DNA from: Sphingosinicella microcystinivorans
GTDB lineage: Bacteria; Pseudomonadota; Alphaproteobacteria; Sphingomonadales; Sphingomonadaceae
Reading direction: 5' to 3'
Length of the DNA stretch: 64,000 nucleotides
Assembly: GCF_027941835.1 (NCBI RefSeq)
Contig: NZ_CP116005.1
Span: forward strand, 2,309,501 to 2,373,500
The translations under genes were made by a program, and so were the position numbers. This document shows positions 1 to 64,000 of this stretch, one piece after another. Within the stretch, counting starts at the first letter, position 1. The number at the start of each line of letters is the position of its first letter. The notes beneath the pieces were generated by a model that searched no databases, was not told the DNA's origin, and saw only the letters and a program-made list of their open reading frames with translations.

Positions 1-182
1 GATTCGGCGGGCTTCGCTTCGGCATCGGGCGCCGCTGTCGGCGCGGGTTCCGGGGCCGGGGCCTCTGCCTCGGCTTCGGTCTTGGCGGGCGCCGGTTCGG
101 GCTGCGGTTCGGCTTTCGGCTTTTCCGCCTGCGGCTGCTCGGCGTCGAACGTCAGCTCCTCGTCGTCGTCTTCGGTCGCCAC
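1..182 (-). CDS. Acidic Pro/Ala/Glu-rich protein, N-terminal part (cut by window edge)
   Basis: Only the first 60 codons are present. The gene starts at a GTG and runs off the left edge. A GGGGG ribosome-binding stretch lies about 6 bases upstream. The visible protein begins VATEDDDEELTFDAEQ and then becomes a low-complexity stretch rich in Ala, Pro and Glu (PAPAKTEAEAEAPAPEP), which suggests a flexible acidic tail or linker. It lies downstream of flagellin on the same strand, separated by a hairpin terminator, so it may be transcribed separately. No function can be assigned from this fragment. Confidence 0.55.
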   Translation of the reverse strand, partial: MATEDDDEELTFDAEQPQAEKPKAEPQPEPAPAKTEAEAEAPAPEPAPTAAPDAEAKPAE

Positions 183-211
183 GGAAAACCCCCAACTTGT
201 CTCGTCTTCAG

Positions 212-248
212 GAAAACGGCCCCGGCGTTCGGATGAGCGCCGGGGCCG
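212..248 (-). terminator. Rho-independent terminator of fliC
   Basis: A perfect 11-bp inverted repeat, CGGCCCCGGCG (217-227) and CGCCGGGGCCG (238-248), encloses a 10-base loop. On the minus strand it is followed by GTTTTCC. It lies about 30 bases past the flagellin stop codon, as expected for the end of a highly expressed monocistronic gene. Confidence 0.85.
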
Positions 249-276
249 AACCCGTACTACTTTACGACGCTAACCC

Positions 277-1908
277 TTAACGAAGCAGCGACAGCACGTT
301 CTGCTGCGTCTGGTTCGCCTGGGCCAGCATGGCGGTCGCCGCCTGGCTCAGAACCTGCGCGCGGGCGAGGTTGGTGCTCTCCGCCGAGAAGTCCGCGTCT
401 TCGATACGCGAGCGGGCTTCCGTGAGGTTCGTCGAGGTCGTCGACAGGTTGCTGACGGTCGATTCGAGGCGGTTCTGGAGCGCACCGAGATCGCCGCGGC
501 TCGACACGATCGAGTCGATCGCCTTGTCGAGGACCGTGAGCGCCGCCACCGCAGCTTCCTGGCTGCTGATGTCGAGCGTCGAGGTCATGTTGGCGCTGCC
601 GCCCTGCTCGACGAAGCCGATCGCCGCTGCGCCGGCGCCTTCGACGCGGACGCCGCTGCCGTCAACCGAGGTCAGCACGAGGCTCGTGCCGCTCACCGTC
701 GCTTTGACGCCGGTGTTGCCGGTCTGGGCGTTGATCGCCGTCGCCTTGTCGGCCGCCGAAGCTGTCGCCGAAGCACCGATCTTCACGCCGTTGATGACAA
801 GTGCGTCGGCTGCCAGAGCCGCACCCGAAACCGCGCCGCCCGAGAAGGACACGCCGTCCGAAGCCACGTTGAGGCCCATCAGCTGCACGTCAGCGATCGC
901 GGTCGCAGCCGTCGAGTTCGTACCGACGACCTTGATGTCGCTGCCGTTGATGCTCTGGAGGCTCACGAAGCCCTGCTGGGGACCCGCCGGGAAGCCCAGC
1001 GCGCCGCCGACCTCGATTGCCTTGCCGGTGGTGTTCGACAGGGTGATCGTCTTGTCGGCGTTCAGCGTCGCGGTGACGCCGAAGTCGTTGCGGTTGATGT
1101 TGGCGACCAGTTCCTCGACGCTGGCGGCCGCACCCACGGCGACGCCGCCGATGGTGATGTCGCCGACCGCAAAGGTCTCGGCTGTGATCTTGGCGCTGGT
1201 GACGTTGTTGGAGGCAGTCGCCTTGACGCCGTGCTTGTCGCTGTTCTCGTTGATCGCGGCGGCAAGCGCTTCGGCGGTGTCGGCGGTCGGCACGCTGCCG
1301 AGCGCATTGACGCCGTTGAACGTCACGTCGCCGACGGCGAGGCCGGAGACGGCGCCGACGCGGCCCGTCGTGATCTGGCCCGGCGCGCCGCCGCTGGTGA
1401 GGCCGAGGGCGTTCGACGACACGTTCACCATCGAGATGCCGACGGTGTCGCCGGCGTTCACGCCGGTTTGCAGCTTCAGATCCTTGACCGAGCCGTCGAG
1501 CAGCTTGAGGCCGTTGAAGTTCGCCGTCTTCGCGATGTTGTTGACTTCGGCGAGCAGCTGGTTGGTTTCCGCCTGCAGGCTCGAACGGTCGGCCGTGCTG
1601 AACGTGCCGTTCGCCGACTGCACGGTCAACTCGCGGATGCGCTGCAGGATATTGGTGACTTCGCCGAGCGCGCCTTCCGCCGTCTGCGCCATCGAGATAC
1701 CGTCGTTGGCGTTGCGGATGGCGACGGCCATGCCGCGGATGTTCGCGGTCATGCGCTGCGAAATGGCGAGGCCGGCGGCGTCGTCCTTCGCGGAGTTGAT
1801 GCGCTTGCCCGTGGACAGGCGCTCCATGGCCTTCGACAGCGCGGATCTGGCGGCGGCGCCGCCGCTCTGGGCGCGAAGGGCTGAGATATTCGTATTGATA
1901 ACAGTCAT
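277..1908 (-). CDS. fliC: Flagellin
   Basis: This is the structural subunit of the flagellar filament, exported by the flagellar type III system. The 543-residue protein has the conserved N-terminal D0/D1 region ([14 protein letters not shown] at the start, with [20 protein letters not shown] near residues 31-50) and a conserved C-terminal region ([19 protein letters not shown], ending QQNVLSLLR). The centre, roughly residues 180-400, contains about three flagellin_IN-like repeats (for example [17 protein letters not shown] and [17 protein letters not shown]), each preceded by an 'xINGVxVG' strand. It is transcribed alone, divergently from the fliE operon. A sigma-28-like promoter lies upstream and a strong terminator downstream. 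The length is larger than a minimal alphaproteobacterial flagellin of about 280 residues because of this insert. Confidence 0.97.
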
Positions 1909-1983
1909 GGCTCTCTCTCTTTCCCGCTCTTAAAGCCGGCTCGGTCCTGCGCCGTGACTGGCGTAGCGTCTGCCGTACCCCTT

Positions 1984-2010
1984 TTGACGACCGGCCCGCG
2001 GCAAAGTTTA
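1984..2010 (-). promoter_or_regulatory. Sigma-28-like promoter of fliC
   Basis: Read on the minus strand, TAAA is followed by 15 bases and then GTCGTCAA. This resembles the flagellar sigma-28 pattern TAAA-N15-GCCGATAA with a variant -10 box. The same arrangement, TAAA-N15-GTCGTGAA, occurs before fliD, which supports it as a real local consensus. The predicted transcript start is about 70 bases before the fliC ATG. Confidence 0.6.
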
Positions 2011-2116
2011 ATCGCGAAAATCCGGCCTCCGTTTTTCCGTCGGATTTCCGACGTCGCCCCGCTCGGCACGCGTCCGGATTTCGACGGGTGCGCCGCGATG
2101 CCCCTGTTTTCCGCGA

Positions 2117-2133
2117 TTGGCACGGCGGTTGCA
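2117..2133 (+). promoter_or_regulatory. Sigma-54 promoter of the fliE operon
   Basis: TTGGCACGGCGGTTGCA matches the sigma-54 consensus YTGGCACGRNNNTTGCW at every defined position, with GG and GC 12 bases apart. The expected transcript start is near 2144. It must be served by a sigma-54 activator, and one is encoded at 17291-18418. Confidence 0.88.
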
Positions 2134-2147
2134 TTGCGATGCCGGCT

Positions 2148-2465
2148 ATGACGATTGACGCAAAAGGCCTGCTCGCGATCCGCTCCCAGATCCTGGAGCG
2201 GAACGACGTGCTTTCCCGCGCCGCGGCACCGCAAACGGCGGCGAAACCCGATTTCGGCGCCGTGATGCAGGGCGCGATGCAGGCCGTGAACACGCAGCAG
2301 ACGCGCGCCGCCGAAGCCTCCGCCGCCTACGAGCGCGGCGAGACGACGGACATCGCCGCCGTGATGCTGCAGCGCCAGAAGGCGTCGATCGGCTTCGAGG
2401 CGACGCTGCAAGTGAGAAACCGCCTGCTGACCGCCTACAAGGACATCATGAACATGCCCGTCTGA
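2148..2465 (+). CDS. fliE: Flagellar hook-basal body protein FliE
   Basis: FliE is the small rod-base protein that joins the MS ring to the proximal rod. The 105-residue protein MTIDAKGLLAIRSQIL... ends QVRNRLLTAYKDIMNMPV, the typical FliE C-terminus with the LTAYxDIMxMxV pattern. Earlier in-frame start codons at 2088 and 2139 lie upstream of, or inside, the transcript start predicted from the perfect sigma-54 promoter at 2117-2133, so ATG 2148 is preferred. That leaves a leader of only about 4 bases and no ribosome-binding site, implying near-leaderless translation. It is the first gene of the long fli operon, with fliF 53 bases downstream. Confidence 0.9.
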   Translation: MTIDAKGLLAIRSQILERNDVLSRAAAPQTAAKPDFGAVMQGAMQAVNTQQTRAAEASAAYERGETTDIAAVMLQRQKASIGFEATLQVRNRLLTAYKDIMNMPV

Positions 2466-2518
2466 TCCCGCCTGCTGACCCCGTCCAAACTTCTGCAAGA
2501 GATTGACGAGCCCCATTC

Positions 2519-4261
2519 ATGAGTGACGCCGCTTCATCGCCAGCCGTATCCGCGCCGCCGCCCGCCGCACCGTTCGGTGGTCCGGGCTTCGGCCGCTTTC
2601 AGGCGCAGCTCAAGGCGATGCTCGCGCAGCCCGCGGTGCGCCGCAGCCTGCCGATGGTGATCGGCACGCTGGTGATCGCCGCCGTCGCCATCGCCTATAT
2701 CCTCACGCGCACGCCCGAGATGCGGACGCTGTTCCCGGGGCTTCCCGAGGGAGACAAGGCCGCCGTGGTCGATGCGCTGCGGTCGGCGGGCATCTCGCCC
2801 GGCATCGACACCATGACCGGCAGCGTGCAGGTTCCCGCCTCCGACTATCACCGCGCGCGGATGCTGCTCGCGGGGCAGGGGCTGCCGAAGGCGGCGCCCG
2901 AGGGCTATGCGCTGCTCGACGACATGCCGCTCGGCACCAGCCGCGCCATCGAGCAGGCCCGTCTCAAGCAGAGCCAGGAAAGCGAGCTCGCGCGCAGCGT
3001 CGCGGAGATCGCCGCGGTCGAATCCGCGCGCGTCCACCTCGCGCTTCCCGAACAGTCCGTGTTCGTGCGCGATCAGGCGCAGCCGACGGCCTCCGTGTTC
3101 GTGAAGCTGGCGCCGGGCCGCGCGCTCGGCGAGGCGCAGGTACGCTCCATCGTCAATCTCGTCGCCTCCTCGGTGCCGGGCCTCCCGGCGGACCGCGTTT
3201 CGGTGGTCGACCAGATGGGCACGCTCCTGACGCCCGACGCCGCCGGCGACGAGTTCGGCGAAAGCCGCCGCCGCATCGCCTTCCAGTCCAAGATGGAAAG
3301 CATGTACCGCGAGCGGCTGCTCGCGCTGCTGACGCCGATCCTCGGGCCCGACAACTTCACCGCCGAGGTGCATCTCGACCTCGATTTCACCGAGACCCAG
3401 CAGACGAACGAGGCGTGGGACAAGGACAACGCCGTCATCCGCAGCGAGCAGGGCGCCTCGCAGTCGAGCGGCGGCGAACTCGCCCCGCGCGGCATTCCCG
3501 GCGCGCTCTCCAACGTCGCGCCGCCTGCGGCCACGGTCGCCACGCCCGAACAGGTGCAGGCGCAGAACGCGAACGCGGACTCCAATACCGCCCCCGCCGC
3601 GCCGCCGGCCGGCCCGCGCAGCGAGAGCTACACGCGCAATTACGAGATTGGAAAGCAGGTCTCGGTTACGAAGGCGCCCGTCGGCGAGGTCCGGCGCGTT
3701 TCGGCGGCGGTCGTGCTGCGCGAAACCGGCAAGGCCATGACCGAAGCGGAGACCAAGACCATCGAGAAGCTCGTGCAAAGCAGCATCGGTTTCAACGCGG
3801 AGCGGGGCGACATCGTCGCCGTCACGTCGCGGCCGTTCGCCGAGGCGGCGGCGGAAACGCAGGCGTGGTATCAGTTCGATTTCCAGAGCAACGCGTGGAT
3901 CGGCGACGTGCTGAAGATCGTCGCCGCGTTCCTCATCTTCATCGTGGTGTTCTTCGCCGTGCTGCGGCCCTTCCTGAAGAAGGCGCTCGCCGCCGCCGAT
4001 GCCGCGCCCATGCCGGGCATTCCCGGCGCGCCGCGCCCGATCGTTCTCGACGGCGGCGACCTGCAGACGATGGAGGCGCTGAAGGCGCGCCTGAAGCCGC
4101 GCAGCGGCCTGCCGCCCGAGGTGCTGACGATGGCGAACAGCTATGACGACAAGGTCGCCGTGGTCCGCATGTTCGTCGCCGAGGACACGGCCCGCGCCTC
4201 CAACGTCGTCCGCCAGCTGATCCGGTCCGAAACCGCAACACAGGGAGCCGCCCATGAGTGA
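2519..4261 (+). CDS. fliF: Flagellar M-ring protein FliF
   Basis: FliF forms the MS ring in the inner membrane and is the platform for rotor and export-gate assembly. At 580 residues it has the family's usual size. An N-terminal membrane segment (about residues 42-60, LPMVIGTLVIAAVAIAYIL) is followed by the YscJ/FliF ring-building domains (ARVHLALPEQSVFVRDQ), a proline/alanine-rich linker (about 345-365), and a second membrane segment near 460-485 (VAAFLIFIVVFFAVLRPFL). The C-terminal cytoplasmic tail (about 520-575) would bind FliG. The gene overlaps fliG by 8 bases, consistent with coupled translation of the two rotor proteins. Confidence 0.97.
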   Translation: MSDAASSPAVSAPPPAAPFGGPGFGRFQAQLKAMLAQPAVRRSLPMVIGTLVIAAVAIAYILTRTPEMRTLFPGLPEGDKAAVVDALRSAGISPGIDTMTGSVQVPASDYHRARMLLAGQGLPKAAPEGYALLDDMPLGTSRAIEQARLKQSQESELARSVAEIAAVESARVHLALPEQSVFVRDQAQPTASVFVKLAPGRALGEAQVRSIVNLVASSVPGLPADRVSVVDQMGTLLTPDAAGDEFGESRRRIAFQSKMESMYRERLLALLTPILGPDNFTAEVHLDLDFTETQQTNEAWDKDNAVIRSEQGASQSSGGELAPRGIPGALSNVAPPAATVATPEQVQAQNANADSNTAPAAPPAGPRSESYTRNYEIGKQVSVTKAPVGEVRRVSAAVVLRETGKAMTEAETKTIEKLVQSSIGFNAERGDIVAVTSRPFAEAAAETQAWYQFDFQSNAWIGDVLKIVAAFLIFIVVFFAVLRPFLKKALAAADAAPMPGIPGAPRPIVLDGGDLQTMEALKARLKPRSGLPPEVLTMANSYDDKVAVVRMFVAEDTARASNVVRQLIRSETATQGAAHE

Positions 4262-5273
4262 GGAACTCGCCCTTGCGCCGCGACATCTGTCGGGCACCCA
4301 GAAGAGCGCCATATTGATGCTGCTGCTGGGTGAGGACGAGGCGGCCGATCTCCTGAAGCACATGGGCCCGCGCGAGGTGCAGAACCTCGGCCAGGCGATG
4401 TATTCGGTGGCGGATGTCGATCAGGACACGGTGAACGTCGTCCTCGACGAGTTCATCCTTGCCGCGCGCGAGCAGACCAGCCTCGGCCTCGGCACCGGGC
4501 CCTACGTGAAGAACGTGTTCGTGAAGGCGCTCGGCGAGGAGAAGGCGGGCAGCGTGCTCGGCCGCATGAGCTCCTCGTCGCCGCAGAAGGGCATCGAGAT
4601 CCTCGACTGGATGGACGCCCGCTCGATCGCCGCGACGATTGCATCCGAGCATCCGCAGGTGATCGCCGCCGTGCTCTGCCATCTGGAGCCGGGGCTTGCC
4701 GCCGAGGTGCTGCAACTGCTTCCCGAGGAGATGCAGCCCGACATGATGCTGCGCGTCGCGACGCTCGATTCCATCCAGCCCGATGCGCTCGCCGAACTCG
4801 AGCGCGTCATGCAGAAGCAGATCAAGACGAACGCCGCCGTGCGCTCCGCGACCGCGGGCGGCACGACGACCGCGGCGCGCATCATGAACTACGTGCGCGG
4901 CGGCGCCGACCGCCGCATCATCGAGCAGCTCAGCACGCTCAACGAGAATATCGGCCAGAGCATCCAGGACCAGATGTTCGTGTTCGAGAACCTGCTCGCG
5001 CTCGACGACCGCAGTATGCAGACGCTGCTCCGCTCCGTGGACAACACGCTGCTCGTCGCCGCGCTCAAGGGCTCGGACGAGCGGATGCGCACCAAGATGT
5101 TCGCCGCCATGTCGCAGCGCGCCGCGCAGAGCGTGCAGGACGAGATCGAAACGCGCGGCCCGATGAAGGTGAGCGAGGTGCAGGACGCGCAGAAGCGCAT
5201 CCTTGCGATCGTGCGCCAGCTCGGCGAAAGCGGTGCGATCATGCTCGGCGGTTCGGGAGACGACTATGTCTAG
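4254..5273 (+). CDS. fliG: Flagellar motor switch protein FliG
   Basis: FliG is the rotor protein that contacts the stator and controls rotation direction as part of the C-ring with FliM and FliN. The 339-residue sequence contains the EHPQ motif (IASEHPQVIAAVL, about residue 140), the MFVFENLLALDDRSMQ segment, and a C-terminal charged domain (SDERMRTKMFAAMSQRAA) carrying torque-generating residues. The start codon lies inside the end of fliF. The stop overlaps the fliH start as ATGTCTAG (8 bases). Confidence 0.97.
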   Translation: MSEELALAPRHLSGTQKSAILMLLLGEDEAADLLKHMGPREVQNLGQAMYSVADVDQDTVNVVLDEFILAAREQTSLGLGTGPYVKNVFVKALGEEKAGSVLGRMSSSSPQKGIEILDWMDARSIAATIASEHPQVIAAVLCHLEPGLAAEVLQLLPEEMQPDMMLRVATLDSIQPDALAELERVMQKQIKTNAAVRSATAGGTTTAARIMNYVRGGADRRIIEQLSTLNENIGQSIQDQMFVFENLLALDDRSMQTLLRSVDNTLLVAALKGSDERMRTKMFAAMSQRAAQSVQDEIETRGPMKVSEVQDAQKRILAIVRQLGESGAIMLGGSGDDYV

Positions 5274-5961
5274 TGTTCTCGGTGCAGACCCCCGTCCCGT
5301 CGCGCTTGCCGATCTGTTCGCGACCGGCCGCGGCGATTTTACCCCGATGTTCGCGCCGCGCCCAGCGGGCGACTTCGTGCCGCGCGTGGATTTCGCTCAC
5401 CCCTCGTCGGAATTCACGCGCGGCACAATTCAGGTTGAAACCATCGAAACGACGGAGGCCGAGCTTGCCGCCGCGCTCGCCGAGGCGGAAGCGCAGGGGC
5501 ACGCCGCGGGCCTCGAGGCCGGACGCACCGAGGTGCGCGCCGAGGCGGAACGCGCCCGCACGGAATGCCGCGCGCTGCTGCGCAGCCTCGACGAGGCGCG
5601 CGCCATCGACAAGGCGGCGCTGGGGCCGAAGCTGCGCCGCGCCGTGCTCGATCTCGTCGAGCGCATCGTCGGCGCGCACGTCGCCGTCGAGCCCGCATTC
5701 GTCAACGGCTGCATCACGCGCGCGCTCGATACGCTGAAGGAAACCAGCGAGGCGGCCCGGCTGTTCCTGCATCCGGACGATCTTGCCGTCATCGACGACG
5801 GCAGCCTCAAGGACTACACGAACCTCACGCTTGCCGCCGATCCCGAATTGCAACGCGGCAGCGTGAGGTTGGAGGCCGGGGGCGGCGAGGTGGAGGACGG
5901 CGTCCGTCCCCGCATCGCCAAGCTCGAACAGGCGCTGCGCGCCGCCGGCATCGCCGCGTGA
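5266..5961 (+). CDS. fliH: Flagellar export regulator FliH
   Basis: FliH is the regulator and stalk partner of the export ATPase FliI. The 231-residue protein begins MSSVLGADPRPVALADLF. It has a long alanine/glutamate-rich helical part (about residues 65-115) containing AEAQGHAAGLEAGRTE, resembling the FliH GxxxG-type repeats, and a C-terminal domain ending in a short LEQALRA helix. ATG 5266 is preferred because GGGAG lies 7 bases upstream and it gives the same 8-base overlap with fliG that fliF/fliG shows. Upstream in-frame codons have no such signal. It overlaps fliI through GTGA. Confidence 0.9.
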   Translation: MSSVLGADPRPVALADLFATGRGDFTPMFAPRPAGDFVPRVDFAHPSSEFTRGTIQVETIETTEAELAAALAEAEAQGHAAGLEAGRTEVRAEAERARTECRALLRSLDEARAIDKAALGPKLRRAVLDLVERIVGAHVAVEPAFVNGCITRALDTLKETSEAARLFLHPDDLAVIDDGSLKDYTNLTLAADPELQRGSVRLEAGGGEVEDGVRPRIAKLEQALRAAGIAA

Positions 5962-7298
5962 ACACCGCGACCGAGGACATAGCGGGCCTGCTCGGCGGCA
6001 TCGGCAGGACGCCGATCGACACGGCGCCGCTCCAGATCGGGCGGCTCACCAGCTACGACGGCCTGCTGCTCGAAGCCTCGGGCCTGTCCGCGCCGGTCGG
6101 CACCGTCTGCCGCATCGAGACGGCCAGCGACGAGGCGGCCGAGGCCGAGGTCATCGGATTCCGGAACGGCCGCTGCATCCTGATGTCGCTCGGCCAGCGC
6201 GCCGACGTGCTGCCCGATGCGCGCGTGTACCCGCAAAGCAACCAGTCGCGCGTCGAGGTCGGCGACGGCCTGCTCGGCCGCGTCATCGACGGCTCGGGCC
6301 TGCCGCTCGACGGGCTCGGCCCGATCGAGACGGAGCGGGACTGGCCGCTCGTCGGCAGGCTCCAGAACCCGCTGGAGCGCGCCCGCGTGACGGAAGCCTT
6401 CGATGTCGGCGTGCGTGCGCTCAACGGCCTTTTCACCTTCGGGCGCGGCCAGCGCGTCGGCATCATCGCGGGCTCGGGCGTCGGCAAGTCGGTGCTGCTC
6501 GGCATGATGACGCGCTATTCGAAAGCGGATGTCGTCGTCGTCGGGCTGATCGGCGAGCGCAGCCGCGAGGTCACCGATTTCCTTGCGACCAAGCTGCACG
6601 GCCCCGCGCGCCAGCGCTCCGTCGTCGTCGCCGTTCCCGCGAACCATTCGCCGATCATGCGCATCCGCGCCGCGCACCGCGCCACGGCGATCGCCGAATA
6701 CTACCGCGGGCAGGGCAAGAACGTCCTGCTCATCATCGACAGCCTCACGCGCGTCGCGCACGCGCAGCGCGAGATCGGCCTCGCGCTCGGCGAGCAGCCG
6801 ACCGCGAAGGGCTATCCGCCGTCCGTCATCTCGCTGCTGCCGAACCTCATCGAGCGCGCGGGCAACGACGCGACGTCGGGCGGCTCGATCACCGCCTTCT
6901 ACACCGTGCTCGCCGACGGCGACGACACGGTGGGCGATCCCGTCGTTGACACCGCGCGCGCGATCCTCGACGGGCATATCGTGCTCTCCCGCAAGCAGGC
7001 GGAGCGCGGCGTCTATCCGGCGGTGGACATCGCCGCCTCGATCAGCCGCGTGATGAGCGATGTCGCCGAGCGCCCGCACATCCGCGCCGCGCAGATGCTG
7101 AAGCGCCTGTTCTCGCTCTACGAGGAGAACCGCGACCTCGTCTTGATGGGCGCCTACAGCCGCGGCAGCGACCCGGCGCTCGACGCCGCCATCGCCGCGC
7201 AGGCGAACGTCACCGCCTACATCATGCAGGCCGAGGATGCCCCGGTCGATCTCGCCGCGTCGGTCGCGGAGTTGACCGCGCAGTTCGGCGAGCACTGA
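5958..7298 (+). CDS. fliI: Flagellum-specific ATP synthase FliI
   Basis: FliI is the hexameric ATPase that energises loading of flagellar type III substrates. The 446-residue protein has a beta-barrel N-domain, a Walker A loop AGSGVGKS (about residues 171-178), a Walker B/DSLTR segment (NVLLIIDSLTRVAHAQREIG) and the type III ATPase signature around PPSVISLLPNLIERAG. The GTG at 5958 overlaps the fliH stop (GTGA). The reading frame stays open further upstream, but that part is antisense-like filler within fliH and does not resemble FliI. Confidence 0.96.
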   Translation: MNTATEDIAGLLGGIGRTPIDTAPLQIGRLTSYDGLLLEASGLSAPVGTVCRIETASDEAAEAEVIGFRNGRCILMSLGQRADVLPDARVYPQSNQSRVEVGDGLLGRVIDGSGLPLDGLGPIETERDWPLVGRLQNPLERARVTEAFDVGVRALNGLFTFGRGQRVGIIAGSGVGKSVLLGMMTRYSKADVVVVGLIGERSREVTDFLATKLHGPARQRSVVVAVPANHSPIMRIRAAHRATAIAEYYRGQGKNVLLIIDSLTRVAHAQREIGLALGEQPTAKGYPPSVISLLPNLIERAGNDATSGGSITAFYTVLADGDDTVGDPVVDTARAILDGHIVLSRKQAERGVYPAVDIAASISRVMSDVAERPHIRAAQMLKRLFSLYEENRDLVLMGAYSRGSDPALDAAIAAQANVTAYIMQAEDAPVDLAASVAELTAQFGEH

Positions 7299-7299
7299 G

Positions 7300-7713
7300 A
7301 TGGCGAAGGCGGAGCGGCTGGCGCGTGTCGCGCGCATTCGCGGCCTTCAGAAGCAGCGCGCGCTCGCCGACGAGGCGAAGGCCGCGGCCGATCTCGACCA
7401 GCTCCGCCAGATGCACAACCGCATCGAGGCGCTGCGCCATTCCTACACGCCCGTTGCCGACGACGCGGCCGCCTTCGCGCTGAAGTCGATGGCGCACCAG
7501 TACGACCGGCTCGGCAAGGCGCTCGCCGCGACGCTCGACCGCGCGGCGCGCGCCGAGGTGCGGCTGGAGGATGCCCGGCAGGTGACGCTCGGCGCGCACC
7601 GCCGCAAGCGCGCCGCCGAGGAACTCGCGGACCGCGCCGGCGCCGCCGAGGCCCGCGAGGCCGAACAGCGGCTGGAACGCGCCGCCCCGCCGCGGCGCGT
7701 CACGCGCGCCTGA
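7300..7713 (+). CDS. fliJ: Flagellar export chaperone FliJ-like
   Basis: The 137-residue, highly charged, almost entirely helical protein (MAKAERLARVARIRGLQKQRALADEAKAAADLDQ...) has the size and coiled-coil character of FliJ, the central stalk of the FliI ATPase. It starts one base after fliI stops. Sequence conservation in this family is low, so the call rests mainly on position between fliI and fliK and on the coiled-coil pattern. Confidence 0.8.
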   Translation: MAKAERLARVARIRGLQKQRALADEAKAAADLDQLRQMHNRIEALRHSYTPVADDAAAFALKSMAHQYDRLGKALAATLDRAARAEVRLEDARQVTLGAHRRKRAAEELADRAGAAEAREAEQRLERAAPPRRVTRA

Positions 7714-7740
7714 AGGCCTTCGCACCGACCCGCCCCAAAA

Positions 7741-7756
7741 TGGCACGCTTATTGCT
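7741..7756 (+). promoter_or_regulatory. Sigma-54 promoter of fliK
   Basis: TGGCACGCTTATTGCT matches the -24/-12 sigma-54 consensus with correct 12-base GG-to-GC spacing. The predicted transcript start is near 7767. It lies in the short gap between fliJ and fliK and gives the second half of the operon its own sigma-54 start. Confidence 0.85.
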
Positions 7757-7788
7757 GAGTGTTCGCCCGAGAGAGTAACGGGGGTCAA

Positions 7789-9282
7789 ATGTCCGTCAAC
7801 GCGACTGGTCTTGGTGAGATGCTGACGATGCCCGAATTGTCGGTGCAGGCGGCCGTTCGCCCCGGAATTCCGGCATCCGTGCCCGATTTCCTGACGATCA
7901 TGGCCCTGAAGGCCGCGCCGCATGCCAAGGGCGTCGCTGTCGGGCTGCCGTCGGCCGGTGACGGAAACCCGACGGCGGAGGGAGCGCAGCCCCTCGTCGT
8001 GCCGGGTGCCGACGCGAGCGAAACTGCCGAAAGCGATGTGGATATGGCCTTCGACCTCCCGCTTCCCGCGATGCCCGCGCCGCAGCCGTCCGCGTCCGAA
8101 CCGAAGGCGTCCGGCGCGCGTTTCGCGGCGGTGGCGGCGCGGCATCTGGCCCCTGCGGATACGGAAACGCCGGTTCCGGCGACGATCGTGAACGGCGAGG
8201 GGGATGCGTCCGGCGATGCCGACGCCGAAACGCCCGTTTCCGCTGTCGCCGACAGTGAAGAGAATGCCGATGTGATTGTACCGGCGCTTGTCCAGACCGT
8301 GCAACTGCCCGTGCCTCCCACGGCCCCGGTGACCTCTGCCGAGGCAGCAGCCGTTGCTCCGGGCGAGCCGGAGGCCGCGCCGGTCGCGGTTGCCGGCCGG
8401 CCCCGGGCGGCTTCCGGCCACGGGACTCCTGACCCGGGGCTTGCCGATGCGCAGGGTGCGCCCGCCGGACGCGCGGGGGCGCCGCCCTTGCCGCAAGCCG
8501 TTGTCGATGCTGCGGCCGATACCGCCACACCGCCGGGGAGCACAGCCGGGGTAGCGGTTGCCGCCGCGCCCGCGATGCAGCGCACGGTGCTGCCGACGCC
8601 TCCGGCCGCGCGCGGGGACGACCTGCGCGCCGCCGTCGAGACGGCCGACGAGGCCGATCCGGCGCTGCGCGCGTTCCTGCGCGATCGTGCCGACCCCGAA
8701 ACGGCGACTATTCCTGCGCCGCCGCGCGAGGCCGCGGCATCGCAGACGGCGCAGGCCGTGCTCGCCGCGATCCACGACGCTGCGCCCGCCGCGCGCGGGC
8801 CGCAAGCCGCCCACGCGGCGCAGGGTCAGGCCGTTGAGACCGAGGCGCTGCTCGACGACCTGTTCGTCGGCAACGCCGTCGAGGACGAATGGGTCGACCG
8901 GCTCGCCGCCGATGTCGAGACGCTGGTGAGCGGCGACCGCCGCGAGGCGCGGCTGCATCTGAAACCGCGCGAGCTTGGCGATCTCTTCATCCGCCTCGAA
9001 ACGAACGGCAGCCAGGCCAAGGTGCATTTCACGGTGGAGACCGCCGCCGCGCAGGGCTTCATCGCCGACGCCGCGCCGCGTCTCCAGTCGATGATGGAAA
9101 GCCGGGGCGTCCGCCTCGAGGAAGCCTCCGTCGATGTCGGCGGCGGCCGTCAGGATCGCGGCGAGTCGCCGCGCGAGACGCCGTTCGGGCAGCCGCTCGG
9201 GGCGCGCCCGCGCAGCGCGGCATCGCAGGCCGAAACCGTTCGTGCCATTGTTCGCCAGACCGCCATCGAGCGATTTGCCTAG
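7789..9282 (+). CDS. fliK: Flagellar hook-length control protein FliK
   Basis: FliK is the secreted molecular ruler that triggers the export substrate switch through FlhB. The 497-residue protein has a long low-complexity Ala/Pro/Glu/Val-rich N-terminal part and a conserved C-terminal hook-length domain near residues 370-460 (ARLHLKPRELGDLFIRLE, then VHFTVETAAAQGFI). A GTG at 7759 is in frame but lies upstream of the predicted sigma-54 transcript start (about 7767). ATG 7789, with GGGG about 5 bases upstream, is therefore the start. Confidence 0.9.
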   Translation: MSVNATGLGEMLTMPELSVQAAVRPGIPASVPDFLTIMALKAAPHAKGVAVGLPSAGDGNPTAEGAQPLVVPGADASETAESDVDMAFDLPLPAMPAPQPSASEPKASGARFAAVAARHLAPADTETPVPATIVNGEGDASGDADAETPVSAVADSEENADVIVPALVQTVQLPVPPTAPVTSAEAAAVAPGEPEAAPVAVAGRPRAASGHGTPDPGLADAQGAPAGRAGAPPLPQAVVDAAADTATPPGSTAGVAVAAAPAMQRTVLPTPPAARGDDLRAAVETADEADPALRAFLRDRADPETATIPAPPREAAASQTAQAVLAAIHDAAPAARGPQAAHAAQGQAVETEALLDDLFVGNAVEDEWVDRLAADVETLVSGDRREARLHLKPRELGDLFIRLETNGSQAKVHFTVETAAAQGFIADAAPRLQSMMESRGVRLEEASVDVGGGRQDRGESPRETPFGQPLGARPRSAASQAETVRAIVRQTAIERFA

Positions 9283-9293
9283 GAAAGATCGAA

Positions 9294-9848
9294 ATGAGCG
9301 ACACTCCCGCACCTCCCAAGAAGAAAGGCAAGCTCGCCGGCCTGCTCGTTCCCGTCGTCGGTGCCCTCGTCCTGCTGGGCGGCGGCGCGGCGGGCGGCTG
9401 GTACGCCACGACGAGCGGACTCATCGGCGGCGGCCACGGGCCCAAGGTGGACAAGAACAAGCCGAAGCTCGTGGAGCGCAAGGGCGCCGGGGAAACGCCG
9501 ACGCAGACCGATGCCGACGGCGACGGCCATTACGAGACGACCTATTTCGAGATGAAGCGAGAGTTCACCGCGAACCTCACCGATCCCAACCGCTACATCC
9601 AGGTCGGGATCGGCGTCGCGACGAACTACGACAAGCGCGTGGTCGACGCGGTCGAGAAGAACGAACCGGCGATCCGCAGCGCCGTGCTCGGCGTGCTCGG
9701 CGAACAGTCCGCGGACCGCGTCGCCACGGTCGCGGGCAAGGAGGAGCTGCAACGCCGCCTGCGCGCCGCGATCAACAAGACGCTTCAGGACAAGGTCGGC
9801 TTCGGCGGCATTTCCCAGGTCTATTTCACCAGCTTCGTCATCCAGTAG
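9294..9848 (+). CDS. fliL: Flagellar basal body-associated protein FliL
   Basis: FliL is a single-pass inner-membrane protein that surrounds the stator and supports motor torque. The 184-residue protein MSDTPAPPKKKGKLAG has positive residues, then one membrane helix (about residues 17-42, LLVPVVGALVLLGGGAAGGW). A periplasmic domain follows (FEMKREFTANLTDPNRYIQVGIG) and the protein ends QVYFTSFVIQ. ATG 9294 is chosen because an AGGAAAG sequence lies just before it and the product matches FliL from its first residue. Confidence 0.95.
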   Translation: MSDTPAPPKKKGKLAGLLVPVVGALVLLGGGAAGGWYATTSGLIGGGHGPKVDKNKPKLVERKGAGETPTQTDADGDGHYETTYFEMKREFTANLTDPNRYIQVGIGVATNYDKRVVDAVEKNEPAIRSAVLGVLGEQSADRVATVAGKEELQRRLRAAINKTLQDKVGFGGISQVYFTSFVIQ

Positions 9849-9855
9849 GATTCCC

Positions 9856-10845
9856 ATGAGTTCCGAACTCAATCTCAGCAAGGAAGAGATCGAAGCGCTG
9901 CAGGCGGGCATCGCCGACGGCAGCATCGCGTCCGGCGCGGGCGTGATGCCCGACGGCGTGATCGCGCCGTGGAGCTTCGACAGCGGCGACGAACGCGAGT
10001 TCGGCGATCTCCATGCGCTGCACCTGCTGAACGAACGCCTCGCGCGCGGGATGCGGCAGGTGTTCCAGCCGATGCTGCGCATCGCGCCCAAGGTGGATTG
10101 CGGGCTCACCTCGCTCGAATCCTTCGGCAGCTACGCGGAAGGTTTCGAGGATTTCCTCAGCCTCACCATCGTCCGCATGGAGCCGCTGCGCGGCCACGGC
10201 CTCGTGGTGATGAAGCCGGACCTGATCGGCGCGATCGTCGACGCTTACTACGGCGGCAGGGGCGAGCCGCCGACGATCCGCGCGAACGAGTTCACCGCCG
10301 CCGAGGACCGCGTGCTGCAATCGCTGCTCGGCCGCCTGTTCGCGCAGCTCGACGCGGCGTGGGCGGACATCTTCCACCTCCAGTTCAGCCGCATTTCGAG
10401 CGAGAGCCACCCGCAGTTCCTCTCGTTCCTCGAAAGCGCCGACATGGTGGTCGTCACGCGCTTCCTCGTGCACCTGCCGCGCGGCGGCACCTCGGCGGTC
10501 GACGTCGTCTATCCGCTGAACGCGCTGAAGCCGCTGATGCCGCTGCTGCGCCTGCGCGTCATCACCGAACAGAGCGAGACCGATCCCGGCTGGAAGGACC
10601 GCCTGAAGTCGGCGCTGCTCGACGTGGAGCTGCCGGTGCGCTCCATCCTTGCCGAGCCGACGCTGTCGCTGAGCGCCATCATGGCGCTGAAGGTCGGCGA
10701 CGTGGTGCCCATCCACGTACCCGAGGAGCTGCACATGCTCGTCGAGAAAACCACGTTCGGGATCGGTGCGCCAGGCGAGGCCAACGGCAACGCCGCGCTC
10801 AAGATCCGTTCCATCGCGCGTCCCCGCGCCAGCACCAACCGATAG
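9856..10845 (+). CDS. fliM: Flagellar motor switch protein FliM
   Basis: FliM is the central C-ring protein that binds phosphorylated CheY. The 329-residue sequence starts MSSELNLSKEEIEALQ, where LSKEEIEAL corresponds to the N-terminal CheY-binding motif (LSQxEIDALL-like). The middle domain follows (ERLARGMRQVFQPMLR) and a SpoA-like C-terminal domain lies near residues 245-320. It sits 7 bases after fliL and 18 bases before fliN. Confidence 0.96.
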   Translation: MSSELNLSKEEIEALQAGIADGSIASGAGVMPDGVIAPWSFDSGDEREFGDLHALHLLNERLARGMRQVFQPMLRIAPKVDCGLTSLESFGSYAEGFEDFLSLTIVRMEPLRGHGLVVMKPDLIGAIVDAYYGGRGEPPTIRANEFTAAEDRVLQSLLGRLFAQLDAAWADIFHLQFSRISSESHPQFLSFLESADMVVVTRFLVHLPRGGTSAVDVVYPLNALKPLMPLLRLRVITEQSETDPGWKDRLKSALLDVELPVRSILAEPTLSLSAIMALKVGDVVPIHVPEELHMLVEKTTFGIGAPGEANGNAALKIRSIARPRASTNR

Positions 10846-10863
10846 TTTCCCAAGGAGCCTCAC

Positions 10864-11184
10864 ATGAGCGAGACCGAAACCGCGAGCCCCGAAACCCCGA
10901 AGGCCGACGATCCGTGGAAGCCCGGATCGGCGAACCTCCGCCTGCTTCAGGAGATCGACGTCCGCCTCTCGGTCGAGGTCGGCACCAGCCAGGTGAAGAT
11001 CCGCGATCTCCTCAACCTCAACGAGGGCAGCGTCGTCGAGCTGGACCGCCCGGCGGGCGCGCCGCTCGACCTGTTCGCAAATGGCACACTCTTTGCGAGG
11101 GGCGAGGTGGTGACGGTCGGCGGACGCTTCGGCGTGCGGATTACCGACATCGTGGCACCGGGAGAACGCGTCAAGGACATCTGA
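10864..11184 (+). CDS. fliN: Flagellar motor switch protein FliN
   Basis: FliN is the lower C-ring protein, also a docking site for FliH. The 106-residue protein has a short variable N-terminus and a SpoA domain from about residue 30 (IDVRLSVEVGTSQVKIRDLL, then the conserved NGTLFARGEVV). AAGGAGCC precedes the ATG. Codons around the NGTLFAR segment (aat, aca, ttt, agg) are unlike the rest of the gene, apparently because they also spell a sigma-54 promoter (11082-11097). Confidence 0.95.
   Translation: MSETETASPETPKADDPWKPGSANLRLLQEIDVRLSVEVGTSQVKIRDLLNLNEGSVVELDRPAGAPLDLFANGTLFARGEVVTVGGRFGVRITDIVAPGERVKDI
11082..11097 (+). promoter_or_regulatory. Internal sigma-54 promoter inside fliN (for fliO-P-Q-R-flhB)
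   Basis: TGGCACACTCTTTGCG has the sigma-54 TGGCAC and TTGC boxes with the correct 12-base spacing. It lies within fliN, about 117 bases before the fliO start. The transcript start would be near 11108. Codon use across the site departs from the local G/C-ending habit, as expected if the promoter constrains the sequence. Confidence 0.65.
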
Positions 11185-11213
11185 CGCGTCAAGATTTTGA
11201 CGGGGGATGAACC

Positions 11214-11522
11214 TTGATCGGGGACTACGTGTTGCGGCTGACGATCATGCTGCCGCTGGTGTGCGGAATGATCGTCGCGGGGCTCTGGCTCGCGAAACGC
11301 TATAACCTCGGCGGCATCGGGTCCGGCCTCAAGTCCCGCGCCGCTACCCGCTCCGCCGCCCGGCTTTCCGAGACCGTGTTCCTGACCCCGGCGGTGAAGC
11401 TCGCCGTCGTCGATTTCGAAGGCAAAAGGTTGCTGCTCGCGGTGACGAAGCAGGGCGCGAACCTTCTCAGCGAGGTGCCCGCGATCAGCTTCACCATCGA
11501 GGATGAAGACGATGCGCGCTGA
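11214..11522 (+). CDS. fliO: Flagellar biosynthetic protein FliO
   Basis: FliO is a small membrane protein that assists assembly of the FliP export gate. The 102-residue protein has one N-terminal membrane helix (about residues 8-27, [20 protein letters not shown]) and a short cytoplasmic beta-rich domain ([20 protein letters not shown]). It appears to start with TTG 11214, 6 bases after GGGGGA. It overlaps fliP by 20 bases. FliO is poorly conserved, and the call also relies on position between fliN and fliP. Confidence 0.85.
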
Positions 11523-12306
11523 TCGCCTGATGCGCTTCGCCCCGTTCCTCGTCGCCGTGCTGCTCCTGTTCGCCGCGCCCGCGCTCGCGCAGACTGCGCC
11601 GCAGGGGCCGTCTCCCGTCCAGTTCGCCGCCGATGCGCTGAGCGGCTCTGCCGCGCCGGGCGCGCGCCAGCCGCTGTCGCTGTCGCTTCAGGTCCTCGTC
11701 CTGATGACATTGCTGTCGGTGCTGCCGGCGGTGATCCTGATGATGACGGCGTTCACGCGCATCATCATCGTGCTCTCGATCCTCCGGCAGGCGCTCGGCC
11801 TCGCGCAGACGCCGCCCAACCAGGTGCTGATCGGCCTGTCGCTGTTCCTCACCTTCTTCGTGATGAGCCCGGCGATCAGCGAGATCAACGATGTCGCCTT
11901 CAAGCCCTACGCCGCGAACGCCATGCCGATCGACACGGCGGTGGAGAAGGGCGGCACGGTGCTGCACCGCTTCATGATGGGGCAGACGCGGCAGAAGGAC
12001 ATCATCCTGTTCGCGAACCTCAAGAAGGACGGCGCCTACGAGAACGCGGAGGATGTGCCGTTCTCCGTGCTGCTTCCCGCGTTCGTCACCAGCGAGCTGA
12101 AGACGGCGTTCCAGATCGGCTTCCTCATCTTCCTGCCGTTCCTCGTCATCGACCTCGTCGTCGCCGCCGTGCTCATGTCGCTCGGCATGATGATGCTGTC
12201 GCCGACGCTGATCTCGCTTCCCTTCAAGCTGCTGCTGTTCGTTCTCGTCGACGGCTGGGCGCTCACCATGGGCTCGCTCGCCGGCAGCTTCTTCACGGCG
12301 ACCTGA
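11503..12306 (+). CDS. fliP: Flagellar biosynthetic protein FliP
   Basis: FliP is the core pentamer of the flagellar export gate. The 267-residue protein has a cleavable-type signal sequence (about residues 10-30, [16 protein letters not shown]), which is normal for FliP. Several membrane segments follow, with family motifs [18 protein letters not shown] and PPNQVLIGL, and [17 protein letters not shown] near the C-terminus. Start 11503 or the in-frame ATG at 11512 are both possible. It lies 10 bases before fliQ. Confidence 0.96.
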
Positions 12307-12316
12307 GGGGAGGACG

Positions 12317-12586
12317 ATGGACGCAGCCTATTTCACCGCAGCAGCCGGTCAGGCGCTCTGGATCCTCGTGCTGGTGGCCGCGCCGGTCATCATCCCGGCG
12401 CTCGCCATCGGCGTGCTGCTCGGCATGGTGCAGGCGGCGACCTCGATCAACGAGGCGACGCTCAGCTTCGTGCCGAAGCTGCTCGGCGTGCTCGTCTGCC
12501 TCGGCCTATTCGGTGGGCTGATGATGGGCCTGCTCGTCGATTTCACGCAGGACATCTTCTCCCGGATCCCGGACCTCGTCAGATGA
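12317..12586 (+). CDS. fliQ: Flagellar biosynthetic protein FliQ
   Basis: FliQ is the 89-residue export gate subunit with two membrane hairpin helices (about residues 15-40 and 52-75). The conserved stretch GMVQAATSINEATLSFVPK is clear. The stop overlaps the fliR start as ATGA, typical of the fliPQR block. Confidence 0.95.
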   Translation: MDAAYFTAAAGQALWILVLVAAPVIIPALAIGVLLGMVQAATSINEATLSFVPKLLGVLVCLGLFGGLMMGLLVDFTQDIFSRIPDLVR

Positions 12587-13362
12587 CCGGCATCCTGTCG
12601 GTCGGCATCGAGGCGTGGCTGATGCAGCTGATGTTCGCCATGCTGCGCATCGGCGGCACGCTCGTCGCCGCGCCGATCTTCTCCGCGATCGGCGTGCCCT
12701 TGCAGGTGCGCGTCGTGCTCGCGGGCGCGATCGGCGTGCTCGTGCTCTCCGTGTATCCGGTGGACGTGCCCCACGACATCCTGTCGCTTCAGGGGTTCGT
12801 CATCGTCGTGCAGGAATTGATGATCGGGCTTTCGGTCGGGTTCATCCTCCAGCTCGCCTTCGCCGCGCCGCTGCTCGCGGGCGAGTACATCGCGAACTCG
12901 ATCGGTCTCGGCTTCGCCAACATGGTCGATCCGCAGAGCGGCAAGAACAGCGCGGTCGTCGGCCAGTTCCTGATGATCCTGATGACGCTGCTGTTCCTCG
13001 CGCTGAACGGCCACCTGATCCTCGTGCGCCTGATCGTGGAAAGCTACGCCCTGATGCCGCTCGGCGGCGACTGGCTGACGCGCGACCATTTCTGGGGAAT
13101 CGTGAAGTTCGGCGGCTTCGTGTTCGCGGGCGGGCTCGCCATCGCGCTTCCCGTCGGCTTCTCGCTGTTCGCGCTCAACCTGCTCGTCGGCGTGCTGACG
13201 CGCACCGCGCCGCAGCTCAACATCTTCGCGGTCGGCCTGCCGCTGACGCTGATGACCGGCTTCGTCGTGCTCGCCATCGCCTTCCCGGCGATGAGCGATC
13301 TCATGCAGTCCGCTGCCGACACCGGCCTCGACGAGGCCAAGAGCTGGCTGGGAGGGCGCTGA
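12583..13362 (+). CDS. fliR: Flagellar biosynthetic protein FliR
   Basis: FliR is the single-copy export gate subunit that closes the FliP5Q4R1 spiral. The 259-residue, multi-pass protein (about six hydrophobic segments) contains the family stretch FAAPLLAGEYIANSIGLGFA and MVDPQSGKNSAVVGQF. It is translationally coupled to fliQ (ATGA) and ends one base before flhB starts. Confidence 0.95.
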   Translation: MTGILSVGIEAWLMQLMFAMLRIGGTLVAAPIFSAIGVPLQVRVVLAGAIGVLVLSVYPVDVPHDILSLQGFVIVVQELMIGLSVGFILQLAFAAPLLAGEYIANSIGLGFANMVDPQSGKNSAVVGQFLMILMTLLFLALNGHLILVRLIVESYALMPLGGDWLTRDHFWGIVKFGGFVFAGGLAIALPVGFSLFALNLLVGVLTRTAPQLNIFAVGLPLTLMTGFVVLAIAFPAMSDLMQSAADTGLDEAKSWLGGR

Positions 13363-13363
13363 C

Positions 13364-14491
13364 GTGTCCGACAAACCCGAAAAGGACCAGCAAACCGAGG
13401 CCCCGACCGAGAAGCGCAAGCGAGACGCGGCGGAAAAGGGCGACGTTCTCCGCTCGCGCGAGCTGACCACCGCGCTCGTCATGCTCGTCGGCGCGGCGTA
13501 TCTGGCGCTTGCCGGCGGCTGGATGGTCTCCAGCCTCGAACTCATGCTGAAGACCGCGCTCGCCGGGCTGAAGCACGGCGGCGTCAACTTCCAGCCCGCG
13601 GCGATGACGTGGGCGCTCGCCAAGGTGATCGCGTTCCCGCTTGCGGGCCTGCTGTTCACCTGCTTCACGGCCGCGCTCGTCAGCCAGGCGCTGCTCGGCA
13701 CGTTCCAGTTCAACATGACGCTGATCGCGCCGAAGGCGTCGCGCATGAACCCGATGAACTGGGTGAAGCGCACCTTCGGCCTTCAGGGCCTCACCGAACT
13801 CGGCAAGTCGATCCTGAAGGTCGTGCTCGTCGGCGCCATCGGCTGGTGGATGCTCTCGGACTATGCGCGCGAGATCGCCTCGCTCGGCACCGAGGACGTC
13901 GGCAACGCCATCGCGCACACCGGCCGTCTCGCCGCCGTTTTCCTGCTCGTCCTGTCGTTCGGGCTGGTGGTGGTGGCGGGCGTCGACATCCCGCTTCAGG
14001 CGATCCAGCTCATGCGCAAGCTCAAGATGTCGCGGCAGGAGATCAAGGACGAGCTGAAGCAGACCGAAGGCTCGCCCGAGGTGAAGATGCAGCTTCGCCG
14101 CCGCCAGCGCGAGGCGACGCGCAACAACATGCGTGCGGGCATGAAGCAGGCGAACGTGGTGCTGACGAACCCGACGCACTTCGCCGTCGCGCTCCGCTAC
14201 GACAAGACCCGCGATCTCGCACCGGTCGTCGTCGCCAAGGGCAAGGACCTCGTTGCCGAGGTGATTCGCGATCTCGCGGCGGAGAACGACGTGCCGGTGC
14301 TGTCCTATCCGCTGCTCGCCCGCGCGGTGTTCTTCACCTCGAAGATCGGGCAGGAAATCCGCGACGACCTCTATGTCGCCGTGGCGGGCGTGCTGGCGTT
14401 CGTGTTCAGCGTCGAGCGCGATCGCCTGACCCAGCCCGAGATCGAGGTGCCCGAGGGCGCGCGTTTCGACGAGACCGGGCGGCCGCTATGA
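13364..14491 (+). CDS. flhB: Flagellar biosynthetic protein FlhB
   Basis: FlhB is the substrate-specificity switch of the export gate. The 375-residue protein starts with GTG and has a charged N-terminus (EKDQQTEAPTEKRKRDAAEKGDV). Four membrane segments and the cytoplasmic domain follow, with the self-cleavage motif NPTH at residues 269-272 (NPTHFAVALRYD). All elements needed for FlhB autocleavage are present. It is the last export gate gene of this operon, and fliD follows after 109 bases. Confidence 0.97.
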   Translation: MSDKPEKDQQTEAPTEKRKRDAAEKGDVLRSRELTTALVMLVGAAYLALAGGWMVSSLELMLKTALAGLKHGGVNFQPAAMTWALAKVIAFPLAGLLFTCFTAALVSQALLGTFQFNMTLIAPKASRMNPMNWVKRTFGLQGLTELGKSILKVVLVGAIGWWMLSDYAREIASLGTEDVGNAIAHTGRLAAVFLLVLSFGLVVVAGVDIPLQAIQLMRKLKMSRQEIKDELKQTEGSPEVKMQLRRRQREATRNNMRAGMKQANVVLTNPTHFAVALRYDKTRDLAPVVVAKGKDLVAEVIRDLAAENDVPVLSYPLLARAVFFTSKIGQEIRDDLYVAVAGVLAFVFSVERDRLTQPEIEVPEGARFDETGRPL

Positions 14492-14525
14492 TCGGAACGC
14501 CCGCGAATCTTTACCGATTATTCCC

Positions 14526-14552
14526 TAAATCCGGCGCAGAATCGGTCGTGAA
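14526..14552 (+). promoter_or_regulatory. Sigma-28-like promoter of fliD
   Basis: TAAA (14526-14529), 15 bases, then GTCGTGAA (14545-14552). This is nearly the same as the fliC element and lies in the 109-base gap before fliD, about 50 bases before its ATG. Late flagellar genes are typically sigma-28 dependent. Confidence 0.55.
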
Positions 14553-14600
14553 CAGTCTGAGCGGCCGGCGCGCGTCCGCACGAACGAGAAGGCAGGTGCA

Positions 14601-16586
14601 ATGTCCATTCTGACGGCGCTCGGCAGCGGGTCGGGAATCGATACCAAGCAGCTCATCGCTGACCTCGTCGCCGCGCAGCGCGCGGGCAGCGACAAGGTGC
14701 TGGCCGCGCGCCAGACCGCCGTCGACGCCAGGATTTCCAGCCTTTCGACGATCAGCTCGGCGCTCAGCGCCTTCTCGACGGCGCTCGGTTCGCTGGTCGG
14801 CAGCGGCGCGCTCGGCCGCCAGGTGATCAGCAGCGACACCTCGTCGATCGCGCTCTCGCTCAGCGGTTCGTCGAGCCCGCCCTCGCTTTCGCACACGCTC
14901 GAGGCGACGCAGCTCGCGCAGCGGCAGACGGTGGCGTCGGCGCCGGTCGCCGACCGCAACGCGCCCATCGGCGAGGGCACGCTCACGATCAATTTCGGCA
15001 CGCTGTCCGGCACGTTCCCGACGCCCTCCGGTTTCACGGCGGGCACGGCCGCGCCCGTCACCATCACGATCGGGCCGGACAACAACAGCCTCGTCGGGCT
15101 CCAGCAGGCGATCAACGCGTCGAACGCCGGGGTCACGGCCTCGATCGTCGAGGATGCGAGCGGCGCGCGTCTCGTGATTCGGGGCGAGACCGGCGCGGCG
15201 AAGGCGTTCACGATCGACGCCGATGCGGGCCTCGAGGCGTTCGCGTTCGGCCCCGGCGCGACCGGCATGACATGGACGGCCGAGGCGAAGAACGCCGTCG
15301 TCGTCATCGACGGCATCACCGTCGAGCGGCCGACGAACAGCATCTCGGACCTCGTCTCCGGCCTGAAGCTCGATCTTCTGAAGGTCACCGACGGCCCGGT
15401 GACGATCTCCAGCGACTATGACGCCGCCACGCTGAAAACGGCGGTCGGCAACTACGTCGATGTCTACAACCAGCTCGTCTCGATGCTCGCGGAGGAAACC
15501 CGGCCCGGCAAGGACGGCGCGGCCGCGGGCGCGCTCGCGGGAGACCGCACGACGCGCGACCTCAAGCGGATGCTCGCCGACCTCAGCACGAAGATGCTGC
15601 TGACGGACGGCGGCGGGCCCTCCAGCCTCGCCGAGATCGGCATCAAGACCAACCGCGACGGCACGCTCAGCATCGACGATGCGATGCTGACGAAGGCGGT
15701 GACGAACCACCCGGGCCGCGTCCACGACATGTTCGTGCCGGGGCAGACCAGCAGCTCGCCGCTCGTCGAGATCGCCAGCAGCCTCGGCGCCGCGAAACCG
15801 GGCACCTACGCCGTCACCGACATCGTCGCGGCGACCTCCGGCAGGCTCTCCGGCGCGGCGGCGCCTTCGGCGTTCGACGTGCCGGTCGTCATCGACGCCA
15901 CGAATAGGAGCTTCACCGTCACGCTCGACGGCCGCACCTCGCTCACCATCAACCTGCCCGAGGGCAGCTACGCGAGCGGCGCCGCGCTCGCTGCCGCGTT
16001 CCAGACCGCGATCAACGACGATTCGGTGCTGAAGTCGTTCGGCCTGTCGCTGACCGCCGCGTGGGACGGATCGGCGTTCACCTTCACCTCGAAGGGCGTG
16101 GGCAGCACGTCGGGCGTCACCATCGTCGGCCTCGACGGCGCGCTCGCCGCGACGCTCGGCCTCGACGTGCCCATGGCGACGGCGGGCACCAACGCGTCCG
16201 GCAAGATCGGCGGCGTCGACGCCATCGGCATCGGCAACCGCCTGATCGCGGCGTCGTCCTCGGCGGCGTCGGGTCTTGCCGTCAACATCCTCGGCGGGGT
16301 GTCGTCGTCGACGGTGGTCGTGCGCTCGACCGTCGCGGGCCTCATCGCCGACATGCAGAAGCAGCTTGCCGCGTCCGGCGGCGGCTTCACGACGACGTCG
16401 GAGCGGCTGGCGAAGGAAGCCAAGGCCATCGCCGAGGAGCAGGACCGCGTCGAGGCGCGCAGCCTCGCGCTGGAGGAGCGGCTCACGATCCAGTTCGCGG
16501 CGATGGAGCGCGCCATTGCCGCCTTCAACAGCACGCAGGCGTATATGAAGCAGCAGATCGACCTCTGGACGCGGGATCTCGGATGA
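14601..16586 (+). CDS. fliD: Flagellar filament cap protein FliD (HAP2)
   Basis: FliD is the cap that folds flagellin subunits at the filament tip. The 661-residue protein begins MSILTALGSGSGIDTKQLIADLVAAQ, the typical FliD N-terminus (GSGIDTxxLI). A flagellin_IN-like repeat follows (LQQAINASNAGVTASIV, about residues 170-200), then a long central variable region. The C-terminal coiled segment is RLAKEAKAIAEEQDRVEARS. It is longer than the enterobacterial protein of about 470 residues. It overlaps fliS by ATGA. Confidence 0.95.
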   Translation: MSILTALGSGSGIDTKQLIADLVAAQRAGSDKVLAARQTAVDARISSLSTISSALSAFSTALGSLVGSGALGRQVISSDTSSIALSLSGSSSPPSLSHTLEATQLAQRQTVASAPVADRNAPIGEGTLTINFGTLSGTFPTPSGFTAGTAAPVTITIGPDNNSLVGLQQAINASNAGVTASIVEDASGARLVIRGETGAAKAFTIDADAGLEAFAFGPGATGMTWTAEAKNAVVVIDGITVERPTNSISDLVSGLKLDLLKVTDGPVTISSDYDAATLKTAVGNYVDVYNQLVSMLAEETRPGKDGAAAGALAGDRTTRDLKRMLADLSTKMLLTDGGGPSSLAEIGIKTNRDGTLSIDDAMLTKAVTNHPGRVHDMFVPGQTSSSPLVEIASSLGAAKPGTYAVTDIVAATSGRLSGAAAPSAFDVPVVIDATNRSFTVTLDGRTSLTINLPEGSYASGAALAAAFQTAINDDSVLKSFGLSLTAAWDGSAFTFTSKGVGSTSGVTIVGLDGALAATLGLDVPMATAGTNASGKIGGVDAIGIGNRLIAASSSAASGLAVNILGGVSSSTVVVRSTVAGLIADMQKQLAASGGGFTTTSERLAKEAKAIAEEQDRVEARSLALEERLTIQFAAMERAIAAFNSTQAYMKQQIDLWTRDLG

Positions 16587-16969
16587 TGATGCAGGCCATG
16601 CGCGCGCGGCAGCAGTATGCCGCCATCGACACCGCCACCCGCACCGAGCAGGCGAGCCCGCACCGCCTGATCGAGATGCTGTACGACGAGCTGCTCTCCG
16701 CGCTCCGGCAGGCGGGGATCGCGGTCGAGCGCGGCGACCTGCCCCTAAAGAGCAGCCGGATCAGCCGTGCGCTCTCCATCCTGCACGGCCTCGAATCGAG
16801 CCTCGATTTCAATCGCGGCGGGCCGGTCGCCGAATCGCTTTCGTCGGCCTACGCCTACCTCCGTCAGGAGACCATCGCCGCCGGCCGCGACAACGATACG
16901 CGGCGTCTCGCCGCCGCCACGGAGGCCGCCTCCGGCCTTGCCGACGCCTGGCGGCAGATTCGTCCGTGA
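16583..16969 (+). CDS. fliS: Flagellin export chaperone FliS
   Basis: FliS is the cytoplasmic chaperone that prevents early flagellin polymerisation. The 128-residue, all-helical protein contains the characteristic N-terminus QQYAAIDTATRTEQASPHRL followed by IEMLYDELLSALRQA, and a later HGLESSLDFNRGG. It can start at any of three consecutive ATG codons (16583, 16586, 16589). The first gives a 4-base overlap with fliD. It overlaps the next gene by GTGA. Confidence 0.94.
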   Translation: MMMQAMRARQQYAAIDTATRTEQASPHRLIEMLYDELLSALRQAGIAVERGDLPLKSSRISRALSILHGLESSLDFNRGGPVAESLSSAYAYLRQETIAAGRDNDTRRLAAATEAASGLADAWRQIRP

Positions 16970-17283
16970 CGGCGATCCCGGCGCTTCTCGGCGACATCGA
17001 ATCGCTGTCCGGCATGACCGCGCACGCGGCGGCGGGCGGCGACTGGACCGCGGTCGAACGCTACGAGACGGTGCGCCTCGCGCTCGTGAAGACGCTGTCG
17101 GGGCTCGCCGCCGATCCGGCGCTGCGCGCCGAGGCGCTGGCGGCGCTGCGTCAGGCCGAATCGCATTCGGTGACGATCGGCCACGCCATCGCGGTCGGCC
17201 GCCGCGCGCACGACCGCAGCGCCCAGACGCTGCGCCAGTCCGGCACGGCGCGCAGGCTCTACGGGAAAGCGAGAACCGCTTAG
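16966..17283 (+). CDS. FliT-like flagellar protein
   Basis: The 105-residue helical protein MTAIPALLGDIESLSGMT... is translationally coupled to fliS through GTGA. Size, helical content and position after fliS are those of FliT, the FliD chaperone. Sequence similarity in that family is weak, so the assignment is mostly contextual. The gene ends 7 bases before the convergent sigma-54 regulator. Confidence 0.65.
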   Translation: MTAIPALLGDIESLSGMTAHAAAGGDWTAVERYETVRLALVKTLSGLAADPALRAEALAALRQAESHSVTIGHAIAVGRRAHDRSAQTLRQSGTARRLYGKARTA

Positions 17284-17290
17284 GGCTATC

Positions 17291-18418
<1,128 letters not shown>

Positions 18419-18705
18419 CCATGTTCCCCCTGGGCATCACCCCGATGCCGTGAAACGAGATGTAACGGTGAAATGGTTAACGAAATTCATACGCGGAATC
18501 CTTAATTCTCAGTAGATTACGAAAAATCACGGTTTCGTCGTGAAAGCGTAGCGATTCCGTCATTTCCGGGGCGAAACGAGCGGGTGGCGGTCTGCCGTTC
18601 GAGGCCCGCGCGGTTCCCCGGCGGCCGCCTTTCCCATCGCCCGCGTTCACAAAGATTGACGCAACCTCTACGCGCGGGCGGTCGCCGTCGCGGCTGCCGG
18701 GTGTC
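18419..18705. other. Intergenic region upstream of the flagellar regulator
   Basis: This 287-base gap lies between two minus-strand genes. The 100 bases next to the regulator are notably AT-richer than their surroundings and probably hold its promoter. I could not find a convincing -24/-12 or sigma-28-like element, so the regulator is likely transcribed by the housekeeping sigma factor. I saw no small gene here. Confidence 0.4.
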
Positions 18706-19605
18706 CTACCAGCCCTTCGCGGCAATCCAGTAGGGGCCGGTGCAGGCGCGCGGGATGGCCTCCAGCAGATAGCCGGGCGGCGGCGGCTCGGCGGTGCCGC
18801 CGCCCGAAAGCGACACGGCACTGCCGACCGTGAGCGTGCCGCCCGCCGCGCCGTCGCGCACCACGAGCTTGCCGGCCTCTTCGTCGAGCCGGGCCGAGGA
18901 CGGCCAGAGTACGAGGCGGCTCTCGCCGGTCTCGTCGCCGACGCGCAGGCACCCGTCCTTCACGAACAGCGTGCCGGTGAACAGCGCCTGCATCGCCGCG
19001 CCCGAGGGATCGCGGGCCTGCGGGAAGTGCGTGACGGCGCCCGCCTTTTGCGGCTGCGGGATGCTGTCGTCGCCCACCACGTTCAGCACGGCGGCGGGGG
19101 AGAGTTTCAGCCTGCCTGCGGCGATGGCAGCCTTCGCCGCCGCATCGTCGACGACATGGAGCAGCACGCGGTTCGCCTCGATGTCCCGCTCCGTGCCGAC
19201 GAGCGTCAGCCCGGCGGCCTTGAAGGCGTCCTTCGCCTGCGTTTCGGCGGCGGCGAGGTCGGCGAGCGAATAGTCCACGCTGCGCGGCACGAAGGCGTCG
19301 TCACCGACGTAGCGTTTCAGCTTTTCGGCGGCGTCGCCCTTGAACAGCACCACGGCCTGCGCCTTCGGCTCGTGTTCGAGGTAGAGCCCCGCGAAATCGG
19401 GGTCCGAGCGCACGCGGAGCTGGAAGACGGCGAGCCGGTCGGCGAGCCGCATCCGCGCCTCGGCTTCCTCGAGGCTGATGCCGAGCGTACGCGACAGGTG
19501 CAGCGCGGAATCCGCCGCGCTCGTCGGCTCGGGTTGCTGCGCGGCTGCACCCGCCGCGGCAAACAGCGGAAACACGGCCAACATCAGGCGTTGCAAGGTC
19601 TTCAC
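18706..19605 (-). CDS. Exported hypothetical protein
   Basis: The 299-residue protein starts at GTG 19605, with AGGGGA about 6 bases upstream, and begins with a signal peptide (VKTLQRLMLAVFPLFAAAGAAAQQ). The in-frame extension to 19674 would hide this signal peptide. The mature part is charged and includes repeated acidic/alanine segments and LFVKDGCLRVGD near residue 230, followed by LVLWPSSARLDEEAGKL. It ends AIPRACTGPYWIAAKGW with two cysteines in the last 75 residues. I do not recognise the family. It is divergent from the telA pair with an 80-base shared promoter region. Confidence 0.7.
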   Translation of the reverse strand: MKTLQRLMLAVFPLFAAAGAAAQQPEPTSAADSALHLSRTLGISLEEAEARMRLADRLAVFQLRVRSDPDFAGLYLEHEPKAQAVVLFKGDAAEKLKRYVGDDAFVPRSVDYSLADLAAAETQAKDAFKAAGLTLVGTERDIEANRVLLHVVDDAAAKAAIAAGRLKLSPAAVLNVVGDDSIPQPQKAGAVTHFPQARDPSGAAMQALFTGTLFVKDGCLRVGDETGESRLVLWPSSARLDEEAGKLVVRDGAAGGTLTVGSAVSLSGGGTAEPPPPGYLLEAIPRACTGPYWIAAKGW

Positions 19606-19685
19606 GGCGTCCCCTTGTATTATGTGGGCAACACACCCAATATGGTGATAAGCATAGGACAGGAAACGGATCATTAGGAGCGGTA

Positions 19686-20873
19686 ATGCAGACCGAAACC
19701 GAGCTGAAGCTTCAGGCCCCCGATCCCGTGATCACCGTGGCGCCCGAAAAGGCCGCCGGGCTCGTGCCGATCAGCGACGAGAAGAAGACCAAGCTGGAAG
19801 CGACGGTGGACAGCTTCGTCGACGACCTGCTGGCGCAGGACGCGAACAGCCCCGCCTTCGGCAAGCTCGTCGATGAGGTGACGGCGCTCGGCCGCCGCGA
19901 GATCGCGGAGGCGGCGCAGCATTCGAACCGCTTCCTCGACCGCCCGGTGAAGGCGATCAACGCCGAAGGCAACATCGGCAAGGACCTCGTGGCGCTGCGC
20001 CGCACGGTGGAGGACCTCGACCCCGGCACGGACGGCAGGAAGCTGGCGCCGCGCAAGATTCTCGGCGTCATCCCGTTCGGAAGCCGCGCCAACCGCTATT
20101 TCGACAAGTACCGCTCCGCGCAGAGCCACATCTCCGGCATCCTCGACAACCTCGCGAACAGCCGCGAGGAGCTGTTCCGCGACAACGCTGCCATCGACGT
20201 CGAGCGCCAGAACCTCTGGAAGACGATGGAGAAGCTGGAGCAGATGATCCACGTCTCCAAGACGCTGGACGCGAAGCTGGAGGCCGCCGCCGCCGAGCTC
20301 GAGGTCTCCGATCCCGCGAAGGCGAAGGCGGTCCGCGAAAGCGCGCTGTTCTACGCGCGCCAGCGCACGACCGACCTGCTCACGCAAATGGCGGTGAGCG
20401 TGCAGGGCTATCTCGCGCTCGATCTCGTCAAGAAGAACAATGTCGAGCTGACGAAGGGCGTGGACCGCGCCTCGACCACGACCGTTTCGGCGCTGCGGAC
20501 GGCGGTGACGGTGGCGCAGGCGCTGACCAGCCAGCGCCTCGTCCTCGACCAGATCACCGCGCTCAACACGACGACGGCGGGCGTGATCGACTCGACGAGC
20601 ACGATGCTGAGGAACCAGACCGGCGAGATCCACAAGCAGGCGGCGTCCGCGACCATTCCCATCGAGACGCTGAGGCGCGCCTTCGAGAACATCTACGCGA
20701 CGATGGACTCGATCGACACGTTCAAGATGGAGGCGCTCGCCTCGATGAAGGAGACGGTCGAGACGCTGTCGGGCGAGGTCGAGAAGTCGCGCGGCTACAT
20801 CGCGCGCGCCGAGGGCGCGGCGCAGGCGCAGATCAAGGGGCCGGCGTCGACGTTCAAGGCGATCGAAGGCTGA
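19686..20873 (+). CDS. TelA/YaaN family toxic anion resistance protein
   Basis: The 395-residue, highly helical cytoplasmic protein belongs to the TelA family, linked to tellurite and other stress resistance. Visible family hallmarks are FGSRANRYFDKYRSAQSHI (about residues 132-150), the dense helical core, and TTVSALRTAVTVAQALTSQRLV. AGGAG precedes the ATG. It forms an operon with the following XpaC-like membrane protein, a pairing also seen in Firmicutes (xpaC-yaaN). The biochemical function of the family is not firmly known. Confidence 0.88.
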   Translation: MQTETELKLQAPDPVITVAPEKAAGLVPISDEKKTKLEATVDSFVDDLLAQDANSPAFGKLVDEVTALGRREIAEAAQHSNRFLDRPVKAINAEGNIGKDLVALRRTVEDLDPGTDGRKLAPRKILGVIPFGSRANRYFDKYRSAQSHISGILDNLANSREELFRDNAAIDVERQNLWKTMEKLEQMIHVSKTLDAKLEAAAAELEVSDPAKAKAVRESALFYARQRTTDLLTQMAVSVQGYLALDLVKKNNVELTKGVDRASTTTVSALRTAVTVAQALTSQRLVLDQITALNTTTAGVIDSTSTMLRNQTGEIHKQAASATIPIETLRRAFENIYATMDSIDTFKMEALASMKETVETLSGEVEKSRGYIARAEGAAQAQIKGPASTFKAIEG

Positions 20874-20877
20874 GCGG

Positions 20878-21591
20878 ATGGCGCGTGAAGTCTCCGAGAT
20901 CCTGAGGCGCGCCGACGACATGTTCGGCCGACTCGCGCGCACGCCGGAAGGCCGGGCGGCGGTGATGCGGCGTGCGCGGCGGCAGACGCAGTCGCTGGTG
21001 CGCCGCGTGACGAACGCTGTGATCGCGGTGGTCGCCGTCGTCGTCGCGGCACTGCTGTTCGGCATCTTCGTGGGGCCGCTCGGCATCAACGGGCTGCTGC
21101 TGCTCGCGCTTGCGGCGCTCGGGCTCGGCGGCTTCTTCCTGCTGCGCACGCCGCGCATGGACATGCCGACGCCGCAGGCCATGAAGAACGCCGACCTCGC
21201 CGCGATCCCGCGCCGCGTCGAGGACTGGCTGGAGCGCCAGCGCCGGAGCCTGCCGTCGCGCGCGGCGAAGCAGATCGACGAGATCCTGCTGCGCCTCGAA
21301 GTGCTCGGCGAACAGCTCGCGCAGGTGCCCTCCGGCCAGCCCATCGCGGGCGACGCGCGCCGCCTGATCGGCGAGCATCTGCCGCGCCTCGTCGACACCT
21401 ATCTCAAGGTTCCGCAGGCCTACCGCGCGCCGGGCAGCGAGCCGGAGCAGCAGCTTCTGGAGGGGCTCGTCACCATCGCCGACGAGCTTCGGCGGCTTTC
21501 CGAGCAGCTCGTGCGCGGCGATCTCGATGCGCTCGCCGTCGAGGGCAAGTTCCTCGAACAGCGCTACAGGGACAACGGCGCACTTACTTAG
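20878..21591 (+). CDS. XpaC-like membrane protein
   Basis: The 237-residue protein lies 4 bases after telA. A basic N-terminus (RRARRQTQSLVRRVT) is followed by two adjacent membrane segments (about residues 46-62 and 67-83, VIAVVAVVVAALLFGIFVG and LLLLALAALGLGGFFLL). A helical cytoplasmic domain then runs to the C-terminus. Architecture and partnership match XpaC-type proteins (named for 5-bromo-4-chloroindolyl phosphate hydrolysis). I infer the call from context and topology rather than a clear motif. Confidence 0.65.
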   Translation: MAREVSEILRRADDMFGRLARTPEGRAAVMRRARRQTQSLVRRVTNAVIAVVAVVVAALLFGIFVGPLGINGLLLLALAALGLGGFFLLRTPRMDMPTPQAMKNADLAAIPRRVEDWLERQRRSLPSRAAKQIDEILLRLEVLGEQLAQVPSGQPIAGDARRLIGEHLPRLVDTYLKVPQAYRAPGSEPEQQLLEGLVTIADELRRLSEQLVRGDLDALAVEGKFLEQRYRDNGALT

Positions 21592-21622
21592 AAATCTAAC
21601 GACCTCTCAATCCCGTGTGGTG

Positions 21623-21644
21623 GACGCGCGCCTCGGCGCGTGTC
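21623..21644 (+). repeat. Hairpin in the acyl-CoA dehydrogenase leader
   Basis: GACGCGCGCC and GGCGCGTGTC form a 10-bp stem with one mismatch and a 2-base central gap. It lies 31 bases after the XpaC-like gene and 25 before the next start codon. There is no T-run, so it is a weak terminator candidate for the telA operon or a leader structure. Confidence 0.35.
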
Positions 21645-21669
21645 TATCTGGCAGGGAAGGAGAGTGCCC

Positions 21670-22959
21670 ATGGATTTCGATCTGCCCGCCGACCTCGTCG
21701 CCTACCTCGCCGAACTTGACGCCTTCATCGAGTCCGAGATCAGGCCGCTCGAGCGCGCGGACGATAACATCCGCTACTTCGACCACCGCCGCGAGTGGGC
21801 GCGCACCGATTTCGAGAACGGCGGCCTCCCCCGCCACGAATGGGAAGCCCTGCTCGCCGAGGCGCAGCGCCGCGCCGACGCCGCCGGGCACTGGCGCTTC
21901 TCCGCGCCGAAAAAATACGGCGGCAAGGACGGCTCCAACCTCTGGATGGCGGTGATCCGCGAGCATTTCGCCGCCAAGGGCCTCGGCCTCCATAACGACC
22001 TCCAGAACGAGCACTCGATCGTCGGCAACTTCCCGTTCGTCGCCATGTTCGAGGAGTTCGGCACCGAGGCGCAGAAGCAGGAGTTCATTCCCGGCGGCTT
22101 CCGGCGCGAGCGCATTGTCGCCTTCGGCCTCACCGAGCCCGAGCACGGCTCCGACGCGACCCATATGGAGACGCGCGCCGTGCCGGAGACGCGCGACGGC
22201 GTACCCGGCTGGCGCATCGACGGCGAGAAGATGTGGACGACGCTGATGCACGTCGCCACGCACTGCGCCACCTTCGCGCGCACGGACGGCGCGGACGGCG
22301 ACGCGCGCGGCATCACCTGCTTCCTCGTGCCCTCGGACGCGTCGGGCGTGAAGGTGGAGGAGTATCTCTGGACCTTCAACATGCCGACCGACCACCCGCG
22401 CGTGTCGTTCACCAACGTCTGGGTGCCGGAAACCGCCGTGCTCGGCGCGCCGGGCGCGGGCCTCGCGCTCGCGCAGTCGTTCGTCCACCAGAACCGCATC
22501 CGGCAGGCGGCCTCGTCGCTCGGCGCGGCCGTTTTCTGTATCGAGGAGAGCGTGAAATACGCGCGGGCGCGCAAGCCCTTCGGCAAGGCGCTCGCGGAGA
22601 ACCAGGCGATCCAGTTCCCGCTCGTCGAGCTCGCGACGCAGGCGGAGATGCTGCGGCTCCTGATCCGCAAGACGGCGTGGGAGATGGACCGGATGCCGCA
22701 CAAGGCGATCGAGCGCGAGCTTTCTGACCGGGTCTCCATGTGCAACTACTGGGCGAACCGCCTCGTCTGCGAGGCGGCCGACCGCGCTATGCAGGTGCAC
22801 GGCGGCATCGGCTATTCGCGGCACAAGCCGTTCGAGCACATCTACCGCCACCACCGCCGCTACCGCATCACCGAGGGCGCCGAGGAAATCCAGATGCGCA
22901 AGGTGGCCGGATTCCTGTTCGGCTACATGGGGCCGAAGAAGGCGGCGTTTGAAGGCTAG
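21670..22959 (+). CDS. Acyl-CoA dehydrogenase family protein
   Basis: This FAD-dependent enzyme catalyses alpha,beta-oxidation of an acyl-CoA. The 429-residue protein has the family's middle-domain signature AFGLTEPEHGSD (about residues 155-166), WRIDGEKMWTT, and the C-terminal VHGGIGYSRHKPFEHIYR/ITEGAEEIQ region near residues 378-412, which forms the flavin and active site. The divergence of the middle domain is closer to the longer ACAD10/11-like branch than to short-chain enzymes. The start with GGAGAG 7 bases upstream is chosen. An operon follows with the flavodoxin-like protein and the SDR. The substrate is unknown. Confidence 0.92.
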   Translation: MDFDLPADLVAYLAELDAFIESEIRPLERADDNIRYFDHRREWARTDFENGGLPRHEWEALLAEAQRRADAAGHWRFSAPKKYGGKDGSNLWMAVIREHFAAKGLGLHNDLQNEHSIVGNFPFVAMFEEFGTEAQKQEFIPGGFRRERIVAFGLTEPEHGSDATHMETRAVPETRDGVPGWRIDGEKMWTTLMHVATHCATFARTDGADGDARGITCFLVPSDASGVKVEEYLWTFNMPTDHPRVSFTNVWVPETAVLGAPGAGLALAQSFVHQNRIRQAASSLGAAVFCIEESVKYARARKPFGKALAENQAIQFPLVELATQAEMLRLLIRKTAWEMDRMPHKAIERELSDRVSMCNYWANRLVCEAADRAMQVHGGIGYSRHKPFEHIYRHHRRYRITEGAEEIQMRKVAGFLFGYMGPKKAAFEG

Positions 22960-22960
22960 G

Positions 22961-23455
22961 ATGGCGAAGACGCTCCTCATCGTCTGGCATTCGCTGACCG
23001 GCGGCGCGCGGCAGATGGCCGAGGCGGCGGCGGAGGGCGCGTGCCGCGAGGACGGCGTTGCGGTCGTGCTGAAACCGGCGTCCGAGGCGGGACCCGACGA
23101 CCTGCTGGCGGCGGACGGCTACATCTTCGCGTGCCCGGAGAACCTCGCCGCGATCGCGGGCGTGATGAAGGCTTTCTTCGATCGCTGCTACTATCCCGTG
23201 CTCGGCCGCATCGAGGGGCGGCCCTACGCGACGCTCGTCTGCGCGGGCACGGACGGCGCGAACGCCGTGCGCCAGATCGCGAGGATCGCGACCGGCTGGC
23301 GGCTGAAACCCGCCGCCGAGCCGCGCATCGTCCTCACCCACGCCGATACGCCGGAGGCGATCCTCGCGCCGAAGCGGATCGGGTCGGGAGACCTTGAGAC
23401 GTGCCGCGATCTGGGTCATGCACTGGCTGCGGGCCTTGCAATGGGAATAGTCTAG
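22961..23455 (+). CDS. Flavodoxin-like / NAD(P)H-dependent oxidoreductase family protein
   Basis: The 164-residue protein opens with a flavodoxin-like strand and phosphate loop, LLIVWHSLTGGARQMAEAAAEGA. It continues with DGYIFACPENLAAIAGVMKAFFDRCYYP, resembling the flavin-contacting loops of the FMN reductase superfamily. It lies just after the acyl-CoA dehydrogenase and before the SDR, so it may supply electrons or reduced flavin to that pathway. That role is inference. Confidence 0.75.
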   Translation: MAKTLLIVWHSLTGGARQMAEAAAEGACREDGVAVVLKPASEAGPDDLLAADGYIFACPENLAAIAGVMKAFFDRCYYPVLGRIEGRPYATLVCAGTDGANAVRQIARIATGWRLKPAAEPRIVLTHADTPEAILAPKRIGSGDLETCRDLGHALAAGLAMGIV

Positions 23456-23462
23456 GGGAGGG

Positions 23463-24239
23463 ATGATGGCGGATTTCTCGTTCGACCTTTCGGGACGCAT
23501 CGCGCTGGTGACGGGCGCGTCGTCGGGCTTCGGGGCGCGGTTCGCGCGGCAGCTCGCGGCGAGCGGCGCGAAGGTCGCGCTCGGCGCGCGGCGCGTCGAT
23601 CTGCTCGACGACCTCGCCGACGAGATCGCAGGTGCGGGCGGCGAGGCGCTTGCGGTCGAGATGGATGTCAGCGACGAAGCTTCGGTGATCGCCGCCTACG
23701 ACCGCATCGAGGAGGAATTCGGCACGCCGGACAGCATCGTCGCCAACGCGGGCATGAACGTCGAAGGCCCCGCGACCGAGCTTTCGGCGGACGATTTCAA
23801 CCGGCTGATGGGGGTGAACCTGACCGGCGTGTTCCTCACCGTGCGCGAAGGCGCGCGGCGGCTGATGGCGGCGGGCTCGCGCGAACGCGGGCACGGCCGC
23901 ATCGTCATCGTCTCCTCGATCACCGCGAACACGGTGGAGCCCGGCCTCGCCGCTTACTCGGCCTCGAAGGCGGCGGTGCAGCAGATGGGCAAGGTGCTGG
24001 CGCGCGACTGGGTGCGGCAGGGCATCAACGTCAATTCGATCTGCCCCGGCTACGTGCGCACCGAGATCAACAGCGACTGGTTCGACACCGAGCCCGGTCA
24101 GAAGCAGATCGCGAAATTCCACCGCCGCCGTCTGATGCCGGAGGACAGCCTCGACGCGATGCTGCTCTACCTCGCTTCCGACGCGAGCGCGGCGATCACC
24201 GGCTCCAGCTTTACGCTCGACGACGGCCAGTCGCTTTAG
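23463..24239 (+). CDS. Short-chain dehydrogenase/reductase
   Basis: The 258-residue NAD(P)-dependent oxidoreductase has a Rossmann motif TGASSGFG (about residues 18-25), NAG at about 97-99, and the catalytic Ser with YSASK (about residues 164-168). The C-terminus AAITGSSFTLDDGQSL is typical of classical SDRs. It is the third gene of the acyl-CoA dehydrogenase operon. Its stop codon TAG is part of the TTAG that directly borders the IS701-family element. Confidence 0.92.
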   Translation: MMADFSFDLSGRIALVTGASSGFGARFARQLAASGAKVALGARRVDLLDDLADEIAGAGGEALAVEMDVSDEASVIAAYDRIEEEFGTPDSIVANAGMNVEGPATELSADDFNRLMGVNLTGVFLTVREGARRLMAAGSRERGHGRIVIVSSITANTVEPGLAAYSASKAAVQQMGKVLARDWVRQGINVNSICPGYVRTEINSDWFDTEPGQKQIAKFHRRRLMPEDSLDAMLLYLASDASAAITGSSFTLDDGQSL

Positions 24240-25669
24240 CGCTACTTTGGTAGAATGTTGATTTTTGGGATTCCCTTGTCGGGGTTTCGGTGGTTCATAG
24301 GGAGCCAGCTTTTGGGAGGCTGGCGATGGACGCGGATTGGATGGGCGACCTCGAGCGCTGGCTTGAGCCGTTTCTCAACGGGCTGGGGCACAAGGCGCGG
24401 CGTCGGATGTGCCCCGCTTATATCGCCGGATTGATCGGTCCGGGCGATCGCAAGAGCATCCAGCCGATGGCGGCGCGCGACGATGCGATCAGCTACGACC
24501 GGCTGCATCATTTCATTGGTGCCGGACTGTGGGACAGCAAGCCGCTTGAGGCAGCGCTGTGGCAGCATGCCGAGGGACTGGTCGGCGGTGAGGATGCTTG
24601 GCTGATCATCGACGATACAGCCTTGCCGAAGAAGGGCATGAGTTCGGTCGGCGTTGCTCCCCAATATGCATCGGCGCTGGGCAAGAGAGCCAACTGTCAG
24701 ACACTGGTTTCCACGACTCTCGCGAACGGTGAAGTGCCTGTCATGCTGAGCTTGCGCCTCTTTCTACCCGAGAGCTGGATGGGTGACGACGCGCGGATGG
24801 CGAAGGCCGGCGTACCGCAAGGGTATCGCCAGCCCAGGACCAAACCGGAAATCGCGATCGAGGAGATCGACCGGATCATCGCGGCCGGTGTGCGATTTGG
24901 CTGCGTGCTTGCCGATGCCGGCTATGGGCTTTCAGCGTCATTCCGACAGGCCTTGAGTACGCGGGAACTGTGCTGGGCGGTGGGCATTCCCAAGCACCAG
25001 AAAGTTTATCCTGCCGATGTGGAACTGGTCTTCCCTGTCGCTGGCCGCGGGCGGCCGCGTCAACGCCACGTTCCCGACTGCAAGTCGATCGCTGCCCATC
25101 TAATATTGGAAGGTGCCAGATGGCGGCAGGTCAGTTGGCGGCGTGGCACGAAGCGACGTCTCTCCGCCCGCTTTGCGGCGATGCGGGTGCGAATCGCTGA
25201 CGGGGCGCCGCAACGTATCGGCAGTATGGGATCGCAGCATATGCCCGGCGAAGAGGCTTGGCTGGTGGGCGAGCATCGCTCGAATGAAGAACGCAAATAT
25301 TATCTCTCGAACCTTCCTGCCGATACGCCGATCAAGAAGTTGGCCGGTGCCATCAAGGCCCGCTGGATCTGCGAACAGGCCCATCAGCAACTCAAGGAAG
25401 AGCTGGGGCTCGACCACTTCGAAGGTCGATCATGGACTGGCTTGCACCGACACGCGCTCATGACAATGATCGCCTATGCCTTCCTCCAATCCCGCCGCCT
25501 CGCAGCAGCGGGGCGGGAAAAAAAGAATCGGCGGCCCGCCGCCACAGCCCAGCTTGCCAGCAGTCAGGCAAGCCATCCTTGATCACCTCTCACGACCTCC
25601 GCCGAGCCATTGCCCCAACTGCGGATACAACCTTCGACCCCCTACAAGACAGAATCTGCCAAAGTAGTG
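24240..25669 (+). mobile_element. IS701-family insertion sequence, complete
   Basis: This 1430-base element carries one transposase gene. Terminal inverted repeats run inward from CGCTACTTTGGTAGAAT on the left and CACTACTTTGGCAGATT (reverse complement of the right end), matching at 14 of 17 positions. The flanks are TTAG on the left and CTAG on the right, both fitting the YTAG target I recall for IS701 elements but not identical to each other. Both flanking tetranucleotides contain stop codons of the adjacent convergent genes. Codon use is less G/C-biased than in the surrounding genes, consistent with acquisition from elsewhere. Confidence 0.88.
24326..25582 (+). CDS. IS701-family transposase
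   Basis: The 418-residue DDE transposase appears intact. Catalytic aspartates are visible at WLIIDDTALPKKG (about residue 95) and VLADAGYG (about residue 195), and the final glutamate lies in the family stretch KEELGLDHFEGRSW (about residue 370). ATG 24326 is preferred because GGGAGG lies 7 bases upstream. An earlier in-frame start at 24290 lacks such a site. Confidence 0.9.
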   Translation: MDADWMGDLERWLEPFLNGLGHKARRRMCPAYIAGLIGPGDRKSIQPMAARDDAISYDRLHHFIGAGLWDSKPLEAALWQHAEGLVGGEDAWLIIDDTALPKKGMSSVGVAPQYASALGKRANCQTLVSTTLANGEVPVMLSLRLFLPESWMGDDARMAKAGVPQGYRQPRTKPEIAIEEIDRIIAAGVRFGCVLADAGYGLSASFRQALSTRELCWAVGIPKHQKVYPADVELVFPVAGRGRPRQRHVPDCKSIAAHLILEGARWRQVSWRRGTKRRLSARFAAMRVRIADGAPQRIGSMGSQHMPGEEAWLVGEHRSNEERKYYLSNLPADTPIKKLAGAIKARWICEQAHQQLKEELGLDHFEGRSWTGLHRHALMTMIAYAFLQSRRLAAAGREKKNRRPAATAQLASSQASHP

Positions 25670-27535
25670 CTAGGCCATCTCGAAGTCCGAAGGATCGGGC
25701 TTCAGCGTCGCCGCCCAGTAGTCGACGAGCGCGAACGGCCAGTTCTGGCTGACGCGGCCGGTGGCGTTCTTGTACCAGCTCGAAACGCCCGGCTGGCCCC
25801 ACGCCATCCGCGCGTTCCCGGCATCGACGCGGCGGTTGAAGATGTCGTGCACGTCCTCGCGCACGTCGAGCGTCCGCGCGCCTTCCTCGCCGAGCATGGC
25901 GAGCGCGCGCACGATGTAGCGCACCGAGCATTCCGAGAAGAAGATGATGCTGCCGTTGACGACGATGTTGGTGTTCGGCCCGTAGAGCATGAAGAAGTTC
26001 GGGAAGCCCGGCACCGTCATGCCGAGATAGGCGCGCGCGTCGCCCTGCCAGCGGTCGTGGAGTTCGGTGCCGCCCCGGCCCACGACCTTGAAGGTCGAGA
26101 GGAAGTCGCTCGCCTTGAAGCCGGTGCCGTAGACGATGACGTCGAAATCGCGGGTTGTGCCGTCCGCGGTCTCGATGCCGGTTTCGGTGATGCGCGCGAT
26201 CGGCGTCTGTTCCAGATGCACGTTGTCGCGGCGCAGCGCGGCGATCCACACGCCGTTGTCGCGAAGGCTGCGCTTGCCGCCGATCGGATAGTCCGGGATC
26301 ACCGCCGAAAGCAGGTCCGGCCGCCCCTCGCATTGCAGGCCGATCTGCTGCACGAGCGCGGTCCGGAGTTCGAGGTTCATCGCGCCGATCGTGCCTGGCG
26401 GGCCGCTCCAGCCCTCCTCGGCCTTCACGAACGGCAGGATGCCATCGGTCAGCATCCAGAACAGCCAGAAGCGATACCATTTCTCGTAGAAGGGCACGTT
26501 TTCGAGCAGCCACTGGACATTGCCGGTGACGGGATCGTGGTAGTTCGGCGTCGGCCCCGCCCACGGCGGCGTGCGTTGGAAGACGGTGAGGCTTCCCGCC
26601 TCGGGCGCGATTTCGGGGACGAACTGGTAGGCGCTCGCGCCCGTGCCGATCACCGCGACACGCTTGCCTTTCAGGTCCACGTCGTGCCGCCAGCGCGCGC
26701 TGTGGAAGGCCGGCCCCTTGAACGTGCCGACGCCCGGAATGTCGGGCAGACGCGGCTGGTTGAGCTGCCCGACCGCGCTGACGAGCGCGTCGGCCTCTAT
26801 GCTGCCTGCGTGCCGCCCGGACAGCGTCAGGCGCCAGACGGCGGCGGCCTCGTCCCATTCCGCGCGGTCGACGCTCGTCCCGAAGCGGATCAGCGGGCGG
26901 AGGTCGTACTTGTCGGCGATGTCCCGGAAATAGGCGAGCAGCGTCGGCTGCGTCGAATAATGCGCGGGCCAGTGGTGATTCGCCTCGAACGAGTAGGAAT
27001 AGAGGTGGCTCGGGTTGTCGACGCGGCAGCCGGGATAGGTGTTCTCCAGCCACGTCCCGCCCACGTCCTCGTTCTTCTCGACGACCACCACCTCGTGCCC
27101 GGCCTGACGCAGCCGGATCGCGGCGAGCAGCCCCGACATGCCCGCGCCGACTATGGCGACGCGCTTCTCCGCCGGGGCGGGCTCGGGCCGCTTCGGATCG
27201 GCGCTTTCGAGGCCGAGTTCCTCCCTCAGGAACGGCACGTAGTGCTTCGGGATGTCGGCCCCGGCGATGAAATCCATCATGCGGCGCACGGTCGCGGCAT
27301 CGGGCGGCGGCGGTAGGGGAGCACCCGCGAGATGGGCGCTGATCGCCTCCGCCGCGCGCCGCCGCACTTCGTCCTGAAACGCGGGCGGCAGGTTGCCCTG
27401 CCCGTCGCCGAAGAAGTCGTAGGTCGGCCGGTTTCCGGTGAGCAGGCCCGTATCCCCGGTCAGGTGGACGAGCGCGCAGATCAGCGACGGGACATGCGCC
27501 TCGGTGAGCGCGGCTTCGATTCGGCCTGTGGTCAT
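25670..27535 (-). CDS. Baeyer-Villiger-type flavin monooxygenase (HAPMO-like)
   Basis: The 621-residue FAD/NADPH enzyme inserts oxygen next to a ketone. It has an N-terminal extension of about 125 residues, as in 4-hydroxyacetophenone monooxygenase. A Rossmann motif GAGMSG (130-135) follows, then the Baeyer-Villiger fingerprint FKGPAFHSARWR (272-283, canonical ending W-P/D), and a second Rossmann motif GTGASA (297-302). It is convergent with the SDR across the IS element, and its stop codon forms the right-flank CTAG. The substrate is unknown. Nearby acyl-CoA dehydrogenase, SDR and HMG-CoA lyase genes suggest ketone or isoprenoid-type carbon catabolism. Confidence 0.9.
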   Translation of the reverse strand: MTTGRIEAALTEAHVPSLICALVHLTGDTGLLTGNRPTYDFFGDGQGNLPPAFQDEVRRRAAEAISAHLAGAPLPPPPDAATVRRMMDFIAGADIPKHYVPFLREELGLESADPKRPEPAPAEKRVAIVGAGMSGLLAAIRLRQAGHEVVVVEKNEDVGGTWLENTYPGCRVDNPSHLYSYSFEANHHWPAHYSTQPTLLAYFRDIADKYDLRPLIRFGTSVDRAEWDEAAAVWRLTLSGRHAGSIEADALVSAVGQLNQPRLPDIPGVGTFKGPAFHSARWRHDVDLKGKRVAVIGTGASAYQFVPEIAPEAGSLTVFQRTPPWAGPTPNYHDPVTGNVQWLLENVPFYEKWYRFWLFWMLTDGILPFVKAEEGWSGPPGTIGAMNLELRTALVQQIGLQCEGRPDLLSAVIPDYPIGGKRSLRDNGVWIAALRRDNVHLEQTPIARITETGIETADGTTRDFDVIVYGTGFKASDFLSTFKVVGRGGTELHDRWQGDARAYLGMTVPGFPNFFMLYGPNTNIVVNGSIIFFSECSVRYIVRALAMLGEEGARTLDVREDVHDIFNRRVDAGNARMAWGQPGVSSWYKNATGRVSQNWPFALVDYWAATLKPDPSDFEMA

Positions 27536-27686
27536 GGCGGTCTCTCCCCGAAAGACGTGCCATCATTGCGCCAAACGGTCCCCGGTGCAGGCCCCTCAAC
27601 TTGAGAGCGTGTCGCTTTTGAGAGGGGATTGACCTTGCCGCCGAAATGCCCAAGTCGGACGCGCGAGGTTTTGCAGGAGAGACGGC

Positions 27687-28628
27687 ATGGCAAACGTGAC
27701 GATCGTTGAGGTGGGCGCGCGCGACGGCCTTCAGAACGAGCCGGAGATCGTCTCCACCGAAAACAAGCTCGGCCTCATCACGCGCATGATCGACGCGGGC
27801 GTGCGGCGCCTCGAGGTCGCGAGCTTCGTGAACCCCAAGCGCGTGCCGCAGATGGCGGACGCGGAGGCCGTGATCGCGGGCCTGCCCGATCGCCGCGACG
27901 TCTCCTACATCGGCCTCTGCCTCAACAAGCGCGGCGTGCTGCGCGCCATCGAGAGCCGCGAGGGCAACAAGCGCGGCGTCGACGAGGCGGGCTGCGTGCT
28001 CGTCGCCTCGAACACGTTCGGCCAGCGCAACCAGGGCCAGACCATCGACGAGGGCATCGCCGAGAACCGCGAGATGCTGCGGCTCGCGCGCGAGAACGGC
28101 CTCGTCGCGCAGGTGACGATCTCGGCGGCGTTCGGCTGCCCGTTCGAGGGCCATGTGCCGCCCGAGACCGTCGTGCGCTGCGCCGAGGCGATGGCCGAGG
28201 CGGGCGCCGAGGAGATCGCGCTCGCCGACACCATCGGCGTCGGCGTGCCCGCGCAGGTGACGGACCTGTTCGGCCGCGTGCGCGCTGCGGTCGGCGACCG
28301 CGTCCGCCTGCGCGCGCACTTCCACAACACGCGCGGCACCGGCATCGCCAACGCGTGGGCGGCCTATGCGGCGGGCGTCAATGTGCTCGATTCCTCGCTC
28401 GGCGGGCTCGGCGGCTGCCCGTTCGCGCCGAAGGCGACCGGCAACATCTCGACCGAGGACCTGCTGTTCATGCTGGACGGCTCGGGCGTCTCGACCGGCG
28501 TCGATCTCGCCGCCGCCATCGCCACCAACCACTGGTTCGAGACCGTGATGGGCAAGGCGCTGCCCTCGATGGTCGCGAAGGCGGGGCCGCCCGCGGGCGC
28601 TTACCCCGCCGCCAATTACTGCGTCTGA
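27687..28628 (+). CDS. mvaB: Hydroxymethylglutaryl-CoA lyase family protein
   Basis: This enzyme cleaves HMG-CoA to acetyl-CoA and acetoacetate in leucine and terpenoid catabolism. The 313-residue TIM-barrel protein has VEVGARDGLQNEP at the N-terminus (metal and substrate binding), the FHNTRGTG histidine region (about residue 213), and the cysteine loop SSLGGLGGCPFAPKATGN (about residues 235-252) expected of HMG-CoA lyases. It shares a 151-base gap with the divergent monooxygenase and overlaps the convergent MFS gene by 13 bases. Confidence 0.9.
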   Translation: MANVTIVEVGARDGLQNEPEIVSTENKLGLITRMIDAGVRRLEVASFVNPKRVPQMADAEAVIAGLPDRRDVSYIGLCLNKRGVLRAIESREGNKRGVDEAGCVLVASNTFGQRNQGQTIDEGIAENREMLRLARENGLVAQVTISAAFGCPFEGHVPPETVVRCAEAMAEAGAEEIALADTIGVGVPAQVTDLFGRVRAAVGDRVRLRAHFHNTRGTGIANAWAAYAAGVNVLDSSLGGLGGCPFAPKATGNISTEDLLFMLDGSGVSTGVDLAAAIATNHWFETVMGKALPSMVAKAGPPAGAYPAANYCV

Positions 28629-29917
28629 ATCTCGTCGCGGTCGAGGTCCGCGCCGAGCAGCGGGTTCCTCAGCGAATAGACGAGCATGGCGAGCAGCAGC
28701 ACCGCGCTCAGCAGGTAGGGCAGCGGCTGCCAGACCTGATAGAGCGCGATGCCGATGGTCGGCGCGATGATGAACGCGGCGCCGTTCACCGCCGTGATCG
28801 CGCCCGCCGCGGCGCCCTGATCCTCCAGCCCCACGGCGAGCGAGGCGCCCGCGCTGAACCCCGGCCGCGCGAAGCCGTAGCCGAGCGAGGCGATCGCGAA
28901 CGACAGCACGATCCCGTAGAAATCGGTCGAAACCGCGAGCAGGATCGAGCCCGCGGCGGCAAGGCCCGCGCCCCAGCGCATCAGCAGCTTCGGCCCCAGA
29001 TGGAACATCGGAATCAGCGCCCACTGCGCGAGCAGCGTCGCGGCGGCGGCGGCCATCAGCGCGATGCCGATGAAGGTCTGCGCCTCGATGGGCGGCAGGC
29101 CGAGCCGGTCGATGATGAAGAAGCCGAGCGACTGGCCGCTCGCCGCCTGCGCGTTGCCGATGGCGAGGCCGTAGATCGAGAACGGCAGGATGCGCGGATC
29201 GTGCCACGACAGGCGGCGGTGCGTGCGCGTGCGCGCGCCGTGCGTGCTGCGCGGGCCGGTGGCGACGGTCGGCTCGAGGTTGGCGATCGGCCGTTCCTCG
29301 CTCGCGCCCGGCGCGTCGGCGGGCAGGCGGCGCGAGACGACGATCAGCGTCGCGAGCGCGAACACCGCGAAGGCGAACATCGGCCCCGAAAGCGTCACGA
29401 ACGGCAGCACGAAGAACGGCGCCACCGCCGGTCCCACGATCGTGCCGAGCCCGAACGCCGAGGCGAGCACGGCGAGCGCGCGAGTGCGCTCCGAAGGGCC
29501 GGTCCGCGAGGCGACATAGGCCTGCGCCGCCGGGTTGGATGCCGATCCGAACAGGCCGAACAGCGAACGTGCCGCGGCGAAGATGATGAACACCGCGACC
29601 GGCGCGATCAGCTTCTCGAGCCCGGCGAGGATCACGAACGCGCAGATCAGCTTCGAGACGAAATAGCCGCCGAGGCCCAGCAGGATCAGCGCCTTGCGGC
29701 CGTAGCGGTCGGAGGCGTCGGCCCAGCGCGGTGCGGCGAAGGTCCAGATCAGCGCCGAAAACGAGAAGATCGTCGCCACCAGCAGGTCGGGGATGCCGAT
29801 CTCGCGGCCGATGGTGGGCAGCACGGATTGCAGCGCGGTGTTGCCCGCCGCCACGACGAACAGCACGAGGAACAGCAGCGCGAAATCGCCGCGCGTGCCG
29901 CCGCCCGGCGGGTTCAT
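28616..29917 (-). CDS. MFS transporter
   Basis: The 433-residue integral membrane protein has about 12 hydrophobic segments and the MFS loop motif RWADASDRYGRKALIL (about residues 63-78). A charged loop between the two halves (about residues 205-240) contains RSTHGARTRTHRR. It starts at ATG 29917, overlapping the upstream DMT-transporter stop by ATGA. The open frame continues upstream through the neighbour, but that extension has no transporter character. The substrate cannot be told. Confidence 0.88.
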   Translation of the reverse strand: MNPPGGGTRGDFALLFLVLFVVAAGNTALQSVLPTIGREIGIPDLLVATIFSFSALIWTFAAPRWADASDRYGRKALILLGLGGYFVSKLICAFVILAGLEKLIAPVAVFIIFAAARSLFGLFGSASNPAAQAYVASRTGPSERTRALAVLASAFGLGTIVGPAVAPFFVLPFVTLSGPMFAFAVFALATLIVVSRRLPADAPGASEERPIANLEPTVATGPRSTHGARTRTHRRLSWHDPRILPFSIYGLAIGNAQAASGQSLGFFIIDRLGLPPIEAQTFIGIALMAAAAATLLAQWALIPMFHLGPKLLMRWGAGLAAAGSILLAVSTDFYGIVLSFAIASLGYGFARPGFSAGASLAVGLEDQGAAAGAITAVNGAAFIIAPTIGIALYQVWQPLPYLLSAVLLLAMLVYSLRNPLLGADLDRDEIQTQ

Positions 29918-30789
29918 GCAGCGGCCGCCTTGCGCCGCTCCGACCATGCCGCCATCAGGCAGGCGCCCGCCACGATCGCGCCGCCCACGATCACCTGCGG
30001 GCGCACGCTCTCGCCGAACAGCAACCAGCCGAGCAGCGCGCCCCAGCCGAGCGCCGTGTACTCGAACACCACGAGCTTCTGCGCCTCGGCGCGCGCGTAG
30101 GCATAGGCCAGAAGCAGGATGCCGCCCGTGCCGAGCGCGCCCATCAGCGCGAACAGCGGGATGGCGCCGGGCGCGGGCAGGGGCGCGGCGAGCAGCGCGA
30201 AGGGCGCCGTGTAGAGCGCGGGGAAGGCGGCGGCGAGGAAGCTGATGACCTGCGGATCGTCGCGCGTCGCCCGCTGCCGCAGGAGGACGACGGAGAGCGC
30301 GTAGAGCACCGCCGACACGAACACGGCGGCGACCCCCTCGGTGCGGTTCGGTGTCGGCATGGAGACGTGCCCCGTCACCGTCACGAGGACACCGCCGAAC
30401 CCCACGAGGCAGGCCGCGACGTTGATAAGGCGCATCCGCTCGCCGAGCAGCACGCGCGCGATGAGCGGCACCAGCAGCGGCGCGATGAAGGAGATCGCGA
30501 TCGCCTCGGCGATCGGGATGGCCCAGAGCCCGTAGAAGAACAGGTACGCCGCGGCGGCGATCACGAGGCCGCGGACCGCATGGCCCTGCAAGGCATCGCG
30601 CGACACCGGCGCCTTGCCGAAGCGCAGCATCAGCGGCAGCGCGAGCAGCGCGCCCGCAGCATAGCGCATGAAGGTGACGGTGATGATCGTATGCGTCTGC
30701 GCGCCGAACTTGATCGCGGCGTCCATCGCGCAAAGCAGCGCGATGGCGAGAAACGCGAGCAGCATCGGCGGGGCGGAGGACGGGCGCAT
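29914..30789 (-). CDS. DMT (EamA-like) transporter
   Basis: The 291-residue protein has about ten short membrane helices arranged as two EamA repeats (for example AIPIAEAIAISFIAPLLVPLIARVLLGE in the first half and FEYTALGWGALLGWLLFGE in the second, both ending in the conserved glutamate). It is an inner-membrane metabolite exporter or permease with unknown substrate. It is coupled to the MFS gene, so the two transporters form an operon. Confidence 0.88.
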   Translation of the reverse strand: MRPSSAPPMLLAFLAIALLCAMDAAIKFGAQTHTIITVTFMRYAAGALLALPLMLRFGKAPVSRDALQGHAVRGLVIAAAAYLFFYGLWAIPIAEAIAISFIAPLLVPLIARVLLGERMRLINVAACLVGFGGVLVTVTGHVSMPTPNRTEGVAAVFVSAVLYALSVVLLRQRATRDDPQVISFLAAAFPALYTAPFALLAAPLPAPGAIPLFALMGALGTGGILLLAYAYARAEAQKLVVFEYTALGWGALLGWLLFGESVRPQVIVGGAIVAGACLMAAWSERRKAAAA

Positions 30790-30849
30790 GGCGCCGCTGC
30801 TTGCCGAGGTCCGGCGGGCGCTGTCAATCCGCGCGAAGTGTGAGGGGCG

Positions 30850-31233
30850 CTATTTCCCCGGCTTCGGCGGGCAGCGCGTCTTGTCGCCGTCCACGCAGGC
30901 CTGCCAGTCGGCGATCTCGCGCTGGCGCTGCTCGTAGGCGGCGCGCGCGGCTTCGTACTCCGCCTGCGCCCGCGCCGTGCTCTCCACCGCCGCCTCGTGT
31001 TCACGCATTTGCGCCTGGTACGCGGCCTGTGCGGCGGCATACTGGGCATCGGTGGCGTCGGTGCGTGCCTTCACTTCGGCGTTCAGCCGCTTGCGGGCGC
31101 TGATGGCGGCCGCGTCTTCCGGCGTGGCGGCGGCTTCGTCGACCGCCGGGGGCGTCGCTGGCGCCGGTTCGGGCACCGGCGCCGGTTGCAGCACCTGTGC
31201 GGCCATCGCGAGCATGACGTGTAGAAAAGGCAT
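30850..31233 (-). CDS. Small coiled-coil hypothetical protein
   Basis: The 127-residue protein has a short hydrophobic N-terminus (MPFLHVMLAMAAQVLQ) and a proline-rich linker (PAPVPEPAPATPPA). A long charged coiled coil follows (about residues 40-105, AAQAAYQAQMREHEAAVESTARAQ) and then a short tail with two cysteines (WQACVDGDKTRCPPKPGK). A start at 31233 gives AAAGGA with good spacing, whereas the ATG two codons earlier abuts it. It may be exported. I do not recognise the family. Confidence 0.65.
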   Translation of the reverse strand: MPFLHVMLAMAAQVLQPAPVPEPAPATPPAVDEAAATPEDAAAISARKRLNAEVKARTDATDAQYAAAQAAYQAQMREHEAAVESTARAQAEYEAARAAYEQRQREIADWQACVDGDKTRCPPKPGK

Positions 31234-31328
31234 CGACATTCCTTTCGGATCAGCGGTGTCGGTCTCGGATGACCCATCCGTTCGGCCGGGTATCGTCGGA
31301 ATTCGCGTTTATTATCACCTCAATGCTT

Positions 31329-31352
31329 CTACGCTGAACAATTTAAGCGTAG
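31329..31352 (+). promoter_or_regulatory. Inverted repeat in the PuuD-like upstream region
   Basis: CTACGCT (31329-31335) and AGCGTAG (31346-31352) form a perfect 7-bp inverted repeat in an AT-richer stretch between divergent genes. It could be an operator. A second dyad, ACCCTTGC...GCAAGGGT (about 31380-31413), lies nearer the gene and could fold in its leader. Confidence 0.4.
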
Positions 31353-31444
31353 TTATGTTTCGCAATCACACTGTGGGAGGACCCTTGCCGCGGTCGCGGC
31401 GCGCAGCAAGGGTCGCAACAGGGAACGCCGCGGGGGAGCTGCTG

Positions 31445-32029
31445 ATGGGCAAAATTCTTGAAAATCTGCACTTTACGCTGGGGCTGGGGCTTGTCCTCGC
31501 GCTCGTCCTGATCTTCGGGCTGCACGGCGATTTCGCTACCAACGGCGCCCTTTTCGGACAGACCGTGCTGCGCTGGCTGCACGTGTTCGCGGGCATCACC
31601 TGGATCGGGCTGCTCTACTACTTCAATTTCGTCCAGATTCCCACCATGCCGTCGATCCCGGCCGAGCAGAAGCCGGCGGTGAGCAAGCACATCGCCCCCA
31701 AGGCGCTGTTCTTCTTCCGCTGGGGCGCGGCCTTCACCGTGCTGTTCGGCCTCCTGCTCGCAGGCCACCTCGGCTACCTCGTCGAGGCGCTGACGCTGCA
31801 GTCGCCGTTCCGCCTGATCGGCATCGGCATGTGGCTGGCGCTCATCATGGCGTTCAACGTCTGGTTCATCATCTGGCCGAACCAGAAGAAGGCGCTCGGG
31901 CTCGTGGAGGCGGACGACGCGACGAAGGCGAAAGCCGGGCGCGCGGCGATGCTGGCGAGCCGCACCAACACGCTGCTGTCGATCCCGATGCTCTACGCGA
32001 TGGCGGCCTACCAGTCCTGGGCGGTCTGA
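31445..32029 (+). CDS. PuuD-like (urate hydroxylase family) membrane protein
   Basis: The 194-residue protein has about five membrane helices, with RWLHVFAGITWIGLLYYFNFVQIP (about residues 37-60) and MWLALIMAFNVWFIIWPNQKKALG (about residues 118-141). These match the membrane portion of PuuD/DUF989 proteins. PuuD urate hydroxylases carry an extra C-terminal cytochrome c domain, and no CxxCH is present here, so urate oxidation by this protein alone is uncertain. It starts at ATG 31445 after GGGGGAG. A strong terminator follows. Confidence 0.75.
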   Translation: MGKILENLHFTLGLGLVLALVLIFGLHGDFATNGALFGQTVLRWLHVFAGITWIGLLYYFNFVQIPTMPSIPAEQKPAVSKHIAPKALFFFRWGAAFTVLFGLLLAGHLGYLVEALTLQSPFRLIGIGMWLALIMAFNVWFIIWPNQKKALGLVEADDATKAKAGRAAMLASRTNTLLSIPMLYAMAAYQSWAV

Positions 32030-32059
32030 CCCGCTCACGCGGCGGAAAGCCGGGCAAGG

Positions 32060-32087
32060 AAGGGCGGTCCTGACGGGCCGCCCTTTC
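32060..32087 (+). terminator. Rho-independent terminator after the PuuD-like gene
   Basis: AAGGGCGGTCC, loop TGAC, then GGGCCGCCCTT forms an 11-bp stem with one G-T pair, followed by a short T stretch (TTTCT). It lies 30 bases past the stop codon. Confidence 0.8.
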
Positions 32088-32146
32088 TCGTTCGGGCGCC
32101 GCGGGTTGGCGGGCGTGGCTTAGAGAATGTTTACCTTATCCTGCGA

Positions 32147-33900
32147 GTGTCCGCTGAGCCCCGCACGACCGGTCCGCGCGGGGGGCACGGAGTACTCGGA
32201 TTGTTCGAAACACAGTTGCGCATCCGTTCGCTTGCCTATGCCGGCGCGGCGTCCGCCGTGATTGCCGTGCTCGTGTTCGCCTACAGCCTCGGCTGGCCGC
32301 CGGCGCTGCCATCGGTGGGCGCGCTCGTCGTGCTCGGCGGCATCGTCGCTGCCAGCGCGGCCGCGGTCTTCGCGGCCGTCTACTACACGGTGGCGCCGGT
32401 GGTGATCGCCGTGGAGCGGATCACCGATTTCGTGCGCCCGCGCCGCGACGGCGACGTCGCGCCGCCGATCCCGCGCTCGGTGCGCCGCACGCTGCCGAAG
32501 CTGACGGCGGCGATCGAGCTGTTCAAGAAGCGTATCCAGACCAACATCGACACCATCCAGCAGACCGCGCTGCAGGACCCCGTCACGGACCTTCCGAACC
32601 GGCTGAGCTTCCGCCGCACGGTCGAACGCCACCTGCGCAGCATGGCGCGCCGGGAAGGTGCGAAGAGCGCGATCCTGTTCATCGACCTCGACCGCTTCAA
32701 GTCCGTCAACGACAGCCTCGGCCACGCGCAGGGCGACGTGCTGCTGGCGATGTTCGCGGCGCGGATGCGCGTGCTGCTCTCCGCCGAATCGAACCGCCGG
32801 GGCGCGGGCTGCGGCGAAGCCGTGCTCGCGCGTCTCGCGGGTGACGAGTTCACCGTGCTGCTCCCGGACGTTTCCGGCCCGGCCGACGCCACCAAGCTCG
32901 CGCGGCAGATCCTGCGCGCCATGCAGGAGCCGTTCGAGTTCGCGGGCCAGTCGATCGTGATCGGCGCCAGCATCGGCATCTGCATCGCGCCCGACGACGG
33001 CGAGACCTACGAGACGCTGACGCGCAACGCCGACACGGCGATGTACTACGCGAAGGACAGCGGGCGGAACCAGTACCACCTGTTCGAAGCGGCGATGCAC
33101 GAGCGCGTGCGCGACCGCCTTCAGCTCGAAACCATGCTGCGCGCGGCGATCGCGGGCGGCCAGTTCGAGCTGCACATGCAGCCGCAGATCAATGCCGAGA
33201 GCGGCAGGCTCGTGTCGGCGGAGGCGCTGATCCGCTGGCGCCACCCGGACAAGTCGCTGCGCGCCCCGGCCTCGTTCATCGACATCGCCGAGGACAGCGG
33301 CCTTATCGTCGATGTCGGCCGCTGGGTGATCGCGGAGGCCGCGCGCATCGTCGGCGAATGGCACGCCCGCGGCGACAGGTTGCGGCTCAGCGTCAACGTC
33401 TCGCCGCAGCAGGTCGAGCGCGCCGATTTCGTGCGGCACGTCCGCGCGTGCATCGAGGCGGCGTCGGCACCGCCGGAGATGCTGGAGATCGAGATCACCG
33501 AATCGACGGTGATGTCGTCCGATCCCGTGATCGTCGATCGCCTCGCGGAAGTGCGCGGGCTCGGCATCAGCATCGCCATCGACGATTTCGGCACCGGCTA
33601 TTCGAACCTCGCGCGGCTGAAGGACCTGCCGATCGACCGGCTGAAGATCGACCGGTCACTCGTCAAGGACGTCGCCACCAGCGCGGACTCGCGCACCATC
33701 ATCCAGGCGATCGTCAGCCTTGCCGGCGGGCTCGGCTACGAGTGCGTCGCGGAAGGCGTGGAGAGCGAGATTCAGGCCGACATCCTCAGCGTCATCGGTT
33801 GCGAGACGCTTCAGGGCTACTGGATCTCGAAGCCGATCCCGCTCGCCGAATTCGAAACCTGGCGCGACGCGCATGAGCCGGAGCACGTCGGAGCGGCGTT

Positions 33901-33904
<4 letters not shown>
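32147..33904 (+). CDS. GGDEF-EAL domain protein (c-di-GMP signalling)
   Basis: The 585-residue membrane protein has two N-terminal helices (about residues 28-48 and 56-80). A GGDEF domain follows, with motif AGDEF in RLAGDEFTVLL at about residues 228-238, and a C-terminal EAL domain. EAL catalytic elements are all visible: EALIRW, NVSPQQ, EITES, DDFGTGYSNL, KIDRSLVKD and AEGVES. It is therefore probably an active c-di-GMP phosphodiesterase. The AGDEF variant and the lack of an RxxD I-site leave cyclase activity open. The start could be GTG 32147 or, with GGAG 8 bases upstream, TTG 32201. Its stop overlaps the kinase start. Confidence 0.92.
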
Positions 33905-35439
<1,535 letters not shown>

Positions 35440-35449
35440 AGAACAAGAC

Positions 35450-36184
35450 ATGGGCGTATTGATGACTGTGAACGCAGGAGACCGGAACGGGTGCCGAATC
35501 CTCGTCGTGGACGACGTGGAGGCGAACCGTTCCGTGGTGTGCAGGCGGCTCGAACGCCTGAATTATACGGTGGTTTCGGCCGAGAGCGGCGAGGCCGCGC
35601 TCCAGATCATCGAGAAATCGCCGCCCGATCTCGTGCTGCTCGACTACATGATGCCGAACATGAACGGCATCGACGTGCTGCGCGAGCTTCGCACCAATTC
35701 GCGCGTCAGCGAGGTACCGGTGATCATGCTGACGGCGCGCGCGGACGCGCAGACCGTGGTCGCCTCGCTGGAAGCGGGCGCCGACGACTATGTCTCGAAG
35801 CCCATCGACTTCGACGTGCTCGCCGCGCGCATCGAGGCGCAGCTCCAGCGCCGCCAGCACGCCGCCAACCTGAAGCTCGCCAACGCCAAGCTCGACGAGC
35901 GGGTGACGCGCCGCGCCATCGAGCTTTCGGAGCTCGAGGAGCAACTCGAACTCGAAAGCGAGCAGCGCCGCGTGCTGCAAAGCGAGGTCGAGCGCCTGAT
36001 CGCCGACCGCAAGGCCGTGCTGACCGGCGGCATCAACCCCGATCTCATCGAGCCGCCGCTCCAGCGTATCGCGCAGATCGCCGACAGCCTCGCCGATCCG
36101 GGGCGCGCCGACCTGCCGGTGAACCCGGCCGCGATTGCCGAGATCGCGGCGCTGGCGCGGCAGGCGCTGGGCGCCGTTCGCTAG
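35450..36184 (+). CDS. Response regulator with coiled-coil C-terminus
   Basis: The 244-residue protein has a receiver domain (RILVVDDVEANRS; phosphoacceptor Asp 65 in LLDYMMPNMNG; ending near ADDYVSKPID). A long coiled coil follows (about residues 140-200, ELSELEEQLELESEQRRVLQ) and a short C-terminal helix region. No DNA-binding or enzyme domain is visible, so it probably acts through protein contacts. It lies just after the histidine kinase and overlaps the convergent zntB gene by 4 bases. In-frame ATG 35462 is an alternative start. Confidence 0.88.
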   Translation: MGVLMTVNAGDRNGCRILVVDDVEANRSVVCRRLERLNYTVVSAESGEAALQIIEKSPPDLVLLDYMMPNMNGIDVLRELRTNSRVSEVPVIMLTARADAQTVVASLEAGADDYVSKPIDFDVLAARIEAQLQRRQHAANLKLANAKLDERVTRRAIELSELEEQLELESEQRRVLQSEVERLIADRKAVLTGGINPDLIEPPLQRIAQIADSLADPGRADLPVNPAAIAEIAALARQALGAVR

Positions 36185-37155
36185 CGGAACCATCCCCTCG
36201 CGCGCAGCCACGTGAGGACGCCGACGGCAAGCGCGACGTTGAAGCCGACGATGGCGTAGAAGGCCCACGCCTCGTCGGCGTAGGGGATGCCTGCGACGTT
36301 CATGCCGATGAGCCCGGTGATGAACGTGAGCGGCAGGAACACCGCCGAGACGATCGACAGCACGAGCGTGCGGTTGCCGACCGCCTCCTGACGGAGATCC
36401 GAAAGCTGGTCGGAAAGCACCGCCGCCTGATCGCGGACGGCGTCGATCTCCTCGATGATGCGGGTCACGCTGTTGGCGGCGGCGGCGAGGTTGATCCGAT
36501 CGCTTTCGTCGAAGAACCCGAACGGCCCGCTCGCAAGCTGCGAGAGCGCGTCGCGCTGCGGCGAGATATAGCGCCTGAGGCCGATCGCCGTGCGGCGCAC
36601 CTTGCCGATGCGTGGGCGCAGATGCCGCCGCCGCTCGTCGATCACGTCCTCCTCCAGCAGGTCGAGGCTTTGCGAGAGGTCGTCGAGCGTATGGTCGATC
36701 CGCCGGATCAGCACGTCGGCGAGCTCCACGATGAAATCGCCCGCGTCGCGCACCGCGCGGTCGCGCAGCACGTGCTCCATGTCGGCGATGGCGAGCAGCG
36801 GCCGGAAGTTGATGCTGAGCACCTCGCCCGCCGTCACCCACAGGCGGATCGAGACGAGATCGTCGGGATCGGCGTCGGGGTTCTCGTTGACGCCGCGCAG
36901 GATGACGAGCGCGCCGTCGCCGATCTTCACGGCGCGCGGCCGCGTCTCGAGCTCGAGCAGCGCCCAGACCGCCGCTTCGGGGATGCCGGAGCGGCGCTCC
37001 AGCCATTCGCGGCACGCCGCGTCGTTGCCGTCGATGTGGCGCCAGAGCAGCGCGCAGGACGGTGCCGCATCGGAGTCCGGCGGCGTGTCGATGCGCGTCG
37101 CCGCGCCGTCCGGCATGATCGTGTAGGCGAAACTGCCGTTCTCGACTGCGTTCAC
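36181..37155 (-). CDS. zntB: Zinc/divalent cation transporter ZntB (CorA family)
   Basis: The 324-residue protein has the CorA fold: a soluble N-terminal funnel domain (about residues 1-255) and two C-terminal membrane helices. The signature GMN lies in the first loop (LIGMNVAGIP, about residues 283-292). ZntB proteins have this GMN-N-type loop and mediate zinc flux. It overlaps the upstream CysG-like gene by 4 bases, so the two are cotranscribed. Confidence 0.88.
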   Translation of the reverse strand: MNAVENGSFAYTIMPDGAATRIDTPPDSDAAPSCALLWRHIDGNDAACREWLERRSGIPEAAVWALLELETRPRAVKIGDGALVILRGVNENPDADPDDLVSIRLWVTAGEVLSINFRPLLAIADMEHVLRDRAVRDAGDFIVELADVLIRRIDHTLDDLSQSLDLLEEDVIDERRRHLRPRIGKVRRTAIGLRRYISPQRDALSQLASGPFGFFDESDRINLAAAANSVTRIIEEIDAVRDQAAVLSDQLSDLRQEAVGNRTLVLSIVSAVFLPLTFITGLIGMNVAGIPYADEAWAFYAIVGFNVALAVGVLTWLRARGWFR

Positions 37156-37919
37156 GGCGATCTCCGCAGGATGACGGTCAGCCCCGGGCGGACGTCGCCT
37201 GTCTCGCGGGTGAGGCGGACGGCGTCGCGGCGGCTGCGGTCGAGAACGGCGGCCGGAACATCTTCGCCGTGCACGATCGTGTCCGCGCGGGACAGGAGCC
37301 GAACCTGCCGGAGCGTCAGGTCGTCGGGATCGTCGCTCGTCAGCACGATCTCGTGGCGTTCGGCAGCGTGCGTGTCGCTGAGGGCGAGCGCGGCGTCGAT
37401 CCGCGCCGCGGCGTCGGGCACGTCGCCGAAAGGGTCGAGCGCCGCGCCGGGAGCGAGCAGCCGGTCCCAGAACCGGCGCCGTCCCGATGGCGTCGGCCGG
37501 GCGTCCGTCACCCGCGCGCGCGCCGCGCGGATGTTGCGGGCAAGCGTGCCGAGCGACGCCGGGAGCAGCACTTCCAGCCGTTCGCGCAGCGCCTTCGCGA
37601 GCGTTGCGGATGCCCCGCCCGTGCCGATGGCGACGAGCACGGGGGAGCGGTCGACGATGGCAGGCACGGTGAAGTCGCAGAGATCGGGACGATCGACGAC
37701 GTTGACGAGCAGCCCCTGCGCGTGAAGCGCGGCGACCTCGGCCGGGCTCGTCTCCTCAGCGATGAAGGCGATGCGCGCCGCATCGGGATCGTCGGTCAGG
37801 CGCCCGCCCGCGCTTTCGATCAGCCGCCGCCTCGCCTCCGCCGCCTCGCCCTCGCCGACGAGCAGCACGGACATGCCCTTCAGGTTCAGGAAGACGGGAA
37901 GCTGGTCCATCGGCGGCAT
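37152..37919 (-). CDS. CysG-like siroheme synthase N-domain with degenerate methyltransferase remnant
   Basis: The 255-residue protein begins MPPMDQLPVFLNLKGMSVLLVGEGEAAEA. This matches the NAD-binding precorrin-2 dehydrogenase/ferrochelatase part of CysG, with GxGxxA present as GEGEAA. The last 75 residues (HEIVLTSDDPDDLTLRQVRLLSRADTIV) resemble the start of the uroporphyrinogen methyltransferase domain, but its SAM loop GAGPGDP is replaced by TSDDPDD and the domain then stops. A full methyltransferase is encoded separately at 41157-41903. The start is uncertain (ATG 37910 or GTG 37928 are alternatives). Confidence 0.8.
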   Translation of the reverse strand: MPPMDQLPVFLNLKGMSVLLVGEGEAAEARRRLIESAGGRLTDDPDAARIAFIAEETSPAEVAALHAQGLLVNVVDRPDLCDFTVPAIVDRSPVLVAIGTGGASATLAKALRERLEVLLPASLGTLARNIRAARARVTDARPTPSGRRRFWDRLLAPGAALDPFGDVPDAAARIDAALALSDTHAAERHEIVLTSDDPDDLTLRQVRLLSRADTIVHGEDVPAAVLDRSRRDAVRLTRETGDVRPGLTVILRRSP

Positions 37920-37968
37920 GGATGCCACGCCCGCGCCGGACTGGAAAGTGGCAGGCGTGTTGAAGGTT

Positions 37969-38047
37969 GTGCGCCCCTCGACTTCGCTCGGGATGATGGA
38001 TGTAGCGTAAAAGCCTATTTCATCCCGAGCGAAGTCGAGGGACGCAC
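37969..38047. repeat. Long inverted repeat, sphingomonad-type palindrome
   Basis: Two 28-base arms (37969-37996 and 38020-38047) match at 27 of 28 positions around a 23-base loop. The arm core is TCATCCCGAGCGAAGTCGAG. It lies in the 144-base gap between cysH and the CysG-like gene, where it could act as an RNA stabiliser or attenuator for the minus-strand operon. A single arm recurs at 42898-42920. Confidence 0.85.
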
Positions 38048-38063
38048 CACGGCGCCACGGCCG

Positions 38064-38819
38064 TCAGAAGCTCGGCAGCTCGCTGACGCCGGTGTGGATG
38101 CCGCACTCGGTCTTGTCCCAGCCGCGCCAGCGCCCGGCGCGCGGGTCCTCGCCCGGCTTCACGACGCTCGTGCAGGGCTGGCAGCCGATCGAGAGATAGC
38201 CTTCCGCCTCCAGCGGATGGCGCGGCAGGTCGCGCTCCGCGAAATAGGCGTCGAGGTCGGCCTTCACCCAGTCGCCGAGCGGGTTCAGCTTCAGGCGCCC
38301 GTCCTCGATCTCGAAGCGGGGCAGGGCGGCGCGCGTCTGCGACTGGAACGCCTTGCGGCCGGAAATCCAGCTGTCGAGGCCCTGCTTGGCGCGGGCCAGC
38401 GGCTCCACCTTGCGGATCGCGCAGCAGCCGTCCGGGTCGTAGGACCAGCGCAGGCCCGTCGCGTCCTTCGCTTCGAGCACGACGGGGTCGGGCGTCACCA
38501 CCGCGCGGTTCGTCATGCCCAGCCGGTCGAGCAGCTGTTCGCGGTAACGCTCGGTTTCCGGGAACATCTTCAGCGTGTCGACGAACACCACCGGCACGTC
38601 CGGATCGACGCGTGCGACGAGATCGAGCAGCACGGCGCTCTCGGTACCGAACGAGGAGACAACCGCCGTCCGCCCGAGCAGCTTTTCCGCGAACACCGCG
38701 CGCAGCATGTCGAGCGTGCCGACGCCCGCGAAGCGCGCATTCAGCGCGTCGGCGTCCTCTTGCGTGTAGGCCGGGCGCACGTCGATGGTGTCGAGCTTGC
38801 GGGCGGCCGCTTCAGCCAT
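38064..38819 (-). CDS. cysH: Assimilatory APS/PAPS reductase CysH
   Basis: This 251-residue enzyme reduces adenylyl sulfate to sulfite in cysteine biosynthesis. The PP-loop-like region is VVSSFGTESAVLLDLV (about residues 48-63). Cysteine pairs DPDGCCAIRKVEP (about residues 128-140) and GCQPC (about residue 213) plus ECGIH are all present. The CC...CxxC set is the [4Fe-4S]-binding pattern of APS reductases rather than of E. coli-type PAPS reductase. It overlaps the DUF934 gene by 8 bases. Confidence 0.92.
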   Translation of the reverse strand: MAEAAARKLDTIDVRPAYTQEDADALNARFAGVGTLDMLRAVFAEKLLGRTAVVSSFGTESAVLLDLVARVDPDVPVVFVDTLKMFPETERYREQLLDRLGMTNRAVVTPDPVVLEAKDATGLRWSYDPDGCCAIRKVEPLARAKQGLDSWISGRKAFQSQTRAALPRFEIEDGRLKLNPLGDWVKADLDAYFAERDLPRHPLEAEGYLSIGCQPCTSVVKPGEDPRAGRWRGWDKTECGIHTGVSELPSF

Positions 38820-39237
38820 GACGCAAGGCCCAGATCGGCACGGCGTCGTCCGCCGCGTGCTGATAGACGTGCGGATAGCGCGCAAGGGAGGCGTTCACGT
38901 CGTCCATGTCGAAGGGCGCGTTAGGCGCGAAACTGTCGAAGCCGCAGCGGCGCATGAACCAGAGGAGGTCCACCAGAACGTCGCCGGTGGCCTTGATCTC
39001 GCCAGTATAACCCATTTCGCGCAGGATGCGCGCGCTCGAAAAGCCGCGCCCGTCGCGGAAGCGCGGGAAGTCGATCTCCACCAGCCGCACCCGTTCGAGC
39101 GTAGGCTCGAGGCGGCGCACATCGTCGCCCGCCTCGATGCGGACGGAGCCGGCGTTCGACTGGTCGAGGAAGGCGTCGAGCGTCACCGCCGGCTCGTCGG
39201 CCTGCGGGTCGTCGCGGAAGCGCAGGACATCAACCAT
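38812..39237 (-). CDS. DUF934 protein (sulfate assimilation operon)
   Basis: The 141-residue protein MVDVLRFRDDPQADEP... has the DUF934 stretch FPRFRDGRGFSSARILREMGY (about residues 50-70) and GDVLVDLLWFMRRCGFDSF. This family is found almost only beside cysI/cysH in Proteobacteria, but its role is not defined. It overlaps both neighbours by 8 bases, so it is tightly coupled to sulfite reduction. Confidence 0.88.
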   Translation of the reverse strand: MVDVLRFRDDPQADEPAVTLDAFLDQSNAGSVRIEAGDDVRRLEPTLERVRLVEIDFPRFRDGRGFSSARILREMGYTGEIKATGDVLVDLLWFMRRCGFDSFAPNAPFDMDDVNASLARYPHVYQHAADDAVPIWALRHG

Positions 39238-40864
39238 AGATCGCCTCCTTGAAGCCGTCCATGCCGACGCGGCGATAGGTGTCGAGGAAGCGTTCGCCCG
39301 GCGCGCGGATCTCGCAATAGCGCTCGATCGCGCGTTCCACCGCATCGACGATGCCCGCTTCATCGAAGCCGGGGCCGGTGATCTTGGCCTGGCTTGCATC
39401 CTCCGCGCCCGACCCGCCGAGCAGGAGCTGGTAGTTCTCCGTGCCCTTGCGGTCGACGCCGAGGATGCCGATGTGGCCGGCGTGGTGGTGGCCGCAGGCG
39501 TTGATGCAGCCGGAGACCTTGATCTTCAGCTCGCCGAGGTCGCGCTGGCGCGCCGGATCGGCGAAGCGCTTGGCGATCTTCTGCGCCACCGGGATCGAGC
39601 GCGCGTTGGCGAGGCTGCAATAGTCGAGGCCGGGGCAGGCGATGATGTCGGTCACGAGGTCGAGGTTCGCCTCGCCGAGCCCGGCCTCGCTGAGCGCCCG
39701 CCACACCGCGTAGAGGTCCTGCTTGCGGACGTGCGGCAGCACGAGGTTCTGCGCGTGCGTCGCCCGCAGCTCGTCGAAACTGTAGCGCTCGGCGAGATCG
39801 GCCACGATCTCCATCTGCTCGGCTGAGATGTCGCCGGGAATCTGGCCGATCGGCTTCAGGCTGATGTTGACGATCGCGTAGCCGGGGGCCTTGTGCGCGG
39901 CCACCTGCCGGTCGACCCACAGCGCGAAATCGGGGTCGGAGCGGTCGATGTCCTCGGCAAGCCCGCTCTCGAACAGCGGCGGCGCGAAATAGGCGGCGAC
40001 GCGGTCGTATTCGGCCTGCGGGAAATCCTGGTCCAGCGTCAGGAAGTGCGCGAACTCCTCCTCCACCTGGCGGCGGAATTCCTCCTCGCCCAGTTCATGG
40101 ACGAGGATCTTCATGCGCTGCTTGTGGATGTTGTCGCGCCGGGCGTGGCGGTTCCACACCCTGAGGATCGCCTGAAGATAGGAGAAAATCTGGCCCGCGG
40201 GCAGGAAGTCGCGAATCTTGTAGGCGATGATCGGGGTGCGGCCCATGCCGCCGCCCGAATAGACCTCGAAGCCGATCTCGCCGGCGTCCGATTTCACAAT
40301 CCTGAGCGCGGTGTCGTGCCAGCGCAGCGCCGCGCGGTCCTCGGGCGTCGCGACGACGGCGATCTTGAACTTGCGCGGCAGATAGCTGAACTCCGGCATG
40401 AACGTGGTCATCTGCCGGATCATCTCGGCCCACGGACGCGGGTCGATCACCTCGCCCGCCGCGGCGCCGGCGTACTGGTCGGCGGAGATGTTGCGGATGC
40501 TCTCGCCGCTGGTCTGGATGGCGTGCATCTCCACCGTGGCGAGCTCGGCCAGGATGTCGGGCGCTTCCTCCAGCTTGATCCAGTTGTACTGGATGTTCTG
40601 CCGGGTGGTGAAATGGCCGTAGCCGCGGTCGTAGGTGCGCGCGATGTGCGCCAGCTTGCGCATCTGGCGGCTGTCCAGCGTGCCGTAGGGGATCGCGACA
40701 CGCAGCATGTAGGCGTGGAGCTGAAGATAAAGTCCGTTCTTGAGCCTCAGGGGCTTGAACTGGTCGTCGGTCAGCTTGCCTTCGATGCGGCGGCGCGTCT
40801 GGTCGCGGAATTCCTCGACCCGCGCATCGACCATCGCGCGGTCATACTGGTCGTACCTGTACAT
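39230..40864 (-). CDS. cysI: Nitrite/sulfite reductase hemoprotein (sulfite reductase)
   Basis: The 544-residue enzyme reduces sulfite to sulfide using siroheme coupled to an iron-sulfur cluster. The cofactor cysteines are visible as C-x5-C in ACPGLDYCSLA and C-x3-C in GCINACGHHHAGHIG, together with the N-terminal FTTRQNIQYNW (about residues 72-82). No flavoprotein subunit (cysJ) is adjacent, so the electron donor is probably ferredoxin or a separate reductase. It starts at ATG 40864 and overlaps the DUF2849 stop by one base. Confidence 0.92.
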   Translation of the reverse strand: MYRYDQYDRAMVDARVEEFRDQTRRRIEGKLTDDQFKPLRLKNGLYLQLHAYMLRVAIPYGTLDSRQMRKLAHIARTYDRGYGHFTTRQNIQYNWIKLEEAPDILAELATVEMHAIQTSGESIRNISADQYAGAAAGEVIDPRPWAEMIRQMTTFMPEFSYLPRKFKIAVVATPEDRAALRWHDTALRIVKSDAGEIGFEVYSGGGMGRTPIIAYKIRDFLPAGQIFSYLQAILRVWNRHARRDNIHKQRMKILVHELGEEEFRRQVEEEFAHFLTLDQDFPQAEYDRVAAYFAPPLFESGLAEDIDRSDPDFALWVDRQVAAHKAPGYAIVNISLKPIGQIPGDISAEQMEIVADLAERYSFDELRATHAQNLVLPHVRKQDLYAVWRALSEAGLGEANLDLVTDIIACPGLDYCSLANARSIPVAQKIAKRFADPARQRDLGELKIKVSGCINACGHHHAGHIGILGVDRKGTENYQLLLGGSGAEDASQAKITGPGFDEAGIVDAVERAIERYCEIRAPGERFLDTYRRVGMDGFKEAIYG

Positions 40865-41160
40865 CAGATCACCCATCCCCCCGCCGTCGGATCGGCGGGC
40901 TTGATGTTGAGGTCGGGGCGCACGGTCGGGCCGGCGGCGCGGATGCGGTCCTTGATATGGCCGGGGCGCGGGCCTTCGGGCGTCGCCTCGCCGTCCACCA
41001 CATAGGGCGCGTTCACGCGGCACGCGGCTTCCTCCGCGGCGGCGATGGCCTCGCCGTGGCCGTCGACGTCGGCCGCCTCGGCGATGTGGCGCGACCAGTC
41101 GCTGCCCGTCCACCAGACGACATCGCCGGTCTTGAGGTCGTTTCCCGTCAGCAGCTTCAC
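40864..41160 (-). CDS. DUF2849 protein (sulfate assimilation operon)
   Basis: The 98-residue protein VKLLTGNDLKTGDVVWWTGSDWSRHI... matches the DUF2849 pattern (LKTGDVVWW, then a C-terminal GPTVRPDLNI-like segment). It lies between the methyltransferase and sulfite reductase genes, a conserved alphaproteobacterial arrangement. The GTG start overlaps the methyltransferase stop as GTGA. Function is not known. Its position suggests a role in siroheme handling or sulfite reductase maturation. Confidence 0.85.
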   Translation of the reverse strand: MKLLTGNDLKTGDVVWWTGSDWSRHIAEAADVDGHGEAIAAAEEAACRVNAPYVVDGEATPEGPRPGHIKDRIRAAGPTVRPDLNIKPADPTAGGWVI

Positions 41161-41903
41161 GCCTGCATCTCCAGTGTCCTGATGTCCACGTCCGTGCCGA
41201 GCGCGGCGACCGCGCCGACGACGATCAGCGCCGGGCTCTTCACCGCGTGCCGCGCGACCGTGCCCTCGAGGTCTGCAAGGATGCTGCGGATGACGCGCGC
41301 GCCCGGCAGCGTGCCGCGTTCGAGGATCGCGACCGGCACGTCCGGCGTCAGCCCGTCCGCCATCAGCTTCTCGGCGATCGCGGCGGAGGTGGCGACGCCC
41401 ATGTAGATGACGAGCGTGCGGCCCTTGCCGGCAAGCCCGGCCCAGTTCTGCTCGGTGAGGCTCTTGCACTGGCCGGCGACGAAGCTGACGATCGAGGCGT
41501 GGTCGCGGTGTGTCAGCGGCATCAGCGCTTCCGCCGCCGCGCCGAGCGGCGACGAGATGCCGGGGACGACCTCGACGGGCACGCCCGCGGCCCGCGCCGC
41601 CTCCACTTCCTCGCCGCCGCGTCCGAAGATGAACGGATCGCCGCCCTTCACGCGCACGACGACATGCCCCGCCTTCGCCTCGGCGACGAGGAGCGCGTTG
41701 ATTTCCGCCTGCGGCATCGTGTGGCGCGCGCGCCGCTTGGCGACGCTGATGCGGCGCGCATCGCGCGGCGCGAGGTCGAGCACGCGCGGGTCGACGAGCC
41801 CGTCGTGGACGACGACGTCTGCAAGCCCGAGCGCCCGCGCCGCGCGCAGCGCCAGAAGGTCCGGATCTCCCGGCCCGGCGCCGACGAGGATGAGTTTGCC
41901 CAT
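41157..41903 (-). CDS. cobA: Uroporphyrinogen-III C-methyltransferase (siroheme synthesis)
   Basis: The 248-residue SAM-dependent enzyme makes precorrin-2 for siroheme. It carries VGAGPGDPDLLALRAARAL at the N-terminus, VVVRVKGGDPFIFGRGGEE (about residues 78-97) and VPGISSPLGAAA, all conserved in the family. ATG 41903 is used, and a start 6 bases upstream (41909) is also possible. It heads the cobA-DUF2849-cysI-DUF934-cysH operon and supplies the cofactor for the sulfite reductase encoded two genes on. Confidence 0.93.
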   Translation of the reverse strand: MGKLILVGAGPGDPDLLALRAARALGLADVVVHDGLVDPRVLDLAPRDARRISVAKRRARHTMPQAEINALLVAEAKAGHVVVRVKGGDPFIFGRGGEEVEAARAAGVPVEVVPGISSPLGAAAEALMPLTHRDHASIVSFVAGQCKSLTEQNWAGLAGKGRTLVIYMGVATSAAIAEKLMADGLTPDVPVAILERGTLPGARVIRSILADLEGTVARHAVKSPALIVVGAVAALGTDVDIRTLEMQA

Positions 41904-41990
41904 GATCATGGGTGCTAGATGGTCTCCTCGCGCGCGCAGGCCAAGCAAGGCTTTCTTTGGCAGGGCCAAGGCGGGCTTGATGCGCGCGGA

Positions 41991-42749
41991 TCAGCCGAAG
42001 TTCGGCGGCCGCTTCTGCATGAAGGCGGTGGCGGCCTCCATGAACTCCGGCGATTTCAGCCGCTCGGTGAAAAGCGCGCTTTCATGCGCCATGCGCGCGC
42101 CGGTTTCCTCGCGGTTCCGGCGCAGCAGGCCTTTCGTCAGTCGCACCGCCTCGGGCGCCTTGGCGGCGATGCCGTGCGCGATGCGGCGCGCCTCGGTTTC
42201 AAGCTCTGCGTGCGGTGCGAAGCGCGAGGCAAGGCCGATCTTCACCGCCTCCTCGCCGGAAAGCCGCCGCCCGGTCAGGAACATGTCGCTGGCGAGTGCC
42301 GTGCCGACCACCTGCGGCAGCAGCAGCGACGACCCGGCTTCCGGCACCAGCGCGAGGTCGGCGAACGGCGTTTGCAGCATGGCGTTCCCGGAGACGACGA
42401 CGATGTCACAGTGCAGCAGCATCGTGGTGCCGACGCCCACGGCGACGCCGCCCACGGCCGCCATCAGCGGCTTCTCGGCGTTCAGGATCGCGCGCAGGAA
42501 CCGCGCCACCGGCGTGTCCGTGCCGCGCGGCGGGTTCGACTGGAAGTCGACGAGGTCGTTGCCGGCCGTGAACGCGTCGCCCGCGCCGGTCAGCAGCACG
42601 ACGCGGATGCCGTCGTCCTCCTGCGCGCCGTCGATCGCGTCCGCCATCGCGGCGTACATGGCGTGCGTCAGCGCGTTCTTCTTGTCGGGGCGGTTCATGG
42701 TGACGACGAGCACGCGGCCGTCGCGTTCGATGCGGATAGTGTCGGTCAT
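41991..42749 (-). CDS. Enoyl-CoA hydratase/isomerase family protein
   Basis: The 252-residue crotonase-fold protein has the oxyanion-hole segment DAFTAGNDLVDF (about residues 58-69), KPLMAAVGGVAVGVGTTMLL (about residues 93-112) and DLALVPEAGSSLLLPQ (about residues 131-146). The glutamate equivalent to the second catalytic residue is present. Its exact reaction is unclear. It lies upstream of the cobA operon on the same strand and is divergent from the TPP enzyme. Confidence 0.9.
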   Translation of the reverse strand: MTDTIRIERDGRVLVVTMNRPDKKNALTHAMYAAMADAIDGAQEDDGIRVVLLTGAGDAFTAGNDLVDFQSNPPRGTDTPVARFLRAILNAEKPLMAAVGGVAVGVGTTMLLHCDIVVVSGNAMLQTPFADLALVPEAGSSLLLPQVVGTALASDMFLTGRRLSGEEAVKIGLASRFAPHAELETEARRIAHGIAAKAPEAVRLTKGLLRRNREETGARMAHESALFTERLKSPEFMEAATAFMQKRPPNFG

Positions 42750-42897
42750 GCGGGGCTCAATGCCGGAAACGCACGGCGACGGGTAGCTCGGAGAGAGGAC
42801 AGGGTGGTGCGTCCTCCGGCCTTCGCCCGTCCCGGGGTGCCCGCGTTGGCAGGCGTCCGAAGGGCTCGGGACGCAAGCCCCTGTTGCTCCACGATCA

Positions 42898-42920
42898 TCA
42901 TCCCGGGCGAAGTCGAGGGA
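42898..42920 (+). repeat. Single arm of the sphingomonad-type repeat
   Basis: TCATCCCGGGCGAAGTCGAG plus GGA matches one arm of the 37969-38047 palindrome with a single A-to-G change. It lies in the 224-base gap between the enoyl-CoA hydratase and the TPP enzyme. A degenerate counterpart (cttcgcccg...) may exist about 70 bases upstream. Confidence 0.7.
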
Positions 42921-42973
42921 TGTCCGGCCAACCCGGCTTGACTTCGCGGCTCCGCGCGGGCACCGATCCGACC

Positions 42974-44620
42974 ATGCCGAGCGTGGCCGAAACCATCGCC
43001 GAAACTCTCGTCCTTCAGGGCACCAGCCACGTATTCTGCGTCCCGGGCGAATCCTACCTCGCCGTGCTCGATGCGCTGCACGGCGTGCAGAACAGGATCG
43101 CGCTCATCACCTGCCGCCACGAGGCCGCCGCCGCCAACATGGCAGAGGCCTACGGCAAGCTGAACGGCAGGCCGGGCGTCGCGATGGTGACGCGCGGGCC
43201 GGGCGCTACGCACGCCTCGATCGGCGTGCACACCGCCTTTCAGGATTCGACGCCGATGCTGCTGTTCGTCGGTGATGTCGGCACCGACATGATCGGGCGC
43301 GAGGCGTTTCAGGAGGTCGATTACCGCCGCATGTTCGGCGCGCTCGCCAAGGGCGTGTTCGTGCTCGACCGTGCCGACCGCGCGCACGAGATCGTCGCCT
43401 CGGCCTATGCGCTCAGCCTCTCGGGGCGGCCGGGTCCGGTGGTGATCGCGCTGCCGGAGGATGTCCTGACCCACGAGGCGCAGCCCGCCGTCGCCGCGCG
43501 CATCGAGCCGCCGCAGGCGTCGCCCGACGCGTCCGCCGTCGCCGCGCTCGCCAACATGCTCGATGCCGCCGAACGCCCGCTGCTGTGGCTCGGCGGACCG
43601 GGTTGGACCGCCGATGACGTCGCCGCGGTGCAGGGCTTCGCGGAAAGCGCGGGGCTCCCCGTCATCACCTCGTGGCGCCGCAAGGACCGGTTCGACAACA
43701 CGCACCCGAATTATGCGGGCGAACTCGGCCTCGGCTCCAACCCGAAGCTCATCGAGCGGGTCAACGCCGCCGACCTCATCATCGCGCTCGGCACGCGGCT
43801 CGGCGAGGTGGCGAGCCAGGGCTACACGGTGCCCGCCGTGCCGACCCCGGCGCAGAGCCTCGTCCATATCCATCCCGACGCCGATACGCTGGGGCGCGTC
43901 CGCCGTCCGGCGTTGGCGATCCAGTCCTCGATCCGCCTCGCCTGCGCGGCGCTCGGCGAGCTCGGCTTCGCCGTCGACGGCACGCGCTGGGCGGACTGGA
44001 CCCGCGCGGCGCGCGCCGATTACGAAGCGTGGGTGCAGCCCACCAGCGTTGTGAACGGCGTTAACATGGCCGCGGTGATCGGCCATCTGGACGCGGTGTT
44101 CGGCGGGGACGCCATCTATTGCAACGGCGCGGGCAACTTCGCGGGATGGCTGCACCGCTTCCACCAGCACAGCCGCATCGGCACGCAGCTTGCGCCGACC
44201 TCCGGCGCGATGGGCTACGGCGTTCCGGCGGGCATCGCCGCGAAGCTGCTCCAGCCGGAACGCGAGGTGATCGTGCTTGCGGGCGACGGCGACTTCCTGA
44301 TGTCGGGAAACGAACTCATCACCGCCGCGCGCTACGGCGCGAACGTCATCTTCATCGTCGTCGACAACGGCCAGTACGGCACGATCCGGATGCACCAGGC
44401 GCGCGACTTTCCGGGGCGGCAATCGGGCACGGCGCTGGCGAACCCGGATTTCGCGGCCTTCGCGCGCAGCTTCGGCTGCCACGGCGAAACCGTGGAGCGT
44501 GACGAGGACTTCCCCGCCGCGCTCGCCCGCGCCCGCGAAAGCGGCGTGCCTGCGCTCATCAGCGTGAAGACCGACCCGCGCGAGATCGCTCCCGGCAGGC
44601 GGTTGGACGAGACGGCATGA
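42974..44620 (+). CDS. Thiamine pyrophosphate-binding decarboxylase/acetolactate synthase-like protein
   Basis: The 548-residue protein is a ThDP-dependent enzyme of the acetolactate synthase superfamily. It has the catalytic glutamate region CRHEAAAANMAEAYGK (about residues 48-63) and the cofactor motif GDGDFLMSGNELITAARY...VVDNGQYG (about residues 438-470). ATG 42974 is chosen; upstream in-frame codons lie in the repeat-bearing spacer. It is coupled by ATGA to the M20 hydrolase in front of the ast genes. That context allows a role on a 2-oxo acid from arginine, but I cannot show it. Confidence 0.85.
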   Translation: MPSVAETIAETLVLQGTSHVFCVPGESYLAVLDALHGVQNRIALITCRHEAAAANMAEAYGKLNGRPGVAMVTRGPGATHASIGVHTAFQDSTPMLLFVGDVGTDMIGREAFQEVDYRRMFGALAKGVFVLDRADRAHEIVASAYALSLSGRPGPVVIALPEDVLTHEAQPAVAARIEPPQASPDASAVAALANMLDAAERPLLWLGGPGWTADDVAAVQGFAESAGLPVITSWRRKDRFDNTHPNYAGELGLGSNPKLIERVNAADLIIALGTRLGEVASQGYTVPAVPTPAQSLVHIHPDADTLGRVRRPALAIQSSIRLACAALGELGFAVDGTRWADWTRAARADYEAWVQPTSVVNGVNMAAVIGHLDAVFGGDAIYCNGAGNFAGWLHRFHQHSRIGTQLAPTSGAMGYGVPAGIAAKLLQPEREVIVLAGDGDFLMSGNELITAARYGANVIFIVVDNGQYGTIRMHQARDFPGRQSGTALANPDFAAFARSFGCHGETVERDEDFPAALARARESGVPALISVKTDPREIAPGRRLDETA

Positions 44621-45846
44621 CACGACTGACCGATGTTGAAGTCGAGGCGCTCGCGTTCCTCGACGATACGCACGCGCCCATGCTCGCTGCGATCGAAAGC
44701 TGGGCGGCGATCAACACGGGAAGCCGCAATCTCATGGGCCTCGCGCAGTACGCGGACGTGCTGGCGGAGGCCTTCGCGCCGCTCGGCGGCGAGATCCGCC
44801 GCGTGCCGCCCGCGCCCGTCGAGGCGGTGGACGCGGCGGGGCGTACCTATGCGCTGGCGCACGGCGACAATCTCCACATCGTCATGGACCGCCCGGCGAA
44901 CAAGCGCGCGCTGCTCACCGGCCACATGGACACGGTGTTTCCCGCCGATCACCCGTTCCAGGCGCTGCGCTGGCTGGCGGACGGCGTGCTGAACGGCCCC
45001 GGCGTCGCCGACATGAAGGGCGGCATCGCCGTCATGCTCTGGGCGCTCAAATGCTTCGAGGCGTCGCCGTTCGCGTCGCAGCTCGGCTGGGAGATCGTGC
45101 TCAACAGCGACGAGGAGGTGTCCTCGCTCGGCTCCGGGCCGCTGCTCGCCGAGGCCGGGCGGCGCTGCCAGATCGGTCTCACCTTCGAGCCCGCCTCGCT
45201 GCCGGACGGCACGCTCGCGGGCGCGCGCAAGGGCAGCGGCAACTTCGCCGCCGCTGTCGCCGGAAAGGCCGCCCACGCGGGCCGCAACCCCGAAGAGGGG
45301 CGCAACGCGGTGATCGCCGCCGCAGACCTCGCGCTCCGGCTCGATGCGCTGAAAGGCCCCACGCTCTCCGTGAACGTCGCGAAGATGGAGGGCGGCGGGC
45401 CGAACAACGTGGTGCCCGATACCGCCGTGCTGCGCTGGAACATGCGCCCCTCGACCTTCGAGGACCAGCACCGCGCCTCCCACGCCGTCGCCGACGCGAT
45501 CAGTGCCGTGGCTGCGGCCCACGACGTCTCGATCCAGCTTTCCGGCGGCTTCGCGCGCCCGCCGAAGCCGATGGACGCGCACCAGCGGAAACTCTTCGAT
45601 CTCGTGCGCGCCTGCGGCCTCGATCTCGGTCTCGACATCGGCTGGCGCGACACCGGCGGCGTCTGCGACGGCAACAATCTTGCCGCGGCGGGGCTTGCGG
45701 TCGTCGATACGCTTGGAGTACGAGGTGGCTCGATCCACTCGGATCAAGAGTATCTGCTTACCGCGTCCCTTGTTGAAAGGGCGCGGCTGTCGGCACTGAT
45801 CCTGATGCGTCTCGCGCAGGGTGCCTGGGACGGCCACGGGGCCTGA
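44617..45846 (+). CDS. M20-family metallohydrolase (carboxypeptidase G2-like)
   Basis: The 409-residue peptidase-like enzyme has the metal-binding motifs TGHMDTVFPAD (about residues 98-108), GPGVADMKGG (about residues 127-136) and NSDEEVSSLGS (about residues 162-172). Carboxypeptidase G2-like enzymes hydrolyse N-acyl-glutamates. It lies directly before astA-astD-astB, so it may hydrolyse N-succinylglutamate (the AstE step), since no astE is present here. That is inference from family and position. Confidence 0.85.
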   Translation: MTRLTDVEVEALAFLDDTHAPMLAAIESWAAINTGSRNLMGLAQYADVLAEAFAPLGGEIRRVPPAPVEAVDAAGRTYALAHGDNLHIVMDRPANKRALLTGHMDTVFPADHPFQALRWLADGVLNGPGVADMKGGIAVMLWALKCFEASPFASQLGWEIVLNSDEEVSSLGSGPLLAEAGRRCQIGLTFEPASLPDGTLAGARKGSGNFAAAVAGKAAHAGRNPEEGRNAVIAAADLALRLDALKGPTLSVNVAKMEGGGPNNVVPDTAVLRWNMRPSTFEDQHRASHAVADAISAVAAAHDVSIQLSGGFARPPKPMDAHQRKLFDLVRACGLDLGLDIGWRDTGGVCDGNNLAAAGLAVVDTLGVRGGSIHSDQEYLLTASLVERARLSALILMRLAQGAWDGHGA

Positions 45847-45932
45847 TCGGCGCCGGATCCGTGTCCGGACCGATATCGTCCCCGACAACACGACAACACG
45901 TGTGAAGGCGCGGCCGCGCCGGGGGAGATATT

Positions 45933-46952
45933 ATGGTCTGGTTCATTCGGCCCGCGCGCGCGGACGATGTCGATGCCCTGCTCGTGCTTGCCGGGCAGAC
46001 GGGCGGCGGTTTCACCAACCTGCCGCCGGACCGGGAGGCGCTGGCGCGCCGCATCGGCTGGAGCTGCGAGAGCTTCGCGCGTGAAGGCGCGCTGCCGCAG
46101 GACGAGCTTTACATGCTGCTGATGGAGGAGGCGGAGACGGGCCGCATCGGCGGCAGCGCGATGATCTTCTCGCGTCTCGGCGGCGAGTGGCCGTTCTACA
46201 CCTACAAGCTCGCCACCGTGAACCAGACCTCGAAGGAACTCGGGCGCAACATCACGATGGAGGTGCTGCACCTTACCAACGATTTCAACGGCGCTGCGGA
46301 GGTCGGCGGGCTGTTCCTGCTGCCGGAGCTTCGCGCCGAGGGGCTCGGGCGCCTGCTCGCGCGCAGCCGCTATCTGTTCATGGCGCGCCACCGCGCGCGC
46401 TTCCCGACGCGCGTCGTCGCCGAGCTTCGCGGCTGGCACGACGCGGAGGGCAACTCGCCGTTCTGGGACGGGCTCGGCCGCAAGTTCTTCGAGATGCCCT
46501 TCCAGGAGGCGGACCGCTTCAATTCGCTGCACGGCAACCAGTTCATCGCCGATCTGATGCCCAAATACCCGATCTACACCGCGCTTCTCCCCGAAGAAGC
46601 GCGCGCGGTGATCGGAAAGCCGCACGATACCGGCGTTCCCGCGCTGAAGCTGCTCGAAAAGGAGGGTTTCATCTACGAAGGCTATGTTGACATCTTCGAC
46701 GGCGGTCCCACCGTCTTCGGCTACATTGACAACATCCGCACCGTCCGGCAGTCCCGCGAACTCCCCGTCGCCGACGCCGCGCTTCCGGAAGGCGGAGCGG
46801 TGACGTCGCTCCTCGCAAAGGGAACGCTGCAAGACTTCCGCGCGTGGCAGAGCGGCGCCGCGGAAACCGCGCAGGGCCTGTCGCTCACCGCCTCGGAAAC
46901 CGAACTGCACGGTCTTCACGCCGGGGAGACGATCAGCCATGTCGCAGCCTGA
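45933..46952 (+). CDS. astA: Arginine N-succinyltransferase
   Basis: AstA catalyses the first step of the AST pathway, succinyl-CoA plus arginine. The 339-residue protein MVWFIRPARADDVDALLVLAG has the conserved blocks TYKLATVNQTSKELGRNITMEV, GLGRLLARSRYLFMARHRARF and ELRGWHDAEGNSPFWDGLGR (about residues 167-186). AGGAG-like GGGGGAG lies 7 bases before the ATG. An 86-base gap separates it from the M20 gene. It overlaps astD by 14 bases. Confidence 0.94.
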   Translation: MVWFIRPARADDVDALLVLAGQTGGGFTNLPPDREALARRIGWSCESFAREGALPQDELYMLLMEEAETGRIGGSAMIFSRLGGEWPFYTYKLATVNQTSKELGRNITMEVLHLTNDFNGAAEVGGLFLLPELRAEGLGRLLARSRYLFMARHRARFPTRVVAELRGWHDAEGNSPFWDGLGRKFFEMPFQEADRFNSLHGNQFIADLMPKYPIYTALLPEEARAVIGKPHDTGVPALKLLEKEGFIYEGYVDIFDGGPTVFGYIDNIRTVRQSRELPVADAALPEGGAVTSLLAKGTLQDFRAWQSGAAETAQGLSLTASETELHGLHAGETISHVAA

Positions 46953-48372
46953 GATCGTTTCGACCGACCCATCCACCGGCGAGGTCGTCTGGCGCGGCCC
47001 GGTCGCAAGCGCCGAGGACGTGAACCGCGCCGTCGTCTCCGCGCGCGCCGCCCAGCCGGGATGGGAGGCGGTGCGTCTCTCGGACCGTGTCGAGCTGATG
47101 CGCCGGTACCAGAACATCGTGCGCGACCGCGGCGACGCGCTGGCGACGATGATCTCGCGCGAGACCGGTAAGCCCTTCTGGGAAACGAAGACCGAGGTGC
47201 AGAGCGTCATCGCCAAGGTCGACATCTCGCTCACCGCCTATCAGGAACGCACGGGCAGCCGGAAGAAAGACGGCGAGGGCTTCACGCAGCAGCTTCGCCA
47301 CCGTCCGCACGGCGTGCTCGCGGTGCTCGGCCCCTACAACTTCCCGGCGCACCTGCCGAACGGACACATCGTGCCCGCGCTCCTCGCGGGCAATGCCGTG
47401 GTGCTGAAGCCTTCGGAACTGACGCCCGGCACGGCGGCGCTGATGCGCGAATGCTGGATGCAGGCCGGACTTCCCGAAGGCGCGCTGGAGATCGTGCAGG
47501 GCGGCGGCGATGTCGGCCGCGCGCTCGCGGGGCATGAAGGCATCGACGGGCTCTTATTCACGGGAAGCGCAACGACCGGCCACGCGCTCGCCCGCCAGTT
47601 CGCCGAGACGCCGCACAAGATTCTCGCGCTCGAAATGGGCGGCAACAACCCGTTCGTCGCGTGGGATGTGCACCCGGCGGACCTGCCCGCCGCCGCCGCG
47701 CTCGTCGTCCAGTCCGCCTATCTTTCCGCCGGGCAGCGCTGCACCTGCGCGCGCCGCCTGATCGTCGAGGAGGGGAAGCACGAGGCGCTCGTTGAACAGG
47801 TCACGGCGCTCATCGACAAGATCATCGTCGGCGCCCCGTTCGACGAGCCGCAACCGTTCATGGGGCCGGTCGTCGACAACCGCGCGGCGGACCGGCTGCT
47901 TGAACAGGTCTCCATCCTCACAGGCATGGGTACGACAGCCATTCGGCGGCTGACCCGGATTACACCGGACCGGCCGTTCCTCACGCCCGCGCTTCTCGAC
48001 GTGACGGAGGTTCCGCACCGCCCCGACGAGGAGATGTTCGGCCCCGTGCTGCAACTGATCCGCGTGCCGGACTTCTCCGCGGCGATGATGGAGGCGAACG
48101 CCACGCGCTTCGGCCTTTCCGCCGGACTCATCGGCGGCGATCAATCGCTCTACGACCGCTTCTGGTCGGGCGCCCGCGCGGGCATCGTCAACTGGAACCG
48201 GCCGACGACGGGTGCGGCGTCGAACGCACCGTTCGGCGGCGTCGGCGCGAGCGGCAACCACCGGCCGAGCGCTTACTACGCGGCGGACTACTGTGCGTTT
48301 CCGGTCGCGAGCCTTGAGGAGACCAAGGTGCGCGGCGCGATCACGACGGGCCTGAGGGTCGACGAGGCATGA
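46939..48372 (+). CDS. astD: Succinylglutamate-semialdehyde dehydrogenase
   Basis: This 477-residue NAD-dependent aldehyde dehydrogenase oxidises succinylglutamate semialdehyde. It contains GPYNFPAHLPNGHIVPALLAG (about residues 131-151), FTGSATTGHALAR (about residues 207-219), the catalytic glutamate in LEMGGNNPFVAWD (about residues 231-243) and the catalytic cysteine in SAGQRCTCARR (about residues 263-273). It is coupled to astB by ATGA. Confidence 0.93.
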   Translation: MSQPEIVSTDPSTGEVVWRGPVASAEDVNRAVVSARAAQPGWEAVRLSDRVELMRRYQNIVRDRGDALATMISRETGKPFWETKTEVQSVIAKVDISLTAYQERTGSRKKDGEGFTQQLRHRPHGVLAVLGPYNFPAHLPNGHIVPALLAGNAVVLKPSELTPGTAALMRECWMQAGLPEGALEIVQGGGDVGRALAGHEGIDGLLFTGSATTGHALARQFAETPHKILALEMGGNNPFVAWDVHPADLPAAAALVVQSAYLSAGQRCTCARRLIVEEGKHEALVEQVTALIDKIIVGAPFDEPQPFMGPVVDNRAADRLLEQVSILTGMGTTAIRRLTRITPDRPFLTPALLDVTEVPHRPDEEMFGPVLQLIRVPDFSAAMMEANATRFGLSAGLIGGDQSLYDRFWSGARAGIVNWNRPTTGAASNAPFGGVGASGNHRPSAYYAADYCAFPVASLEETKVRGAITTGLRVDEA

Positions 48373-49646
48373 CCACGATCGAGGTGAACTTCGACGGGCT
48401 GATCGGCCCGTCGCACAATTACGCCGGTCTCAGCCTCGGCAACATCGCCAGCGCGAAGAACGCGGGCGGGGTGTCGCTGCCGCGCGCCGCCGCCTTGCAG
48501 GGGCTTGCGAAGATGCGGTTTCTCATGTCGCTCGGGCTGCGGCAGGGCTTCTTCCTGCCGCATGAGCGCCCGAATGCGGCATGGCTTCGAACGCTCGGTT
48601 TCTCGGGCACGGATGCGGAGGTCTGCGCCGCGGCGTTCGCGGCCGACCCCGTGCTGTTCCGCAACGCCATGTCGGCCTCGTCGATGTGGACGGCGAATGC
48701 CGGAACGGTGTCGCCGGCGCCCGACACGGCGGACGGGCGCGTGCACGTCACCGCCGCCAACCTCTCGACGATGGCGCATCGCAGTATCGAGCACACGGAA
48801 ACGTACCGGCAACTTGCGACGATGTTCGCGGACAGCCGCTACTTCGCCGTCCATGCCGCCGTGCCCGGAAAGTTCGGGGACGAGGGCGCGGCGAACTTCA
48901 TGCGCCTCTGTCCGTCGCATGGGCAGAAGGGCGTGGAGGTCTTCATCTACGGCGAGGACCGGCAGGGCCGCTTCCCGTCGCGGCAGGATCGCCGCGCCTC
49001 GGAGGCCGTGGCGCGGCTGAACGCCGTGGACGACGCGATCTTCTGGCCGCAGGCGGATGCGGCGATTCAGGCGGGGGCGTTCCACAACGATGTCGTCGCG
49101 GTCGCCAACGAGCGGGTGCTGTTCGCACATGAGCAGGCGTTCGAGGACAAGGAGGCGCTTTACGCGGAGTTGCGCCGCCGTCTCCCGGAGGTCGAGATCG
49201 TCGAAGTGCCGGCAAGCGCGGTCAGTCTTGAGGACGCGATCGGCTCGTACCTGTTCAACTCGCAGCTCGTCACGTTGCCCTCGGGCGAGATGGTACTCGT
49301 GCTGCCGAAGGAGAGCGAGGAGAACGTGCGCGTGAAAGCGTGGCTCGACGCCATGCTCGCGGGCAACGGCCCGATCCGCGCCTGCCATTTCATCGACGTG
49401 CGCGAATCCATGAAGAACGGCGGCGGCCCGGCGTGCCTGCGTCTGCGCGTCGCGGTGAGCGAGGCGGCGCTCGCCGCGATCGACCGGCGCTTCCTGCTCG
49501 ACGATGCGAAGGCGGACGCGCTCGAACAACTGGTGGAGTCGCACTGGCCGGAAAGCATCGCGCCCGATGATCTCGGCAATCCCGCGCTGTGGGAAACGGC
49601 GTGGGAAGCCCGGCGGGCGCTGTTTCAGCTGCTGGAGCTGGCGTAA
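48369..49646 (+). CDS. astB: N-succinylarginine dihydrolase
   Basis: AstB converts succinylarginine to succinylornithine, CO2 and ammonia. The 425-residue protein has the N-terminal EVNFDGLIGPSHNYAGLSLGN, a family hallmark, plus AAFHNDVVAVANERVLF (about residues 234-250) and SMKNGGGPACLRLRVAV (about residues 344-360). It ends the ast operon and overlaps the convergent selO gene by 22 bases. Confidence 0.94.
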   Translation: MTTIEVNFDGLIGPSHNYAGLSLGNIASAKNAGGVSLPRAAALQGLAKMRFLMSLGLRQGFFLPHERPNAAWLRTLGFSGTDAEVCAAAFAADPVLFRNAMSASSMWTANAGTVSPAPDTADGRVHVTAANLSTMAHRSIEHTETYRQLATMFADSRYFAVHAAVPGKFGDEGAANFMRLCPSHGQKGVEVFIYGEDRQGRFPSRQDRRASEAVARLNAVDDAIFWPQADAAIQAGAFHNDVVAVANERVLFAHEQAFEDKEALYAELRRRLPEVEIVEVPASAVSLEDAIGSYLFNSQLVTLPSGEMVLVLPKESEENVRVKAWLDAMLAGNGPIRACHFIDVRESMKNGGGPACLRLRVAVSEAALAAIDRRFLLDDAKADALEQLVESHWPESIAPDDLGNPALWETAWEARRALFQLLELA

Positions 49647-51016
49647 GCCTCGCCCATGCGGCGGACGGCGGCGATCTTCGTGTTGAAGGCGCTCCAGTCG
49701 TCGGCCTCGTCGATGGGCTTCCAGATTGCTTCCACCTCGTCGATCAGCATCGTGCAGGGCGCGGTGTCCGACCAGTAGGGGTGCGTGCAGTCGTCGGTGG
49801 AGGTGTAGGCGGAAACCGCGGCGCGGAAGGTGTCGAACGGTGCCGCGTCGTAGATCGCGTCTGCCGGGTTCGCTCCGCGCCGCCTGCCGCCGCGCCAGTC
49901 GAACCAGAAGCGGTCGGGGGCGATGTCGCTTGCGCCGAGCGCGGCTTCGATGGCGAGCGCCAGCGCCTCGTCGGACTTCGCGTCGTGGGGTTTCACGCCG
50001 AGCCGCCACAGGTAGCGCTCGGCGAGCGCGGCCTCGTAGCGTTCGGGGAAGGTCTTGAGCGCGGGGATCAGGCTTTCGGGCTCCGCGACGGTGCGCAGGG
50101 CGAGCGCGAGCTGGTGGACGTTCCATTGCAGCGCCTCGGCCTGACGGCCGAAGCTGTAGAGGCCGAAGTTGTCGAAGTAGGCGGCGGTGAACGAATCGTC
50201 CCAGCGGGGGGCGAAGCGCCAGGGGCCGTAGTCGAAGCTTTCACCTGTGATGTTGATGTTGTCACTATTGAGGACGCCGTGGACGAAGCCCGCGGTGCGC
50301 CAGCTTGCCGCGAGCCGGGCGGCGCCCGCCACGGCATGGTCCATCAGCGCCGCATAGGGATCGTCGTGCGTGCCGCCGACGAAATGGCGCAGGCAGTAGC
50401 GGACGAGCGGCGGGATCGCATCGAGTTGCTTCAGGTATGCGAGGCGCTGGAAGGTGCCGTAGCGGATATGGCTGTGGCTGAGGCGGACGAGCACGGAGGA
50501 GCGCGTCGGCGAGGGCTCGTCGCCGCGCGTCAGCGCCTCGCCGGTCTCGATCAGCGAGAAGCTCTTCGACGTATGGACGCCGAGTGCCTCCAGCATCTCG
50601 GTCGCCAGCACCTCGCGAACGCCGCCCTTCAGCGTCAGCCGACCGTCGCCGAAGCGGCTGTAGGGCGTCCGGCCCGATCCCTTGGTGCCGAGGTCGAGCA
50701 GGCGGCCCGCACCGTCGCGCATCTGCGCGAACAGGAAGCCGCGGCCGTCGCCGATGTCGGGGTTGTAGGTGCGGAACTGGTGGCCGTGATAGCGCAGCGC
50801 CAGCGGCTGCAGCAGGTTGCCGGGCAGCGGCGCGAAGCGGCCGAAGTGCCGGACCCAGTCCTCGTCCGCAAGGTCGCCGAGGCCCACCGTTTCGGCATGG
50901 CGCTGGTTCCGGAAACGCAGGATCGTCTGCGGGAAGTCCGCGGCCCGGACGGGGTCGTAATAGTCGGGACCGAGTTCGAGGATCGCGGGATCGGGCCGGT
51001 AGGGCGCGCCCGTCAT
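49625..51016 (-). CDS. selO: Protein adenylyltransferase SelO
   Basis: The 463-residue pseudokinase-fold enzyme transfers AMP to protein hydroxyl groups and is linked to oxidative stress. It has LDLGTKGSGRTPYSRFGDGR (about residues 108-127), LTLKGGVREVLATEML and the active-site stretch GVLNSDNINITGESFDYGPW (about residues 246-265), equivalent to GVMNTDNM...DYGP in SelO. Its ATG overlaps the TetR gene's stop (ATGA), so the two genes form an operon. Confidence 0.93.
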   Translation of the reverse strand: MTGAPYRPDPAILELGPDYYDPVRAADFPQTILRFRNQRHAETVGLGDLADEDWVRHFGRFAPLPGNLLQPLALRYHGHQFRTYNPDIGDGRGFLFAQMRDGAGRLLDLGTKGSGRTPYSRFGDGRLTLKGGVREVLATEMLEALGVHTSKSFSLIETGEALTRGDEPSPTRSSVLVRLSHSHIRYGTFQRLAYLKQLDAIPPLVRYCLRHFVGGTHDDPYAALMDHAVAGAARLAASWRTAGFVHGVLNSDNINITGESFDYGPWRFAPRWDDSFTAAYFDNFGLYSFGRQAEALQWNVHQLALALRTVAEPESLIPALKTFPERYEAALAERYLWRLGVKPHDAKSDEALALAIEAALGASDIAPDRFWFDWRGGRRRGANPADAIYDAAPFDTFRAAVSAYTSTDDCTHPYWSDTAPCTMLIDEVEAIWKPIDEADDWSAFNTKIAAVRRMGEAYASSSS

Positions 51017-51666
51017 GCCCCGTGCGTGTGCGGCAGGCCGCAGGCGCAGCGCACGTAGCGGATCGTTTCCGTTTCCACGCGCCTGCGCTGCTCATCGTCG
51101 ACGCCGGGCGCGAACGCGATGTCGAGCGCCGCGCCGACGACGGCGTAGGTCAGCTCCGCCGCGATCCTGGTGTCGACGTCGGTAAGGTCGTACTTCTTCG
51201 CCATCGCGCGGTACTGGTTTTCGCACCACGCCGAGACGACCTCGTGCGAGGCGCGGTAGAACGGCTCGGCGTCGGGGTTCGATTTCAGGCCCATCTTGCC
51301 GTGGCCCGCCGTGCCCGCGCAGTTGGCGTTGACGATGTTTTCCCACGATTTCTGCGTGGCGCAGTAATCGAAGCAGCGCTGGATGGTGATGCCGGGTTCG
51401 AGGTCTTCCAGCCGGTCGCCCGCTTCCATCGCGGCGCACATGCGCTCGCCGTACATGCGGCCCAGTTCTTCGAGCAGGCTGCGCTTCGAACCGAAGTGAT
51501 AGAAGATCGAGCCTTCCGAAACGTCCGCCGCGCGGGCGATGTCGGCCGTGCCGGTTTTCGCGAAGCCCTGCGTGGAGAACAGGTGGTTCGCCGCTTCCAG
51601 CACGCGCTGGCGCGTTTCCGCCGGATCATACCGCCGCGATCGGCTTTCCGCTATGCGCGTCGCCAT
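51013..51666 (-). CDS. TetR/AcrR-family transcriptional regulator
   Basis: The 217-residue repressor-type protein has an N-terminal helix-turn-helix (AANHLFSTQGFAKTGTADIARAADVSEGSIFYHFGSKRSLL, about residues 25-65) and a ligand-binding domain rich in cysteines (FDYCATQ, NANCAG, WCENQ, CACG). It is cotranscribed with selO. A palindrome at 51710-51730 just upstream may be its operator. ATG 51675 or GTG 51678 are alternative starts. Confidence 0.88.
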   Translation of the reverse strand: MATRIAESRSRRYDPAETRQRVLEAANHLFSTQGFAKTGTADIARAADVSEGSIFYHFGSKRSLLEELGRMYGERMCAAMEAGDRLEDLEPGITIQRCFDYCATQKSWENIVNANCAGTAGHGKMGLKSNPDAEPFYRASHEVVSAWCENQYRAMAKKYDLTDVDTRIAAELTYAVVGAALDIAFAPGVDDEQRRRVETETIRYVRCACGLPHTHGA

Positions 51667-51709
51667 AAACCTCATCACCCTCCCGCAGTTGACGCTGATG
51701 ATATGGGAA

Positions 51710-51730
51710 CTTTTGAGTGAGAGTCAAAAG
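51710..51730. promoter_or_regulatory. Palindromic candidate operator of the TetR regulator
   Basis: CTTTTGA (51710-51716) and TCAAAAG (51724-51730) form a perfect 7-bp inverted repeat with a 7-base centre. It lies about 45 bases upstream of the TetR start and 8 bases after the end of the asparagine synthetase-like gene. The AT-rich stem lacks a T-run, which favours an operator over a terminator. Confidence 0.5.
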
Positions 51731-51737
51731 ATTCGTG

Positions 51738-53483
51738 TCAACCGATCTGGCGCTCGAGGTGCTGCGCCAGATATTCGAGCGTCGCGATGCGCCGGTAGAG
51801 CCCGCTGTCGGTGACGGCTTTCATCCGGAAGAATTGCTGCATGTGCGGGAAGTGCAGATCGAGCACGCGCCCGAGGAAGGCGGGCGTCAGCAGGCCGCCG
51901 TGCTCGTCCGGGACGGACCCGAGACGCCGCCGGACCGCGTAGCTGCGCTGGCGGAGCCACGGCGGCCGCACGCGCGTGCCGAGCTCGTTCATGCGGTGCG
52001 ACAGCGTCGGCGGGCGGTCGAAGCTGTAGCCGTAGTCCGAAGGATAGGCGGCGAGCACCGGGTCGATGTGCGTGAGCAGCGCGGCCTCGAAGCGGCCCGC
52101 GTTCTTGAGCGCGATCGGCAGTTGCAGCGCGCCCGCGACGACCTCGTGATCGAAGAACGGCATGAAATAGGCGCCTTGCCGCCCGACGAGGCTGATCTCC
52201 CGGCCGAAGAAGGCGCGGCAGCGCATCCGCGGGTAAAGTTGCTCGATCAGCGTGCGGCGCAGCTTGCCCGTGTGGCCGGGTTTCTCCAGCGCGGTGAGCG
52301 CCTTCGCTTCCAGCCGGTCGAGGAAGCCGCGCGGGTCGAACACGTCGGTCACGTCGCTCAGCGTGTAGCGCGCGAAGAAGGCGCCCATCACCTGCCGCGC
52401 CGTCAGCGCGCGGTCGGGCAGGTAGAAGAAGTTGCGGAACACCTCGCCGCACCCGCCGGAGACGGCAAGCTGGCCGCCTTCCTGGCGCTTGTGCCGGGCA
52501 TGGGCGTTGCCGCCGTTGTCGAACAGCCCGCCGTCGGTGACGAGCGCGTCGGTCTCGTGGAAATTCCGCGCGACGATCGCCGGGAAGTCGTCGGGCGTGA
52601 TGCGCGCGAAGGATGCCTTCTCGAACGGCTCGAAGCGGAAGCCCTCGTGCTCCGCGATGTGCCGCGCCACCTCGACGTCTCCGTCGCCGGGGCTGCCGTA
52701 GACGTAGACGTGCGGGCTGACCCCGGCGCCGCGCAGCAGCGCCAGCGCAAGGCGGCTGTCGAGCCCGCCCGAGAGCGGGCACTGCATCCTGTCGCCGAAG
52801 GCGTCGGCATAGACGCGCGCCGTCCCGCGCAGCCGCTCGGCCTGCGCGGCGATGCGCGTCTCGATCGGCGTCGAGGAGATGCGCTCGGGCAGCGGTTTCG
52901 TCACCTGCGCGCGCACCGCTTTCACGCCCAGCTCCATCTGGGCGTCGGGGCCGAGCCGCTTCAGTTCGTTGACGACGGTGTCGTCGCCCGTCGGGAAGAC
53001 GTTGAAGGCGAACTCGTAGACGCCCTGCGGATCGAAGGTGACGCGGTCGAGACTTTTCGCGGCGGCGAGGAAGCTCGTCGAGACGACATCCCAGTCGGCG
53101 TCGTGGAAGAGCTGGAAGGCGCCGAAGAAATCGGTGAAGACATAGGTCCGCCCGGCCTTGTGGACGAGCGCGGCGAACTGGCCCGTGGTGCTCGACCAGT
53201 CCTCGAACGGAAAGCGGAAGTCCGCGAGCAGCGCGCGCAGCGCCGCCTCGCCGAACCTGCCGCCGTGGACCAGCGTTCCCGCGACCGCGATGAAATCGTC
53301 GCCGTCGCGATGAAAGCAGGCATGGCTGCCGTGGATGGGGGCGGCGTGGAAACCGGCGTGCGCGGCAGCGCGCAGCGGCGTGAACCGGCTGAAGCCGTGC
53401 AGGCGGAACTGCGCCTCGGCGGCGGCGATGCGCGCCTCGTCGGCGTGTTCCTCCGTCAGTCGGCACAGATAGAAGCCGCCCAT
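51738..53483 (-). CDS. Asparagine synthetase-like protein lacking the catalytic Cys2
   Basis: The 581-residue protein has an asparagine synthetase C-domain with PP-loop SGGLDS (238-243). It has an N-terminal domain shaped like the glutaminase domain but starting MGGFYLCRL, so the nucleophile Cys at position 2 is absent. It therefore probably does not use glutamine and may activate a carboxylate for amide formation with ammonia or another amine. The ATG is preceded by GGGACGG. Earlier in-frame codons (to 53564) add a basic stretch with no family character. It is divergent from a glycosyltransferase, suggesting a role in modified polysaccharide or peptide synthesis. Confidence 0.8.
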   Translation of the reverse strand: MGGFYLCRLTEEHADEARIAAAEAQFRLHGFSRFTPLRAAAHAGFHAAPIHGSHACFHRDGDDFIAVAGTLVHGGRFGEAALRALLADFRFPFEDWSSTTGQFAALVHKAGRTYVFTDFFGAFQLFHDADWDVVSTSFLAAAKSLDRVTFDPQGVYEFAFNVFPTGDDTVVNELKRLGPDAQMELGVKAVRAQVTKPLPERISSTPIETRIAAQAERLRGTARVYADAFGDRMQCPLSGGLDSRLALALLRGAGVSPHVYVYGSPGDGDVEVARHIAEHEGFRFEPFEKASFARITPDDFPAIVARNFHETDALVTDGGLFDNGGNAHARHKRQEGGQLAVSGGCGEVFRNFFYLPDRALTARQVMGAFFARYTLSDVTDVFDPRGFLDRLEAKALTALEKPGHTGKLRRTLIEQLYPRMRCRAFFGREISLVGRQGAYFMPFFDHEVVAGALQLPIALKNAGRFEAALLTHIDPVLAAYPSDYGYSFDRPPTLSHRMNELGTRVRPPWLRQRSYAVRRRLGSVPDEHGGLLTPAFLGRVLDLHFPHMQQFFRMKAVTDSGLYRRIATLEYLAQHLERQIG

Positions 53484-53603
53484 GCCGTCCCGTTTCCCTG
53501 TTCGCGCCCCTTGGCGCATCCGTGGCGAATGCCGCCTGATCGTTAATTTTCGGCGCTTTGTCACGCCTTTATCGGTGTTTCAACACTGCTATAAGCCGAA
53601 ACC

Positions 53604-54767
53604 ATGTCCGTGACGCCGCCTTCCAGCCGGCCCCGCCTGCTGCACCTGCATTCGACCTTCGCGCTCGGCGGCAAGGAAGCGCGCGCCGTGCGCCTGATGA
53701 ACGCGTTCGGCGATGCCTGCGCGCACGACATCGTGAGCGCGGTGCCGGACGCCGCGGGGGCCGCCCGGCAGATCGCCCCGGGCGTGGACGCGCGCGTGCT
53801 CCGGGATTTCCCGCAGCTCGCCGGGCGGCTGACGCCCGGCAAGCTGAAGGCGATCGGCGCGGCGATCGCGCGCGGCAACTACGACCTCGTGCTCACCTAC
53901 AACTGGGGGGCGCTCGACGGCGTGATGGCGAACCGGCTGTTCGCGCGCCGGCCGCTCGTCCACCACGAGGACGGCTTCAACGACGACGAGGTGGTGCGGC
54001 AGAAACCCGCGCGCGTGCTCTACCGGCGCCTCGCGCTGCCCTCGGCAAGCGCGCTCGTCGTCCCCTCGCAGGTACTGGAGCGGATCGCGCTCGGCACGTG
54101 GAAGCAGCCGCGCGCCCGCGTCGTGCGCATCCCGAACGGCATCGACAGCGCGCTGTTCGCCGCGCCGCCGCCCGCGGGCAGCATCCCGGGCTTCGATCGG
54201 CGCGAAGGCGAGGTCGTGGTGGGCACGCTCGCGGGCCTGCGCAAGGTGAAGAACCTGCCGCGCCTCGTCCGCGCCTTCGCGGCGGCGACGCGCATCGTCT
54301 CCGTGCCCGCGCGCCTCCTCATCGTCGGCGAAGGGCCGGAGCGGGAGGCGATCCTCGCCGCGGCGGCCGAGGCGGGCGTCGCCGACCGGCTTCTCATGCC
54401 GGGGTTCATCGGCAGGCCCGAGACCTGCGTCGGCCATTTCGACATCTTCGCCCTGTCGTCCGACAGCGAGCAGTTCCCCCTGAGCCTCGTCGAGGCGATG
54501 GCGGCGGGCCTTCCCGCGGTCGCCACCGATGTGGGGGACGTGCGCGCCATCGTTTGCGAACGCAACCGGCCGATGATCGCGCGGGTCGACGACGACATGG
54601 TGTTCGCGAGGCTGCTCGCGCGCATGATCGGCGATCCGCTGCTGCGCGCCGAACTCGGCGCCGCGAACCGCGCGCGCGTCGTCGCCGAATACGACGAGGC
54701 GGTGATGGTGGCGCGCTACCGCGAGGTCTATGCCCGCGCTATGGGCGCCGCGATGGACGCTACGTGA
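53604..54767 (+). CDS. Glycosyltransferase family 4 protein
   Basis: The 387-residue GT-B enzyme has a glycine-rich N-terminal loop LHSTFALGGKEARA (about residues 15-28) and VVRIPNGIDSALF (about residues 172-184). It then has VGTLAGLRKVKNL (about residues 208-220), LLIVGEGPERE (about residues 239-249) and the nucleotide-sugar site EQFPLSLVEAMAAGLPAVA (about residues 289-307). It probably builds a cell-surface polysaccharide. It is divergent from the asparagine synthetase-like gene. Confidence 0.9.
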   Translation: MSVTPPSSRPRLLHLHSTFALGGKEARAVRLMNAFGDACAHDIVSAVPDAAGAARQIAPGVDARVLRDFPQLAGRLTPGKLKAIGAAIARGNYDLVLTYNWGALDGVMANRLFARRPLVHHEDGFNDDEVVRQKPARVLYRRLALPSASALVVPSQVLERIALGTWKQPRARVVRIPNGIDSALFAAPPPAGSIPGFDRREGEVVVGTLAGLRKVKNLPRLVRAFAAATRIVSVPARLLIVGEGPEREAILAAAAEAGVADRLLMPGFIGRPETCVGHFDIFALSSDSEQFPLSLVEAMAAGLPAVATDVGDVRAIVCERNRPMIARVDDDMVFARLLARMIGDPLLRAELGAANRARVVAEYDEAVMVARYREVYARAMGAAMDAT

Positions 54768-54785
54768 GGATCGCCGCCTGACGGT

Positions 54786-55073
54786 TCAGGCGGTCGCGGC
54801 TTCCCGGCGCGCCGGCTTCGCCGCCGAACGCTCGAACACCAGCCCGCAGCGATTGCCGATCACCCAGACGACGCGCGCGTCGAGCTTGCCGGTGGTCTCG
54901 GTCTCGAACCGGATGCGCGTGCCCTCCTCGGGCGGGGACGGCAGCTCGATCATGGCGCCGCCCGTGGAAATGTTGCGGACGGCAACCGTGCTGCGCCGCC
55001 GGCCGACCGTGATCGCCCCGGACATGCGGGTGGAAACCCGTCCGCGCGCGTCGCCTTCGCTGCTGTCGATCAT
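54786..55073 (-). CDS. PilZ-domain protein (c-di-GMP receptor)
   Basis: The 95-residue single-domain protein has both PilZ c-di-GMP contacts: RxxxR as RVSTR (about residues 12-16) and NxSxxG as NISTGG (about residues 34-39), followed by beta strands to GLVFERSA. ATG 55073 is chosen because GGGGGAG lies 7 bases upstream. In-frame codons further upstream extend into AT-mixed spacer with no domain. It could read the c-di-GMP pool set by the GGDEF-EAL protein at 32147-33904. That link is inference. Confidence 0.85.
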   Translation of the reverse strand: MIDSSEGDARGRVSTRMSGAITVGRRRSTVAVRNISTGGAMIELPSPPEEGTRIRFETETTGKLDARVVWVIGNRCGLVFERSAAKPARREAATA

Positions 55074-55547
55074 TCCGGTTCTCCCCCTGCCTTGATGCAA
55101 CTCGTTCTGTTCTTCGTCGCCAACGCCCCTCTGACGGCGTTTCCGGCAGGTTTGCGGCGGCGACTTCGGAGGACGCAGTCGCCGCCGCCGGGGTGTGGCC
55201 GCGATCGGTTGAGAGGAACAGGATCGCGGCCGAACGTGTTGGCGTTTCGTTCTGTGGGACAGGAAATCGGATGAACGGTTCGGGCGGGAGTAAAAACCGG
55301 TTGCCGGACTCCCGCCTTGCGGTAGATTCGGCCTTGCGCCTTGCTTTGGTGACGGTGTCGTCACGGGCGGCGGGCGGCTGGTTGTAACCGTTACACCGGA
55401 GGTTTCGGCGAGGTTCCGGGAGCGCTGAACTTTCCCGTGAAATCATGCGCCTGCGCTTTTTAACGGAATGTTAGGACGTTTCCGGCTCGTAACAATCAGG
55501 GGAACGGTCGCGTTGCGGCAACGGTCGGGGGGAGAGGAGGTCTTTTG
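55074..55547. other. Intergenic region between PilZ and TPR genes
   Basis: This 474-base region lies between divergent genes and should hold both promoters. It contains a perfect palindrome TGTAACCGTTACA at 55383-55395, a plausible regulator site. I found no convincing -24/-12 element and no gene-sized open frame with coding character. Confidence 0.5.
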
Positions 55548-57170
55548 ATGCACCACGACCCGATCCATCCGGGCGACGCCGTGCGGCGGAAGGTGGACGC
55601 GGAACTCGAGGCGATCGAGGCCGATCCGGCGTTCCAGCGGGCGCCCGTGATGCGGCGCCTGCTTCGCTTCCTCGTCACGGAAACGCTCGGGGGGCGCGGC
55701 GACAAGCTGAAGTCCTACGCCATCGCGGTCGAGGCGCTCGGGCGCGAGGCGGATTTCGATCCGCAGACCGATTCCTATCCCCGCGTCCAGGTCGCGCGCC
55801 TGCGCAAGCTGCTGGACGCGCACTACGCGCACGCGGCGCCCGTGGGCGGCATCCAGATCCGCGTGCCGAGCGGCGGCTATGCGGTCGAGTTCGTCGGCGA
55901 GGCGCCGGCCCCGCTGGTGCCCGAGCTTCCCGGGCCGAAGGCAAGCACGGTGCGCTATGCCGCGCTCGGCGTCGCGGCGCTCGCGGTCCTGCTGGCGGCG
56001 CTGTTCCTGTGGCGCACGGACGGGAACGCCTGGCGCGTCCGCAACTTCCCGACGATCTATCTCGCGCCCGCGACCGCGCTCGACGCGGCGCAGCCGCAGC
56101 GCGACGCGGCGGTCGATCTGACGACGGGCCTCGGCGAAGGGCTCGACCGCTTCACCGCGATCGACGTCGTGCGCACGCCCGCCTCGGGCACGGACTACCG
56201 GATCGACACGACGCTTCGCGCCGTGCCCGGCGGCACGCGCATCAACATCACGCTCACCAGCCTCGATACCGGCCGCGTGGTCTGGTCGCGTTCGGGCCTG
56301 CGCGAACCCGTCGAAGGCCGGCTGTTCGACGTCGACGAGGTCGCCGCGACGGTCACTGCGCGGCTGGCGCAGCCCGCGGGCGTCATCCACAACGACGGCG
56401 ACCAGCGGAACATCGACATCGACACGCCCTACGGATGCTGGCTCGCGCTTCGCAGCTACTGGCGGATGATGCCGCCGGAGGACGAGCCGAAGGTGCGCGG
56501 ATGCGTGACGGCATGGGTCGCCGGCGATCCGAAATCGGCGATGGCGCACGGCGCATGGTCGTGGTTCCTCGCGCAGGATGCGCTGAAGCGCACCGGCGAG
56601 GAGCGCGCCGACCTGCTCGCGGGCGCACATGCCGAGGCGCTGAAGGCCGTCGAACTCCAGCCCAACGATCCCGGCGCGCAATATTCGGTGATGCGCGCGG
56701 CGCTCTATCTGGGGCTGGATCGGCAGGCCCGCGCCGCCGCCGACCGCGTCATCTACTTCAACCCGAACAATCCGGAGTTCATGGCCGGGGTCGGCATGTT
56801 CAAGATCATGATGGGCGATGCCGACGGCGAGGCGGTGCTCCGCAAGGCGCTCTCGCTTCACCCCAATCCCCCGCCGTGGGTGCAGTCGGGATTGTTCTTC
56901 GCCGCCGTCTCGCGCGACGATGCCGAAGCGGCGCTCTCGGCGGCGCAGGATTTCCAGACGCCCGTCGGCCCGCCGCTGCAGCACGCGATGATGGCGATGG
57001 CGCTCGCCCGCACCGGGCGGATGGAAGAGGCGCAGGCGGAATGGCAGCAGGTCGTGGCGGCCGATCCGCACTACGCCGAGACCCCCGAGAGCATTTTCGA
57101 TCCGCTGCCGCTCGCGCCGCGCGTGCTCGAACGGAGCATCGCATGGCTGCTGCTGGTCAGCGGCGCGTAA
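55548..57170 (+). CDS. Winged-helix-like/transmembrane/TPR protein
   Basis: The 540-residue protein has an N-terminal DNA-binding-like domain (about residues 20-100) with RLLRFLVTETLGGRGDKLKSY, IAVEALGREADFDPQTDSYP and RVQVARLRKLLD. This resembles the winged-helix domain of rhizobial 'adenylate cyclase/TPR' regulators. One membrane helix follows (about residues 135-152), then an amyloid/TonB-like beta region and C-terminal TPR-like repeats (about residues 330-520). It may be a membrane-bound transcription regulator. ATG 55548 follows GGGGGGAGAGGAGG with 7-base spacing. The specific role is unknown. Confidence 0.75.
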   Translation: MHHDPIHPGDAVRRKVDAELEAIEADPAFQRAPVMRRLLRFLVTETLGGRGDKLKSYAIAVEALGREADFDPQTDSYPRVQVARLRKLLDAHYAHAAPVGGIQIRVPSGGYAVEFVGEAPAPLVPELPGPKASTVRYAALGVAALAVLLAALFLWRTDGNAWRVRNFPTIYLAPATALDAAQPQRDAAVDLTTGLGEGLDRFTAIDVVRTPASGTDYRIDTTLRAVPGGTRINITLTSLDTGRVVWSRSGLREPVEGRLFDVDEVAATVTARLAQPAGVIHNDGDQRNIDIDTPYGCWLALRSYWRMMPPEDEPKVRGCVTAWVAGDPKSAMAHGAWSWFLAQDALKRTGEERADLLAGAHAEALKAVELQPNDPGAQYSVMRAALYLGLDRQARAAADRVIYFNPNNPEFMAGVGMFKIMMGDADGEAVLRKALSLHPNPPPWVQSGLFFAAVSRDDAEAALSAAQDFQTPVGPPLQHAMMAMALARTGRMEEAQAEWQQVVAADPHYAETPESIFDPLPLAPRVLERSIAWLLLVSGA

Positions 57171-57199
57171 TCAGCGGCGCCTGACCGGCCGCGGATGCC

Positions 57200-58951
57200 T
57201 CACGCGGCTTTCCGCGCCGCGAGCCATTCGTCGAAATACGCCTCCAGCACGTCGAGCGGCACCGCGCCGTTTTCGAGAACCGTGTCGTGGAAGGCGCGGA
57301 TGTCGAATTTGTCGCCCAGCGCCGCCTCCGCGCGGGCGCGCAGCTCGCGGAACTTGAGTTCGCCGATCTTGTAGGCGAGCGCCTGCCCCGGCCACGTGAT
57401 GTAGCGGTTCACCTCGGCGTCGACGTTTGCCGCGGAAAGCGCGGTGTTCTCCAGCATGAAGTCCACCGCCTGCTGCTTGGTCCAGCCCTTGGCGTGGATG
57501 CCGGTGTCGACGACGAGGCGGCAGGCGCGCCACATCTCGTAGGAGAGGCGGCCCATGTCCTTCTCCGGCGTGTCGTAGAGGCCCATCTCGATGCCGAGAC
57601 GCTCCGAATAGAGGCCCCAGCCCTCGACGAACGCGGTGAAGAACGCGCCGTGCTTGCGGAAATCGTGGAGGTCGAGCTCCTGCTGGAGCGCGATCTGGAG
57701 GTGGTGGCCGGGCACCGCCTCGTGAACGCCGAGCGACGGCAGCTCGAACAGCGGGCGCTGGTCGAGTTCGGTGAGGTTGACGCGGTAGACGCCGGCGCGG
57801 CCCGCGGCGATGGCGCCGGGCTCGTAATAGGCGGTGGTGTTGCCCGCCGCCTGATCGTCCGGGATCGGCAGCACCGTGTAGGGCAGGCGCGGCAGGCGCC
57901 CGAACAGCTTCGGCAAATGGCCGTCGACGGTCTTGGCGAGCGCGCCCGCGCGCAGCATCAGCTCCTCGCCGGTCTTCGCGTAATATTTCGGGTCGGTGCG
58001 CAGCATGGCGATGTAGGCCTTGCGGTCGCCCTTGAAGCCCGACTTTTGCACGACCGCATCCATTTCGGCGCGGATGCGCGCGACCTCGCTGAGGCCGAGC
58101 TCGTGAATCTCCTCCGCCGTCCGGTCCGTCGTGGTCTGCTGGCGGATGCGGTAGGCGTAGTAGGCGGCGCCGTCCCTGGTCGCCGCGATGCCGACGCTCT
58201 TGCGGCACCTGGGCGCGTATTCGGACGTGTAGAATTTCAGGAAATCGCGGTAGGCGGGCGTCACCACGGTCTCCACGGCCTTTGCCGCGCGCGCCTTCAG
58301 CGCCTGCCAGTCGCCCTCCGAAATCATCGCAGGCTTCGCGCGGAACGGATACATGAAGCTGCTCTGCCCGGCGCTCGGCGCGATGCGGCCCTCGATCGTC
58401 TTTTCGAAGCCCGCCATCGGCACGCACGGCTGCGTGAAGCCTTCGGCGATGGCGCGGCGGGTGACGGCGATGCCGTCGGCGTTCTGCCTGCCGTAGGCCT
58501 CGAGGCGGCCGACGTAGCTTTCGTAGTCCGCCCTGTTGAAGAACGGGGAGTCGTCGGCAAGGCCCGCGAACGCCATGTGCCAGCCGTAGCGGTTGGTGAA
58601 CAGGATGGTAGCTTCCTGCCCGAACGCCGCGCCCTCGACGCTGCTTTCGAGGCTGCGCCTGAGGATGCGGTAGTCGATGCGGTCGGCCTTCGGCAGCGCG
58701 TCGATGGAAATGGCGTCGAGGCGCTTCAGGAAGGCCTTGTCCGCGGCAAGGCGGCGCTCGTATCCGGCAAGCGAGATGTCGTCGAGCCTGCCGTCGCCGC
58801 GCCGGTCGCCGAGGCTGGTGGCAAGGCGCGGGTTCTCGGCGAGCGTCATCTGCCAGATGTCGTCGCGCAGCCTTGCGAAGTCGTCGGCGGGCGCCGCCCA
58901 TGCGCCGGATGCGGCGACAGACAGGCCGATCGCGATGAGGCCGGGTTTCAT
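57200..58951 (-). CDS. DUF885 family protein (zinc metallopeptidase-like, exported)
   Basis: The 583-residue protein has a signal peptide (MKPGLIAIGLSVAASGAWA). It also has the DUF885 metal motif HEAVPGHHLQ (about residues 410-420), which resembles the HExxH of zinc peptidases, followed by EGWGLYSERLG (about residues 445-455). These proteins act in the periplasm or outside and are often annotated as aminopeptidase-like. ATG 58951 gives the signal peptide; the open frame continues far upstream without it. It is divergent from the POT peptide transporter, so both may serve peptide use. Confidence 0.88.
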   Translation of the reverse strand: MKPGLIAIGLSVAASGAWAAPADDFARLRDDIWQMTLAENPRLATSLGDRRGDGRLDDISLAGYERRLAADKAFLKRLDAISIDALPKADRIDYRILRRSLESSVEGAAFGQEATILFTNRYGWHMAFAGLADDSPFFNRADYESYVGRLEAYGRQNADGIAVTRRAIAEGFTQPCVPMAGFEKTIEGRIAPSAGQSSFMYPFRAKPAMISEGDWQALKARAAKAVETVVTPAYRDFLKFYTSEYAPRCRKSVGIAATRDGAAYYAYRIRQQTTTDRTAEEIHELGLSEVARIRAEMDAVVQKSGFKGDRKAYIAMLRTDPKYYAKTGEELMLRAGALAKTVDGHLPKLFGRLPRLPYTVLPIPDDQAAGNTTAYYEPGAIAAGRAGVYRVNLTELDQRPLFELPSLGVHEAVPGHHLQIALQQELDLHDFRKHGAFFTAFVEGWGLYSERLGIEMGLYDTPEKDMGRLSYEMWRACRLVVDTGIHAKGWTKQQAVDFMLENTALSAANVDAEVNRYITWPGQALAYKIGELKFRELRARAEAALGDKFDIRAFHDTVLENGAVPLDVLEAYFDEWLAARKAA

Positions 58952-59014
58952 GTGGGTCTCCCTGACGATGCTGTTATACATCCGCACGATAGGGTGGGCG
59001 CGGGGGAGTGCAAG

Positions 59015-60391
59015 ATGACGATTTCGGAAGACGCGGAGCCCGAGGCGATCCACATGACGGAGGACCGGCGCTTCCTCGGGCACCCGGTCGGGCTCGGCTA
59101 TCTGGCGTTTACCGAGGCGTGGGAGCGCTTCTCCTTCTACGGGATGCAGGCGCTGCTCGTGCTCTACATGACGAAGGAGCTTCTGCTTCCGGGGCACGTC
59201 GAGAACGTGGCATTGTTCAAGCCGTTCAGTGCGCTCTACGGCGGCATCGAGGGGCAGGCGCTCGCCTCGGCGATCTTCGGCACCTATGCGGCGAGCGTCT
59301 ACCTGACGCCGATCCTCGGCGGCTTCCTCGCCGACCGCGTGCTCGGCAAGCGGCGCACGGTGCTGCTCGGCGCGGTGACGATGGCGCTCGGCCATTTCCT
59401 GATGGCGTTCGAGGCGGCGTTCCTGTTCGCGCTGCTGTGCCTCGTGCTCGGCAGCGGCATGTTCAAGGGCAACATCGCGAGCCAGGTCGGCGCGCTCTAC
59501 GGCCCCGGCGACCTCCGGCGCGCGGATGCGTTCCAGATCTTCTACCTCGGCATCAACGCGGGCGTCATCGCCTCGCCGCTCGTCGTCGGCACGCTCGGCG
59601 AGACGGTCGGCTGGCACTGGGGCTTCGGCGCGGCGGGGGTCGGGATGCTGATCGCGCTTGCCATCTACCTCGCCGGGCAGAAGCACCTGCCGCGCGAGCA
59701 TTTCGCGCCGCAGGGCAAGCATACCGCAGCCGCGCCGAAGCTGGAGGCGGGCGACTGGCCGGCGGTGATCGCGCTGCTGCTGCTGATCCCCGTGCTTGCC
59801 GTCGCGATCGTGCCCAACAACCAGATCTTCAACGCCTATCTCGTCTGGGGCGACCAGCAGTTCGATCTCGTCTTCATGGGCGAGAAACTGCCGACGACAT
59901 GGCTCGTCACACTGGATGCCGTGGTCAGCGTCAGCTTCCTCGCGCTCGTTGCGCTGTTCTACCGCTGGTACGGCAAGCGCCGGCGGGAACCCGACGAGAT
60001 CACCAAGATCATCATCGGCTCGGCCTTCTCGGTGGGCGGCATGTTCTGCCTCTACATGGCGGCGGAAACGCAGGGCGCGGGGCAGAAGATCGGGCTCGCG
60101 TGGCCGGTCGCCTTCCATGTCATCAACAGCATCGGCTTCGCGCACATGCTCCCCGTGAGCCTCGCGCTGTTCGCCAAGGTCGCGCCGAAGGCGATCAACG
60201 CCACGGTGATCGGCCTCTACTACCTCGCCTTCTTCACCGCGAACGCCCTCGTGGGCTGGATCGGCGGCTTCTACGAGACGATGCGGACGACCGAGTTCTG
60301 GCTGCTCCATGCCGGGCTTGCCGCCGGTTCGGGCATGGTGTTCGTGCTCTTCAAGCTGTTCATGGGCCGCCGCCTCGCCGTTCAGGGCTGA
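59015..60391 (+). CDS. POT/PTR2 family proton-dependent peptide transporter
   Basis: The 458-residue protein has about 12-14 membrane helices and the POT signatures EAWERFSFYGMQALLVLYM (about residues 34-52, ExxERF proton-coupling motif), ADRVLGKRRTVLLGA (about residues 105-119) and FYLGINAGVIASPLVV (about residues 174-189). It takes up di- and tripeptides. ATG 59015 is chosen; the frame continues upstream antisense to the DUF885 gene. GGGGGAG precedes the start. Confidence 0.9.
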   Translation: MTISEDAEPEAIHMTEDRRFLGHPVGLGYLAFTEAWERFSFYGMQALLVLYMTKELLLPGHVENVALFKPFSALYGGIEGQALASAIFGTYAASVYLTPILGGFLADRVLGKRRTVLLGAVTMALGHFLMAFEAAFLFALLCLVLGSGMFKGNIASQVGALYGPGDLRRADAFQIFYLGINAGVIASPLVVGTLGETVGWHWGFGAAGVGMLIALAIYLAGQKHLPREHFAPQGKHTAAAPKLEAGDWPAVIALLLLIPVLAVAIVPNNQIFNAYLVWGDQQFDLVFMGEKLPTTWLVTLDAVVSVSFLALVALFYRWYGKRRREPDEITKIIIGSAFSVGGMFCLYMAAETQGAGQKIGLAWPVAFHVINSIGFAHMLPVSLALFAKVAPKAINATVIGLYYLAFFTANALVGWIGGFYETMRTTEFWLLHAGLAAGSGMVFVLFKLFMGRRLAVQG

Positions 60392-60696
60392 ACGTCGATC
60401 AATCCCGACACGCTTTTGGCAGGCGCTTGATTGTGCGGGTGCGACGATGTGCCTGCCTGATCCGAACCCGGTCCTGCTGCGGATCGACGGTTCCTGCACC
60501 GCCCCGCGGGACACGACCCGGATCGCCTCGCATCGTTTCCTCCAGTCCCTTCATACGTCGGGGAAATTTACAATTTTCAAATCATGTGCCCTGACAAATC
60601 TTGTATCTATTTGTAAAATAAATGTTTTTCATATTGGCATCAAGCTTGCTTTCGGAAATGCGGCTCGGCTTTGGCCTGAGAAACAGGAGGACGTTC
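60392..60696. other. AT-rich regulatory region upstream of the PEP-CTERM gene
   Basis: This 305-base stretch is much AT-richer than the rest of the window. It contains a sigma-54 promoter (60634-60650), an inverted pair TTTACAA (60567-60573) and TTGTAAA (60611-60617), and the dyad ACAAATCTTGT (60594-60604). These lie about 55-95 bases upstream of the predicted transcript start, a suitable place for an enhancer-binding activator. No gene is seen. Confidence 0.6.
60634..60650 (+). promoter_or_regulatory. Sigma-54 promoter of the PEP-CTERM gene
   Basis: TTGGCATCAAGCTTGCT matches the -24/-12 consensus with exact 12-base GG-to-GC spacing. The predicted start, near 60661, gives a 36-base leader with CAGGAGG before ATG 60697. 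PEP-CTERM genes are known to be controlled by sigma-54 with the PrsK/PrsR system in several genera, so this fits. Confidence 0.8.
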
Positions 60697-61722
60697 ATGA
60701 AGTTTATTACGCGTACAAAATTGCTGGCAGCAGCGACCGTGAGCGCTTTGGCGCTGGCGGCGCTTCCGGGCTCCGCCAATGCAGGAGCAGTGCTGACCTC
60801 GTCGAATGGTCTGGTCCGGATCGGTCTTCAGGACACCGGCGAGATCAATTACACCAGTATCGGCATCGGATACAATTTCAGCGGTCAGGGTGGCCGCACC
60901 GGTTTCCAGGATGCGCTGTCGCCCGGCTGCCCATGCGAGGCATGGGGCGTCTCGGCGAACGGTCTCGGCGGCCAGGTCGGCCAATCGACCGGAAACCAGT
61001 TCATAGGCTTCACATCCACGGAATCCGCTCCCGGCAGCTTCACGTCCAACACGTACCTCAATCGGGCCGGCCTTACCGGTCTTACGATCTCGCACAGCGT
61101 GACCGAGGCCGCATCGACGTCGACAGGCGCCCTCTTCGGCATGACCGTCACGCTTACCAACGGAACCGGCGCGGACCTTTCGAATGTGCGCTATGCGCGG
61201 GTCATGGACTGGGACGTTCCGCCCACGGAGTTTGCCGAGCTTGTCACCCACGTCGGAACCGGGACGACCTCCACGCTTATCCGCTCGACCGATGACGGAT
61301 TCGCGAACGCGAACCCGGAAACCGCGCAGTTCAATTCGGGTATCATGTCCGGCACCGTCAACACCGACTTCAGCGTCAAGGGACCCGCGGACCACGGTTC
61401 CTTGTTCGTTTTCGATTTCGGAACGCTTCTTGTCGGTGAGAGCTATACGTTCGACATCTTCTACGGCGCCGGTGCCAACAAGGCGGATGCGCTGTCGCTT
61501 CTGTCGCTGATTTCGCCCGAACTCTACTCTCTGGGTCAGTCGTCGGGTCCTGCGTCCGACACGCTTCCGACCTTCGTCTTCGCATTCAGCGGCGTTGGCG
61601 GCGATGTCGTCGTGCCTCCTCCCCCGCCGCCGCCGACCGGCGTGCCGGAGCCGGCAGCCCTTGCCCTGTTCGGGCTCGGTCTGGCCGGTCTCGGCCTGAT
61701 GCGTCGCCGCAAGGCAGCTTAA
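60697..61722 (+). CDS. PEP-CTERM sorting domain protein
   Basis: The 341-residue exported protein has a signal peptide (MKFITRTKLLAAATVSALAL...ANAG). A beta-rich middle follows, together with a C-terminal sorting signal of about 26 residues that begins VPEP, continues with a hydrophobic stretch and ends RRRKAA. Before it is a proline run (PPPPPPP). It would be processed by an exosortase and displayed or released during surface polysaccharide production. No exosortase is in this window. ATG 60697 follows AGGAGG. Confidence 0.9.
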   Translation: MKFITRTKLLAAATVSALALAALPGSANAGAVLTSSNGLVRIGLQDTGEINYTSIGIGYNFSGQGGRTGFQDALSPGCPCEAWGVSANGLGGQVGQSTGNQFIGFTSTESAPGSFTSNTYLNRAGLTGLTISHSVTEAASTSTGALFGMTVTLTNGTGADLSNVRYARVMDWDVPPTEFAELVTHVGTGTTSTLIRSTDDGFANANPETAQFNSGIMSGTVNTDFSVKGPADHGSLFVFDFGTLLVGESYTFDIFYGAGANKADALSLLSLISPELYSLGQSSGPASDTLPTFVFAFSGVGGDVVVPPPPPPPTGVPEPAALALFGLGLAGLGLMRRRKAA

Positions 61723-61735
61723 AGTATACAACAAG

Positions 61736-61757
61736 GGGGCGGCCCTTCGGCCGCCCC
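61736..61757 (+). terminator. Rho-independent terminator of the PEP-CTERM gene
   Basis: GGGGCGGCC (61736-61744), loop CTTC and GGCCGCCCC (61749-61757) form a perfect 9-bp stem, followed by TATTTA. It lies 13 bases past the stop codon. Confidence 0.8.
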
Positions 61758-61816
61758 TATTTATCGAACGACAAGCGATCAGGCGCCGGCGGGCGGGTCC
61801 GCCGGCGCCTTCGTTT

Positions 61817-62500
61817 TCAGCGCGCGGAGGCGAGGGAGGATATTTCCGTGCGCCGAAGGTCGAAGCCGCGCGCCGTCATGGCCGCGCGCGTCATGTCGAG
61901 GATGGACTTGCGCGCCGTCTCCGGCGTGCCACCGCCGAGCGGCGCGGGATCGTATTCGAGCGCGAGCTGGATCATCTCCGCGACGTCGCGGCCGTGCAGC
62001 TTCTCGACGATGCGGAAGGCGAAGTCGATTCCGGCGGTGACGCCGCCGCCCGAGATGCGGTCGCGGTCCTCGACGACGCGCTCCGCGACCGGGATCGCGC
62101 CGAAGCCGGCCAGCAGGTCGCGCCATGCCCAGTGGCATCCGGCCCGATAGCCGGTCATCAGCCCGGCGGCGGCGAGGACCAGCGAGCCGGTGCAGACGCT
62201 GGTGACGAAGCGGGCGCTCCCGGCCTGCTTCCTGAGCCATGCGAGGGCGGTTTCGTCCTGCATCACCGCGGCGGTGCCGTAGCCGCCCGGCACGCAGATC
62301 ATGTCGAGCTGCGGGCAGTCCTCGAAGGTCGCCGTCGGCAGGAAGGTGAGGCCGCAATCGTCGCGGATCGGCGCCATGTCCTTCCACACGAAATGCAGCT
62401 TCGCGCCCGGCATACGCGCCAGCACCTGCGCGGGGCCGGTCATGTCGAGCTGGGTCAGCTCGGGGTAGAGCAGGAAGCCGATGTGGAATGTCCCGGTCAT
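61817..62500 (-). CDS. DJ-1/PfpI family protein (isonitrile hydratase-like)
   Basis: The 227-residue single-domain protein MTGTFHIGFLLYPELTQLDMTGPAQVLARMPG has the DJ-1 fold with the nucleophile cysteine in TSVCTGSLVLAAAGLMTG (about residues 99-117), followed by HWAWRD. Its close relatives include Pseudomonas InhA-type isonitrile hydratase. It lacks an AraC-type DNA-binding domain and is divergent from one that has it, with an 81-base shared region. Confidence 0.85.
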   Translation of the reverse strand: MTGTFHIGFLLYPELTQLDMTGPAQVLARMPGAKLHFVWKDMAPIRDDCGLTFLPTATFEDCPQLDMICVPGGYGTAAVMQDETALAWLRKQAGSARFVTSVCTGSLVLAAAGLMTGYRAGCHWAWRDLLAGFGAIPVAERVVEDRDRISGGGVTAGIDFAFRIVEKLHGRDVAEMIQLALEYDPAPLGGGTPETARKSILDMTRAAMTARGFDLRRTEISSLASAR

Positions 62501-62546
62501 GGCACGTGTCCTTCGCGTTGTCGGATGCTTCTAGGGAGTTGCCGGA

Positions 62547-62575
62547 TTGGCGGAAATGACAATAACCTGTATAAT
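62547..62575 (+). promoter_or_regulatory. Sigma-70 promoter of the GlxA-like regulator
   Basis: -35 TTGGCG (62547-62552), a 17-base spacer and a perfect -10 TATAAT (62570-62575). The transcript would start about at the ATG (62582), and no ribosome-binding site is visible, so the mRNA is probably leaderless. Confidence 0.72.
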
Positions 62576-62581
62576 TCTGCC

Positions 62582-63547
62582 ATGCGGACCGTACTCCTCG
62601 TCTTTCCGGGCTTCCAGCTTCTCGATCTTTCGGGCCCCGCCGCCGTGTTCGGCGCTGTCGCGGAGGGGCTCGGGAACGGGGACGAGGTGGTCACGGTTTC
62701 GGGGCAGGGCGGGCCGGTGATGTCGAGCTGCGGCGTCGCCGTCTCGACACTCCCGCTGCCGGCGTTCGATGCGGTCGACACGCTGCTCGTGGTCGGCGGC
62801 GACGGCCCCGGTCTCCGGGCGCTGATGGAGGACGGGCGGACCGGCGAATGGTTCCGGCAGGGCGCGGCGACGGCCCGCCGCTACGGCTCGATCTGCACGG
62901 GCGCCTTCGCGCTCGCGGCGTGGGGGCTGACCGACGGCCGCCGCGTCGCCACGCACTGGAACGGCGCCGGGCTGCTGTCCGAAGGGTTCCCGGGAACGAC
63001 GGTCGATGCCGACGCGATGTTCGTGGAGGACGGTGCGCTGTGGACCTCGGCGGGCGTCACCGCGGGGATCGACATGGCGCTGGCGATGGTGGAGCGCGAC
63101 CACGGGCCGCGCCTCGCCAACGCCATCGCGCGGCGGCTGGTGCTGTCGGTGCGCCGCCCCGGCAACCAGTCGCAATATTCGCCGCTGCTCCGCGCGCAGG
63201 CGAAAGCCGCCGGGCGCTACGCCGATCTCGTCGGCTACATCGCGGCCAACCTCGACCAGAGGCTCGACGTGGAGTCGCTCGCCGCGCGTGCCCGCGAGAC
63301 GCCGCGCAGCTTCCACCGCAACTTCCGCGAGGCGACCGGCAAGACGCCCGCGGCTTTCGTCACGGCGGCACGGCTGGACCGCGCCCGCGCGCTGCTCGGC
63401 GAAGGCGCGGCGGTGAAGGCCGCCGCCGCGGCGTGCGGCTTTTCCTCGCCCGAGCATTTCGCGAAAAGCTTTTCGGGCGCCTTCGGCCTGTCGCCCGCCG
63501 CGTGGCGCGCGCTGAACGCTACTGCGTCTGCACCGCCTCGCCGGTGA
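62582..63547 (+). CDS. GlxA-like transcriptional regulator (DJ-1 plus AraC domain)
   Basis: The 321-residue regulator has a DJ-1/PfpI N-domain (VLLVFPGFQLLDLSGPAAVF, and nucleophile SICTGAFALAAWGLTDGRRV, about residues 101-120). An AraC-type DNA-binding C-domain follows (VESLAARARETPRSFHRNFREATGKTP, then AAAAACGFSSPEHFAKSFSGAFG). The effector is probably a small molecule. ATG 62582 lies 6 bases after the -10 box, giving a leaderless mRNA. It overlaps the convergent GH84-like gene by 29 bases. Confidence 0.9.
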   Translation: MRTVLLVFPGFQLLDLSGPAAVFGAVAEGLGNGDEVVTVSGQGGPVMSSCGVAVSTLPLPAFDAVDTLLVVGGDGPGLRALMEDGRTGEWFRQGAATARRYGSICTGAFALAAWGLTDGRRVATHWNGAGLLSEGFPGTTVDADAMFVEDGALWTSAGVTAGIDMALAMVERDHGPRLANAIARRLVLSVRRPGNQSQYSPLLRAQAKAAGRYADLVGYIAANLDQRLDVESLAARARETPRSFHRNFREATGKTPAAFVTAARLDRARALLGEGAAVKAAAAACGFSSPEHFAKSFSGAFGLSPAAWRALNATASAPPRR

Positions 63548-64000
63548 TCAGGTAGCCGCCTTCGAGGAAGCGCGCGACCTCGTCGGCGGCCGGGTGGCCG
63601 AACGCCTTGTATTTCGCGCGCAGGGACGTGCAGCGCTCGCCGGGGATGCGGTCGAGGCCGCTGTCGTTCAGCGTGAGGAGGTCGGCCTCCAGCGCGGCGG
63701 CGAGGTCGCTGCCGTAGCATTGCCGCGCGGCCTCCTGAAACGCGGCGGCGTAGCGATAGGCGTCGCCCTCGGCGTAGCTCATCGCCAGCGTCAGCGCGGG
63801 CGCGAGCGTCAGCCACGGTTGCAGCGCCGGGTTGATCGCGTGTCCCGCCACGCTCTCCGCGATGCCGTGCCGCCCGGTGAAGGCGCGCAGGTGCAGGAAG
63901 CGCGACATGCGCGGGCCGTCGTTGACGGGGTAGTTGTCCCACAGCACGGGTTTGCGGCGGAGCTGCTCCGCGACGCCGTCGAGGTGGCCGCGCGTGAACT
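63519..64000 (-). CDS. Beta-N-acetylglucosaminidase (GH84-like), C-terminal part (cut by window edge)
   Basis: About 160 codons are visible, without a start. The segment KPVLWDNYPVNDGPRMSRFLHLRAFTGR, then INPALQPWLTLAPALTLA, matches the (W/L)WDNYPVND and NP..Q features of family 84 O-GlcNAcase/hyaluronidase-type enzymes. The remaining C-terminus (AYRYAAAFQEAARQCYG and GGYLITGEAVQTQ) is helical. The catalytic aspartates lie outside the window. It is convergent with the GlxA-like gene. Confidence 0.75.
   Translation of the reverse strand, partial: FTRGHLDGVAEQLRRKPVLWDNYPVNDGPRMSRFLHLRAFTGRHGIAESVAGHAINPALQPWLTLAPALTLAMSYAEGDAYRYAAAFQEAARQCYGSDLAAALEADLLTLNDSGLDRIPGERCTSLRAKYKAFGHPAADEVARFLEGGYLITGEAVQTQ

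What the first reader, a model, noticed from the sequence alone, without database searches (positions are those of the whole stretch)
11082..11100. Sigma-54 promoter hidden inside fliN with rare codons
TGGCACACTCTTTGCG encodes the conserved FliN NGTLFA motif. Codons across it (gca, aat, aca, ttt, agg) are unusual for this G/C-ending gene and are exactly those needed to spell the -24/-12 boxes. This points to a dual-use sequence driving fliOPQR-flhB.
Basis: partly seen in the sequence, partly recalled or inferred. Interest (0 to 1): 0.7.

Follow-up and report, generated by a model that had tools for sequence, protein, structure and literature searches.

The report
Flagellar promoter written in protein codons
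A stretch of the fliN gene, which encodes a flagellar motor protein, also appears to spell a switch (a sigma-54 promoter) for the next flagellar genes, and a second group of related bacteria seems to use the same protein codons this way; this is inferred from sequence and has not been tested in the lab.

Summary
The finding holds up. TGGCACACTCTTTGC lies at 11082-11096 (+) inside fliN, over codons A-N-G-T-L-F-A-R. Five of these eight codons are rare here; codon usage alone gives the exact -24/-12 core with P = 0.0016. Of the five, only AAT and TTT are needed for the core.

In five Sphingosinicella genomes the core sits in the longest run of identical codons (19, 11062-11118) and in the best 18-codon windows of 3165 over 16 flagellar genes. 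A FleQ-like dyad, GTCAAGATTTTGAC, follows the fliN stop (11188-11201), and a FleQ-like activator is encoded at 17291-18418.

In 23 of 25 fliN loci of the NGTM type (SAR116-like and other marine contigs) a dyad lies at the same place, followed in 21 by an ordinary intergenic sigma-54 promoter before the next gene. Sphingosinicella and one neighbour lack that promoter (0 of 8 loci) and have the one in fliN. A second sphingomonad clade has the exact core at the same FliN codons in 12 of 16 loci.

Best reading: a real intragenic sigma-54 promoter for fliOPQR-flhB, activated from a downstream site. Intragenic sigma-54 promoters are known, so this is a new member. No transcript was seen.

The parts
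11082..11096 (+). sigma-54 core TGGCAC-N5-TTGC inside fliN (-24 GG at 11083-11084, -12 GC at 11095-11096)
   Evidence: kept in 7 of 7 loci of Sphingosinicella plus G021
11062..11118 (+). run of 19 codons identical in five Sphingosinicella genomes, covering the core and the expected start site
   Evidence: longest run in 16 flagellar genes; 49.6% of comparable codons are identical overall
11108..11108 (+). expected transcription start, about 12 bases after the -12 GC (inferred, not mapped)
   Evidence: established sigma-54 spacing, recalled
10864..11184 (+). fliN, host gene of the promoter
   Evidence: Pfam FliMN_C E 5.5e-26
11188..11201 (+). FleQ-like dyad GTCAAGATTTTGAC (GTCA-N6-TGAC), 91 bases between it and the -12 GC, 3 bases after the fliN stop
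   Evidence: consensus GTCaNTAAAtTGAC seen in PMC6120874
11214..11522 (+). fliO, TTG start, first gene after the promoter
   Evidence: Pfam FliO E 1.1e-9; NCBIfam FliO 37.2 bits, under its cut-off of 55.25
11503..12306 (+). fliP, the only FliP gene found in the genome
   Evidence: Pfam FliP E 1e-78; one match in the genome
12317..12586 (+). fliQ
   Evidence: Pfam Bac_export_3 E 5.4e-24
12583..13362 (+). fliR
   Evidence: Pfam Bac_export_1 E 2.6e-62
13364..14491 (+). flhB
   Evidence: Pfam Bac_export_2 E 1.7e-108
2118..2132 (+). exact sigma-54 core before fliE, with upstream dyads at 2039-2052 and 2072-2085
   Evidence: conserved in Sphingosinicella
7741..7755 (+). exact sigma-54 core before fliK; no GTC-N8-GAC dyad found near it
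17291..18418 (-). FleQ-like sigma-54 activator (AAA+ and Fis-type HTH, no N-terminal domain): candidate activator
   Evidence: Pfam Sigma54_activat E 1e-73; best solved match FleQ 8p53 E 2.9e-102 over residues 18-370

Best explanation
The 3' part of fliN carries a functional sigma-54 promoter that is also protein code. RNA polymerase with sigma-54 binds TGGCACACTCTTTGC and starts near 11108, giving an internal transcript for fliO-fliP-fliQ-fliR-flhB inside a longer operon. A FleQ-type activator, most likely the one encoded at 17291-18418, binds the dyad at 11188-11201 about 90 bases downstream of the promoter and opens the complex by looping back. Selection holds the rare AAT and TTT codons because they complete the -24 and -12 boxes; GG and GC at the right spacing are already dictated by the conserved peptide N-G-T-x-x-A. 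Shown by comparison: codon rarity, synonymous conservation, recurrence at the same codons, conserved dyad. Inferred: sigma-54 binding, start site, activator identity, looping.
For: (1) The core is improbable from codon usage, P 0.0016. (2) 11062-11118 is the longest run of identical codons (19) in 16 flagellar genes of five genomes, and the two windows with 18 of 18 identical codons, of 3165, are both here. (3) The genome has rpoN, and exact cores lie before fliE and fliK in the window and at flgB, an SLT-like gene and in flhA upstream of the window. (4) GTCAN6TGAC follows the fliN stop in 7 of 7 clade loci and, exact, in 0 of the other 135 family loci. (5) In 23 of 25 NGTM-type fliN loci the dyad sits in the same place and 21 have a strong intergenic sigma-54 site after it; 0 of 8 Sphingosinicella/G021 loci do, so the fliN core is the only strong candidate partner of their dyad. 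(6) In 78 family loci encoding NGTx[FVILM]A, T at the Asn third base and T at the hydrophobic third base go together: 20 both, 9 first only, 1 second only, 48 neither; by genus 7, 3, 0, 17, Fisher p 1.4e-4 (printed before that script failed). T-ending codons elsewhere in fliN are about equal: 0.146 with the exact core, 0.128 without. (7) A second clade keeps TGGCACGCTGGTTGC with eight identical codons in six species of g2 (permutation p 0.0037). (8) In Pseudomonas putida a FleQ-dependent promoter inside flhA drives flhF (PMC6424431, abstract and passages).
Against: No transcript, footprint or reporter. Adding G021 to the five genomes, 4 of 8 codons of the motif vary (p 0.28), although the exact core survives every change. 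The dyad motif is common: GTCRN6YGAC has 706 sites in the genome, against 255 for the reversed control, and one GTCAN6TGAC in this window is expected by chance (mean 0.61); the enrichment near promoters (6 of 39 within 130 bp of 7 sites, 0.85 expected, p 1.9e-4) was tested after the motif was seen at those sites. Three of those seven promoters have no such dyad, and the second clade has none after fliN except one inexact match in 16. The leader RNA folds somewhat better than shuffles (z -2.5), so an RNA role cannot be excluded. Upstream promoters could transcribe fliO-flhB by read-through.
Confidence: 0.78

Rival explanations
1. Coincidence of a protein motif: N-G-T-L-F-A always encodes GG-N10-GC, and a few rare codons make it look like a promoter without function; fliO-flhB are read from the fliK promoter.
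For: GG-N10-GC is present at the motif in 80 of 80 named loci (found partly through this motif) and in 125 of 142 family loci. Exact cores also appear in gammaproteobacterial loci L081 and L092, with no dyad there.
Against: Synonymous conservation, the joint choice of two rare T-ending codons, the dyad and two clades with the exact core.
Confidence: 0.12
2. The conservation serves the mRNA or translation: slow codons for FliN folding, or a leader hairpin controlling fliO, which starts with TTG 29 bases after the fliN stop.
For: Leader 11108-11230 folds with z -2.5; conservation continues to the stop and through the dyad.
Against: No Rfam family reached its threshold in 10600-11700. At flgB and fliE the like dyads lie upstream of the promoters and in the NGTM loci upstream of an intergenic promoter, so they are not in those transcripts. 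Slow codons do not explain an exact -24/-12 spelling with different codons in the second clade.
Confidence: 0.07
3. A real sigma-54 promoter in fliN, but activated by another protein or from upstream; the dyad after fliN belongs to something else.
For: The genome has 11 matches to the sigma-54 activator domain, 8 of them strong. The second clade has the core without the dyad.
Against: The activator in this cluster is the FleQ-like one, and dyads of the GTC-N8-GAC type also lie at flgB, fliE and the SLT-like gene.
Confidence: 0.25

Closest known systems
PflhF inside flhA of Pseudomonas putida (PMC6424431; abstract and passages seen)
   Same: Sigma-54 promoter inside the 3' part of a flagellar export gene, drives the next flagellar genes within an operon, FleQ-dependent in reporter assays
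   Different: Different host gene and codons; core TGGAACAgattTTGCT is weaker; tested by experiment there, not here
Intragenic sigma-54 promoters of Escherichia coli (PMC4591121; passages seen)
   Same: Sense-oriented sigma-54 sites inside genes; three were shown there to drive the downstream gene; many are conserved
   Different: Those three leaders are 360-760 nt, here about 106 nt; not flagellar; codon-level selection and recurrence in separate lineages were not what I saw discussed in those passages
FleQ sites downstream of sigma-54 promoters in Pseudomonas aeruginosa (Jyot 2002; only its title seen, in the reference list of PMC6120874)
   Same: FleQ-type dyad downstream of a flagellar sigma-54 promoter
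   Different: Here the promoter itself is inside a coding sequence
Intergenic fliN-fliO promoter of SAR116-like loci (this work)
   Same: Dyad 3-42 bases after the fliN stop, sigma-54 site, fliP gene downstream
   Different: There the promoter follows the dyad in a gap between genes; here it precedes the dyad and lies in fliN

Membership tests
sigma-54 (RpoN) promoter | GG and GC ten bases apart with the TGGCAC-N5-TTGC consensus | tested here: met
   10 of 10 specified bases
sigma-54 (RpoN) promoter | rpoN present in the genome | tested here: met
   one match, E 1.1e-67
sigma-54 (RpoN) promoter | transcription start about 12 bases after the GC, dependent on RpoN | not testable with these tools
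   no transcript data
intragenic sigma-54 promoter | core inside a coding sequence, same direction as the next gene | tested here: met
   in fliN, fliO starts at 11214 on the same strand
intragenic sigma-54 promoter | conservation beyond what the protein requires | tested here: met
   in five genomes; with G021 added 4 of 8 codons vary although the core stays
FleQ-type activation site | dyad like GTCaNTAAAtTGAC | tested here: met
   GTCAAGATTTTGAC: outer GTCA and TGAC match, the inner six bases match only in part
FleQ-type activation site | bound by a FleQ protein | not testable with these tools
   a FleQ-like protein is encoded, binding unknown
FleQ | AAA+ domain and HTH alike to Pseudomonas aeruginosa FleQ | tested here: met
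   8p53 E 2.9e-102, HTH region aligned
FleQ | N-terminal domain before AAA+ (about 140 residues in 8p53) | tested here: not met
   query residue 18 aligns with FleQ residue 146; so FleQ-like, not filed as FleQ

The most novel reading that the evidence does not exclude
A peptide grammar for hidden promoters. In one reading frame the sigma-54 consensus TGGCAC-N5-TTGC reads x-G-T-x-[F/I/V/L]-A, so conserved proteins with that string already hold GG-N10-GC and need two synonymous changes to become promoters. Flagellar genomes have used this more than once: in fliN of Sphingosinicella/G021, in fliN of a second sphingomonad clade, and in flhA of this same genome (DGTTFA, GAT GGC ACG ACA TTT GCA). 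In Sphingosinicella the change accompanied loss of an older intergenic promoter, so that the promoter hopped across its enhancer into the neighbouring gene while the enhancer stayed in place.
Probability: 0.4. Interest if true: 0.72.

Novelty: new member of a known kind. Interest (0 to 1): 0.55.

Why it matters
If true, a core motor gene and its downstream export genes share letters, so codon choice in fliN is set by transcription as well as by the protein. It gives a clean test case of dual-coding DNA, because two synonymous changes should silence the promoter without changing FliN. It would also show how a promoter can move into a gene when its activator can work from either side, and it gives a rule (G-T-x-aliphatic or aromatic-A in frame) for finding other hidden sigma-54 promoters.

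Tried and rejected
Plain pattern counting was uninformative: 53 hits against 58.2 expected with 2 mismatches, 21 exact hits against 14 for the reversed pattern in the genome. rpoN presence was tried as a natural control and is useless, since 292 of 298 family genomes have it. I first read the dyad as proof of promoter relocation because the closest FliN matches outside the genus were SAR116-like; the FliP tree and a nine-protein tree instead put Sphingosinicella with the Sphingomonadaceae, with the SAR116-like group in the sister clade. Shared ancestry of the dyad is therefore possible but not shown. An RNA element was checked and is not favoured. Searches for an earlier report of a promoter inside fliN (listings only, open-licence papers) showed none in the rows listed; older Rhodobacter sphaeroides work on flagellar sigma-54 promoters was not held, so an earlier report there cannot be excluded. 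The sigma-54 weight table used is my own, recalled from the consensus. The NGTM group was defined. Not fetched: the FliN hit of G297 (140 of the 141 family hits were used, plus two weaker hits, L040 and L041, 142 loci in all). L024 and L100 are the same genome, and L053 is very close to the window's species.

Full report
What is there. The core TGGCAC-N5-TTGC occupies 11082-11096 on the + strand, in frame in fliN, over ANGTLFAR. fliO starts at 11214 with TTG, followed by fliP, fliQ, fliR and flhB; fliP is the only FliP gene found in the genome. The genome belongs with Sphingosinicella: G004 of the same genus matches S. microcystinivorans DSM 19791 (L100).

Chance. The pattern alone is not remarkable. 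Its place is: 6 of the 21 exact genome matches lie in 21.3 kb of the flagellar cluster, before flgB, before an SLT-like gene (weak Pfam match, under its cut-off), in flhA before flhF, before fliE, before fliK, and in fliN. Given the FliN peptide and local codon use, the exact core has P 0.0016; five of eight codons are rare, seen in only 2 of 5720 windows of other genes. Only AAT and TTT of these serve the core.

Conservation. In five Sphingosinicella genomes, 1831 of 3688 comparable codons in 16 flagellar genes are identical. The run 11062-11118 has 19 identical codons, the longest of all; the next are 15 (fliE) and 14 (fliP), and the two 18-codon windows without any change, of 3165, are here. 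A smaller test gives 0 of 8 motif codons variable, p 0.009; when G021 is added 4 of 8 vary, p 0.28, but GCA to GCG, TTT to ATT, GCG to GCA and AGG to AAG all leave the core intact.

Relatives in the family. FliN hits at E 1e-17 were found in 141 of 298 family genomes; 140 of these plus two weaker ones were read (142 loci). Of these, 78 encode NGTx[FVILM]A and 20 have the exact core, in 8 of 51 genera. They fall into two clades and a singleton in a FliM/FliN tree: Sphingosinicella plus G021 (7 of 7), a second clade of g2, g73, g66, g81, g110 and g24 (12 of 16; support 0.998), and L156 of g111. Among the 119 remaining loci only that singleton has it. The tree is a quick FastTree run and not all 142 loci had FliM (104 did). 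Two gains, or one gain with many losses, both fit. The second clade reads GTAAATGGCACGCTGGTTGCAAGA in g2, all eight codons identical in six species. AAT and an NTT codon go together far more than by chance even counted by genus (7, 3, 0, 17; p 1.4e-4), and general use of T-ending codons in fliN hardly differs (0.146 against 0.128).

The dyad. GTCAAGATTTTGAC begins 3 bases after the fliN stop. It resembles the Pseudomonas FleQ consensus GTCaNTAAAtTGAC (PMC6120874, passages). That paper also warns that the motif is unreliable genome-wide, and the same holds here: 706 GTCRN6YGAC sites in the genome and one exact GTCAN6TGAC expected by chance in the window (0.61). What counts is position. Seven of 7 clade loci have it exactly there; 0 of the other 135 family loci do, and 6 of them have a one-mismatch version. 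Related GTC-N8-GAC dyads lie upstream of flgB (two) and fliE (two) and downstream of the SLT-like gene's promoter, but none was found at fliK, flgA or the flhA-internal site.

The neighbours' version. Among 110 loci compared (30, 80), 25 encode NGTM. Of these, 23 have the dyad (up to one mismatch) within 60 bases after fliN, and 21 have a strong sigma-54 site beyond it and before the next gene. The other 77 have 2 dyads and 1 strong site; the eight Sphingosinicella/G021 loci (seven genomes or fewer, as L024 and L100 are one genome) have 8 dyads and no intergenic site. Three NGTM loci with the dyad (L056, L057, L068) also have the exact fliN core. In a nine-protein tree the NGTM loci and the Sphingomonadaceae are in sister clades, and Sphingosinicella plus G021 plus L041 branch early in theirs (support 0.99; the join to the other sphingomonads 0.77). 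So an ancestral dyad is plausible and promoter relocation is the boldest reading, but convergence is not excluded.

Mechanism. Sigma-54 needs an activator. The cluster encodes one, 375 residues, closest among solved structures to FleQ over AAA+ and HTH (8p53 E 2.9e-102) but without its N-terminal domain; it is one of 11 matches to the activator domain in the genome. I propose it binds the dyad about 90 bases downstream of the -12 GC and loops back. Downstream FleQ sites and an intragenic FleQ-dependent promoter (PflhF in flhA of P. putida) are known, so each step has precedent; none was shown here.

Second case in the same genome. In flhA (L133 13459-15555) the core TGGCACGACATTTGC spans D-G-T-T-F-A in the same frame, 178 bases before flhF, kept in all five genomes. 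The codons around it are not exceptionally conserved: its best 18-codon window has 16 identical, like five others in flhA. The peptide string G-T-x-F-A is shared with FliN, which is why I propose the grammar in the novel case.

Verdict. A sound observation with one overstatement, a supported interpretation, and a likely functional but known kind of element.

Noticed in passing
L133:15387-15401 (genome 2305387-2305401, upstream of the window): A second exact sigma-54 core inside a coding sequence: in flhA, over D-G-T-T-F-A, 178 bases before flhF, kept in five Sphingosinicella genomes.
   Followed up: partly
window 17291-18418 (-): The FleQ-like activator starts directly at its AAA+ domain; the N-terminal domain of Pseudomonas FleQ is missing.
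   Followed up: partly
L133:16536-17426: MinD/ParA-like ATPase gene overlapping the end of flhF by a few bases, a candidate FleN/FlhG.
   Followed up: no
genome 3807979-3808212 and 1500579-1500809: Two further FliN-like matches, the second with an in-frame TAG, although only one FliP gene was found in the genome.
   Followed up: no
L241 and L251 (genus g101): A perfect sigma-54-like site TGGCACGATCATTGC 363 bases before the fliN stop in two loci of one genus, possibly another promoter placed in or near fliM-fliN.
   Followed up: no
L212, L035, L211, L217, L219 after the fliN stop: In genus g2 the fliN-fliO gap of about 75 bases holds GC-rich inverted repeats, unlike the overlapping genes of its relatives.
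   Followed up: no
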